Source: Bacteroidia bacterium
GTDB taxonomy: Bacteria; Bacteroidota; Bacteroidia; Cytophagales; Cyclobacteriaceae
Reading direction: 5' to 3'
NCBI GenBank assembly: GCA_030425425.1
Contig: JAUIAO010000056.1
Coordinates: 1 to 39,688 of the forward strand
DNA: 39,688 nucleotides
Below are positions 1 to 39,688 of the stretch, piece after piece (position 1 is the first letter of the stretch; the number at the start of each line of letters is the position of its first letter). The position numbers were made by a program, and so were the translations under genes. The notes beneath the pieces are model-generated. The model ran no database searches. It saw only the letters and a program-made list of their open reading frames with translations, and was not told the origin of the DNA.

Positions 1-112
1 ATTAAATAACTACATCCAGAGGATGTAGAATTATTATAACCCCTTTAAGGGGATAATTTGCTTTTGCCTTCTGAGAAGGCAAAAGATGTCCCCACGGATT
101 TAACATTTATTT

Positions 113-532
113 TTACTTATTACTTTTCTTCTCTTGTTCTTCTTGATACCTAATATATTTCTGAATCATTTCCCAATCCAGACCTATGGTATCTACACAA
201 TAACCTCGTGCCCAAAAGTGATTACCCCAATAGGGGCGTTGCTTTAGTTGCTTGAACTTATTCAACACTCGTATAGCAGTCCTTCCTTTTACTGTCCCAA
301 CATATTGTGAAACAGATACTTTCGGTGGAATCAGCACCATTATATGGACATGATCTTTCTGTATATTCATCTCGACAATCTCCGAACCTAATCGATCCGA
401 AAAACCTCTCACACATTCTTCAACTTCTTGCTTAATTTCTCCTTCTAATATCCTATATCTATATTTAGGTGTCCATACTATGTGATATGTACATGACCAC
501 AAAGCATGCGACAATTACTTAAATCGACTCAT
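113..532 (-). pseudogene. tnpA: IS200-like Y1 transposase TnpA interrupted by an in-frame stop at codon 6
   Basis: This is the HUH-family single-strand transposase of IS200. The HUH motif reads H-V-H (in KDHVHIM) and the catalytic tyrosine is in the C-terminal helix (IQKYIRYQE). The family's normal N-terminus is MSRFKKLSHALW. Here the ATG at 530-532 gives M-S-R-F-K, then TAA at 515-517, then in the same frame L-S-H-A-L-W. A single A-to-T change (AAA to TAA) explains it. The remaining open frame could only start at TTG 512-514, which would lose six or so residues. The gene is therefore probably inactive, or expressed poorly by re-initiation. The rest of the protein, about 133 residues, looks intact and of normal length. 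Confidence 0.8.
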
Positions 533-594
533 TGTTTTACTTTCCTTTGTTGTGGGGACAACTTTGGAAAGTTAAACTTGAGTCGCATGCTTTG
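500..594 (-). promoter_or_regulatory. Nested inverted repeats burying the tnpA start codon
   Basis: CAAAGCATGCGAC (500-512) pairs with GTCGCATGCTTTG (582-594). Inside it, CTTTCC (540-545) pairs with GGAAAG (566-571) and GTTGT (549-553) with ACAAC (558-562). An alternative pairing of about 526-545 with 566-584 would bury the original ATG (530-532) in a nearly continuous stem. In IS200 a leader hairpin that hides the start region is known to hold transposase translation down; the match here is by structure only. Confidence 0.6.
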
Positions 595-647
595 ATGGCA
601 AACCCATGTAAAACATCTCTGACCACCTTCATAGAAGGTGGATTTCT

Positions 648-1034
648 ATGATGCTATTAAAAGACTTAACATCTTTGGAGGATGGTGAATATTTTGGTTT
701 TCCAGTAGGCGCTGGTTTAGGATGTTTTGTTGATGAATCTACGAATGACTTATACCTTAAAATGATCGATCAATTTTACTCTGAAAACCCTGATAAGAAT
801 TACTATGACGATTTACTTGCCAAAGAATTTGAAGAGTACTCTTCTAAGAGTGAATTTTCAAGTGAAATAGGTGATTGGAATAATCACATTATTGATAATC
901 AAAAAAAATTGAACATAATTATGTTTTCATCTGGTTGGGGGGATGGTTATTACCCGACCTATTGGGGCTATGATGAAATCGGATCAACGATTGAGTTAAC
1001 TATAGACTTTCTTTTTTCCTTTGACGAGGAGTAA
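648..1034 (+). pseudogene. DUF4241-like protein, 5'-truncated C-terminal remnant
   Basis: The 128-residue frame contains the C-terminal signature of DUF4241 proteins: F-P-V-x-A-G-L-G-C-F-V-D near the start and S-S-G-W-G-D-G-Y-Y-P-T-Y-W-G-Y-D near the end. Members of that family are usually about 200 residues or more, with another domain before the FPVxAGLGCF motif, so the N-terminal part is missing. The frame opens directly against the left-end hairpin of the IS200-like element, and in-frame TAA at 609-611 closes it upstream. The likely history is insertion of the element into the gene, with the 5' part lying left of the window. The function of the family is not established. The stretch is more AT-rich than its neighbours. 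The ATG at 648 or 651 may be fortuitous. Confidence 0.6.
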
Positions 1035-1055
1035 GTTGACCAACATACAAGTCTT

Positions 1056-1538
1056 TTACCCCTTCTCAAATTTTAGATTTTTAGCATCAAACGAGAAGGG
1101 CAATAAGTGTCTCACATCCTCCAGCACGATGTAACTACTATCATTACTTCCCATGATCACTTTGATTGGTGATGATTGCTGACCGGCATACTCCAGCATA
1201 ACTTGTCTGCAGTTGCCACAGCTGTAAGCATCAGCAGTATCCATTTTGTTATTTCTGGCTACTACGGTGATTGCGCGGATAGGTTGTTTGCTCATGCTCT
1301 TAGCAGCAAACAAGGCGACTCTTTCAGCACATAGTCCAGAAGGATAAGCAGCATTTTCTTGATTGTTTCCGAGAATGATAGAGCCATCCTGAAGTTCTAC
1401 TGAGCTACCAACCTGAAAATTAGAATAAGGAGAGTGAGAGCCATTCATGGCATCAACAGCTTGCATTACCAGATGTTGGTCTTCCTCAGACAACTCATCA
1501 AAACTTTGTTTCAGGTAATTGAACTCAAATTTCTCCAT
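1056..1538 (-). CDS. cdd: Cytidine deaminase
   Basis: Zinc-dependent hydrolytic deamination of cytidine and deoxycytidine to uridine and deoxyuridine (pyrimidine salvage, cytosol). The 160-residue protein has the full signature: ENAAYPSGLCAER with the C70-A-E72 zinc and proton-shuttle motif, and C107-G-N-C110-R with the other two zinc cysteines. The N-terminal S-x-Y-S-N-F-x-V-G-S nucleoside-binding segment (about 36-45) is also present. Length is slightly above the usual 130-140 of the homotetrameric form because of an N-terminal extension. It is 53 bp downstream of the rhomboid gene on the same strand and may share its transcript. Confidence 0.93.
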   Translation of the reverse strand: MEKFEFNYLKQSFDELSEEDQHLVMQAVDAMNGSHSPYSNFQVGSSVELQDGSIILGNNQENAAYPSGLCAERVALFAAKSMSKQPIRAITVVARNNKMDTADAYSCGNCRQVMLEYAGQQSSPIKVIMGSNDSSYIVLEDVRHLLPFSFDAKNLKFEKG

Positions 1539-1591
1539 GTCAATTGCGTTTTTAGGGGTTGTTATTTACGCGAAACTTTTGAACCCGATTG

Positions 1592-2215
1592 TCAAAAGGG
1601 GCTGTAAGATAATATTTGCTCTACAAATCGTGGTGCTGCTTGCGGAAATATCGCTATCGCAAAGATTGCACCGTATATGGCACCATATAGATGTGCTTCG
1701 TGGTTTACACCATCGCTGAGGTTTTTACCTTGAAAATAAGAATAGATCAAATACAAAATGCCAAGGATAAAACCCGGAATGCCGATAATGCCAAAAAGGT
1801 AAATCTTCTCTAATGGGAAGTAAATGATGCTGGCAAATACCATGGCGGAAACGGCACCAGAGGCACCAAGGCTATTGTATTGAAGAATATCTTTTTTCTT
1901 CCAGGCACCCGGCAAATCAGAAAGAATGATAGCCGATATATAAAATAAAACAAAAACCACCTCGCTTCCAGAACCAATGATCTGACGAAAGACGATTTCC
2001 ACCAACCTTCCGAAAAAGTAGAAGGTAAACATGTTGAATCCCAAATGAATATAATTACCGTGAATGAATCCAGAGGTGATCAGCCGCCAGTATTCCCTTC
2101 TATTAAAAACCATGAATGGATTCATCAGGCATTTTTGGAATACTTGTGCATTGTTAAAGGCCCAAATACTGATGGCTACAGTAACGCCAATGATGATAAA
2201 AGTGATTGATGTCAT
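1592..2215 (-). CDS. Rhomboid-family intramembrane serine protease
   Basis: A 207-residue multi-span membrane protein with six hydrophobic segments. It carries the rhomboid catalytic pair: G-A-S119-G in the fourth helix (GASGAVSA) and H175 in the last helix (EAHLYGAIYG). The L1-loop side shows WRLITSGFIHGNYIHLGFNM, the typical W-R-x-[ILV]-T-x-x-F-x-H-x-x-x-x-H-x-x-x-N signature, whose Asn stabilises the oxyanion. It should cleave transmembrane substrates in the inner membrane; no substrate is evident from the context. It lies between the polyprenyl synthase and cdd genes on the same strand. Confidence 0.9.
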   Translation of the reverse strand: MTSITFIIIGVTVAISIWAFNNAQVFQKCLMNPFMVFNRREYWRLITSGFIHGNYIHLGFNMFTFYFFGRLVEIVFRQIIGSGSEVVFVLFYISAIILSDLPGAWKKKDILQYNSLGASGAVSAMVFASIIYFPLEKIYLFGIIGIPGFILGILYLIYSYFQGKNLSDGVNHEAHLYGAIYGAIFAIAIFPQAAPRFVEQILSYSPF

Positions 2216-2294
2216 TAAAGAATTTAGTTACAAGTTCTTGGTTATAGGCTTAATCGATGAATCAAACATGATCAGGGTCAGATACTCTGCTACT

Positions 2295-3269
2295 TTATTG
2301 CTCTCTTTTCATCAATTGCATGGCAAAGTTTTTCAAGATTTGCTTACCTTCTACATCAGCATCCAATTGATCCAACAAGTTAAACGCCTCATCAAAATAA
2401 TGGTTCATCAGGTCAGTAGTTTGTTCTTTGATTCCAAGCTGATTGTAGATAGTCGTTACAGCCGTTACTTTTTCTTTCGGGTCGAATGCTTCTTTATCTA
2501 GCCAATTTTCAAGTTCTTTTTTGGAGTCACCTTCTGCTTGTTCCAGGGCTTTGATCAGCAAAAAAGTTTTTTTATTGGAAATGATATCACCTCCCACCTG
2601 TTTGCCAAACTTGCTCTGATCAGCATATACATCCAGCAAATCATCCATCAGCTGAAAACCTATTCCCATTTTCACACCCAGATCGTATAGGACTTTTCTC
2701 TCTGATTCAGGCATTCCAGCCATCAATGCGCCAAATTCCAAACTAAAACCTAGAAGTACAGCCGTTTTGAGACGAATCATATTGATATATTCTTCTACTA
2801 ACACGATATTTTTCTCCTCAAAATCCATGTCAATCTGCTGACCTTCACAGACTTCCACTGCCGTGCGGTTAAATAGTCTCAGAGCTTCTGGAAGAATCTT
2901 TGGGTCAAGTTCTAATAAAAGATCATAAGCCTTCACCAACATGGTGTCACCACTAAGAATGGCGACAGTTCTATTCCATTTTTCATGGACAGTCGACATG
3001 CCTCGGCGAAGTGGCGCTTCATCCATGATGTCATCATGCATAAGTGTGAAATTGTGAAAAACCTCCACCGCCAGTGCAGGTTTTATGGCATTTTTCAACT
3101 GTCCATTTACCAATTGATGTCCCAGAAGAACCAACAACGGACGCATTCTTTTACCTCCTAAGGACAGGATATAAGAAATCGGCTCATACAGATTACTCGG
3201 CTGAGAAGGATAAGTGATTTGATCGATTTCGGATTTGATCAGTTCCTGAAGTTCAGGGATAGTTTTCAT
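2295..3269 (-). CDS. Polyprenyl (isoprenyl) diphosphate synthase, trans type
   Basis: Condenses isopentenyl diphosphate with an allylic diphosphate. Both aspartate-rich motifs are present: DDIMD (79-83) followed by EAPLRRG, and DDLLD (209-213), with GGKRMRP (38-44) at the substrate pocket. The residue five before the first motif is aromatic (F74), a position known to limit chain length, so a short product (C15-C20) is plausible, but product length cannot be fixed from sequence. The start is taken at ATG 3267-3269; an upstream TTG at 3290 would add seven residues of no family resemblance. The 324-residue length is normal. Confidence 0.9.
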   Translation of the reverse strand: MKTIPELQELIKSEIDQITYPSQPSNLYEPISYILSLGGKRMRPLLVLLGHQLVNGQLKNAIKPALAVEVFHNFTLMHDDIMDEAPLRRGMSTVHEKWNRTVAILSGDTMLVKAYDLLLELDPKILPEALRLFNRTAVEVCEGQQIDMDFEEKNIVLVEEYINMIRLKTAVLLGFSLEFGALMAGMPESERKVLYDLGVKMGIGFQLMDDLLDVYADQSKFGKQVGGDIISNKKTFLLIKALEQAEGDSKKELENWLDKEAFDPKEKVTAVTTIYNQLGIKEQTTDLMNHYFDEAFNLLDQLDADVEGKQILKNFAMQLMKREQ

Positions 3270-3419
3270 AAAAGTAAAAATTGAGGGCAATCTTAGTGAA
3301 AACTGAGGAAAGCAATCAATGTTGTAAAAAAGTTTAGGTGGAATAGTAGAACTGAAATTCAGATATATCTAATGTGAGCTTTGAAAATGGGTAATGGTAA
3401 GCTGAAAGCTATTAAAATA

Positions 3420-3760
3420 TAAAAGTCCCGGCATAGCCGAGACTTTGTCTTTTTGATACTCGCCCGACTCTGTCTTTCAAAATATTCATTGCCCTGTAAA
3501 ACCAAGGCATCGACACTCGCTCGACTCTGTCGGGCGAGAAATATTATAGAAGCATGAAGCTTCTTAACCACAACATCTCGGCACAGCAGTGATTTTGGTA
3601 TTAAATAATCGCTCGATTTTGTTGGTTGGTTAGGTAAAAGCCATAAGCTTTCAAAATACCCTTGCCCTGGCACAACCGAAGCATTGTACGGTCGCTCGAC
3701 TCTGTCGGGCCAGAAGTATTGTAGAAGGTTGGAGCTTCATAAAAACTCAATTTTCGAAAT
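3420..3760. repeat. REP-like palindromic repeat cluster, left of the RAYT gene
   Basis: Degenerate tandem copies of a composite palindromic unit. Clear elements are AAAGTCCCGGC-ata-GCCGAGACTTT (3422-3446, one mismatch), CTCGCTCGAC-tct-GTCGGGCGAG (3516-3538) and GCTCGAC-tct-GTCGGGC (3694-3710). The last two are each followed by AGAARTATTRTAGAAG and a GAAGC/GCTTC segment. GCCCTGTAAAACCAAGGC-type hairpins also occur (3491, 3664). Bases 3422-3474 are identical to 4441-4493 on the other side of the RAYT gene. Short frames running through these repeats are not considered genes. Confidence 0.8.
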
Positions 3761-3775
3761 ATGGTCGCGTCATTG

Positions 3776-4309
3776 CTAGGGTGCAACCACCTTGAGCGGG
3801 CTGAATGGATTGGCACTACTGTAATGATAATAGCTTTCTTCAGTGACAATCCCCGCCCTAACCGGATTCTGATGAATGTAATTAATCTTCTGATCGATCA
3901 ATGTGTTGTTATAGAGTTCCACAGGATAACTGGTGTTTTGCCAGACTTGAAACTCATCATTTTTCGGATTGTACTTGGCATGAAACCGAAACATATGAAG
4001 CAACCAATCTTTTCTGCTTTCCCGATTGTCAGTTTCGACAAATTGAATAAACTGTTTAGCCGTAAAACTTTTGAAATCCCTAATAAAATCACTCAGTCTT
4101 TTCTCATCTGTTCGTCTGCAAACAAGATGAACATGGCTGGGCATGATCACATATCCATAAATTTCTAAACCTTTATTTATCTGACAGTACTTCAAGCTTT
4201 CAATAGTAATATCACAGCATTCTTTTCGGGTGAAAAGGTCAATCCAGCCGACTATGGAAAAGGTTAGAAAATGCGCAAGGTCTGAATGTGCTTTTCTTAG
4301 TTCTGACAT
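3776..4309 (-). CDS. REP-associated tyrosine transposase (RAYT)
   Basis: A 177-residue Y1/HUH-type protein of the domesticated transposase family linked to REP palindromes. It has the HUH motif M-P-S-H59-V-H61-L-V, a central W-Q segment (VWQNTSYP), and Y-I-H-Q-N-P-V-R-A-G near the C-terminus, where Y144 is the candidate nucleophile. RAYTs bind and cleave REP hairpins as single strands. REP-like palindromes on both sides (3420-3760 and 4433-4585) fit that role very well. Start is ATG 4307-4309. It is different from the IS200-like transposase at 113-532 in sequence and context. Confidence 0.88.
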   Translation of the reverse strand: MSELRKAHSDLAHFLTFSIVGWIDLFTRKECCDITIESLKYCQINKGLEIYGYVIMPSHVHLVCRRTDEKRLSDFIRDFKSFTAKQFIQFVETDNRESRKDWLLHMFRFHAKYNPKNDEFQVWQNTSYPVELYNNTLIDQKINYIHQNPVRAGIVTEESYYHYSSANPFSPLKVVAP

Positions 4310-4432
4310 TTTCTAAAATTAGTCACACTTGCTGTATTTTGGGTAATGGAAGGATTTTTTGTTGTGGTTTATATTGGGAGGTTGAAAAGAGGCTATTGGC
4401 AATTTACTTTGCTTTACATGCCAGAAGCATAG

Positions 4433-4585
4433 AAAATAACAAAGTCCCGGCATAGCCGAGACTTTGTCTTTTTGATACTCGCCCGACTCTGTCGGGCGAA
4501 AGGTATTTTCGAAGCATGAAGTTTCCTTTTGAACAAGCCTCAGGCTTTTCAAATATTCATGCCCCGTTAAAACCGAGGCATGAAA
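4433..4585. repeat. REP-like palindromic repeat cluster, right of the RAYT gene
   Basis: One fuller copy of the composite unit: AAAGTCCCGGC-ata-GCCGAGACTTT (4441-4465), the perfect palindrome CGCCCGAC-tct-GTCGGGCG (4480-4498), a GAAGCATGAAG segment (4511-4521), and CATGCC...GGCATG (4558-4582). Bases 4441-4493 repeat 3422-3474 exactly in the same orientation. The unit ends at the stop codon of the ppk2 gene, so it may also act as that gene's terminator. Confidence 0.8.
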
Positions 4586-5374
4586 TCAATACACTTCAGG
4601 AACAAACGTTTGATAATCTACCGGTGGCCTCACATAGTTGCGATCCTGTGGCAATTCCGGTAATTCGATATCATTGAATTTAGCTTTTTCATAGGGAACC
4701 TGGCTGAGCAAGTGACTGATCACATTCAGACGTGCTTTTTTCTTATCATCGCCATTCACCACATACCATGGGCACTGCTTGGTATCCGTGTAAGAAAACA
4801 TATCGTCTTTGGCTTTGGAGTATTCCAGCCACTTTTCGCGCGATTCCAGATCCATCGGGCTAAATTTCCACCGTTTCAGTGGGTTGGTGATGCGCTCTTT
4901 GAATCTTTCTTCCTGCACTTCATCACTTACAGAAAACCAATACTTCAGAAGTGTAATCCCCGACCTGGTGATCATACGCTCAAATTCCGGACAAGATCTC
5001 AAAAACTCCTCATACTCTTCATCAGTACAAAATCCCATCACTTTTTCTACTCCGGCACGATTGTACCAGCTGCGATCAAAAATCACTATTTCTCCAGCCG
5101 CAGGAAGATGCGGAACATATCGCTGAAAATACCACTGAGATTTTTCTCGCTCAGTAGGTACGCCCAGGGCCACGACTTTGCAAATTCGTGGATTGAGCAC
5201 TTCTGTGATTCTTTTAATGGCGCCACCTTTTCCAGAGGCATCTCGTCCTTCAAAAATAATAACCACTTTTAGCCCTTGGTTTTTCACCCATGATTGTAAA
5301 TGGACGAGTTCTATATGTAGTTTTTTAAGTTCTTTGCTGTAGCTGAAGCTCTCTTTTCCCCCTTCTTTTGACAT
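4586..5374 (-). CDS. ppk2: Polyphosphate kinase 2 (PPK2 family)
   Basis: Transfers phosphate between inorganic polyphosphate and nucleoside diphosphates or monophosphates in the cytosol. The Walker A loop is G43-R-D-A-S-G-K-G-G51. The Walker B region is VIFDRSWYNRAGVE (about 97-110), and the lid carries ERFKERITNPLKRWKFSP. The sequence G-V-P-T-E-R-E-K-S-Q-W-Y-F-Q-R-Y is the PPK2 hallmark. At 262 residues it is a single-domain enzyme; the length and FVPEVY-type ending suggest class I (NDP-using), which is inference. Its stop codon directly meets the REP cluster. Confidence 0.93.
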   Translation of the reverse strand: MSKEGGKESFSYSKELKKLHIELVHLQSWVKNQGLKVVIIFEGRDASGKGGAIKRITEVLNPRICKVVALGVPTEREKSQWYFQRYVPHLPAAGEIVIFDRSWYNRAGVEKVMGFCTDEEYEEFLRSCPEFERMITRSGITLLKYWFSVSDEVQEERFKERITNPLKRWKFSPMDLESREKWLEYSKAKDDMFSYTDTKQCPWYVVNGDDKKKARLNVISHLLSQVPYEKAKFNDIELPELPQDRNYVRPPVDYQTFVPEVY

Positions 5375-5463
5375 GTTCCTAAGGTTTTGATGATTTCACA
5401 AGGTATGTCGCATAAAGATCAATTTTGGTGATGTTGATCATTTTGAGCAAAGATTTTTATTAG

Positions 5464-6318
5464 TCAGAACAAACTGCCCTGAACCGGAGGCTCTGGTTTG
5501 CCAAACCTCAATTCTGGAAAATCTTTTTCTAACACGCACTCTTCGTCATTGAGAGAGATTCGTTTTCGACCATCCTGCTGAAAAAGCTTTTTCACTGGAA
5601 AAGCTGTCAATTCAGATTCTGGGAATATGCGAATCTCCTTCTTTAGTTGCTCTGGTGGCAAATCAATATCCATCCATGCCTTTTTTCCCGTTTCATCCAG
5701 AATCGCCAATTGTCGAGCCTCGTCACTTCCTTTTGGTTTGTTGTGGACTTTGCTGCAAAGTGGGTTAGCAGCTGTGGTCACCAAACTCAAGGTGTTTATT
5801 TCCAATTCTTCGCTTTGACTTTTCCATGTTCGCCATATACCAGCGATATACATCGGTTCATCATTTTTAAGCTGAATGTGAAAATTGTAAGAATTTTTCC
5901 CTTGCCAATGCCAATCGAAATACCCATCCAGAACCGCAACACATCTCCGCTCCAGGGCCGATCTGTAATATGGATTTTCAAGTTCCCGGTTGAGTTTTGC
6001 GTTGAATGTCTTTTCGTCAAAGATTGTTTCAATCCTTGAGTTTAAGTATCGCGTAGCATATCTGGCCTGGTATTGCTCCATATCCTTCACAAAATGTGGA
6101 ATCAGGCCCCATTGAAAAAACTGGAAATTACCGGGATCATTCGCCGCAATCACGGGAAGCTTCCTGTGATCAAATGCTGTGGTGTGATATACAGATCCTA
6201 CTTTTTCATGAAAGACCCGAAGCTGTTTTTCCATTCGGGAAACATCATCAGCACTCCCTCCGGCATGATCTGCATATTTTTTAATCCTCTTTGTAAGATA
6301 GCGAACGTCGTAGCACAT
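5464..6318 (-). CDS. SRAP-domain protein (YedK/HMCES family), abasic-site DNA-protein crosslinker
   Basis: SRAP proteins shield abasic sites in single-stranded DNA by forming a thiazolidine bond through Cys2, exposed when Met1 is removed. Here the sequence begins M-C2-Y-D, supporting the chosen start. The W-G-L-I-P-H-F loop (70-76), the N93-S-R-I-E-T segment and H192 in the S-K-V-H-N-K-P motif are present. The usual G-F/W-Y-E-W motif reads G-Y-F-D135-W, so the position of the catalytic glutamate holds aspartate. The H-x-R-M-P motif is also altered to H-N-K-P. The protein has 284 residues, longer than YedK (about 220). No SOS-like box was recognised upstream. Confidence 0.9.
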   Translation of the reverse strand: MCYDVRYLTKRIKKYADHAGGSADDVSRMEKQLRVFHEKVGSVYHTTAFDHRKLPVIAANDPGNFQFFQWGLIPHFVKDMEQYQARYATRYLNSRIETIFDEKTFNAKLNRELENPYYRSALERRCVAVLDGYFDWHWQGKNSYNFHIQLKNDEPMYIAGIWRTWKSQSEELEINTLSLVTTAANPLCSKVHNKPKGSDEARQLAILDETGKKAWMDIDLPPEQLKKEIRIFPESELTAFPVKKLFQQDGRKRISLNDEECVLEKDFPELRFGKPEPPVQGSLF

Positions 6319-6376
6319 ATTTCCTTATTCTATTCATGAAGATAACCATTAAGCCAATTATTCGTTGCCTTTGAAT

Positions 6377-6670
6377 ATGAGTATCTCTAACAACAACCTA
6401 CGTATTAATCACGATTTAACCAACGAGTATTTCTATATCAAAGTGAAAGGCGGGACGGCTGAACTGAGGTATGAACGCCATGGAGATGCATATCTTGAGC
6501 TTGTCAGCACCACAGTGCCCTCTGATTCACAGGATTTTGGAATAGGCGGTTTATTAGTTGAAAAAGCCCTTAAATACGCAGAAAGGGAGGAGTTGAAAGT
6601 AAAACCTTCCTGCATTTTTGCGCAGAAATTCGTTCAGGAGCATTCAGAGTATAATTACTTACTGAATTAA
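6377..6670 (+). CDS. Small GNAT-fold N-acetyltransferase (YjdJ-like)
   Basis: A 97-residue protein resembling the minimal single-domain GNAT family that includes YjdJ. It has an N-terminal beta sheet (YFYIKVKGGTAELRYER), the T-x-V-P motif (TTVPSDSQDFGIGGLLVEKAL) with the G-I-G-G-L-L acetyl-CoA pyrophosphate loop, and the C-terminal K-V-x-P-x-C-x-F/Y-A segment. The substrate is unknown. The start is ATG 6377; an upstream TTG at 6365 would add four residues without support. It is divergent from the SRAP gene (58 bp between start codons). Confidence 0.8.
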   Translation: MSISNNNLRINHDLTNEYFYIKVKGGTAELRYERHGDAYLELVSTTVPSDSQDFGIGGLLVEKALKYAEREELKVKPSCIFAQKFVQEHSEYNYLLN

Positions 6671-6732
6671 AATTCTTTTTTAGCAATTCCTTTTTATTCT
6701 GAATTAGCACATTAGTTTTGGCCCTGAGGATT

Positions 6733-6788
6733 AAAAGCCAAGGGTTCTATGTTTAACCGCATTATGTTTCAACCCCCTTGGCTTTTTT
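6733..6788 (+). terminator. Long-loop hairpin with U-tract after the GNAT gene
   Basis: A perfect 12-bp stem, AAAAGCCAAGGG (6733-6744) with CCCTTGGCTTTT (6775-6786), runs straight into more T (to 6788), as in an intrinsic terminator for the plus strand. The 30-nt loop is unusually large and contains GCATTATGTTTCAA (6759-6772), which recurs in the loop of the hairpin at 6868-6912. Inside it lies a 13-codon frame starting ATG-TTT-AAC (6748-6789), judged not to be a gene. Confidence 0.65.
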
Positions 6789-6867
6789 AATGCTTTATTT
6801 CTAAACCAATAGGGTTTCTTCAAGTCCGATTGTTTTAATAACAAGATACTCGATGGAGTATGTATTG

Positions 6868-6912
6868 ACCGAGGGCTTGTATAATTAGCATTATGTTTCA
6901 AAAACCCTCGGT
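6868..6912. terminator. Hairpin at the 3' end of the asparaginase gene, sister of 6733-6788
   Basis: Stem ACCGAGGG (6868-6875) with CCCTCGGT (6905-6912) and a 29-nt loop that contains GCATTATGTTTCAA (6888-6901), identical to the loop segment of the upstream hairpin. Both are followed by an ATGCTTYATT segment. It starts 12 bp past the asparaginase stop codon and probably terminates that minus-strand transcript or both converging transcripts. Confidence 0.5.
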
Positions 6913-6923
6913 TATTTTATGCT

Positions 6924-7934
6924 TCATTCGTCTGCATAAATTTTCACCACGGTTTTTTCTCCTTCCTTTTTATAACCTCTATACATGCCCGGTGTGTTGA
7001 ATGGCATGGCTACATTACCGTACTGATCCATTGCGATCATTCCGCCAGAAGCACCCATATTAGTGAGTTTTTGCATTACTGCATTTGCAGCTTCTTCTAC
7101 ACTAAGTCCTTTGTATTCCATCAGCGCTGACACATCATGAGCCGCGGCTGTGCGGATATAATACTCTCCATGACCCGTTCCTGAAAAACCACATGTGTTA
7201 TTATTAGCGTAAGTTCCGGCACCAATCACAGGAGAATCTCCGATTCTTCCCCATTTCTTGTTGGTCATGCCACCTGTAGACGTAGCTGCGCAGATATTAC
7301 CATCTCTGTCTACAGCTACAGCTCCCACTGTGCCAAATTCCTTTTCTACCTTTTTGACAATCTTCTCTAGTTGTTTCGCACGCCGTTCAGTTTTGAAGTA
7401 TTCAGGATTTACTAATTCCAGTCCCTGCTCAGAGGCAAATTGCTCTGCTCCTGCCCGGGCCAGCATCACGTGAGGAGAATTAGTCATGACCTGATATGCA
7501 GCCAGAATAGGGTTTTTCACTGTTTTCACCCCTGCTACTGCCCCAGCATTGAGATCATTACCTCTCATAATACTTGCATCCAATTCGTTTTCTCCTGTAG
7601 CTGTAAAGACTGCACCCTTACCGGCATTAAATAATGGTGAATTCTCCATTAAGACAATCGCTGCCTGAATAGCATCGCAGCTTGTCCCTCCTTTTTCCAG
7701 AATGCCGTATGCAGTATCGAGTGCACTATTCAGCTTCCATCTGTAGGCTGCCTCAGTGATAGAATCCATATTTTCTCGCTTGATAGTCCCTGCACCTCCA
7801 TGGATTACCACAGCGATTTTTTTGATGGGTTGTTGTGCAGGTTTTTCAGACGATTGTCCTGACCCACAATTGGTTAGGAAAAAAGATGAAATCATTATGA
7901 GAAATAATGTAATGAACCGTGATATTACTTGCAT
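6924..7934 (-). CDS. Plant-type L-asparaginase / isoaspartyl peptidase, lipoprotein
   Basis: An Ntn-hydrolase that hydrolyses asparagine and beta-aspartyl dipeptides after autocleavage before a catalytic threonine. Motifs are HGGAG (45-49), the cleavage site G201-T202-V-G-A-V-A-V with T202 as the predicted new N-terminal nucleophile, STGGMTNK (219-226), R-x-G-D-S-P-x-I-G-A-G-T-Y-A (230-243) and SGTGHGE (251-257). The N-terminus is a lipoprotein signal peptide with lipobox L-T-N-C23, so it acts in the periplasm or at the outer membrane. The 336-residue length is standard for a secreted form. Start is ATG 7932-7934. Confidence 0.93.
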   Translation of the reverse strand: MQVISRFITLFLIMISSFFLTNCGSGQSSEKPAQQPIKKIAVVIHGGAGTIKRENMDSITEAAYRWKLNSALDTAYGILEKGGTSCDAIQAAIVLMENSPLFNAGKGAVFTATGENELDASIMRGNDLNAGAVAGVKTVKNPILAAYQVMTNSPHVMLARAGAEQFASEQGLELVNPEYFKTERRAKQLEKIVKKVEKEFGTVGAVAVDRDGNICAATSTGGMTNKKWGRIGDSPVIGAGTYANNNTCGFSGTGHGEYYIRTAAAHDVSALMEYKGLSVEEAANAVMQKLTNMGASGGMIAMDQYGNVAMPFNTPGMYRGYKKEGEKTVVKIYADE

Positions 7935-7937
7935 GAT

Positions 7938-7967
7938 TTTGAATATGGTTATGTTGTGTTACTTTTG
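7938..7967 (+). promoter_or_regulatory. Bacteroidota-type promoter for the DksA-like operon
   Basis: TTTG (7938-7941), 18-bp spacer, TACTTTTG (7960-7967), which matches the TAnnTTTG -7 consensus of the Bacteroidota primary sigma factor exactly. The predicted start is near 7974, about 30 nt before the ATG at 8004. Confidence 0.7.
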
Positions 7968-8003
7968 CGCTTATTTTTTAGAAAAGTAAAAAGAAACATT
8001 CAC

Positions 8004-8384
8004 ATGGCCGAAAAAACTAAATACTCAGCAGAAGAACTTGTCGAATTTGAAGATCTGATTCACCAGAAATTGGAAAAAGCCAAAGGAGAACTTGACATCC
8101 TGAGAAAGTCTCTTACCAGAAGTACTGATGGAAGTACAGATTCTAATTTCAACGCGGTGAAAACACTGGAAGATGGAGCTGATACTGCTGAGAAAGAACA
8201 ACTTAGCACATTGGCTGCAAGACAACAAAAATTTATCAACAATCTGGAAAATGCACTGATACGTATTAAAAACGGCACGTATGGTATCTGTGTTGATACT
8301 GGTAAATTGATTAGCAAAGAGCGATTGAGAGCGGTACCTCACACCATGCATTCTATTGAGGCAAAACTCAATACGAAGAAGTAG
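8004..8384 (+). CDS. TraR/DksA-family protein lacking the full zinc finger
   Basis: A 126-residue DksA-like RNA polymerase secondary-channel protein. It has a coiled-coil hairpin rich in charged residues (about 15-85) and the C-terminal Y-G-I-C-V-D-T-G-K-L-I-S-K-E-R-L-R-A-V-P-H segment of the family. Only one of the four zinc cysteines remains (in G-I-C-V-D-T). The second pair reads V-P-H-T, so it probably folds without zinc. The start at ATG 8004 is preferred over an earlier in-frame ATG at 7929, which would place the promoter inside the gene. It leads a tightly spaced operon with scpB (3 bp gap) and the pseudouridine synthase gene. Confidence 0.85.
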   Translation: MAEKTKYSAEELVEFEDLIHQKLEKAKGELDILRKSLTRSTDGSTDSNFNAVKTLEDGADTAEKEQLSTLAARQQKFINNLENALIRIKNGTYGICVDTGKLISKERLRAVPHTMHSIEAKLNTKK

Positions 8385-8387
8385 TAG

Positions 8388-8954
8388 ATGGACTACCTCG
8401 CCAATCATATTGAAGCATTGATTTTCTGCTCTCCAAAGCCTATTTCGGAAGACGAGATTCTGGGATGCCTGAAAGAAATGTTTGAGGCGGATGTACCAAT
8501 AGCAGACATTGCCAATGGCATAGAAACACTTTCAGAAAAATATAAGGCGGACGAGTATTCATTCGAATTGGTGAAAAGTGGTGGAGGATTTCAGTTTTTA
8601 ACCAAACCAGCTTATCAATCGAGTATCAGTATTTTGCTGAAGCAACAATCCAAGAAGCGTTTGTCCAATTCGGCCATGGAGACGCTGGCGATCATAGCTT
8701 ATAAACAGCCTGTGACTAAAACAGATATAGAACAAATTCGCGGTGTGAATTGTGATTATGCAGTGAACAAGTTGCTGGAAAAAGGATTGGTAGAGGTGAA
8801 GGGAAAAGCAGATACCATTGGGAAACCCGTGCTGTACGGAACCAGTGGTGATTTTATGGATTATTTTGGGATTAACAGCATCAAAGACCTGCCCACCCCA
8901 AAAGATTTTGTGCAGGAAGAAAACACTATAGGCAAAGAAGAGAACGAAGATTGA
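8388..8954 (+). CDS. scpB: Segregation and condensation protein B
   Basis: A kleisin-binding subunit of the SMC-ScpAB condensin. Its 188 residues form two winged-helix domains. The hallmark segment is METLAIIAYKQPVTKTDIEQ followed by IRGVNCDYAVNKLLEKGLVEVKGKADTIGKPVLYGT. That segment matches the strongly conserved I-A-Y-x-Q-P-[IV]-T-[RK]-x-[DE]-I-E-x-I-R-G-V and G-[KR]-P-x-L-Y-G-T-[TS] pattern. It starts three bases after the stop of the DksA-like gene and ends one base before the start of the pseudouridine synthase gene. A pairing with a pseudouridine synthase gene is also common in Firmicutes. The partner gene scpA is not in the window. Confidence 0.93.
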   Translation: MDYLANHIEALIFCSPKPISEDEILGCLKEMFEADVPIADIANGIETLSEKYKADEYSFELVKSGGGFQFLTKPAYQSSISILLKQQSKKRLSNSAMETLAIIAYKQPVTKTDIEQIRGVNCDYAVNKLLEKGLVEVKGKADTIGKPVLYGTSGDFMDYFGINSIKDLPTPKDFVQEENTIGKEENED

Positions 8955-8955
8955 T

Positions 8956-9735
8956 ATGAAGGGAAAGAAGCCATTTAAACCGAAAAAGCAAAAGCTTGAA
9001 GTAAAGCCAGAAATTCCAGACGAAATCAGGCTGAATAAATACATTGCCAATGCAGGCGTATGCTCCCGAAGAGAAGCAGACCAGCTGATTGCTGATGGTA
9101 AGATCAAGGTGAATGGAGAAGTGGTCACCGAATTGGGCTACAAGGTCAAGCGGTCAGATAAGGTGGTATACAATGGTAAGCCACTACGAGCGGAATCACT
9201 ACAATACGTACTGCTCAACAAACCAACAGGGTACATCACCACAGTCACCGACCCTAGAGGACGCAGTACGGTGATGGATTTGGTAAAAGATGCTTGTGAT
9301 GAGCGAATCTATCCTGTAGGAAGACTGGACCGCAATACTTCGGGTCTCCTGCTATTGACCAACGATGGTGAGCTTGCCAAAAAACTCACACACCCTTCTC
9401 ATCGAGTGAAAAAAATCTATCAGGTGACACTTAATAAGCCGATCACTAAAAACCATTTTGACGAAATTCTTAAAGGAGTAAAGCTGGAAGATGGCATGGC
9501 TGTGCCGGACGAGATGGCGATTGTTGGGACAGACAATATGGTACTGGGAATCGAAATTCATATTGGTAGAAATCGAATCGTGAGAAGGATTTTTGAACAC
9601 ATGGGCTATGTGGTAGACAAGTTAGATCGTGTGATGTTCGGTACGCTGACCAAGAAAAATCTACCTCGTGGAAAGTATCGTCATCTGACCCCAAAAGAAG
9701 TCATGCAACTTAAGGGGATCGTTGGTAAGAAATAA
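8956..9735 (+). CDS. rluB: 23S rRNA pseudouridine synthase, RsuA/RluB family
   Basis: Isomerises uridine to pseudouridine in rRNA. After a lysine-rich N-terminus it has an S4 RNA-binding domain (about 23-70: RLNKYIANAGVCSRREAD, IKVNGE). This is followed by the catalytic domain with G-R-L-D125-R-N-T-S-G-L-L-L-L-T-N-D-G, where D125 is the catalytic aspartate. The 259-residue length fits RluB-type enzymes that modify helix 89-90 regions of 23S rRNA; RluB versus RluF or RsuA cannot be settled by eye. It begins one base after the scpB stop and is the last gene of the operon. Confidence 0.88.
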   Translation: MKGKKPFKPKKQKLEVKPEIPDEIRLNKYIANAGVCSRREADQLIADGKIKVNGEVVTELGYKVKRSDKVVYNGKPLRAESLQYVLLNKPTGYITTVTDPRGRSTVMDLVKDACDERIYPVGRLDRNTSGLLLLTNDGELAKKLTHPSHRVKKIYQVTLNKPITKNHFDEILKGVKLEDGMAVPDEMAIVGTDNMVLGIEIHIGRNRIVRRIFEHMGYVVDKLDRVMFGTLTKKNLPRGKYRHLTPKEVMQLKGIVGKK

Positions 9736-9762
9736 TTTCTAGTCAATTCCCAATTGTTTCCC

Positions 9763-11139
9763 CTATTTTGGGAAAATCGGCTTGATCTGCAGGTATGAAT
9801 CTTCTTCCTCGTCTCTTTTGTTTTGTGGCATTACTTGATAACCTGCATTGCTGATTTCGCGGTAAAAGGGAATATTGGCGATAGATCCTCTACGATACAT
9901 TTCGTCCGGAATTTGCACATCCAACTCATAATTTCCTCTAGGAAGGTCTGTCACATCTATATAAGTGAGAATACCACGCTGACCAGTCGATTGTTTGTAA
10001 TGAAATTTCCATACCAGGTCATCCAATGGAATATCATTGATCGATACGGAATAAAACTGAGAGACACAATGTAGCTCCACAAAGTGGCGTCCAGTATCCA
10101 ACTGTATCAATGAATCATAATTACAGTGTTTTTTAATTGAATCTTCCAGGCCAATTCTGGAGACAACAAACAGCCGAATCGTATTGCCCGAAATAATATC
10201 TGATTGAATTTGAGCACGAATGGAATGAAAATCATCATTCTGATCGTCATAATATCCACTGAAGGCTGTTGTACCGGAGATATTATTCCACATGGTAATT
10301 CGCGTCCAGGCCTGATTGGGAATAGGATCCGTGTCTGACACAATCCCAAGCATGAAAATACTTGAAAAAACAAATAGTACCAGAGACACCCCGATTTTCC
10401 ATCGGTTATAGTTGGTAACTATGGTGTAATAAATAGGTCGGTAAAATCGTGCAAAAGTCAGAAAACTGATCACCCGATAAATCGGGTAATAGATCTTACT
10501 TAGCCACTTAAAACGCTTAAAAAATCCCAATGTCACAAAATCAAACAAGCCAATCAGACCGATGATTAAAACTGTCATGGCATAGACGCTGGTGATTGAT
10601 TCTATCAGTTCACTTTTATGAGAATTACCAATGATCATGTCTGTGCCTACAACGGGAATGATCAGTGTCACTAATACATAAAAATATCCTCCCACAATCA
10701 TCATGAACATCATAAAGGAGATGGAGAATAGCGAGCTGCATAACTTTTCCAGGTTGATGATGATCTGATCTATTGCCGGGATTTTATCGATTTTGCGATC
10801 AAATTTTTCACTCAGCTTGAGTTTAGAGCGATCAATACCTCCCGGAAAAGTATAACTAAGCCCGATCATTCCAACCCATATTCCTCTGCTGATCAGATGA
10901 AGAATTAGTCCCAATGTGAGCCAATAAAGAGCGATTTTGAAAAGCGCAATAAGGTTATCCAGGTCAGTGTACTGATCATGTAGGTTAAGCTTGGCAAAGT
11001 CCAGAAACTGATCCAACAAAGCAGGAGTCTTAAATAAGCCATAAAGCACTATTCCTGACAATAGAATTTCTGGTTCCCAGCTTTTTTGTTGTAATTCAGT
11101 CAGCCAGCTGGGTTTGAGGTCATTAGGAAGTCGGCTCAT
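9763..11139 (-). CDS. Unknown multi-span membrane protein with extracytoplasmic C-terminal domain
   Basis: I do not recognise this family. The 458-residue protein has about five hydrophobic spans (near residues 25-45, 60-95, 135-165, 182-207 and 245-268). A soluble C-terminal half of about 185 residues follows, beginning after G-I-V-S-D-T-D-P. That half looks beta-rich and includes the phrase T-Y-I-D-V-T-D-L-P-R-G-N-Y-E-L-D-V, typical of ligand-binding or Ig-like sandwich domains. A long amphipathic stretch (about 96-130) lies between spans two and three. Convergent with the rluB gene (27 bp apart) and divergent from the lipoprotein gene at 11240. Confidence 0.75.
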   Translation of the reverse strand: MSRLPNDLKPSWLTELQQKSWEPEILLSGIVLYGLFKTPALLDQFLDFAKLNLHDQYTDLDNLIALFKIALYWLTLGLILHLISRGIWVGMIGLSYTFPGGIDRSKLKLSEKFDRKIDKIPAIDQIIINLEKLCSSLFSISFMMFMMIVGGYFYVLVTLIIPVVGTDMIIGNSHKSELIESITSVYAMTVLIIGLIGLFDFVTLGFFKRFKWLSKIYYPIYRVISFLTFARFYRPIYYTIVTNYNRWKIGVSLVLFVFSSIFMLGIVSDTDPIPNQAWTRITMWNNISGTTAFSGYYDDQNDDFHSIRAQIQSDIISGNTIRLFVVSRIGLEDSIKKHCNYDSLIQLDTGRHFVELHCVSQFYSVSINDIPLDDLVWKFHYKQSTGQRGILTYIDVTDLPRGNYELDVQIPDEMYRRGSIANIPFYREISNAGYQVMPQNKRDEEEDSYLQIKPIFPK

Positions 11140-11239
11140 AGATATCAGGCAAAAGATTGATGAATAAAAATAAGCAGATATCCTGATTTAGGTAAATTCT
11201 CGATTCTTTATTATCTTTCAGATACCTGAATGAATCGAC

Positions 11240-12100
11240 ATGAAAGCATTTTTTAAACTACTTTTTCCCCTTTTAGCATCATCCATTTTTATTGGCTGTG
11301 ATAGTAATGTAATTGGCGTGCAGAAAGCTCCATCTTTCGAAGATCGGGAAGTTGTGCAAGCACTCACTGACGAGCCGGGGCGGATTGAATACTATTGCGA
11401 CGAGGATACTGCTTTTGTTTACCTAAGCACAGATAATGAAGGATTACCTGGTTTGTATTGGGTACCCGCAGATAAAAGCGCATCAATTCTTGGAGCCATT
11501 TTTCAGGAACCACATTTGCAACTTTATTATCCTTATTGTCTATCAGATTTGTATTTATCCGATCCAAATATTCCGGTTTCGATTGACGCATCTGTTGTGA
11601 AAAAGCATAGGTTAGATAACTTTCCTTATGACATGCAACCTATTGTCCTGCGAGATTTGAAAAGTGTTTCATGCAAATTGGATTCTACTGTATTCCAAAG
11701 CGATACTTTCACGTTGCAGGGTTCATGGACAATTTATTCTGTGAATATTGAGGACTCTGTATGGTATCCACCTTGTGAATTTAAGGAAATGAGTATTTGG
11801 TTTACAGATAATCCATTTGAATATGAAGGTATGGATAGTTTAGGTTATCAAAAAATATCTTTTTATGGTTTCTATGGTTGTGAATATGGGTATAGAATAA
11901 TAGAAGAAAACCGTATCGAACTGCAAGGAGGATACTGTTTACTATGGTGGGCAAATTCTACAATAGCTGTTGCAGACTTCTTTGATGTGGTTAATTCTGT
12001 GCTGCTGGAAGATAATGGGATCAATTATCAAATCACCAATAATTGGCTGACTATATCTGACAATCAAGGCAATCGAATTGAACTATTCAGAACGGAATAA
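11240..12100 (+). CDS. Unknown lipoprotein
   Basis: Not recognised. The 286-residue protein starts with a signal peptide ending in the lipobox F-I-G-C20, so it should be lipid-anchored in the envelope. The mature part is acidic and rich in Tyr, Trp and Asp with scattered cysteines (for example C54, C100, C146), suggesting a disulphide-containing beta-rich exported protein. It has a weak candidate -7 box TATCTTTC about 25 bp before the ATG and a terminator-like hairpin after the stop. It shares the divergent intergenic region with the membrane-protein gene at 9763-11139. Confidence 0.75.
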   Translation: MKAFFKLLFPLLASSIFIGCDSNVIGVQKAPSFEDREVVQALTDEPGRIEYYCDEDTAFVYLSTDNEGLPGLYWVPADKSASILGAIFQEPHLQLYYPYCLSDLYLSDPNIPVSIDASVVKKHRLDNFPYDMQPIVLRDLKSVSCKLDSTVFQSDTFTLQGSWTIYSVNIEDSVWYPPCEFKEMSIWFTDNPFEYEGMDSLGYQKISFYGFYGCEYGYRIIEENRIELQGGYCLLWWANSTIAVADFFDVVNSVLLEDNGINYQITNNWLTISDNQGNRIELFRTE

Positions 12101-12107
12101 GCTATGA

Positions 12108-12131
12108 AGTCCCCGTAAAACATCGGGGACT
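12108..12131 (+). terminator. Hairpin after the lipoprotein gene
   Basis: AGTCCCCG (12108-12115) and CGGGGACT (12124-12131) form a perfect 8-bp stem with an 8-nt loop, 8 bp after the stop codon. There is no long T-run after it. The 42 bp that follow contain short CCAATTTCC-type direct repeats before the TonB receptor stop, so the hairpin may serve both converging transcripts. Confidence 0.55.
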
Positions 12132-12173
12132 CCCAATAACTCAATAACCAATTTCCAATTTCCAATCACCAAC

Positions 12174-14606
12174 TCAAAACAAGATTCTATACTGAGGTAC
12201 CGGGAAGAATCCAATCTGATTGATCGTTTCTATGCCATCCTTGGTGCGGCTGTAATTTTCCGAATAGATGTTGCTTCTGTTAGTAATATTCTGAATATCC
12301 AGTCCCCATTCCTGCGTGGCACGCTTTCCTTGCAGTCGCAGAAATGCACGAACGTCTGCCCGGAAATAGTCTTTGTAATGTTGAGAATAAGCATTTAGAT
12401 CGTCTCTTCTGGTAATCCCTTCCAGTCGCGATTGCTGCAAGTCAATAGGAGAATATGGGAGACCACCAGACCAGGTCATTTTAAAATCAACAGCCAATGA
12501 GAGTCTTGAATTGAACTTAAATTCCTTACCGGCGAGCAAGTTGACGATGTAATTATTGTTAAAAGCTGTGCTTCGCATTACTCCGTCACTTCCTTTATAC
12601 TGAGAGTTGAAAATACTTGTAGTCAACAATCCGTAATATCCTTTTGAGAGAAATTTCTCCAGGGTTAGTTCCACGCCGTAGTTTCTGCCAGTACCTTCAT
12701 TGACCAGGCTGTCTGTCTCAGGATATCCAAAATCAGCACCATAATTGAGCATAGAAAAAGATGAAGATTTTTGCTCTACCGGTACATCATACAAATACTG
12801 ATAATACGTTTCCACTTTGATTCGCCAATCTTTAGCAAAACCTCTTTCATATCCCAAAACCAGATGATGGCTTTTGGTCATCTTCAGGTCTTTGTTCGTG
12901 CGTACAAATTTGCCTGGATTTATCTCTGTCTGAACAGTATAAACTGCGAGCGGAAGCACCTGACCATGGAGCCCATATCCAAAATTGAATGACTGACCAT
13001 TTTGTAAGCTATACTTAGCACCAAGACGAGGCTCAATGTTTTGTGATCCGTTCAAAGCGAAGTACTGATAATGTAATCCGCTATTGATCGAAAAGCGATC
13101 CGAGAATTTATGCAACCATTGGGTGTACAATTCTCCCAAAACACTAACATCATCATATTGACGATAGTCCACCCATCCTCTGCCTTCTTCCCATCCTTTT
13201 TCATTGTAATCAAAACCAATCATGTGAATGTATGAACCAGCTAAAAAGGTGTTTTTGGCGTCTCTTTTAGAATTGTATTGCAGACTAATGACTGTTCGGT
13301 TTTCCTGGTTCTTCCCTTTAAAAATAGTGTTAAGGTTGCCGGGATCTATGGTATCTGTAGTATCATTTCCGTTGATCACATACCCTAGCGAGTCCAATGC
13401 AAAATTGTTTTTATTGATCAGGAAAGCTACTCCGGTTTTAAAGTAGGATTTGCTGTTGAGAAAGTAGTGATGATTGAAACCAACATTGTATCCTTCGAAA
13501 TCGGAATAACTATCAAAACCATCTGCTCCGTAAAAGTCTGTATTGTCCTGATTGGTAGTGTCGGTCTCACTATCCAGAAAAGCGATATCACTTTTTCCCA
13601 GTATTCCGAATGCAGAAAACGTACCCGCATTTTTTGTGGGAATATTGATTTTGTAAGACAAATCCTGATAATCCGGCACTGCCACCCCCGTACCAAAATC
13701 CATGCCCAGCTCCTGAAAAACACCAAGAGTGGAGTAACGATAATTGACCAGATAAGAGGCGTCAGATTTTTTTGAGAAGGGACCTTCTGCCCCAATTTCA
13801 AACCCATTAAACCCAATCTGCCCTAGAAATTCGTGCTGATCGCTATTTCCTTTTCTCATCTGCAAGTCAAATACTCCCGCATTGGCATTACCATATTCTG
13901 CAGGAAATGCGCTGGTAATGAAATCCGAGTTGGCAAGCACGTTGTTATTGAGCATGCTCACAGGTCCTCCCGTGGTACCGAGAGATCCAAAGTGGTTAGG
14001 ATTGCCAATGGGCAGTCCGTCCATTTTCCAAAGCACGCCTGTAGGGCTGTTACCCCTAATCACAATATCATTCCGACTATCGTTGTTTCCACTCACCCCG
14101 GCAAAATTGGCAGCCATGCGAGCAGGATCATTTCTGGAGCCAGCATATCTACCTGTTTCTTCCACTGTAAATTGACGCGAGCTGATCATGGTCATTTCAT
14201 TGAGCGGCTCTGTCTTGTCTGCAGTGATCACCACCACTTCACCCTCGATGATGGATTCTTCCAGAGCTACGTTCACTACCGTCTCTTTACCTACCAAAAG
14301 AAGTACATTATCCGTAAATCGATCTTTGAAACCAACGTAAGAAAATTTGATCGCATATCGGCCAGTGGGAATTCCTTCTAGCCGATAGTTGCCATTGGCA
14401 TCAGTTACGGTTCCTTTCACCTGATCATTCAGTTTCAGTGGAGAGTTGTTTTCCGAGTCCCAAAGGAGCACTGTGGCTCCAATGAGCTGAAATTCTGACT
14501 GTGCGTCCGTCACCCTTCCTCTGATATTCTGAGTCGCAGTGCTTTGAGCAAATAAATTGGCACATAACAAATAAATGATAAAAAAGTTAATTGTACGTGA
14601 GTTCAT
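12174..14606 (-). CDS. TonB-dependent outer membrane receptor with carboxypeptidase-regulatory domain
   Basis: An 810-residue outer membrane beta-barrel importer driven by TonB. In order: a signal peptide (about 1-20), a CarboxypepD_reg-like beta sandwich (about 27-115; IRGRVTDAQSEF, G-N-Y-R-L-E-G-I-P-T-G-R-Y), a plug domain (about 130-250; IVIRGNSPTGVLWKMDGLPI), and a barrel to the C-terminal phenylalanine (P-Q-Y-R-I-L-F). No SusD partner gene is adjacent, so the substrate could be a siderophore, metal complex, peptide or oligosaccharide. The gene follows the LytTR regulator by 55 bp on the same strand, which suggests shared expression or direct regulation. Confidence 0.93.
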   Translation of the reverse strand: MNSRTINFFIIYLLCANLFAQSTATQNIRGRVTDAQSEFQLIGATVLLWDSENNSPLKLNDQVKGTVTDANGNYRLEGIPTGRYAIKFSYVGFKDRFTDNVLLLVGKETVVNVALEESIIEGEVVVITADKTEPLNEMTMISSRQFTVEETGRYAGSRNDPARMAANFAGVSGNNDSRNDIVIRGNSPTGVLWKMDGLPIGNPNHFGSLGTTGGPVSMLNNNVLANSDFITSAFPAEYGNANAGVFDLQMRKGNSDQHEFLGQIGFNGFEIGAEGPFSKKSDASYLVNYRYSTLGVFQELGMDFGTGVAVPDYQDLSYKINIPTKNAGTFSAFGILGKSDIAFLDSETDTTNQDNTDFYGADGFDSYSDFEGYNVGFNHHYFLNSKSYFKTGVAFLINKNNFALDSLGYVINGNDTTDTIDPGNLNTIFKGKNQENRTVISLQYNSKRDAKNTFLAGSYIHMIGFDYNEKGWEEGRGWVDYRQYDDVSVLGELYTQWLHKFSDRFSINSGLHYQYFALNGSQNIEPRLGAKYSLQNGQSFNFGYGLHGQVLPLAVYTVQTEINPGKFVRTNKDLKMTKSHHLVLGYERGFAKDWRIKVETYYQYLYDVPVEQKSSSFSMLNYGADFGYPETDSLVNEGTGRNYGVELTLEKFLSKGYYGLLTTSIFNSQYKGSDGVMRSTAFNNNYIVNLLAGKEFKFNSRLSLAVDFKMTWSGGLPYSPIDLQQSRLEGITRRDDLNAYSQHYKDYFRADVRAFLRLQGKRATQEWGLDIQNITNRSNIYSENYSRTKDGIETINQIGFFPVPQYRILF

Positions 14607-14661
14607 AGTTAATTTGAGTGATAATTAATTCTTAAATCTTATTTCTAAATTCTGCTGCCTA

Positions 14662-15417
14662 TTATGAGTCCAGCCAGTCTCGAAAAGCTTTTACTCTATC
14701 GCGAGACACTGTAACGTCTTCTGCCTGATATGCATCCAGGTCTACTTTGAGACGGCTCGATGAAAAGGTGACCACATCAGTGATAGCTTTTACATTGACA
14801 ATGTATTTTCTGTTGATCCTGAAGAACTGCGCCGGATCGAGCAGTCCGATGAGCTCATCTAATGTGTAATCAAGGTAGAACTTCTTGCCTTCTCCCGTAA
14901 TCAGATAAGTTACTTTCTCCTGACTAAAGAAAACACTGATATTTTCAGTCTCTACAGTTTTCAAGTGCTCTCCCATTTTCACCACAAAGCGCTTTTTATA
15001 ATTGTTTTCTGACTGAAGATATCGAGCAAGGTCCGATAAATTCAACCCACCCAGCTGCGGTTTTTCGATAGATTTGAATTTATTCAATGCACCTTCGAGT
15101 TCTTTCGAATTGATAGGTTTGAGCAAATAATCGATACTATTTACTTTAAAGGCCTTGATCGCATATTCGTCATACGCTGTTGTAAAAATGATCGGCGCGG
15201 AGATTTTCACATGTTCGAATATTTCGAATGAAATTCCATCAGCCAGCTGAATATCTAAAAACACCAGGTCCGGCTCACTATTGTCTCGAAACCACCTGAC
15301 AGCAGATTTTACAGAGTCTATCCCGCTGATGATTTCTACACTAGCCTCCTGTCGCTGCAGCATAGCTGTGAGTCGTTCTGCCGCCAAGGGCTCGTCTTCT
15401 ATGATGAGTGCTTTCAT
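14662..15417 (-). CDS. LytTR-family response regulator
   Basis: A 251-residue two-domain regulator. The receiver domain (about 1-120) has the acidic pair E7-D8, phosphoacceptor D55 (L-V-F-L-D-I-Q-L), T-T-A-Y-D-E-Y and the L-L-K-P-I switch lysine. The C-terminal LytTR DNA-binding domain (about 145-245) includes FFRINRKYIVNVKAI and V-S-R-D-R-V-K-A-F-R-D-W-L. Its ATG overlaps the kinase stop by four bases (ATGA), so the two are translationally coupled. The adjacent TonB receptor gene is the most obvious candidate target. Confidence 0.93.
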   Translation of the reverse strand: MKALIIEDEPLAAERLTAMLQRQEASVEIISGIDSVKSAVRWFRDNSEPDLVFLDIQLADGISFEIFEHVKISAPIIFTTAYDEYAIKAFKVNSIDYLLKPINSKELEGALNKFKSIEKPQLGGLNLSDLARYLQSENNYKKRFVVKMGEHLKTVETENISVFFSQEKVTYLITGEGKKFYLDYTLDELIGLLDPAQFFRINRKYIVNVKAITDVVTFSSSRLKVDLDAYQAEDVTVSRDRVKAFRDWLDS

Positions 15418-16457
15418 GACAATTTCAGAATAGGTAGTTTGACAGTAAAATATTCTTGATCATGTGTAACAATTACTGGTAAATCAGTCAAATACTGGTA
15501 TCGATCTTTCAGATTGTTTATTCCCAATTTTGTCGAATCCTTTTTCGGATTTTTCAATGGGTTGAGATTGTTAATCACACTAATATATCCATCTTCATAT
15601 ACGATCTGAATATGTAGTGGATACTCGTTGGATACTTCATTGTGCTTCAAACAATTTTCTAATAAAAGCTGCAGAGATACTGGAGGAACCAACCCCTCGG
15701 GCACCTGGTCTAAATGCTGATATGAGACCTTTAGATTCTTACCGAAACGAATAGTCACCAGATAGATATATGATTCTAAAAATTCCAGTTCTGTTTTGAG
15801 CGATACCACTTCGTCATTGGTATGATCAATCACATATCGATACACCAGAGACAGCTTTTGTACAAACTCATCAGCCTTGTCCTGATCTGAATAAATCAAA
15901 GTAGAAAGCGCATTGAGACTATTGAATAGGAAGTGAGGGTTTACCTGATTTCTCAATGACTCAAATTTGGCTTGAACGCTCTCAGTTTTGAGTTTTTCAT
16001 TGTCTATGGCAGCTTGCCTCCATTCCATCAAAAAGGCCCTACCATGCATGAAAGTGTTGATGGCGATAGTGGTGAAAAGTGTAGAGAGAAACTCATATCG
16101 ATAGTCGAAAATGTTCTGGATTTTGTAATCCAATAATCCAACGAAGAAAACGATGTATAGGATGAGGAAAACAACGATCACATATAGGAAGATGACTAAT
16201 GCCGTAATAAACAATCGCTTGAGTGGCTGCTCTTTCCAGCTCAATCCGATTTTTTCCTGCCGGTAAGCCAGATATTCGCTGCCTTTCCACAGCATCACCC
16301 AAAACGTACCATGTATAAGGAAAGTGATTTGAAGAGGTGCCTCAGGCTCTAGCATACAAGCCTCTACAGTCACCTGCACCAAGCCACCAAAAAGAAAAAT
16401 CAAAAGACTTTCTTTTAGTTCTCGGTTCCAATTATATATTTTCTGAAAATAGGCCAT
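15414..16457 (-). CDS. LytS/YehU-type sensor histidine kinase
   Basis: A 347-residue membrane kinase of the His_kinase (PF06580-type) group. It has four predicted transmembrane helices (about 17-35, 41-57, 82-109, 122-140) and a short coiled linker. The phosphoacceptor region is R-N-Q-V-N-P-H175-F-L-F-N-S-L-N, followed by an HATPase domain with LLLENCLKHN and L-G-I-N-N-L-K-D-R. No extracytoplasmic sensor domain is seen, so the signal is probably sensed in the membrane. It is the partner of the overlapping LytTR regulator. Confidence 0.92.
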   Translation of the reverse strand: MAYFQKIYNWNRELKESLLIFLFGGLVQVTVEACMLEPEAPLQITFLIHGTFWVMLWKGSEYLAYRQEKIGLSWKEQPLKRLFITALVIFLYVIVVFLILYIVFFVGLLDYKIQNIFDYRYEFLSTLFTTIAINTFMHGRAFLMEWRQAAIDNEKLKTESVQAKFESLRNQVNPHFLFNSLNALSTLIYSDQDKADEFVQKLSLVYRYVIDHTNDEVVSLKTELEFLESYIYLVTIRFGKNLKVSYQHLDQVPEGLVPPVSLQLLLENCLKHNEVSNEYPLHIQIVYEDGYISVINNLNPLKNPKKDSTKLGINNLKDRYQYLTDLPVIVTHDQEYFTVKLPILKLS

Positions 16458-16485
16458 TGCTCAATTTTTGACAATGTAAAGATCA

Positions 16486-16517
16486 CAAACCTTTTGGCAT
16501 GAGCAGAATGAACCAAA
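16486..16517 (-). promoter_or_regulatory. Candidate promoter of the sensor kinase / regulator operon
   Basis: Read on the minus strand: TTTG (16514-16517), 20-bp spacer, AAGGTTTG (16486-16493), seven of eight bases of the TAnnTTTG consensus. The predicted start lies about 20 nt before the kinase ATG. Confidence 0.4.
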
Positions 16518-16572
16518 CCGAATGGTTGATTCTTCAATCTGAATCGTAAATGATCAGGATAAATCGCAAAAA

Positions 16573-19131
16573 TTATCTTCGAACGAACTTCCCTTGATCA
16601 ATTACCTCCTCATTCGCCACCAACCTGTAATAATATACTCCGGCTCTAAAATCAATCAGATCGATATCAACTACTTTAAAATCGAGCAATTCTTCCCTGA
16701 TTAATTTTCCTTTAGAATCGAGCACTTGAAAGATCCGGCCTTCTCCTTCTGAAAGTATAGTCAGATAATCTCCTGTTACAGGATTTGGAAACAGAATAGC
16801 TTTTCGAGGTTCTTCAATGAGAATCTGGTAAAAGTCAGATTCCTGATAGCCTCCATTTTCAAAATATAGAATGGCCTGATAACCAATCGGTCCGGGTTTT
16901 AATTGATTATCATATATCCGGAAATTACTGTCATTATTTGGGTAGACTTCAGAAAGAATTTCTTGCTCGCCCTGGTAAACTTTGAGAAATACTATCCTTT
17001 CGATATTGACAATCGTGCTCAAGTCAAGCACAAGGTCCAGGGAGTAGTCCTCATTTCTCTGTGGTTCGAAAAAATTGATATAGCAAAATGCTCCCTGATA
17101 CTTATAATTAAGCGCGAGGTTTCTTACTCCTTCAAACTGCTCAAAAACCGCGGAAACTGTATAGAATTCCGCATCTTTTTTATCGACCACCAAAGTAGTA
17201 TCTGTTGTATTGGTCAATACGCGAAGATCTTCATCTCCCATCTCATACACCTGGTATGATGTGGCACCCTTCACCATATTCCATTCCAGCCCAAACTGAT
17301 CGTCACAATTAAATCCGAGAGAGAACTCAACTCGCTTGCTGATCACAAATTCATCAGAAAGAAATATGGAATCACCTACTTCAGCTTTTAGCTGTACAAC
17401 CGCACTGGTATCGGGAGTCAGCCAGTCTATAAATCCAAAGGGCAGGTATGTACTCGTAAATTGCTGCCATTCACCATTCTGGTATCTCCAGAAGAAATCG
17501 CCAGTTTTTTCCATCGAACTATGCCAATAGATTCTCGATTTTGCATTGCTCTTTATATTGCTATCTCCTGTTGGATAGTTCCAGACAAAGTAATCCTTGG
17601 GTTCTAAATACCAGGAGATTTCTACATCCTGACTTGCTGTGGTCAATTCTGGTACTAAAAGTGATAATTCCGCTTGACCACTGGCAGGATTATCAATTGA
17701 GAAAAACTCAACATTATTCAGATGATCTTGCTGACGGGATGCTTGACTATGATTAGAAACAGACACTGGGTCTGAATCCAATACCCACGGCAGGTAATTG
17801 ACGCCATCAACATTGAGGGTAGCGTCAATGTCATGAATTAAAACTGTCTCACTAGTAGTCGCCTGATGTGGTGGATCCACCCAGCACACACTCAATTTCA
17901 GCTCCGAAATATTTTCTGGGATATCAATCACAAGGTTTTCAGAATTTCCAGAAGAAACCGTCACAGATTTGTACCAGCCACTATCTAAAACCTGCAATGC
18001 TTTGTAAGCATTCACACTTCCGTAACCTGAGGAAAAATCAATTCCTAACAATCCCACATCTTCGGCAGAGGAAATTAGTGCTGACTTGACCAAGGCACTG
18101 GAAGGAGGGTTAGATTCACCAATTTCGTACGACTGCTGCCACATACTGGCAATTCCCGTCACAAGGGCAGCTGCATCAGATGTGCCCTTTGCTCCGTAGG
18201 CTGCTAGTTCGGGTTTCAATCTGCCGTCAAAGGCAGGCCCCCTGGAGGCAGAAGAACTCATAGATAATGAAGTATCTATGGCAGCAACCAACAATACATT
18301 TTTGGATTGCTTGAAAGTACCAGTAAGATTGGCAAAGGGTAAATCTTTGTAGGTTCCTTCTTCTGGCAGCACCAATCCATAATTGCCTGATGAAAAAACG
18401 TGAAGAATCTCTGGTTGATTGAATATGGATTGATCATAAGCTACCGCTTCCGCACCATAATAGTTCTCGATACCTACTCCATAAGAATGATTCTGAATAT
18501 ACACTTTGTTGTCGCTGAGCAGTGATTCATCGTCGGGAAGAAGATTATTGAAATCAGAAGGTACGATTTGAGATTCAGAAATTACACCTCGACTTTCAGG
18601 AAGACTATTCCCCCTCCCTGCAATAATTGTTGCCATTTCTGTAGCATGCTGTGAAGTAGATGCTGATTCCAGATTGAGTAAAACTTGCTTATTTCTTAGG
18701 TCAATATCCTGCGCATCAAACATCTGCTCTTTCAAACTAATGATTTTTCCGGAACCATTGAGGGAAGGAAATACTCGCTGTGATTTGCGAATAGCATTAA
18801 ATTCAAAATTGGGATAATCAAGTACTGACTCCTCATTTGGTTTTCTATTCAGATCAATGAAGCTGGCAAGATCAGAATCGATGATTGTGCTCATTTCCAT
18901 CCATGAACAGGCAATGCTGTAAGTATTAGAACTTTGATGACTTTGAATGACTGTAATTTCAAATTGCGATTGCAATTCATTGATTCGTGAAGAGACTATA
19001 TTGAAAGTATCTCGACCATCAGGGAGTATTCTTTGATTGGTCAGGTTTTTCACATGAGGTGAAAGGATCGTCTGCCCCATTAAGGACAAACTGAACACTA
19101 TAAGAAATATTCCAAAGAAGTATCTCAGCAT
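16573..19131 (-). CDS. Secreted S8 (subtilisin-like) peptidase with T9SS C-terminal sorting domain
   Basis: An 852-residue exported protein: a signal peptide (about 1-20), a propeptide-like region, a subtilase domain (about 125-385), beta-sandwich domains, and a type A T9SS sorting domain (about 778-852; F-P-N-P-V-T-G-D-Y-L start, G-V-Y-Y-Y-R-L-V end). Subtilase landmarks are H162 (Q-H-A-T-E-M-A-T), N250 (S-S-G-N) and S318 (G-T-S-D-A-A-A). The expected catalytic aspartate (V-A-V-I-D-T-G in subtilisins) aligns with E135 in I-S-L-K-E-Q-M. It should be exported by Sec, then by T9SS to the cell surface or medium. It is divergent from the M57-like protease gene. Confidence 0.9.
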   Translation of the reverse strand: MLRYFFGIFLIVFSLSLMGQTILSPHVKNLTNQRILPDGRDTFNIVSSRINELQSQFEITVIQSHQSSNTYSIACSWMEMSTIIDSDLASFIDLNRKPNEESVLDYPNFEFNAIRKSQRVFPSLNGSGKIISLKEQMFDAQDIDLRNKQVLLNLESASTSQHATEMATIIAGRGNSLPESRGVISESQIVPSDFNNLLPDDESLLSDNKVYIQNHSYGVGIENYYGAEAVAYDQSIFNQPEILHVFSSGNYGLVLPEEGTYKDLPFANLTGTFKQSKNVLLVAAIDTSLSMSSSASRGPAFDGRLKPELAAYGAKGTSDAAALVTGIASMWQQSYEIGESNPPSSALVKSALISSAEDVGLLGIDFSSGYGSVNAYKALQVLDSGWYKSVTVSSGNSENLVIDIPENISELKLSVCWVDPPHQATTSETVLIHDIDATLNVDGVNYLPWVLDSDPVSVSNHSQASRQQDHLNNVEFFSIDNPASGQAELSLLVPELTTASQDVEISWYLEPKDYFVWNYPTGDSNIKSNAKSRIYWHSSMEKTGDFFWRYQNGEWQQFTSTYLPFGFIDWLTPDTSAVVQLKAEVGDSIFLSDEFVISKRVEFSLGFNCDDQFGLEWNMVKGATSYQVYEMGDEDLRVLTNTTDTTLVVDKKDAEFYTVSAVFEQFEGVRNLALNYKYQGAFCYINFFEPQRNEDYSLDLVLDLSTIVNIERIVFLKVYQGEQEILSEVYPNNDSNFRIYDNQLKPGPIGYQAILYFENGGYQESDFYQILIEEPRKAILFPNPVTGDYLTILSEGEGRIFQVLDSKGKLIREELLDFKVVDIDLIDFRAGVYYYRLVANEEVIDQGKFVRR

Positions 19132-19178
19132 AAGCGAATATAGACAGATCGCTCATTTACAGATTTCGATAAGTGAAC

Positions 19179-19186
19179 CAAACATA
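19179..19186 (-). promoter_or_regulatory. Candidate -7 element of the S8 peptidase gene
   Basis: On the minus strand the bases read TATGTTTG, an exact TAnnTTTG match, with the predicted start about 40 nt before the ATG. A good TTTG -33 box at 19-bp spacing is missing (only a GTTT at 17 bp). Confidence 0.4.
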
Positions 19187-19352
19187 TTTTTAGATAACGT
19201 TTTAAACATCAGAATGGATCAATAGAGTAAAAGACGAACGGGAATATTCTTTTTATGAACAGGAAAATAGCGAAACTGAACAAGTGTATTGACCAAATTT
19301 TATTTTATGAAAAATATGAATTTCTGAAATTTATATCGAATCCAAATATTGT

Positions 19353-19383
19353 TTTGGTGAATTTCATTTTTTACATATTTTCG
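19353..19383 (+). promoter_or_regulatory. Bacteroidota-type promoter of the M57-like protease gene
   Basis: TTTG (19353-19356), exactly 19-bp spacer, TATTTTCG (19376-19383), seven of eight bases of TAnnTTTG. The leader would be about 48 nt long. Confidence 0.6.
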
Positions 19384-19437
19384 GGAATTGTATTCGTGTT
19401 GAGAGCGAATATTTTAACCTAATTCAAACGTTACATT

Positions 19438-20316
19438 ATGAAAAAATTCAACATGTTCGCTGCTATTATTGTGGCAGCTAGTGTGGCCTTCGTATCATGC
19501 GAGTCACAGGATGACAATCTAGCCGTAGTAGATGAAGTTCCTTCATCAGTATTAGCTAAACTTACCAATGCAGGTTTCGATGTAGAAAACCAGGCTCCGA
19601 TTACTTTTCAGGATGGCTATCTTGTAGAAGGAGACATTTACATTCCAGCTCATCAGCTGGATCAAATGAAAGAAGGTGTGAGATTACCGCAAGCTGAACA
19701 GTACAGCACCAACAACCTTGTTTCTACAAACGGTAATAGAGTGATTACCATTTACGCTCCGGTAGAGTCTTCTGGAGGCGGAGGAAAAGGCAAAAAAGGT
19801 GGCGGGGGTAGCGATGGCTACAGCGCGGCTATGATCGCTGGTCTTGATCTGGCTATTGCTCGTTACAACGCTGAAAATCTTGAAATCTCTTTCCAGAGAG
19901 TTACAAGCTCAGGTGGAGCAGACATTGTAATGTCTAGATTGAACAAGAGAGACGAAAGAAGAGGAGTACTTGGATCAGCTGGTTTCCCAACTGCCTCAGG
20001 AGACCCTTATGGTGAAATCCTGATGAGTGGAGTGCTTGAGTCTTCTTATGGACTAAGCACAGAAGGCATCGCAACAATCATTGGTCACGAAATGGGTCAC
20101 TGCATTGGAATGCGACACACAGATTACTTTGACAGAAGCATCTCTTGTGGAGGATCACCATCTGATGAAGGTGATGGTGGTGTAGGTGCAAACCACATCC
20201 CGGGAACTCCTACAGGAGCATCCGCAGCGGCTGCTTCATGGATGCTTGCCTGTACTGATGGTAGCGACCGTCCTTTCAACAATGATGACAAAACAGCACT
20301 TGACTACTTGTATTAA
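19438..20316 (+). CDS. M57-like zinc metallopeptidase, lipoprotein
   Basis: A 292-residue exported protease resembling the myxobacterial protease B (M57) group. The lipobox is F-V-S-C21. The zinc site is H217-E-M-G-H221-C-I-G-M-R-H227-T-D, an extended HExxHxxGxxH metzincin-type motif in which E218 is catalytic. A C-terminal region (about 236-292) carries S-C-G-G and A-C-T-D, a likely disulphide. Between the N-terminal domain and the catalytic domain is a Gly/Lys linker at 113-124 (GGGGKGKKGGGG). A strong promoter precedes it and an intrinsic terminator follows, so it is a single-gene transcript. Confidence 0.88.
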   Translation: MKKFNMFAAIIVAASVAFVSCESQDDNLAVVDEVPSSVLAKLTNAGFDVENQAPITFQDGYLVEGDIYIPAHQLDQMKEGVRLPQAEQYSTNNLVSTNGNRVITIYAPVESSGGGGKGKKGGGGSDGYSAAMIAGLDLAIARYNAENLEISFQRVTSSGGADIVMSRLNKRDERRGVLGSAGFPTASGDPYGEILMSGVLESSYGLSTEGIATIIGHEMGHCIGMRHTDYFDRSISCGGSPSDEGDGGVGANHIPGTPTGASAAAASWMLACTDGSDRPFNNDDKTALDYLY

Positions 20317-20339
20317 TTAGAATTACGCATATTCAATGT

Positions 20340-20365
20340 AAAAAGGGTCTTTCGAGACCCTTTTT
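20340..20365 (+). terminator. Intrinsic terminator of the M57-like protease gene
   Basis: AAAAAGGGTCT (20340-20350), UUCG tetraloop, AGACCCTTTTT (20355-20365): a perfect 11-bp stem with a stable tetraloop and a T-tract, 23 bp after the stop codon. The A-tract on the other side makes it potentially bidirectional. Confidence 0.9.
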
Positions 20366-20379
20366 CTATTTTTGGGGAT

Positions 20380-21237
20380 ATGAAAATATCAAATGGCTTA
20401 ATCACGGCACAATTCAAACCAGCGGGAGCAGAAATCACTTCTCTTAAAAAAGGAAATGTTGAATATCTCTGGCAGTCAGATCCAAAACATTGGGGACGAC
20501 ATGCTCCGGTACTTTTTCCAATTGTGGGTAAGCTGAAAAATAATGAATATGCCTTTGCAGGACAGACCTTCGAAATGGGGCAGCATGGTTTTGCAAGGGA
20601 TATGGAGTTTGAGGTAGAATCACATACAGTAGAGCATATCACATTTATTTTGCGATCATCTGAGAATACGCTCAAAAAGTATCCTTTTCCTTTCGTTTTA
20701 AAAATCGCCTATTTCTTAAGTGAAAATGCACTTGAAACGAAATATGAAATTCATAACCCCTCCTCTTCTGAAATGTATTTTTCCATCGGAGGACACCCGG
20801 CATTCAATTGCCCTATGACTGCCGCAGAGTCACGGTCTGACTATTGGCTGAGATTCGATCAACAGGAAAAACTAGAAAGTCATCTTCTCAAAGATGGGGT
20901 ATTCAATGGGGAGACTTTTGCTGTGCCAATGGATCATAGCAAACTCTACATTACAAATGATTTATTTGATCGGGATGCATTGGTGTTCAAAAACCTGAAT
21001 TCAGATCATGTCACATTAGAAAGTGAATTGGGCAAATGGCTCACCTTTCATTTTGAGGGTTTCCCATATCTGGGGATTTGGTCGAAAAGTGACAAGTCAC
21101 CTTTTGTGTGTATAGAACCTTGGTTTGGACTGGCCGATCACTCGAGCCATGACGGAGATTTTATTAAAAAGGAAGGTATTCAGAGACTTGAACCAAAAGA
21201 TGTTTTTTCTTGTGTATACAAGGTAGAACTACACTAA
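20380..21237 (+). CDS. Aldose 1-epimerase family protein (LacX/YeaD-like)
   Basis: A 285-residue galactose-mutarotase-fold protein. Typical segments are the N-terminal I-S-N-G-L-I-T-A-Q-F-K-P-x-G-A-E-I-T-S-L, H-W-G-R-H-A-P-V-L-F-P-I-V-G, M-G-Q-H-G-F-A-R-D (candidate catalytic His), G-G-H-P-A-F-N-C-P and C-I-E-P-W-F-G near the C-terminus (candidate Glu). It probably interconverts anomers of a hexose or hexose phosphate; the exact sugar is not evident. A TATTTTTG box (20367-20374) lies only 5 bp before the ATG, so the mRNA may be leaderless or nearly so. Confidence 0.88.
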   Translation: MKISNGLITAQFKPAGAEITSLKKGNVEYLWQSDPKHWGRHAPVLFPIVGKLKNNEYAFAGQTFEMGQHGFARDMEFEVESHTVEHITFILRSSENTLKKYPFPFVLKIAYFLSENALETKYEIHNPSSSEMYFSIGGHPAFNCPMTAAESRSDYWLRFDQQEKLESHLLKDGVFNGETFAVPMDHSKLYITNDLFDRDALVFKNLNSDHVTLESELGKWLTFHFEGFPYLGIWSKSDKSPFVCIEPWFGLADHSSHDGDFIKKEGIQRLEPKDVFSCVYKVELH

Positions 21238-21311
21238 GAAGCATAGTTAAGAGGTAATCATTGTAATTTTCAATAGGTTTAGGCGTTTATTGTAGCAAGT
21301 GGATTTTTGAT

Positions 21312-22154
21312 ATGAAAAAGGGAATTTTTGCAGTAGGTTTTTTAATGGTTTTCATCCAGGCAAAAAGCCAGGAAATGGAAACCATCGAGGAGCTATTTAA
21401 AGTAAACTATGAAACTCCGCTCACACTGGACATGGATGAGGAGAGTGAGTTTGAGCCGGTAGAGAAAATAGAAGACCAGAAGAAAAAGAAGAAAAAAAAT
21501 CCTAAAATCTACTATGGCATCAAAACGAAACGCGGTTTTGCCAAAAAGGGATTTGGAGAGCGCACGGTCACTGAGTTATTCTTTTACCTGAAAGACAAAG
21601 ATTACGAGGGGCCAGATCCGTATGCCAGAGACTTTTATTGGTTTGATTTTAAAAAGAAAAAGATTGTCAATTCCTTAAAAGTGAAGCGTAAAAATGCCGG
21701 TGTTCTTCATGGGCACTATACTAAAAAGATGGGGGAGCAGATTCTGGAAGAAGGATTTTTCTATAAAGGCATGAAACATGGACGCTGGGTGAAATACAAT
21801 CGTCATGACATACTACAGGAAAAAGAAAAATACTGGAAAGGCTGGCCAAAGGAGTCACTTTTGGCGTATTACGACTTTGAACGCACACAGTTGAAAGAGG
21901 TCATCCCGGTTCACTATGGAGAAAAAGATGGTGATTATTTTGCCTATCATGAGAATGGAAATCTGGCCGTGGTAGGGCATTATAAATTTGACAAGCGTGT
22001 AGGACTGTGGCGAGAGTATTATGAAAACCAACGACCAAAACGCGAAGTGAAATACCCGCTGGAACCTTTTGCCAAAAACGCTCAACCCGTCATCACACGT
22101 GAATGGGGAAGGGACGGTCACCTCATCTATGATCGCGACAAATATTACAGATGA
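21312..22154 (+). CDS. Exported MORN/YwqK-like repeat protein
   Basis: A 280-residue protein with an N-terminal signal peptide (about 1-19, ending A-K-S-Q). It also has a run of lysines (K-K-K-K-K-K, near residue 60). The C-terminal half holds MORN-like repeats of the form G-x-x-x-G-x-W-x-x-Y: G-F-F-Y-K-G-M-K-H-G-R-W-V-K-Y, Y-G-E-K-D-G-D-Y-F-A-Y-H-E-N-G, and Y-K-F-D-K-R-V-G-L-W-R-E-Y-Y. Such repeats occur in many exported Bacteroidota proteins of unknown role. It ends one base from the stop of the convergent acyltransferase gene. Confidence 0.75.
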   Translation: MKKGIFAVGFLMVFIQAKSQEMETIEELFKVNYETPLTLDMDEESEFEPVEKIEDQKKKKKKNPKIYYGIKTKRGFAKKGFGERTVTELFFYLKDKDYEGPDPYARDFYWFDFKKKKIVNSLKVKRKNAGVLHGHYTKKMGEQILEEGFFYKGMKHGRWVKYNRHDILQEKEKYWKGWPKESLLAYYDFERTQLKEVIPVHYGEKDGDYFAYHENGNLAVVGHYKFDKRVGLWREYYENQRPKREVKYPLEPFAKNAQPVITREWGRDGHLIYDRDKYYR

Positions 22155-22155
22155 A

Positions 22156-23202
22156 TTAATACTTGATCAAAGACTGTCGACCGATCGATACCATAATCGC
22201 AGTAGTAGCAAAAAGTAATCCCGCCTGCCAGCTGATAAAGATCAAGCCTAAAGCAAAAATCAAGGACCACCACAGAATATGTAAGAAGGCCCCAGCCAGA
22301 TATTTGATGGAAATATAAAATGCAGGGTCTTTTACTCCTTTGAGGATCTTTTTGAGCCCCAGTAATGGGAGTATGTTGAAAATCGACAGAAATCCCACAA
22401 TCAATTTGATCAATGCGTTTTTCTTTCTTGGCTTCACCTCTTCAGGCGCGTCATTTGCAGCTTTTTCTTTAAGCTCATCGAAAGAAAGAATTTCATGCTT
22501 AGGCTGAAAAATCCATTTTTTTCGCTGGTCATAATCTTCAGTCTTATCTGGCAGTATCAGCGTTTTTCTCATGGCTCCTGACAAGTCTTTCTTTAGCTGA
22601 TTATAGCCTTTTTGCTTGTGCTCGTGGTACAGATCCATGTACTGACTCAGCTCTATCGGTTCGCCAAATTTGATATGAACCTTGGATAAAGGAAATCGAT
22701 GTGAAAAATAATTGATACCTGTGGGAATAATGTAGATTTTAGTCTTTTCATCCACTCTATCCCTGGCATCCAGTGCCAGCCGGGCTGTGCCTTTGGATAA
22801 AGGTCTCAAAAAATGATCTGCCGAGTGATTTCCCTCTGGAAAAATAAGGATAGATCGTTTCTTTGATAATAAGTCATAGCAAGTTTCAAAAACAGCATCA
22901 TTCTGGGATAGGCTACCAATTCCATCTCTGATACGATAGATCGGCATCATATTGAGTGCGTTAAGGATCGGGCGAGACCATTTATTGAATACATCAGCAC
23001 GAGTAAGAAAGGAAACAGATCTCGTGACAAATGACCCAATCAATACAGCATCCATAAAAGCACCCTGATGATTGGGTGTGAAGAACACAGCTCCATCTTT
23101 CGGGATTTTTTCATTGCCATATAGCTTCACCCCTCCGAAAAACACGCTTACCCACCACCTGCTCAGGTATTTTACAATGTAATAAAGCCAATGAGAATCC
23201 AT
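22156..23202 (-). CDS. Membrane-bound PlsC-type acyltransferase
   Basis: A 348-residue 1-acylglycerol-3-phosphate/glycerolipid acyltransferase-like protein. Motif I is N-H45-Q-G-A-F-M-D51 (H-X5-D spacing as in DHAPAT-like members), then M-P-I-Y-R-I-R-D, motif III F-P-E-G-N-H-S and motif IV I-I-P-T-G-I-N-Y. Two or three hydrophobic spans lie at the C-terminus (about 290-340). It should esterify acyl chains to a phosphoglycerol or related acceptor at the inner membrane; substrate is open. Start ATG 23200-23202 follows a good promoter. Confidence 0.88.
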   Translation of the reverse strand: MDSHWLYYIVKYLSRWWVSVFFGGVKLYGNEKIPKDGAVFFTPNHQGAFMDAVLIGSFVTRSVSFLTRADVFNKWSRPILNALNMMPIYRIRDGIGSLSQNDAVFETCYDLLSKKRSILIFPEGNHSADHFLRPLSKGTARLALDARDRVDEKTKIYIIPTGINYFSHRFPLSKVHIKFGEPIELSQYMDLYHEHKQKGYNQLKKDLSGAMRKTLILPDKTEDYDQRKKWIFQPKHEILSFDELKEKAANDAPEEVKPRKKNALIKLIVGFLSIFNILPLLGLKKILKGVKDPAFYISIKYLAGAFLHILWWSLIFALGLIFISWQAGLLFATTAIMVSIGRQSLIKY

Positions 23203-23231
23203 AAAAAGTAGTTGTTACCCTAGTCAGTGGG

Positions 23232-23262
23232 CAAATATAAATTATTCATCTACTCGGTTAAA
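23232..23262 (-). promoter_or_regulatory. Bacteroidota-type promoter of the acyltransferase gene
   Basis: On the minus strand: TTTA (23259-23262), 19-bp spacer, TATATTTG (23232-23239), an exact TAnnTTTG. The predicted start is about 23 nt before the ATG. Confidence 0.6.
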
Positions 23263-23284
23263 GAATCTTAATCAAGTGATAATC

Positions 23285-23821
23285 CTAGCATTCCTCATCG
23301 ATTTGCTCCTCAATATATAACTCTAAGTCAATTTTGAATGATTTATCAACCTCCTCGGAGAACACCTGCCCATTTATTCGTATTTCCAGCTTGTCGAACA
23401 TCTCCTTTTCTTTGTCATTACATTTAGCTTCTGGGTTATTACAGCATACATTGGGTTCTGAATTCAAAATTTTCAAATTCCAATCTTTTAGGTGATACTC
23501 TATATTTTGATCTTCTTTGGTAAGGATATAAAATGATGCAGAATCAAGCTCAAAATCATTCTCAGTTATATTGAGCTCAAAACCTAAACCACCTGTCGCT
23601 GTGAATCTATTATAATGAAAGATTGAGTCGATAATTTCCACATCTGGATTATAAACATCGTCTATCACCAGCTCCCCATTGAGATAAACATTTAAAGATT
23701 GTCTGGTAACACATCTCAACTCGGTGTATGGATTTCTATTTAAAAAACCACAAGTACAAGATGTCAAGGTTGATTGAAGATAAACAGTGAACAAAAATGT
23801 TATTAAAACTACTTTTTTCAT
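23285..23821 (-). CDS. Unknown cysteine-containing lipoprotein, last gene of the ethanolamine-type operon
   Basis: Not recognised. The 178-residue protein has a lipoprotein signal peptide with lipobox T-L-T-S-C22 followed by T-C24. The mature part is acidic and AT-rich in codon use, with a second cysteine group C126-C127-x6-C134 that could form disulphides or bind metal. The C-terminus is very acidic (E-E-Q-I-D-E-E-C). The ATG overlaps the aldehyde dehydrogenase stop by four bases (ATGA), so it is translationally coupled to that operon although it has no obvious metabolic role. Confidence 0.75.
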   Translation of the reverse strand: MKKVVLITFLFTVYLQSTLTSCTCGFLNRNPYTELRCVTRQSLNVYLNGELVIDDVYNPDVEIIDSIFHYNRFTATGGLGFELNITENDFELDSASFYILTKEDQNIEYHLKDWNLKILNSEPNVCCNNPEAKCNDKEKEMFDKLEIRINGQVFSEEVDKSFKIDLELYIEEQIDEEC

Positions 23822-25182
23822 CCTCTTAAATGATAAGCTTTTGGTTGTGTAAATGCGCGGATGCCCATGTATGATAATGTATGTCCCATGCCCGAATTTT
23901 TGCGACCAGACCAGGGGACATTCGGGCTTACCCGATCACAGCAGTTCCAGTAGCAAGTACCTACATTCATTTGATCCAGCACAGTTTTAGCCCGCTGCTC
24001 GTCCTCAGAAAAAACAGACGCAGTAAGACCATATGGAGTATCCAGCATCAAACGAATTGCCTCTTCATCAGACCCAACAGCCTGAATGCCAATAATGGGA
24101 CCGAAGGATTCTTCCATCATAATTTTCATCTCATGCGTAGTTTGTGTCACTACCGTCGGCTCCATATAATATCCCGGTTTATCCATTCCTTTCCCACCCA
24201 GGATTACTTCAGCACCCTTCTTTTTGGCATCTTCTATCTGATCCAAAATCACCTCTAATTGAGCCTCTCGGGTGACTGGCCCTATGAAAGTATCGGCTTT
24301 CTCAGGATTGCCGATTTGGTAGTTCTTCACCTCTTCCACGAAATACTTCACAAACTCGTCATAAATCTTAGCATGAACATAAATGCGCTCCACTGCGCAA
24401 CAGCTCTGACCAGCATTGTAAAATGCTCCTTCAGCAGCATTAATCGCCCACTTTTTCACATCCCCAACATCATCCATGATGTACAGAGGGTCTTTTCCTC
24501 CTAGTTCCAATTGAACAGGTACCATTTTGTGAGCCACATTCTTAGCAATGTGCAGTCCGGTCTTATGAGATCCTGTAAAAAAATATCCGTCCAAGTCAGA
24601 TTCCAATAATGTTTGCCCTACTTCTCCTGAACCGATTGCTATATCAAATACATTTTCCGGGACTCCAGCACGATGTAATAATTCTTTGAACTTCAATCCA
24701 GTGAGTGTGGCATATTCCGAGGGCTTATAAAGTACGCTGTTACCAGCGACCAAAGCATACAAAAAGACATTATAACCTACATTATATGGGAAATTCCAAG
24801 CCGATATATTAGCAATCACACCGAGTGGCTCATGATATAGCAGCTCCAGCGTATCGCCTTCCATTCCAAATTCTTCAGGTTGGAGCCACTTTTCAGCATT
24901 TTTGGACAAATGTGAAATTCGGTTTAGCGAACCACTGATTTCATTTCTTGATTGCGTAATCGGCTTACCTGTTTCCTGAGTAAGAATCTGCGCAAGTTCA
25001 TCCTTATTTTCAATGACCAATTTTCCAAAAGCTTCAATGGCTTTTAACCTGGTGCGCACAGACTTTTTCGCCCAGACTTTTTGGCCTGCCCTGAGAGCTT
25101 TCAATTTCGCATCAATACTTGCTTTGTTGTCTTGTTCTATTTCTCTGATAACCTCCTCAGTGGCTGGATTAATAATTTTCAT
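23818..25182 (-). CDS. NAD(P)-dependent aldehyde dehydrogenase
   Basis: Oxidises an aldehyde to the acid. The 454-residue protein has the ALDH landmarks: I-S-A-W-N-F-P (126-132), K-P-S-E (153-156), F-T-G-S (202-205), general base E226 in L-E-L-G-G-K-D-P, nucleophile C261 in N-A-G-Q-S-C-C, and E-S-F-G-P near 385. It resembles succinate-semialdehyde and gamma-glutamyl-aminoaldehyde dehydrogenases in overall form. The start overlaps the amidotransferase gene stop by four bases. In the operon context the substrate may be an aldehyde made by the neighbouring alcohol dehydrogenase; this is inference. Confidence 0.9.
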   Translation of the reverse strand: MKIINPATEEVIREIEQDNKASIDAKLKALRAGQKVWAKKSVRTRLKAIEAFGKLVIENKDELAQILTQETGKPITQSRNEISGSLNRISHLSKNAEKWLQPEEFGMEGDTLELLYHEPLGVIANISAWNFPYNVGYNVFLYALVAGNSVLYKPSEYATLTGLKFKELLHRAGVPENVFDIAIGSGEVGQTLLESDLDGYFFTGSHKTGLHIAKNVAHKMVPVQLELGGKDPLYIMDDVGDVKKWAINAAEGAFYNAGQSCCAVERIYVHAKIYDEFVKYFVEEVKNYQIGNPEKADTFIGPVTREAQLEVILDQIEDAKKKGAEVILGGKGMDKPGYYMEPTVVTQTTHEMKIMMEESFGPIIGIQAVGSDEEAIRLMLDTPYGLTASVFSEDEQRAKTVLDQMNVGTCYWNCCDRVSPNVPWSGRKNSGMGHTLSYMGIRAFTQPKAYHLRG

Positions 25183-25949
25183 AGCAGGTTTATTTGACGT
25201 TTTTTTCTCACTTGTTCTATAAAATATCGGTACAATGGATCCGGATCAATGACTTCACCGCCCAAAGTATGCGAAAACTCAGGGTGCCATTGTACACCGA
25301 CTATTTTTCCTTCTTCGCTCTTTGTGTGACCGATAGCCTCAATGATGCCGTCTTCCGGGCTTGTAGCCAGTATTTCAAGACCCTGCCCCAAGTCTTTAAT
25401 GGACTGATGATGTACAGAATTCACTTTTGTGGCTGGATCGCTCTGATATATCTGATGTAAAATTTTACCTCGTGCCCAGTTGATTTCATGAGAAATGGTA
25501 TCATAAAGATCGGCATCTCGATGGATCAGGCTCTCCGGTCTCTGTGTTATCGTATCCTGATACAAGGTGCCCCCAAAATAAATATTCATCAATTGCATCC
25601 CTCTACATATGGCCAATATCGGTTTGCCACTTTTAAAAGCTCGGTCAAACAACCTGAATTCATATTCATCCCGAACTGGATCGCCAGGCCACCTTCCATT
25701 TTCAATTGGCGATTCGTGATAAAACTCTGGGGCAATATCAGTCCCTCCCTGAAACACAAACCCGTCCATTTCAGACAGGATATCATCCAACAGATCATCT
25801 GATACGTCTGGGATCAATACGGGCAAAATACCCTTTTGTGTGAGGTACCTGGCCATATCATTTTCAATATAGCTCAGCGTTTTTGGTGCAAATACTTTTC
25901 TATGTGCATCAGGATAACTGAAACATGCAGAAATGCCAATTTTGATCAT
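25179..25949 (-). CDS. Class-I glutamine amidotransferase-like gamma-glutamyl hydrolase (PuuD-like)
   Basis: A 256-residue stand-alone peptidase-C26-type protein. Catalytic triad: C115 (L-A-I-C-R-G-M-Q), H222 and E224 (V-Q-W-H-P-E-F). The F-Q-G-G-T-D-I-A-P-E segment and V-N-S-V-H-H-Q-S are as in PuuD, which hydrolyses gamma-glutamyl-GABA. Stand-alone enzymes of this type cleave gamma-glutamyl amides. It begins one base before the upstream dehydrogenase stop region ends and overlaps the ALDH start by four bases, so the three are translated as a block. A gamma-glutamylated intermediate is therefore a reasonable prediction. Confidence 0.88.
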   Translation of the reverse strand: MIKIGISACFSYPDAHRKVFAPKTLSYIENDMARYLTQKGILPVLIPDVSDDLLDDILSEMDGFVFQGGTDIAPEFYHESPIENGRWPGDPVRDEYEFRLFDRAFKSGKPILAICRGMQLMNIYFGGTLYQDTITQRPESLIHRDADLYDTISHEINWARGKILHQIYQSDPATKVNSVHHQSIKDLGQGLEILATSPEDGIIEAIGHTKSEEGKIVGVQWHPEFSHTLGGEVIDPDPLYRYFIEQVRKKRQINLL

Positions 25950-25950
25950 G

Positions 25951-27093
25951 CTAAAGTGCCTTTTCGTAAAGCTTTTTAAAATCTTCGCGACTTACAGATT
26001 TGGGATTTGCAGGATGGCAAAAATCAGCTAGTGCCAATTCTGAAAGCTCCTCAATGTGCTCTTCTCTAACGTCAAGATCTCTCAACTTTGTCGGCAATTC
26101 CAATCGTTCATTCAATTCAAACAGATAATCTACTACCCGTTCACCTTCGCTTTCCATCACTCCCAGGCTTTGGGCCATTCTGTCAAACTTCCATTCCAAT
26201 CCTGAATAATTGAATTCCATCCCGTAAGGCAAATTCACCGCATTGGCCAATCCATGATGAGTATCCAGTAAACTGGACAATGGGTGTGCAAGGCTATGCA
26301 CCACACCAAGTCCCTTCTGAAAAGCTACTGCGCCCATCATCGAACCAAGTAGCATGTCCGAACGTGACTGTAAGTCTGGATGATGAGTTGCTTTTTCGAT
26401 TGACTTAGCAATCAATGCCATTCCTTCCAGTGCAATTCCATCACACATGGGATGATAATTTTTTGCCAAATACGCCTCCATATTGTGTGTAAGTGCATCC
26501 ATTCCTGTGGCTGCAGTGACAAACGGGGGCAAATCCATAGTCAACTCAGGGTCTGCAAAAACAATATGTGCCATGAGCCTTGGAGAAAACAAAATGCGTT
26601 TCTTTCTGGATTCATCTTCAGAGATGATTGCGCTTCGCCCGACTTCACTGCCAGTACCAGATGTAGTTGGTACGGTGACAAAATAGGGAATTGGTTCAGT
26701 AACATACTGGTCACCACCAATCAAATCATCGTATTCAAATAAATCACGAGGGTGATGTGCCTCTAGAGCAATTGCCCTGGCTACATCCAACGCCACTCCT
26801 CCTCCTATTCCAATGATGGCATCACGTGAAGTATTCCTAAACATTTCACCGCCTTTAAGCACATCTGACTTAATAGGGTTTTTGTGAAGGTCATAGAAGA
26901 TCTCCACCTCAAGGTTTTTGACCTTTAATCCATCGATGATATTTTTAAAAAAGTCCAAATCCTTAATCACTGAGTCCGTGACAATCAGCGGTCTTTTCAG
27001 CGACTGCCCTTTCAGGTGATCACCCAGCTCATCAATCACGCCTTTACCAAAGCGGATCGGTGTGGGAAAATTAAAGCTTAACCTTTCGTTCAT
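25951..27093 (-). CDS. Iron-containing (group III) alcohol dehydrogenase
   Basis: A 380-residue NAD(P)-dependent alcohol dehydrogenase. It has the nucleotide-binding G-I-G-G-G-V-A-L-D-V-A-R, the T-V-P-T-T-S-G-T-G-S-E-V segment, G-M-D-A-L-T-H-N-M-E-A-Y and H-S-L-A-H-P-L-S-S-L-L-D-T-H-H-G with the metal-binding histidines. The start is taken at ATG 27091-27093 (M-N-E-R-L-S-F). An upstream in-frame ATG at 27139 would add 16 residues that do not look like family sequence. It sits between the permease and the amidotransferase gene and probably oxidises the primary alcohol group of the imported compound or its derivative. Confidence 0.9.
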   Translation of the reverse strand: MNERLSFNFPTPIRFGKGVIDELGDHLKGQSLKRPLIVTDSVIKDLDFFKNIIDGLKVKNLEVEIFYDLHKNPIKSDVLKGGEMFRNTSRDAIIGIGGGVALDVARAIALEAHHPRDLFEYDDLIGGDQYVTEPIPYFVTVPTTSGTGSEVGRSAIISEDESRKKRILFSPRLMAHIVFADPELTMDLPPFVTAATGMDALTHNMEAYLAKNYHPMCDGIALEGMALIAKSIEKATHHPDLQSRSDMLLGSMMGAVAFQKGLGVVHSLAHPLSSLLDTHHGLANAVNLPYGMEFNYSGLEWKFDRMAQSLGVMESEGERVVDYLFELNERLELPTKLRDLDVREEHIEELSELALADFCHPANPKSVSREDFKKLYEKAL

Positions 27094-27154
27094 TTTACAG
27101 CCATTTAGTGAACTACACCTGGATAAAGATACAGGATGCATTGTGGAATTTGAC

Positions 27155-28477
27155 TCATTCTGGTTTGCCAGAATTTCGATTACTCAATAAAAACCAGAAA
27201 TATGATACTATCATAATCATCAGGTAAACTGAAGCGAGTTTCAGGTTATACATCGTCATGGCAATAAGAGCCATTATAGCAATAACCAATGCCACAGAAG
27301 GAAAGAGTGGGAACATTGGTACTTTGAATGGCCTTTCCAGATCGGGCTCCGATTTTCTCAGTTTGAAAAAGGCTATCATCGAAACCACATAGAGCGTCAA
27401 CGCACCAAAGCATGCAATGGTGATAATCTCACCGGTCTTTCCTGTCAGCAATGCCACTATTCCAATCAGCATGTTTACAATAAGTGCATTTGCAGGAGTT
27501 TTCGTTTTAGGGTTTACCTGACCAAGACTTTTTGGAATATATCCCACCCTTCCAAATTCAAATGTACTTCGTCCGGCAGCCAATATGATTCCATGAAAAG
27601 ATGCGATCAACCCCAAAAGACCTACCGAAATTAACAAATGATAAAGCACATGATTTTCGCCCACAATTACTGCAAGTGCCAAAGGCAAAGGCGAATCTGA
27701 TGGTTCATTGCTTCCCGGAGGATAAACCACACTTTCCCATCCGGCCACTCCCACGGCGGCAATAAAAGTGAGGATACATAATATCACCAAAGTAATAATA
27801 GCTGAACCAAATCCTTTCAAAATGTCTTTTTGCGGATTGCGAGCTTCCTCCGCCACATTAGCCACACCTTCGATTGCCAAAAAAAACCAGATAGCAAAAG
27901 GTATAGCTGCAAAAGCACCTTCCAACCCATTCGGTAATGCGTTTCTGGACAGGTTCTCTATGTTTACATGTGGAAGGCTCACTCCGGCAAAAATCAACAA
28001 CTCTAAAACTGCCAAAATCGTGATGACCAGTTCGAATATCGCAGCGGCCTTTACTCCAATGATATTGAGTAAAGTGAATATGAAATATGCCAAAATGGCA
28101 ATAGTCAAAGTATCAATCTCTGGAAAAAAAATATTGAAATATGCTCCAATTGCTGCTGCAATAGCTGGTGGAGCAAAAATAAATTCCACATTCTGGGCCA
28201 TGCCAGCTATGAATCCCATTTTCGATCCAAGTGCCCTGTTGGCATAGTCAAAAGCACCTCCTGCTTTTGGGATTGCACAAGCCAGCTCAGTGTAGCTGAA
28301 AGTAAAGGTCACATACATGATAATGATAAAAAACGTGGCAATGGCCAATCCCAGAGTACCTCCTTCGGCCAGACCAAGGTTCCATCCGAAATACATTCCT
28401 GAAATTACGTAACCGACACCTAGTCCCCAGAGCATCAATGGACCAAGTGTTCTGCTCAATTTCGCTGATTCTGACAT
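27155..28477 (-). CDS. eat: APC-superfamily permease, ethanolamine permease type
   Basis: A 440-residue transporter with about twelve hydrophobic helices. The N-terminal L-G-P-L-M-L-W-G-L-G-V-G-Y-V-I-S-G-M-Y-F-G-W-N-L-G-L stretch is the signature I associate with ethanolamine permeases. A-Q-N-V-E-F-I-F-A-P-P-A and A-I-E-G-V-A-N-V-A-E-E-A-R-N-P are also typical of that group. It is the first gene of a five-gene minus-strand operon with iron ADH, PuuD-like hydrolase, ALDH and a lipoprotein. No eutBC ammonia-lyase genes or microcompartment shell genes are nearby. Confidence 0.82.
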   Translation of the reverse strand: MSESAKLSRTLGPLMLWGLGVGYVISGMYFGWNLGLAEGGTLGLAIATFFIIIMYVTFTFSYTELACAIPKAGGAFDYANRALGSKMGFIAGMAQNVEFIFAPPAIAAAIGAYFNIFFPEIDTLTIAILAYFIFTLLNIIGVKAAAIFELVITILAVLELLIFAGVSLPHVNIENLSRNALPNGLEGAFAAIPFAIWFFLAIEGVANVAEEARNPQKDILKGFGSAIITLVILCILTFIAAVGVAGWESVVYPPGSNEPSDSPLPLALAVIVGENHVLYHLLISVGLLGLIASFHGIILAAGRSTFEFGRVGYIPKSLGQVNPKTKTPANALIVNMLIGIVALLTGKTGEIITIACFGALTLYVVSMIAFFKLRKSEPDLERPFKVPMFPLFPSVALVIAIMALIAMTMYNLKLASVYLMIMIVSYFWFLLSNRNSGKPE

Positions 28478-28629
28478 GTGTTTTATTTCCGAAAATAGTC
28501 AATCGAATAATTGAATTTGTTGATTTCGGGTATTTCATGTTGATTTTATTCCCATTGATTCGAATCGAATATTTTATCAATTAGAATATTTTTAATTTTC
28601 TTCTATTATTATCAACCACGATTGGGAAT

Positions 28630-28695
28630 ATGAAAAAGAATAAGCCAAAAAGCAGAAATGTATTCATTACAACAGATGTTATAGTAGTGGCATAA
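28630..28695 (+). CDS. Possible small protein of 21 residues (hypothetical)
   Basis: ATG 28630 to TAA 28695 encodes a 21-residue peptide beginning M-K-K-N-K-P-K-S-R-N-V and ending T-T-D-V-I-V-V-A. It has a basic N-terminal half and a short hydrophobic end. It is followed 45 bp later by an excellent intrinsic terminator that no other plus-strand gene needs, which suggests a separate short transcript here. Coding status is unproven; the transcript could equally be a small RNA. Confidence 0.35.
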   Translation: MKKNKPKSRNVFITTDVIVVA

Positions 28696-28740
28696 GATTT
28701 TACCACGGGTTCCAACCCCAAAAAAGATCAGCGAAACAAG

Positions 28741-28769
28741 CCTCTGAAAGCATATTTCAGAGGTTTTTT
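28741..28769 (+). terminator. Strong intrinsic terminator of an orphan plus-strand transcript
   Basis: CCTCTGAAA (28741-28749), 5-nt loop, TTTCAGAGG (28755-28763), then six T. A perfect 9-bp stem. It stands upstream of the branching enzyme gene, so it must close a transcript that begins in the intergenic region. Confidence 0.85.
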
Positions 28770-28844
28770 ATTGCATATTCTCGTTCCACAGCAGACGAAA
28801 CAATCAACTCTCCCACTCACATTTATTGAAGAATCGTTGAATTA

Positions 28845-28872
28845 ATTGATTAATATTTTAATCAATCGATTG
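28845..28872. promoter_or_regulatory. Palindromic candidate operator upstream of the branching enzyme gene
   Basis: ATTGATTAA (28845-28853), 4-nt spacer, TTAATCAAT (28858-28866) is a perfect inverted repeat. It overlaps the 10-bp palindrome CAATCGATTG (28863-28872). It lies about 105 bp before the branching enzyme start and could bind a dimeric regulator; no known consensus is recognised. Confidence 0.4.
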
Positions 28873-28974
28873 TATAATTATCAATATTTCAATGAAAAGT
28901 GGTATTTGGTTTAAATATTTGCATTAGGAGAGTCCTCTGGCTAACTTGCATACACAATAAATGCATGAAGTAGT

Positions 28975-30993
28975 ATGTCATCTGAAAAGACCCCCATTTT
29001 AGTCCAAAATGATCCGTGGCTCGCGCCATATACTCAGGAAATCAATGATCGGATGATGCGCTACGAGTCTCGGCGCAGTGAGTTGATTAAAAAATTCGGC
29101 AGCATCAGCAATTTTGCTCTTGGGTATGAATTTCTTGGTTTCAATTACGATAAAAAGAAGAAAGGCTGGTGGTATCGCGAATGGGCACCCGCTGCTACGT
29201 CTTTAAGTTTGGTGGGGGAGTTCAATGATTGGAATCGGGAAGCCAACCAGATGACAAAGAATCCGGATGGAATTTGGGAAATTTTCCTGGATGATAAAAC
29301 TTACAAGAACAAGCTTAAGCACGAATCAGCTGTAAAAGTTCATGTTGTGTCTGAAAAAGGCAGTATGGACCGCATTCTGGCTTATGCCAAATATGTCACC
29401 CAGGATCCAACCACCCATGATTTTACTGCAAGGCTGTGGAATCCTGATAAACCATACAAATGGACAGACAAAAAATTTAGTTGCCAGCCGGCGTTCGATA
29501 ATCCATATATCTATGAGTGCCATGTAGGAATGGCTCAGGAAAAAGAAGGTGTTGGCACCTATCGTGAATTTGCGGATTTGATCCTCCCGAAAATTCAGGA
29601 GCAGGGATACAATGCTATACAAGTGATGGCTATTCAAGAGCATCCTTATTACGGGTCTTTTGGCTATCATGTGAGTAATTTTTTCGCGCCTAGTAGTAGA
29701 TTCGGCACTCCTTATGACCTCAAATACCTAGTGGACAAAGCCCATAAAATGGGTATTGCGGTGATCATGGATATTGTTCATTCACATGCAGTGAAAAACC
29801 TTTCTGAGGGGTTAAATGAATTTGATGGATCTGGTGACCAATACTTTCATCCGGGAGGTCGTGGGACTCATGATCAGTGGGACTCAAAACTTTTCAACTA
29901 CGGCAAAGAAGAGGTTCTGCGTTTCTTGCTCTCCAATGTAAAATATTGGATGGAAGAATTCCACATGGATGGTTTCCGATATGATGGAGTGACCTCTATG
30001 CTTTACTTCCACCACGGTGATATTTCATTTGATCATTATGACAAATATTTCAGGGATGTGGACTGGGATGTGCTGACGTATCTTCAGATGGCCAATGAAC
30101 TGATCAAAGAGATTAATCCGAATGCGCTCGTAATAGCAGAAGATTTCAGTGGAATGCCGGGACTTTGCCGACCTGTAGCTGAAGGCGGAATGGGATTCGA
30201 TTTCCGACTTGGAATGGGTATTCCTGATTACTGGATCAAGTTGCTGAAGCACAAGCAAGATGAGGAGTGGAACATTCACGATATGTGGCAAGCACTGACC
30301 AATCGCAGGTTTGGCGAACGCACCATTGCTTACGCAGAAAGCCATGACCAGGCGCTGGTTGGTGATAAATCGATCGCCTTCTGGCTAATGGATAAGGAGA
30401 TGTACACTCATATGAACAAGGATTACGACAGCTTGATCATTGATCGTGGGATTGCTCTACACAAAATGATCAGGTTATTTACTTTGGCTTTGGGTGGAGA
30501 AGGCTGGTTAAACTTTATCGGAAATGAATTTGGACATCCGGAGTGGGTGGACTTCCCGAGAGAAGGGAACGACTGGAGCTATCAATACGCTCGCAGGCAG
30601 TGGAGTCTGCAGGAGCATCCGGATTTGAGATATCAGTTCTTGTATAATTTTGGTGCGGAAATGGTGAAAATGGCCAATACTGAGAATATTGTTGGCTCAT
30701 TGCCTGCTCAGCAGCTCAATATGGATGAGGACAACAAAACCTTGATTTTTGAGCGAAATAATCTGGTTTTTGCCTTCAATTTTTCTCCAACGAATTCCGT
30801 TCCTGACTACAGATTCAGAGTGCCATCACCTGGCAAGTACAAAATCATACTCAATTCAGACAAATCCGAGTTTGGTGGTCATGAGCGTATAGATGATGCC
30901 ATGAGCTACCCGACAGTTACTATTTTCGGAGAGCACTTTTTGAGTGTTTATCTGCCAAACAGGGTGGCTGTGGTGCTGAAAAAAGTGAAGTAA
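28975..30993 (+). CDS. glgB: 1,4-alpha-glucan branching enzyme, eukaryotic-like GH13_8 type
   Basis: Makes alpha-1,6 branches in glycogen. The 672-residue protein has an N-terminal CBM48 (about 62-150; W-Y-R-E-W-A-P-A-A, G-E-F-N-D-W-N). The GH13 barrel that follows carries D266-I-V-H-S-H, nucleophile D337 (D-G-F-R-Y-D-G-V-T-S-M-L-Y), acid/base E389 (V-I-A-E-D-F-S-G-M-P) and D458 (A-E-S-H-D-Q-A-L-V-G-D-K). A C-terminal beta domain follows. A-E-S-H-D-Q-A-L-V-G-D-K and G-N-E-F-G-H-P-E-W-V-D-F-P-R match the eukaryotic GBE1-like subgroup rather than the usual bacterial GlgB (GH13_9). Followed by a strong terminator. Confidence 0.93.
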   Translation: MSSEKTPILVQNDPWLAPYTQEINDRMMRYESRRSELIKKFGSISNFALGYEFLGFNYDKKKKGWWYREWAPAATSLSLVGEFNDWNREANQMTKNPDGIWEIFLDDKTYKNKLKHESAVKVHVVSEKGSMDRILAYAKYVTQDPTTHDFTARLWNPDKPYKWTDKKFSCQPAFDNPYIYECHVGMAQEKEGVGTYREFADLILPKIQEQGYNAIQVMAIQEHPYYGSFGYHVSNFFAPSSRFGTPYDLKYLVDKAHKMGIAVIMDIVHSHAVKNLSEGLNEFDGSGDQYFHPGGRGTHDQWDSKLFNYGKEEVLRFLLSNVKYWMEEFHMDGFRYDGVTSMLYFHHGDISFDHYDKYFRDVDWDVLTYLQMANELIKEINPNALVIAEDFSGMPGLCRPVAEGGMGFDFRLGMGIPDYWIKLLKHKQDEEWNIHDMWQALTNRRFGERTIAYAESHDQALVGDKSIAFWLMDKEMYTHMNKDYDSLIIDRGIALHKMIRLFTLALGGEGWLNFIGNEFGHPEWVDFPREGNDWSYQYARRQWSLQEHPDLRYQFLYNFGAEMVKMANTENIVGSLPAQQLNMDEDNKTLIFERNNLVFAFNFSPTNSVPDYRFRVPSPGKYKIILNSDKSEFGGHERIDDAMSYPTVTIFGEHFLSVYLPNRVAVVLKKVK

Positions 30994-31022
30994 AGATTTT
31001 ATAAGAATTCTTAATTTTCCAG

Positions 31023-31070
31023 ATCCCTTATTTAAGTAATCATGCCAAAAACTTAAATAAGGGATTTTTT
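31023..31070 (+). terminator. Intrinsic terminator of the branching enzyme gene
   Basis: ATCCCTTATTTAAGT (31023-31037) pairs perfectly over 15 bp with ACTTAAATAAGGGAT (31051-31065), 13-nt loop, followed by T to 31070. Its arms contain the same TTATTTAAG 9-mer that is repeated through the Fic promoter region that follows. Confidence 0.9.
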
Positions 31071-31191
31071 ATTTAAGAAAAGTTAAATTGGGAATGTTAA
31101 TATTTAAGTAAAAGTGCATTTAGGTTAAATAACATTTTCCATTATTTAATTATAAATCTATTTTTGTTAAATTGTGAGTTTCTTATTTAAC
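31052..31191. repeat. Array of alternating inverted 9-mers over the Fic promoter (candidate operator)
   Basis: The core TTAAAT/ATTTAA occurs at 31053, 31071, 31083, 31102, 31125, 31144, 31167 and 31185 (plus 31030 in the terminator arm), strictly alternating in orientation. It forms four inverted-repeat units TTAAAT-N12/13-ATTTAA at 31053-31076, 31083-31107, 31125-31149 and 31167-31190. The last three units start exactly 42 bp apart, four helical turns. The wider consensus is STTAAATWR / TTATTTAAS. Units three and four overlap the predicted -33 box and the region just after the -7 box. The last copy ends 7 bp before the Fic ATG. Confidence 0.7.
31136..31166 (+). promoter_or_regulatory. Bacteroidota-type promoter of the Fic gene
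   Basis: TTTC (31136-31139), exactly 19-bp spacer, TATTTTTG (31159-31166), an exact TAnnTTTG. The predicted start near 31172 gives a leader of about 27 nt. It is embedded in the inverted 9-mer array. Confidence 0.65.
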
Positions 31192-31198
31192 CATTTCA

Positions 31199-32326
31199 AT
31201 GAAAAGCTTTGTTTCTGGGCAGATCGTCAATCAAGGATATTACTCAGCATTTATGCCAGGTCACATCAACAGGCTATGGCAAATTGAGGATATGAGCATC
31301 ATCCAAATGCTGAGTTTGGCTGACAGGCACCTTGGACGTTTGGATATGTACTCGGGTTACGTCAATATTGATCTATACATCAGTATGCACATAGCTAAGG
31401 AAGCTACTCAGTCTTCTAAAATAGAAGGTACGCAAACCAACATGCAAGAGGCTTTTTTGGACAAAAGTGAAATAGCTGATGAACGCCGCAATGACTGGGA
31501 AGAAGTACAAAACTACATAGCTGCAATGAATGGCGCTGTTCGCCAGTTGGATGACCTCCCTTTTTCCAGTAGGCTGATTAGAAATACGCACAGTACATTG
31601 CTGCAAGGGGTAAGAGGAGAGCATAAGTTGCCGGGGGATTTTCGGCAAAGCCAGAACTGGATAGGAGGAGCGAGTATCAATGATGCCGTTTTTGTGCCAC
31701 CACCACATACTGTCATCCCAGATTTGATGAGTGATTTGGAGCACTTTGCCAATGATGAGTCAATGCCCGTTCCGGATTTGCTGAAAATAGCGATCATTCA
31801 TTATCAATTTGAGACCATTCACCCATTTTTAGATGGAAATGGACGGGTTGGGAGGTTACTCATTCCTTTATACTTGGTAAGCAAGGGAGTATTGAAAAGA
31901 CCTATTTTGTATTTGTCTGAATTCTTCGAGAAACACAGAGCACTGTATTATGATAATTTGATGCGGGTAAGAACACATCATGACATTGCCCAGTGGTTCA
32001 AATTTTTTCTCACAGGGATCATAGAGTCTGCTAAAAAGGGAATTGAGACTTTTGATGGAATTCTTCAGCTTCAAAAATCCATCGACATCAGACTAAAAGA
32101 GCTTAAAGGCAAAGAAACCGTTGCACGAAAAGTACTGGAAAGCCTGTATAAGCGACCTGTAATTGATGCTAAAAAGATGGCACAGATCATAGATAAAAGT
32201 CTGGTGAGCGCTTATAAATTGATCTCGGAAATGGAAAGAATAAAAATCCTTCACGAAATTACCGGGGCAAATCGAGGTAGGATATATGTTTTTCAGGAAT
32301 ACCTGGATTTATTCAAAAATGATTGA
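31199..32326 (+). CDS. Fic-domain AMP transferase with C-terminal winged helix (class II Fic)
   Basis: Fic enzymes transfer AMP (or related groups) from nucleotides to protein hydroxyls. The 375-residue protein has an N-terminal helix with the class II inhibitory motif S72-S-K-I-E76-G77, in which the glutamate blocks ATP binding. It also has the Fic core H208-P-F-L-D-G-N-G-R-V-G-R219 and a C-terminal winged-helix domain (about 305-365; A-K-K-M-A-Q-I-I-D-K-S-L-V-S-A-Y-K-L-I). All key residues are present. The upstream repeat array and the DNA-binding domain suggest autoregulation. The next gene starts 12 bp after its stop. Confidence 0.93.
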   Translation: MKSFVSGQIVNQGYYSAFMPGHINRLWQIEDMSIIQMLSLADRHLGRLDMYSGYVNIDLYISMHIAKEATQSSKIEGTQTNMQEAFLDKSEIADERRNDWEEVQNYIAAMNGAVRQLDDLPFSSRLIRNTHSTLLQGVRGEHKLPGDFRQSQNWIGGASINDAVFVPPPHTVIPDLMSDLEHFANDESMPVPDLLKIAIIHYQFETIHPFLDGNGRVGRLLIPLYLVSKGVLKRPILYLSEFFEKHRALYYDNLMRVRTHHDIAQWFKFFLTGIIESAKKGIETFDGILQLQKSIDIRLKELKGKETVARKVLESLYKRPVIDAKKMAQIIDKSLVSAYKLISEMERIKILHEITGANRGRIYVFQEYLDLFKND

Positions 32327-32337
32327 TTGCTAATTGT

Positions 32338-33153
32338 ATGAAGCAGGTTGTTTATATCACTCTGATTTTTTTATCTATTGTCTCAATGTCTCAAGACCTT
32401 TCCCTGATGACTTACAACATTCGTCTCGACTGGGGGACAGATGAAAATCGTTGGGATAATCGCAAAGAGTTGATGGTCAATCAACTGAAGTTTTACGAGC
32501 CGGATATACTGGGAATTCAGGAAGGTCTGCCTCATCAGGTAAAATATCTGGATTCTGCGCTTTCTGATTATCAATACATAGGCGTAGGACGAGAAGATGG
32601 AAAAGCAAAAGGAGAATTCACTGCGATCTACTTTAAAAATGATATTGAATTACTCGAATCGGGAACCTTTTGGCTTTCAGAAACCCCATCTGAAGTTTCT
32701 GTAGGTTGGGATGCTGCATTGCCAAGGATTTGCACTTATGGGCTTTTCAAAGCTGGGAAAAAGAAATTCTGGGTTTTTAACACGCACTTTGATCATATAG
32801 GTGAGCAAGCTCGTGTGGAGTCCATGAAGCTGATTCTCTCACAGATAAATTCATACAATCAAAAGGGCTTTCCTGTCATTCTAATAGGAGACCTAAATGT
32901 TACTCCTTATGATCAACCGATTCTGGAAATGAAAATGGTTTTGAAAGACACGCGTGATATTGCAGAAATTGTACACGGACCTGACGCGACTTTTAATAGT
33001 TTTGCATTTGCCCAAACACCCCATCGACGGATCGACTACATTGCTGTAGATGATCAGGTGAAAGTGATGAAATATGCAGTGCTGACAGATTCCTTTGATC
33101 AGCGATACATTTCGGATCATTTCCCGGTTTATTGTACGATTTCATTTGAATAA
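32338..33153 (+). CDS. Secreted endonuclease/exonuclease/phosphatase-fold hydrolase
   Basis: A 271-residue DNase I-like-fold metal-dependent phosphodiesterase or phosphatase. The start is ATG 32338 (M-K-Q-V-V-Y); an earlier TTG would only add five residues in front of the signal peptide (about 1-19, S-M-S-Q). Motifs are M-T-Y-N-I-R (metal-site Asn), G-I-Q-E-G (metal Glu), N-T-H-F-D-H (catalytic His), G-D-L-N-V-T-P (Asp/Asn pair) and S-D-H-F-P-V (terminal Asp-His). All catalytic residues are retained. The substrate is unknown: nucleic acid, phospholipid or a phosphorylated sugar are all possible. It lies 1 bp before the FAD/Fe-S dehydrogenase gene. Confidence 0.88.
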   Translation: MKQVVYITLIFLSIVSMSQDLSLMTYNIRLDWGTDENRWDNRKELMVNQLKFYEPDILGIQEGLPHQVKYLDSALSDYQYIGVGREDGKAKGEFTAIYFKNDIELLESGTFWLSETPSEVSVGWDAALPRICTYGLFKAGKKKFWVFNTHFDHIGEQARVESMKLILSQINSYNQKGFPVILIGDLNVTPYDQPILEMKMVLKDTRDIAEIVHGPDATFNSFAFAQTPHRRIDYIAVDDQVKVMKYAVLTDSFDQRYISDHFPVYCTISFE

Positions 33154-33154
33154 T

Positions 33155-36079
33155 ATGAATTTCGAAGCACTTAAAAATGCGCTGGAAGGTGATTTGTTCA
33201 CCGACGAAACTACTCGAAGACTTTATGCCACGGATGCCTCTGCATACCGTGAAATTCCATTGGCAGTAGCCATTCCTAGGACAGAAGTTGATTTGGTAAC
33301 ATTGATCTCATTCGCTAGAGAAAACAATACCTCAGTCATCCCGAGAACTGCTGGTACTTCTCTGGCAGGTCAGGTGGTGGGAGGAGGAATCGTAGTGGAT
33401 GTCTCTAAGCATTTCAATAAAATTCTGGAAGTTAATGAAGACGAAGGTTGGGCGATTGTTCAGCCAGGAATCGTTCGGGATGACCTCAATGCGGCCTTGA
33501 AGGAACATGGTTATTTCTTTGCTCCTGAGACCTCTACAGCCAATCGTGCCATGATTGGTGGGATGATCGGAAATAATAGCTGTGGTGCCAACTCTGTGGT
33601 TTACGGAAGTACACGCGAGCATTTGCTGGAAGTCAATGCGATTCTTTCGGATGGGAAGAAAACCTGGTTTGGTGATTTGGACATGAACGCATTCCTGGCC
33701 AAATGCAATGGAATGAACGTTTGCAGTGATTTGGAGACTAATATTTATCTGCAGGCAAAGGAAATGCTCAACGATGAGGAGAACCGGAAAGAAATAGTAG
33801 CGGGATTTCCAAAAGCATCAGTGCCAAGAAGAAATACCGGATATGCTATTGATATTCTGGCAGACATGGAGCCATTTCATAAGGGAGGTTCGAGATTCAA
33901 TTTTAGCAAGCTGATTGCAGGGTCAGAAGGAACTCTTGCATTTGTCACTTCTGCCAAAATCAAACTATCGAAAATTCTACCTCCTCACAAGAGGTTGGTT
34001 TGTATCCATTGCAATAGCATCGATGAATCGCTGAGAGCTAATCTGGTAGTGCTGAAATACCGACCTACAGCCAGTGAGTTGATGGATCATTACGTGCTGG
34101 AAGCAACCAAGAGAAATCGTACCTATAGTGGCTATCGGTTTTTTGTGGAGGGTGACCCCAAGGCCATTCTCGTTGCGGAATTGACATATGAAAGTGCTGA
34201 AGAAGCAGATAAAGCCGCTTCGGATTTGGTGGAAGATCTCAAGCAATCAGGCTATGGATATTCATTTCCGATTATACAGGGTGATGACATCAAAAAGGTT
34301 TGGGGATTGCGAAAAGCTGGTCTCGGTTTACTTTCTAATGTAGTTGGTGATGCTAAACCTGCCCCTGTCATCGAAGATACGGCTGTAGATGTGGAGGATT
34401 TACCGGCGTACATTGCTGAGTTCAATGAGATACTAGACAAGCACGGTCTGTATTGTGTGCATTATGCACATGCCGGCTCTGGAGAATTACACCTTCGTCC
34501 GATTCTCGACTTAAAAACCGCCGAAGGGATTCGACTTTTCAGGAAGATTGCAGAGGAGATTGCCACTTTGGTGAAGAAATATAAAGGCTCACTTTCTGGT
34601 GAGCACGGTGATGGCCGATTGCGCGGGGAGTTCATTCCTCAGATGATAGGAGATCATAATTACGAATTGGTGAAGCAGGTGAAGCAGACCTGGGACCCTC
34701 AAAACATCATGAATCCGGGCAAGATTGTGGATACTCCGCCTATGGACACCAGTCTGCGATATGAAGCAGGGCAAGAAACACGGGAGTTTGAGACCATTCT
34801 GGACTTTTCAGATACTGCTGGCTATCTACGAGCAGCAGAGCAGTGTAATGGTTCAGGGGATTGCCGTAAGTCAGCAATAAGTGGAGGCACGATGTGCCCG
34901 AGCTATATGGCTACCCGAAACGAAACCGACACTACCAGGGCCAGAGCGAATATCCTTCGTGAAATGCTCACCAGATCTGATAAAGCCAATCCATTTGCAC
35001 ATGATGAGATCAAGGAGGTATTGGATCTTTGTCTGAGCTGTAAGGGCTGTAAATCCGAATGCCCGAGTAATGTGGATATGGGCAAACTCAAGCAGGAATG
35101 GCAATATCAATATTACAAGGAAAAAGGTGTGCCGCTGAGAAATAAGCTGATTGCCAATTTTCCGAATAGCATGAAGCTGGCGGCCATGGTGCCGTGGGGT
35201 TATAACCTCACTTTTGGAAACAAACTCACAGGAAACATTGCTAAATCTGTGATTGGTTTTGCTCCGAAAAGAAGCATGCCAAAGCTATCACCTGTTGCCT
35301 GGGACAAATGGTTTCAGAAAGAATTCAAACAGGAAATCGCCGAGCCTAAAAAGATTGTATACTTCTTCATAGATGAGCTGATCAATTACAATGAATCTGA
35401 GATAGGCATTACAGCAATGAAGCTGCTGGATAAGCTCGGCTATGAAGTGAAATACCTTCAGCACAAAGCTTCCGGAAGAACGTATTTGTCCAAAGGACTT
35501 TTGGAAGAAGCTAAAAATTTGGCAGAATTCAACGTGAACCTCTACAAAGGAAAAATCTCAGAGGATACCCCTTTAATTGGGATAGAGCCATCGGCTATTT
35601 TGACTTTCCGGGATGAATATCCTGATCTGCTCCGAGGAGAAATGAAAGCTGCCGCCAATGAAATAGGTGCGCATACCTTTATGATCGAGGAGTTTTTGGC
35701 AAAAGAGTTGGAAGCTGGAAATATTGACCTCAGTTTATTCACAGAGAAAAAGCAATTGGTCAAACTACATGGTCATTGTCAGCAAAAGGCACTTTCTTCT
35801 ATGGTTCCCGTGAAAAAAATTCTTTCTAAAATGGGAGGCTATGAAGTGCAGCTAATTCCTTCAGGGTGTTGCGGCATGGCAGGGTCATTTGGATATGAAA
35901 AAGAGCACTATGAGCTCTCCATGCAGATCGGTGAATTGGTACTTTTCCCGACTGTTCGTCAACAGCCGGAAGAGGTTATCATTGCTGCAGCCGGAACCAG
36001 TTGTCGTCACCAGATCAAGGATGGTACAGGTAGAAAATCCAAACATCCCGTGGAGTTGATTTGGGAGGCGATTGCCTAA
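33155..36079 (+). CDS. FAD-linked, Fe-S-containing D-2-hydroxyacid dehydrogenase (YdiJ / D-lactate or D-2-hydroxyglutarate type)
   Basis: A 974-residue fusion of a GlcD-like flavoprotein and a GlpC-like Fe-S protein. It starts with an FAD-binding PCMH domain (about 35-260; P-R-T-A-G-T-S-L-A-G-Q, G-G-M-I-G-N-N-S-C-G). An FAD-oxidase C domain follows (to about 540; G-E-H-G-D-G-R-L-R-G-E). Next are cysteine clusters near 563-580 (C-N-G-S-G-D-C) and 625-637 (C-L-S-C-K-G-C-K-S-E-C-P). Cysteine-rich CCG domains end it (G-C-C-G-M-A-G-S-F-G-Y near 903). It oxidises a D-2-hydroxyacid and passes electrons through Fe-S to a quinone or other carrier. The start is ATG 33155 immediately after the previous stop. 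Confidence 0.9.
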   Translation: MNFEALKNALEGDLFTDETTRRLYATDASAYREIPLAVAIPRTEVDLVTLISFARENNTSVIPRTAGTSLAGQVVGGGIVVDVSKHFNKILEVNEDEGWAIVQPGIVRDDLNAALKEHGYFFAPETSTANRAMIGGMIGNNSCGANSVVYGSTREHLLEVNAILSDGKKTWFGDLDMNAFLAKCNGMNVCSDLETNIYLQAKEMLNDEENRKEIVAGFPKASVPRRNTGYAIDILADMEPFHKGGSRFNFSKLIAGSEGTLAFVTSAKIKLSKILPPHKRLVCIHCNSIDESLRANLVVLKYRPTASELMDHYVLEATKRNRTYSGYRFFVEGDPKAILVAELTYESAEEADKAASDLVEDLKQSGYGYSFPIIQGDDIKKVWGLRKAGLGLLSNVVGDAKPAPVIEDTAVDVEDLPAYIAEFNEILDKHGLYCVHYAHAGSGELHLRPILDLKTAEGIRLFRKIAEEIATLVKKYKGSLSGEHGDGRLRGEFIPQMIGDHNYELVKQVKQTWDPQNIMNPGKIVDTPPMDTSLRYEAGQETREFETILDFSDTAGYLRAAEQCNGSGDCRKSAISGGTMCPSYMATRNETDTTRARANILREMLTRSDKANPFAHDEIKEVLDLCLSCKGCKSECPSNVDMGKLKQEWQYQYYKEKGVPLRNKLIANFPNSMKLAAMVPWGYNLTFGNKLTGNIAKSVIGFAPKRSMPKLSPVAWDKWFQKEFKQEIAEPKKIVYFFIDELINYNESEIGITAMKLLDKLGYEVKYLQHKASGRTYLSKGLLEEAKNLAEFNVNLYKGKISEDTPLIGIEPSAILTFRDEYPDLLRGEMKAAANEIGAHTFMIEEFLAKELEAGNIDLSLFTEKKQLVKLHGHCQQKALSSMVPVKKILSKMGGYEVQLIPSGCCGMAGSFGYEKEHYELSMQIGELVLFPTVRQQPEEVIIAAAGTSCRHQIKDGTGRKSKHPVELIWEAIA

Positions 36080-36106
36080 CTCTGAGTATATTTATCCAAG
36101 AATATC

Positions 36107-36517
36107 ATGAGTATCAGCAATAAAGATATTGACCAAATTGTCTCATTACTGTCAAAACAAGTTGCCAACCTAGAAGGTGTATACCTTTTTGGTAGTTGTT
36201 TGACTGAGTTTTTTACCACAGCAAGTGATATTGATATTGCGGTCAAAGCAACCAATAGGATTGAAATACAAACTCTTTGGGAACTGAGAAATATGCTTGC
36301 TAATACCTTAAAAAGAGAAATTGATCTAGTAGATCTGTCTGTGGCCGACACGGTACTAAGAATGCAGGTGATAAGTACAGGATCACGAGTTTTTACATCC
36401 AATTTCAAGAAGAGTGAAGCTTGGGACTCATTGGTTTTTAGCATGTATTTACAATTGAATGATGATCGTAGAGAGATTCTAAAAGAAATAGTGTCTAGCG
36501 GCAGAGTATATGGATGA
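36107..36517 (+). CDS. mntA: MntA-type nucleotidyltransferase antitoxin
   Basis: A 136-residue minimal nucleotidyltransferase. The catalytic loop is F-G29-S30-x10-D41-I-D43, the GSX10DXD motif of MntA antitoxins, with a third acidic region E-I-D-L-V-D (71-76). In type VII HepT/MntA modules the antitoxin adds AMP to a tyrosine of the HepT toxin and neutralises it. It overlaps the following HepT gene by eight bases, so the two are translated together in the order antitoxin then toxin. The module is 27 bp downstream of the FAD/Fe-S dehydrogenase gene. Confidence 0.88.
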   Translation: MSISNKDIDQIVSLLSKQVANLEGVYLFGSCLTEFFTTASDIDIAVKATNRIEIQTLWELRNMLANTLKREIDLVDLSVADTVLRMQVISTGSRVFTSNFKKSEAWDSLVFSMYLQLNDDRREILKEIVSSGRVYG

Positions 36518-36917
36518 TGTCATTATTGGAAAGGTCGCCACCATTGAGAGGTGTATCAAGCGGATCAACGAAGAAGCTCAGTTCGACTGGAAAGGCGATT
36601 ACACTCATCAAGATGCTTTGTTACTCAATTTAGAGAGAGCATGTCAAGCATCAATAGATTTAGCTGCGCATATAGTTCGCACCAGAAAATTTGGAATTCC
36701 CAAAGAGTCAAGAGAAGTCTTTGATCAACTTCTGGAAAATGAAGTCATTGAGCAAGGTTTGGCGGAAGAACTCAAGAAAATGGTTGGTTTCAGAAATATT
36801 GCCGTACATGACTATGCCAGCTTGAATCTTGAGGTTGTAGAGACAATTATACAGAAGAAGCTGTCACAATTCGAATCATTCACTCAAGTGATTCTGAAAT
36901 ATTCCAAAGACTTGTAA
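36510..36917 (+). CDS. hepT: HepT-type HEPN toxin (DUF86 family)
   Basis: A 135-residue all-helical HEPN ribonuclease-type toxin. The RX4HXY motif is R95-N-I-A-V-H100-D-Y102, where Arg and His are the RNase residues and Tyr102 is the site expected to be AMPylated by MntA. The sequence around it (K-M-V-G-F-R-N-I-A-V-H-D-Y) is the standard one. All residues are intact, so the toxin is expected to be active if not neutralised. The start at ATG 36510 overlaps mntA by eight bases. Confidence 0.88.
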   Translation: MDDVIIGKVATIERCIKRINEEAQFDWKGDYTHQDALLLNLERACQASIDLAAHIVRTRKFGIPKESREVFDQLLENEVIEQGLAEELKKMVGFRNIAVHDYASLNLEVVETIIQKKLSQFESFTQVILKYSKDL

Positions 36918-36976
36918 ATTCAAGCATCCTATTTTTATTCTTTCCGTATATTGGTTGGATCCAAAAATGAACAACT

Positions 36977-37849
36977 ATGCCCCAAAAAGTAGCTTTAGTT
37001 TTATCAAGTGGAGGAGCCAGAGGGCTGGCTCACATCGGAGTGATCGAATCTCTGGAAGCACAGGGATATGAAATCGCTTCTATTTCCGGCTCATCAATCG
37101 GAGCTGTGGTCGGCGCTTTTTATGCTTGTGGCAAATTGGATGTTTATAAAGAATGGGCGCTCAACCTGGATCGTTATGACGTCTTTAAATTGATTGATTT
37201 CACCTTTTCGGTACAAGGATTCATTCGTGGGGAAAAAGTTTTTAAAGCTTTGCAGGAAGTGATTAAGGATGTGAATATTGAAGATATGAACATTCCTTTT
37301 GCTGCGTTGGTCACTGATATACAAGGAAAGAAACAGCATGTTTTTGAATCAGGAAGCATGTACCAGGCCATAAAGGCTTCAGTCGCAATCCCTACCGTGA
37401 TTAAGCCTGTGGAGGTAGATGGTGTGAAGTACATCGATGGTGGTGTGACTAACCCCATTCCTGTGGAACATGTGAAAAGACATGAAGGCGATATCTTGGT
37501 AGTTTCTAATGTGAATGCAATCAAACCGTATAAAAAGCCATTTGCAGATAAACAACTGGCGGCACAGGAAGCAGCCAGCTATAATCAAAAAATCCAGGCG
37601 TTTCTGAGCAGTTGGAGCAAGTACTTGCCCGGCACCACAGAGGCAGAGAAAAAGCTGGGTTTCTTTGATCTACTCAATGACTCCATAGACCTGATGCAGG
37701 ACAAATTAACCTCTCTGCTACTTGAAAAATTTCAACCTGATCTGATGGTCAATATTTCCAGAGAAGCGTGCAGTACTTTTGAGTTTTATAAAGCCAAGGA
37801 ACTGATTGAAGCTGGAAAAGAGGCTTTTCAGGAAGCAGTGAACAACTAG
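36977..37849 (+). CDS. Patatin-like phospholipase
   Basis: A 290-residue bacterial patatin (RssA/YlbK-like) with a Ser-Asp dyad. The oxyanion loop is S-G-G-A-R-G (11-16), the nucleophile elbow G38-S-S40-I-G42 and the aspartate D154-G-G-V. It has no signal peptide, so it is cytosolic or peripheral and would hydrolyse acyl esters of phospholipids. It starts 59 bp after hepT and ends overlapping the stop of the minus-strand gene that follows. Confidence 0.9.
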   Translation: MPQKVALVLSSGGARGLAHIGVIESLEAQGYEIASISGSSIGAVVGAFYACGKLDVYKEWALNLDRYDVFKLIDFTFSVQGFIRGEKVFKALQEVIKDVNIEDMNIPFAALVTDIQGKKQHVFESGSMYQAIKASVAIPTVIKPVEVDGVKYIDGGVTNPIPVEHVKRHEGDILVVSNVNAIKPYKKPFADKQLAAQEAASYNQKIQAFLSSWSKYLPGTTEAEKKLGFFDLLNDSIDLMQDKLTSLLLEKFQPDLMVNISREACSTFEFYKAKELIEAGKEAFQEAVNN

Positions 37850-38145
37850 TTTTTTGAAAAGGAAGATTTACTTCCTTCAAAAAATAAAATGTCTAAAAGT
37901 GCATCAGTCAGATTAGTAGATCTCTGAAAACTTATTATTCCTCTATGTCTGCCGGCCATTACCTTACCTGAATCCATACTAAAGGTGATTTGGCTCAACT
38001 CATTACGAGAATGGTATTGTAAAAGGCACAATTGCATAATGGGGGGATTGATACCGTCATGATATTTACAATTCAAACTCCAGGTGAGCTCCCGATTTAT
38101 TTCGCAGATTTTGTTGAGTAAATTGACCAATGTAATTTCGTCCAT
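37846..38145 (-). CDS. Small unknown cytosolic protein (99 residues)
   Basis: Not recognised. The frame M-D-E-I-T-L-V-N-L-L-N-K-I-C-E-I-N (start ATG 38143-38145) fills the gap between the patatin and AMP nucleosidase genes and has a normal globular composition. It has an amphipathic N-terminal helix, then a beta-like central part with N-C-K-Y-H and L-L-Q-Y-H-S-R, and a basic C-terminus. Longer upstream starts would run into the AMP nucleosidase gene on the other strand. It overlaps the patatin stop by four bases, tail to tail. Confidence 0.55.
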   Translation of the reverse strand: MDEITLVNLLNKICEINRELTWSLNCKYHDGINPPIMQLCLLQYHSRNELSQITFSMDSGKVMAGRHRGIISFQRSTNLTDALLDILFFEGSKSSFSKN

Positions 38146-38182
38146 CAAAATGAAGATAAACACAATAACCCAAAATTGAAAA

Positions 38183-38956
38183 ATGAAAACTAAAGAAGAT
38201 ATAATCAAAAACTGGCTCCCGAGATATACAGGAATGGAGCTTGATGAATTTGGCAAATACATCCTCCTCACCAACTTTCGCAACTATGTGAATATGTTCG
38301 CTGAGTGGAATGCTGTTCCGGTGGTCGGTGAAGGGCACCCCATGCAATGTGCCACTGCTCAGGGTATCACCATCATCAATTTTGGAATGGGCTCGGCCAA
38401 TGCCGCGACTATCTCAGATCTTTTGGGAGCTATTGACCCGAAAGCCGTATTGTTTCTAGGCAAATGTGGAGGACTGAAGAAAAAGAATGAAGTGGGAGAC
38501 CTGATCTTGCCAATTGCCGCAATACGCGGTGAAGGAACTTCCAATGATTATATGCTTCCTGAAGTGCCAGCCCTTCCGGCATTTGCGCTTCAGAAAGCTA
38601 TCTCTACCACTATCAGAGAGCATAATCAGGACTACTGGACAGGAACCGTATATACAACCAACCGACGAGTTTGGGAGCACGATACGAAGTTTAAAAAGTA
38701 CTTGAGAAAGATCCGGGCGATGGCCATCGATATGGAAACGGCCACTATTTTCACGGCGGCTTTCGCCAATGAAATGCCTGCAGGTGCGCTTCTACTGGTT
38801 TCTGACATTCCTATGATACCGGAAGGTGTGAAAACTGATGAAAGCGACAAAAAAGTAACTAAGCAATATGTCGATCAACATCTGAAAATCGGGATTGCTT
38901 CATTGAAACAGCTCATTAACAATTCACAAACCGTGAAACACCTAAAATTTGATTGA
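38183..38956 (+). CDS. amn: AMP nucleosidase
   Basis: Hydrolyses AMP to adenine and ribose 5-phosphate, controlling the adenylate pool. The 257-residue protein has the phosphorylase fold pattern: I-I-N-F-G-M-G-S-A-N-A-A-T, V-L-F-L-G-K-C-G-G-L-K, I-R-G-E-G-T-S-N-D-Y, A-I-D-M-E-T-A-T-I-F (nucleoside-binding Met-Glu) and L-L-V-S-D-I-P-M (catalytic Asp). It lacks the N-terminal domain of the about 480-residue E. coli Amn, as is usual for the short Bacteroidota form. Confidence 0.9.
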   Translation: MKTKEDIIKNWLPRYTGMELDEFGKYILLTNFRNYVNMFAEWNAVPVVGEGHPMQCATAQGITIINFGMGSANAATISDLLGAIDPKAVLFLGKCGGLKKKNEVGDLILPIAAIRGEGTSNDYMLPEVPALPAFALQKAISTTIREHNQDYWTGTVYTTNRRVWEHDTKFKKYLRKIRAMAIDMETATIFTAAFANEMPAGALLLVSDIPMIPEGVKTDESDKKVTKQYVDQHLKIGIASLKQLINNSQTVKHLKFD

Positions 38957-39013
38957 TCAATTTCTAATTGAATCAAGTTACAACCAATTGTGAACAATAA
39001 GCGTCTGTTTAGT

Positions 39014-39388
39014 ATGTCCAAAAATTTCATACTTCTGACGCTTTTAGTTTTTTCACTAATCTCCTGCTCCGAGGAAGAACTGCCAATTGCTACTCCAGGT
39101 AATGGCTTGCCCATGAACCTCGTTGGGCAAGATCAAACCCTATCCATTTGCGGAAGCAACTACATTTTGACCAACTCAAACAATGATTCGGTGCAGATTC
39201 GCTACAATGAAGTATTACGAGATTTTTTTGTTGAAAATGGAATCAGTGAAAAAGATTTTCCGATACCAGTTGCAGTTACACTGTTGCGTCTCGACGAGGC
39301 TGATCCCTGTACTACAATCCTCAAGGAAGTAAAAACAATCAGAGTTAGCTATGTGAGGGCTGAATCGGGCCCGGAATCTATCAGATAA
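39014..39388 (+). CDS. Small lipoprotein of unknown function
   Basis: Not recognised. The 124-residue protein begins M-S-K-N-F-I-L-L-T with lipobox L-I-S-C18, then a short acidic linker (S-E-E-E-L-P). The C-terminal part has two cysteines (in S-I-C-G-S and D-P-C-T-T) that could form a disulphide. The start is taken at ATG 39014; a GTG at 38990 would add eight residues in front of the signal peptide. It follows amn by 57 bp on the same strand. Confidence 0.7.
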   Translation: MSKNFILLTLLVFSLISCSEEELPIATPGNGLPMNLVGQDQTLSICGSNYILTNSNNDSVQIRYNEVLRDFFVENGISEKDFPIPVAVTLLRLDEADPCTTILKEVKTIRVSYVRAESGPESIR

Positions 39389-39576
39389 ACGTGATTCTTC
39401 AGTCACTTTCGGTAGCGTAATACTGTTTCTGATTTCTTCATCAAATAAGATTAATGGTTGCCGAAGTACGAAATTGGTAACCAATGTTTGAAGTGTTTTC
39501 GTTGATCTCATGGAATTCGATTTTTTGAAGCTGTAGTTCTTCGTAATGAAGCCGCAAAATTTTAGTTTTATTACAA
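39389..39576. other. Flank between the last lipoprotein gene and the group II intron
   Basis: No convincing gene, hairpin or repeat. It forms the 3' exon-side flank of the intron on the minus strand. A minus-strand frame crosses it but runs through the intron end and over the lipoprotein gene, so it is not accepted. Confidence 0.5.
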
Positions 39577-39688
39577 ATCGAGTAGGAAACAAAGATAGGT
39601 GATCAAACCTATCTTTGTTGTCCTCTCACACCACCCAGCGTACTCTCGTACTGGGCGGTTTCTCTAAAGACATGTCGATAGTAGTCAG
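39577..39688 (-). mobile_element. 3' end of a group II intron (domains V and VI), truncated by the window edge
   Basis: Read on the minus strand, the segment 39661-39628 forms a 34-nt domain-V-like hairpin: A-A-A-C-C-G-C-C-C-A-G-T-A-C, GAGA tetraloop, then GTACGC-TGGGTGGTGT with a two-base bulge. GTGAGAGG follows. Next comes a domain-VI-like stem (12 bp: 39607-39618 with 39589-39600), ending in CCTACTCGAT, the usual 3' end of bacterial group II introns, at 39577. The rest of the intron, including any reverse transcriptase gene, lies beyond 39688. The catalytic triad position reads AAC rather than AGC by my alignment. Confidence 0.6.

Follow-up and report, generated by a model that had tools for sequence, protein, structure and literature searches.

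Described gamma-glutamyl routes and the operon of the window

Ethanolamine is a building block of membrane lipids and a very common lipid headgroup. A pathway in which it is gamma-glutamylated has been published for Chromohalobacter salexigens and Phaeobacter sp. MED193 (PMC10132767; review PMC9397018, Table 2). In C. salexigens it consists of a glutamine synthetase-like ligase (PF00120), an alcohol dehydrogenase (PF00465), an aldehyde dehydrogenase (ALDH, PF00171) and then an amidohydrolase (PF05013) (PMC9397018); in Phaeobacter the transporter is of the TRAP type, and in Paracoccus an operon of this published type carries annotations for the same three kinds of enzyme. In Streptomyces, the ligase of the GlnA4 cluster (SCO1610-1615) acts on ethanolamine (Krysenko 2019, PMC6529630). 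This cluster combines a glutamine synthetase-like ligase, a dehydrogenase (short-chain according to a figure legend in PMC6529630, PF00465 according to the table of review PMC9397018), an ALDH and an amidotransferase-type hydrolase; some species have a permease as well. The ipu (isopropylamine) cluster of the Paenarthrobacter plasmid pTC2 likewise brings together a glutamine synthetase-like ligase, a short-chain dehydrogenase, an ALDH and a PF07722 hydrolase, next to an annotated P450 and ferredoxin. The Puu pathway of E. coli also has a gamma-glutamyl ligase, an ALDH and a PuuD-type hydrolase, which releases GABA, but none of its steps calls for an alcohol dehydrogenase.

The window (the whole stretch of 39,688 nucleotides that was analysed) contains five minus-strand open reading frames (ORFs), which were recovered in the order, and with the two ATGA overlaps, that had been claimed for them:

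27155..28477, minus strand: APC-family permease of the ethanolamine permease type (TIGR00908), proposed role ethanolamine uptake
25951..27141, minus strand: iron alcohol dehydrogenase (Fe-ADH; PF00465 and PF25137), proposed gamma-glutamylethanolamide dehydrogenase
25179..25949, minus strand: peptidase C26 / PuuD-like hydrolase (C26; PF07722; C115, H222, E224), proposed gamma-glutamylglycine hydrolase
23818..25182, minus strand: ALDH (PF00171), proposed gamma-glutamyl-aminoacetaldehyde dehydrogenase, with an ATGA overlap with C26
23285..23821, minus strand: lipoprotein-like ORF without family match, end of the operon

The four-base overlaps lie at 25179-25182 (C26/ALDH) and 23818-23821 (ALDH/lipoprotein), and one base separates the Fe-ADH from the C26. 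Relatives of the Fe-ADH align only from residue 16-23 onward, and its true start is therefore probably a later ATG near 27093. The C26 protein (190.8 bits to PF07722) carries its Cys-His-Glu triad at the predicted positions, as befits a class I amidotransferase-like peptidase C26, and has 3fij, 7d4r and PuuD (6vtv) as relatives in the PDB; the ALDH matched PF00171 with 441.5 bits. The C26, the Fe-ADH and all ALDH matches listed fall under the cut-offs of the NCBIfam models. The lipoprotein had been counted as a member of the operon. The ORF is present, but it gave no match in Pfam and NCBIfam profile searches and none at E 1e-8 in 20 neighbourhoods from 19 relatives, which places it outside the conserved unit; it is probably not part of the pathway.

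We consider it likely that the window encodes the import and processing steps of a route from ethanolamine to glycine that does without B12, with the ligase encoded elsewhere. In the steps that we infer from sequence, the permease would import ethanolamine, which the ligase would join to glutamate at the expense of ATP; the alcohol of the resulting gamma-glutamylethanolamide would be oxidised to the aldehyde by the Fe-ADH and further to gamma-glutamylglycine by the ALDH, and the C26 would split the latter into glutamate and glycine. The glycine could enter the glycine cleavage system, the P-protein of which (GcvP) is present in the genome. The original prediction had labelled this reading hypothetical; it is supported by the ligase, the gene order and the gene fusions described below, with ethanolamine as the presumed substrate, but the label itself has to be dropped, as the route is already known from other phyla (Chromohalobacter, Phaeobacter, Streptomyces). 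What is new is the Bacteroidota variant, with a C26 for PF05013 (the genome's own PF05013 protein lies elsewhere), an APC instead of a TRAP transporter, a ligase of another subfamily than Csal_0679 and, in the window's genus, the position of this ligase beside an undescribed kinase-fold/HAD pair. The operon has a Fe-ADH where the ipu cluster has a short-chain dehydrogenase. No Bacteroidota version of the route was found in the literature, searched by title and abstract start.

The ligase and its association with the operon

A GlnA4/PuuA-like ligase, missing from the window, had to be sought in the rest of the genome, and one GlnA-like amine ligase of 453 aa was indeed found there (G000:C44, the C44 ligase); the genome has just one further PF00120 protein, which is 338 aa long and contains a beta-grasp domain. 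At the position of the catalytic E327 of glutamine synthetase, as placed by motif and without a glutamine synthetase alignment, the C44 ligase has W319. This residue is invariant in 21 rows, as are Glu, His and Arg in the motifs expected for metal and glutamate, and PauA7 has a W at the equivalent position as well. The idea that W or F at this position identifies ethanolamine ligases was rejected, because the Paracoccus ligase has F while LIGx, a relative of the ligase in Bacteroidota, has W. A point against the reading is that identity of the C44 ligase to LIGx and to the Paracoccus ligase is only 33-35%, while these two share 48% with each other and match Csal_0679 (5dm3) far better (603 bits for the ligase of the Paracoccus TRAP operon versus 263 for the C44 ligase). 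The C44 ligase is nearer to a plasmid gene annotated ipuC (41% identity) than to the Csal_0679 subfamily. The C26 is 33% identical to that of the ipu cluster, and the Fe-ADH shares 38% identity with its counterpart in the TRAP-type operon of Paracoccus.

A close C26 was found in 20 of the 146 genomes (own genome counted), together with the ligase in all 20 and with the permease in 19. For the ligase 4.4 genomes were expected (Fisher p 1e-16; 15/15 by genus), from presence lists compiled by hand, with some congeners merged by hand, and uncorrected for kinship, as are all co-occurrence and avoidance statistics given here. Against the reading, the ligase occurs without a close C26 in 12 of 32 genomes. 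The comparison of gene order that the original prediction had proposed shows the ligase of relatives flanked by permease and ADH: it lies inside the same cluster in 10 of the 20 close-C26 genomes, with the fullest order being permease-ligase-ADH-C26-ALDH, and the Fe-ADH adjoins it in relatives. The ADH (PF00465) and ALDH (PF00171) are likewise clustered with the ligase in 10/20 genomes and separate from it in the window's own genus. Among the best 80 ligase loci of representative genomes the same order recurs in 28, of which 21 have a distant C26. Three loci (L225, L221 and L212) encode an ALDH fused to a C26 that shares its Pfam family with the window's, which ties the hydrolase to the aldehyde step. 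The parts of the route appear to be modular: the last hydrolase is exchanged, and C26 and ALDH can form a single protein.

The permease, EutB and the probable substrate

That ethanolamine is the substrate is suggested mainly by the permease, which passes the TIGR00908 'ethanolamine permease' model (474 bits, cut-off 381.75) and has orthologues, 73-74% identical, directly after EutB-EutC in two relatives (G072 and G080); its role in transport is predicted from the family. The permease forms one clade with these two orthologues and with five that lie beside LIGx (inner supports 81-92, unstarred); of the eight permeases that neighbour EutB, on the other hand, six fall into another clade (42-47% identical). 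At an identity of at least 56% the permease was recovered in 35 of 146 genomes, 32 of which have the ligase or LIGx (the LIGx count includes one partial match, G134) and three EutB alone, and in a phylum draw of 395 genomes a ligase match was found in 11 of the 11 permease genomes. Some Bacteroidota (G032, and G046 by eye) have the order permease-LIGx-SDR-ALDH-GATase, with a permease of the window's kind, so that one kind of permease pairs with EutBC, a LIGx cluster or a window-type operon.

The ethanolamine ammonia-lyase EutBC, with which the permease orthologue is shared, was to be searched for according to the original prediction. A profile search that covered EutB alone gave no PF06751 match in the own genome (among 14 controls only E. 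coli was positive); with the ligase present, neither of the two refuting findings looked for occurred. EutB, present in 25 of the 146 genomes, occurs in none of the 20 close-C26 genomes (p 0.025; by genus p 0.074), and operon-type ligases (26 genomes, grouped after the contexts had been seen) share no genome with it (p 0.008; by genus 0.024). A general avoidance of EutB was rejected: all ligases and LIGx together share EutB in 7 of 42 genomes versus 7.2 expected, because six kinase-context ligases co-occur with EutB. The predicted route would extend the B12-free use of ethanolamine to many Bacteroidota.

Alternative readings and the kinase-fold/HAD pair

The same gamma-glutamyl chemistry could serve a different primary amino alcohol (3-aminopropanol, 4-aminobutanol, alaninol or a mixture) and would then yield beta-alanine, GABA or alanine. 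The best NCBIfam match of the Fe-ADH, under cut-off, is 4-hydroxybutyrate dehydrogenase, the C26 resembles the GABA-releasing PuuD and the ligase is nearer to ipuC than to the Csal_0679 subfamily, all of which would fit such a substrate; yet the score of the permease and the EutB-EutC-permease operons of its orthologues argue for ethanolamine, and we regard the other amino alcohols as unlikely. A putrescine operon of the Puu type, for which a PuuD-like hydrolase and an ALDH are at hand, is highly improbable: an amine oxidase family is absent among the five ORFs, the alcohol dehydrogenase would be left without a role, and the C26 reaches 89.6 bits with the PuuD model (NF008471, cut-off 266) and the C44 ligase 204 bits with that of gamma-glutamylputrescine synthetase (PuuA; NF045547, cut-off 650).

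A further alternative concerns the location of the ligase, which in all six members of the window's genus lies not in the operon but before an undescribed kinase-fold/HAD pair. The ligase could there serve this pair only, with the operon using another ligase, such as the GCS2 encoded beside a PF05013 protein elsewhere in the genome (C62; the two might form or cleave gamma-glutamyl amides), or oxidising the free amino alcohol. In one tree the genus ligases fall outside the main kinase-context clade (clade support 93) and in a second they join it with weak support (62/86), whereas at the six columns that separate the two types 26 of their 36 cells are operon-type and 10 kinase-context. In G065, which by the identity of its permease and kinase-fold protein comes closest among genomes from outside the genus, the ligase lies in the operon and the pair on another contig; linkage is therefore not needed. 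The 338-aa beta-grasp protein is the only other PF00120 candidate, and this alternative as a whole seems rather improbable.

The pair itself is nearly confined to genomes that have such a ligase: the ligase was also present in 23/23 and 41/42 genomes of two overlapping draws, the one exception for the kinase-fold protein (APHx) being G342; among the 71 'ligase' genomes of the wider draw, 19 were counted on weak matches, possibly to ordinary glutamine synthetases, and the count of 41 needs none of them. APHx gave no match in Pfam and NCBIfam and nothing better than E 0.35 in the PDB, and 19 of 56 rows escaped the motif expression used for the HAD protein. Alongside the preferred ethanolamine-to-glycine route, the dependence of the pair on the ligase hints at a further candidate fate of the glutamylated amine. 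Tentatively, Bacteroidota may have a second use of gamma-glutamylated ethanolamine, in which the phosphotransferase-fold and HAD-IIA proteins would act on the ligase product (e.g. by phosphorylating gamma-glutamylethanolamide), and the genus ligase may have moved there while feeding both branches. The ligase gene is easily annotated as glutamine synthetase and therefore liable to be misread in these genomes.

The operon and its ligase

The five open reading frames predicted on the minus strand at 23285-28477 were found in place, as were both predicted ATGA overlaps (4 bases each) and the hydrolase residues C115, H222 and E224. The gap between the genes for the iron alcohol dehydrogenase (ADH) and the hydrolase (C26) is 1 base. 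The family assignments were:

Ethanolamine-type permease: TIGR00908, 474 bits (cut-off 381.75)
Fe-ADH: PF00465/PF25137
C26, proposed gamma-glutamylglycine hydrolase: PF07722
Aldehyde dehydrogenase (ALDH): PF00171

The lipoprotein, originally counted as an operon member, matched none of the families searched, and nothing corresponding to it was seen in the 20 neighbourhoods compared from 19 relatives; the conserved unit is therefore one of four genes.

The ligase, GlnA- or PuuA-like, was to be sought outside the window, and a GlnA-like ligase is indeed present in the genome (G000; 5.85 Mb, 121 contigs, 99% complete). There are two PF00120 matches: a 338-aa protein that also carries the beta-grasp domain PF03951, and the 453-aa ligase (contig G000:C44, 99751-101109), whose scores against the models for GlnA, type III and gamma-glutamylputrescine synthetase were all under the cut-off. 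Placed by motif, its W319 occupies the position at which glutamine synthetase has its catalytic E327, and where the GlnA4 paper (PMC6529630) gives W296 for PauA7 and F331 for GlnA4. EutB, a subunit of ethanolamine ammonia-lyase, was sought in this genome and not found (the E. coli control was positive); the glycine cleavage system is represented by its P-protein. Against the ethanolamine reading, the ligase scores only 263 bits against PDB 5dm3 and shares 35% identity with the ligase from a Paracoccus operon whose annotated genes include an N-formylglutamate amidohydrolase, a TRAP transporter, an ALDH and an Fe-ADH; judged by sequence, it is therefore of a different subfamily from the Csal_0679/Paracoccus ligases, and kinship does not prove its amine.

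Elsewhere in the same genome (contig G000:C62; L264:251-2181) a gene of the GCS2 ligase family overlaps a PF05013 gene; the two may form another pair acting on gamma-glutamyl or N-acyl amides.

Co-occurrence, gene order and gene fusion

A close C26 (at least 53% identity) occurs in 20 of the 146 genomes scanned, the window's own counted, and all 20 have the ligase (expected 4.4, p 1e-16, uncorrected for kinship; by genus 15/15). In 10 of the 20, ligase and C26 share one cluster: permease-ligase-ADH-C26-ALDH in G065, G083, G071, G029 and G050 (in the last a contig end cuts the ALDH), clusters cut after C26 (G055) or within the ligase (G087), and ligase-ADH-C26-ALDH without adjoining permease in G062, G120 and G089 (ADH-C26 spacing of 2.8 kb in G089). 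In the other 10 the ligase lies away from the C26 cluster: six are members of the window's genus, three (G022, G035, G038) have ligase and permease together, apart from ADH-C26-ALDH, and G075 has the ligase elsewhere and only ADH and C26 together. The permease (at least 56%) is found in 19 of the 20, the exception being G062 (86% complete). Twelve of the 32 ligase genomes have no close C26: six carry the ligase before kinase-fold and HAD genes (kinase context) and also EutB, two (G091, G139) have the full operon with a C26 of 30% identity, and the remaining four are G020, G048, G064 and G133.

The EutB matches in L133, L134, L135 and L136 (G051, G006, G118 and G068) lie within open frames of 716-810 aa, are 32-33% identical to an ordinary EutB and are possibly EutB-EutC fusions or another lyase.

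The ligase alignment was scanned against representative genomes and the best 80 loci were taken, which by title come from Bacteroidota or Balneolota in all but two cases, one unassigned and the other a Gammaproteobacteria MAG.

Gene arrangements in the best 80 ligase loci
Permease-ligase-ADH-C26-ALDH: 28
Ligase-ADH-C26-ALDH, no permease: 2
Permease-ligase-ADH-ALDH, no separate C26 reported: 3
Ligase-ADH-ALDH, no separate C26 reported: 1
Permease-ligase-ADH: 2
Permease-ligase: 5
Ligase and kinase-fold gene: 37 (HAD also in 35)
Ligase alone: 2

The 28 complete loci come from Sphingobacterium, Pedobacter, Chitinophaga, Parapedobacter, Cyclobacterium, Pricia and other genera, with a C26 identity of 56-60% in 7 and 30-42% in 21. 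The four loci seemingly devoid of C26 contain a single long ORF with PF07722 N-terminal and PF00171 C-terminal, intact in three:

L225:11534-13621 (Terrimonas pollutisoli): C26-ALDH fusion, PF07722 + PF00171
L221:11566-13647: C26-ALDH fusion, PF07722 + PF00171
L212:11851-13932: C26-ALDH fusion, PF07722 + PF00171

All three proteins (693-695 aa) carry the cysteine and His-x-Glu motifs of C26 and the cysteine motif of ALDH; L182 is laid out alike, in a broken frame. The fusion ties the hydrolase to the product of the aldehyde, a tie that the proposed order of steps needs.

The permease, its probable substrate and the published route

The permease (at least 56%) occurs in 35 genomes, 32 with the ligase or LIGx (its distant relative) and three with EutB but neither. 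In a phylum draw of 395 genomes, which overlaps the first set (at least G000, G097, G115 and G130 are common), each of the 11 genomes with the permease also gave a match to the ligase. Permease orthologues directly follow EutB and EutC in G072 and G080 (73-74%) and adjoin LIGx in G032, G046, G084, G063 and G011 (66-77%). A short-chain dehydrogenase, an ALDH and a class I amidotransferase then follow in G032 (two of the three Pfam-tested) and, judged by eye, similarly in G046; the ALDH, the sole gene sought in G063 and G011, is present in both, and none was seen near LIGx in G084.

L247:6301-12001 (partly L242, L244, L246, L249): second Bacteroidota ethanolamine-type operon, with permease, LIGx, short-chain dehydrogenase, ALDH and class I amidotransferase

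The Streptomyces GlnA4 cluster has the same gene content as this LIGx operon, and its ligase is reported to be ethanolamine-specific (PMC6529630). In the permease tree, the EutBC-side and LIGx-side permeases form one clade with that of the window (support 100; inner 81-92), and six other EutB-adjoining permeases form a separate clade. LIGx scores 447 bits against PDB 5dm3, which is Csal_0679 of Chromohalobacter salexigens; Csal_0678, next in number, is described as an ethanolamine-binding protein (PMC10132767).

The operon genes of the original prediction and a GlnA-like ligase were found, but the gamma-glutamyl route, there called hypothetical, is already known, since it has been published for three systems: GlnA4 produces gamma-glutamylethanolamide, the subsequent steps to glycine being proposed (PMC6529630); the Phaeobacter operon proteins are reported to increase on phosphorylethanolamine, their genes being described as close relatives of those of a pathway already demonstrated for C. 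salexigens and for Agrobacterium (PMC10132767); and the families listed for the C. salexigens route are PF00120, PF00465, PF00171 and PF05013 (PMC9397018, Table 2). The window's operon has a PF07722 hydrolase where C. salexigens has PF05013, and an APC permease where Phaeobacter has a TRAP transporter; its system differs further in ligase subfamily, gene order and the split of the genes.

The kinase-fold and HAD genes

In the window's genus the ligase is placed before two genes:

L003:10631-12528 (G000:C44): kinase-fold and HAD-IIA genes behind the ligase

The main kinase-context clade, with a support of 93 in one tree and 99/94 in another, excludes the genus ligases, which join it at 62/86 only. 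The HAD-IIA protein has the motif DAFGVL and the PDB relative 2hx1. The kinase-fold gene had no match in Pfam or NCBIfam; the predicted structure of a relative in L208 (pLDDT 83.6) matches kinases that share the fold of aminoglycoside, choline, ethanolamine and homoserine kinases (best E 4e-9, TM roughly 0.5-0.7). K52, D211, N216 and D230, to which roles were assigned from that fold, are invariant in 35 rows. The kinase-fold and HAD-IIA genes are almost confined to genomes that have a gamma-glutamyl amine ligase. Because the kinase-fold gene accompanies the ligase or LIGx in 23/23 genomes of the first set and 41/42 of the second (p 4e-35), at times on a different contig from the ligase (G065), the link looks functional and not positional alone.

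Upstream of the ligase (L003:3668-9177) lie alpha-oxoamine synthase-like, epimerase-like and ketosynthase-like genes (labelled by eye) and a gene of the PPTase superfamily; a PPTase-like gene is also found upstream of the ligase in the five other members of the genus.
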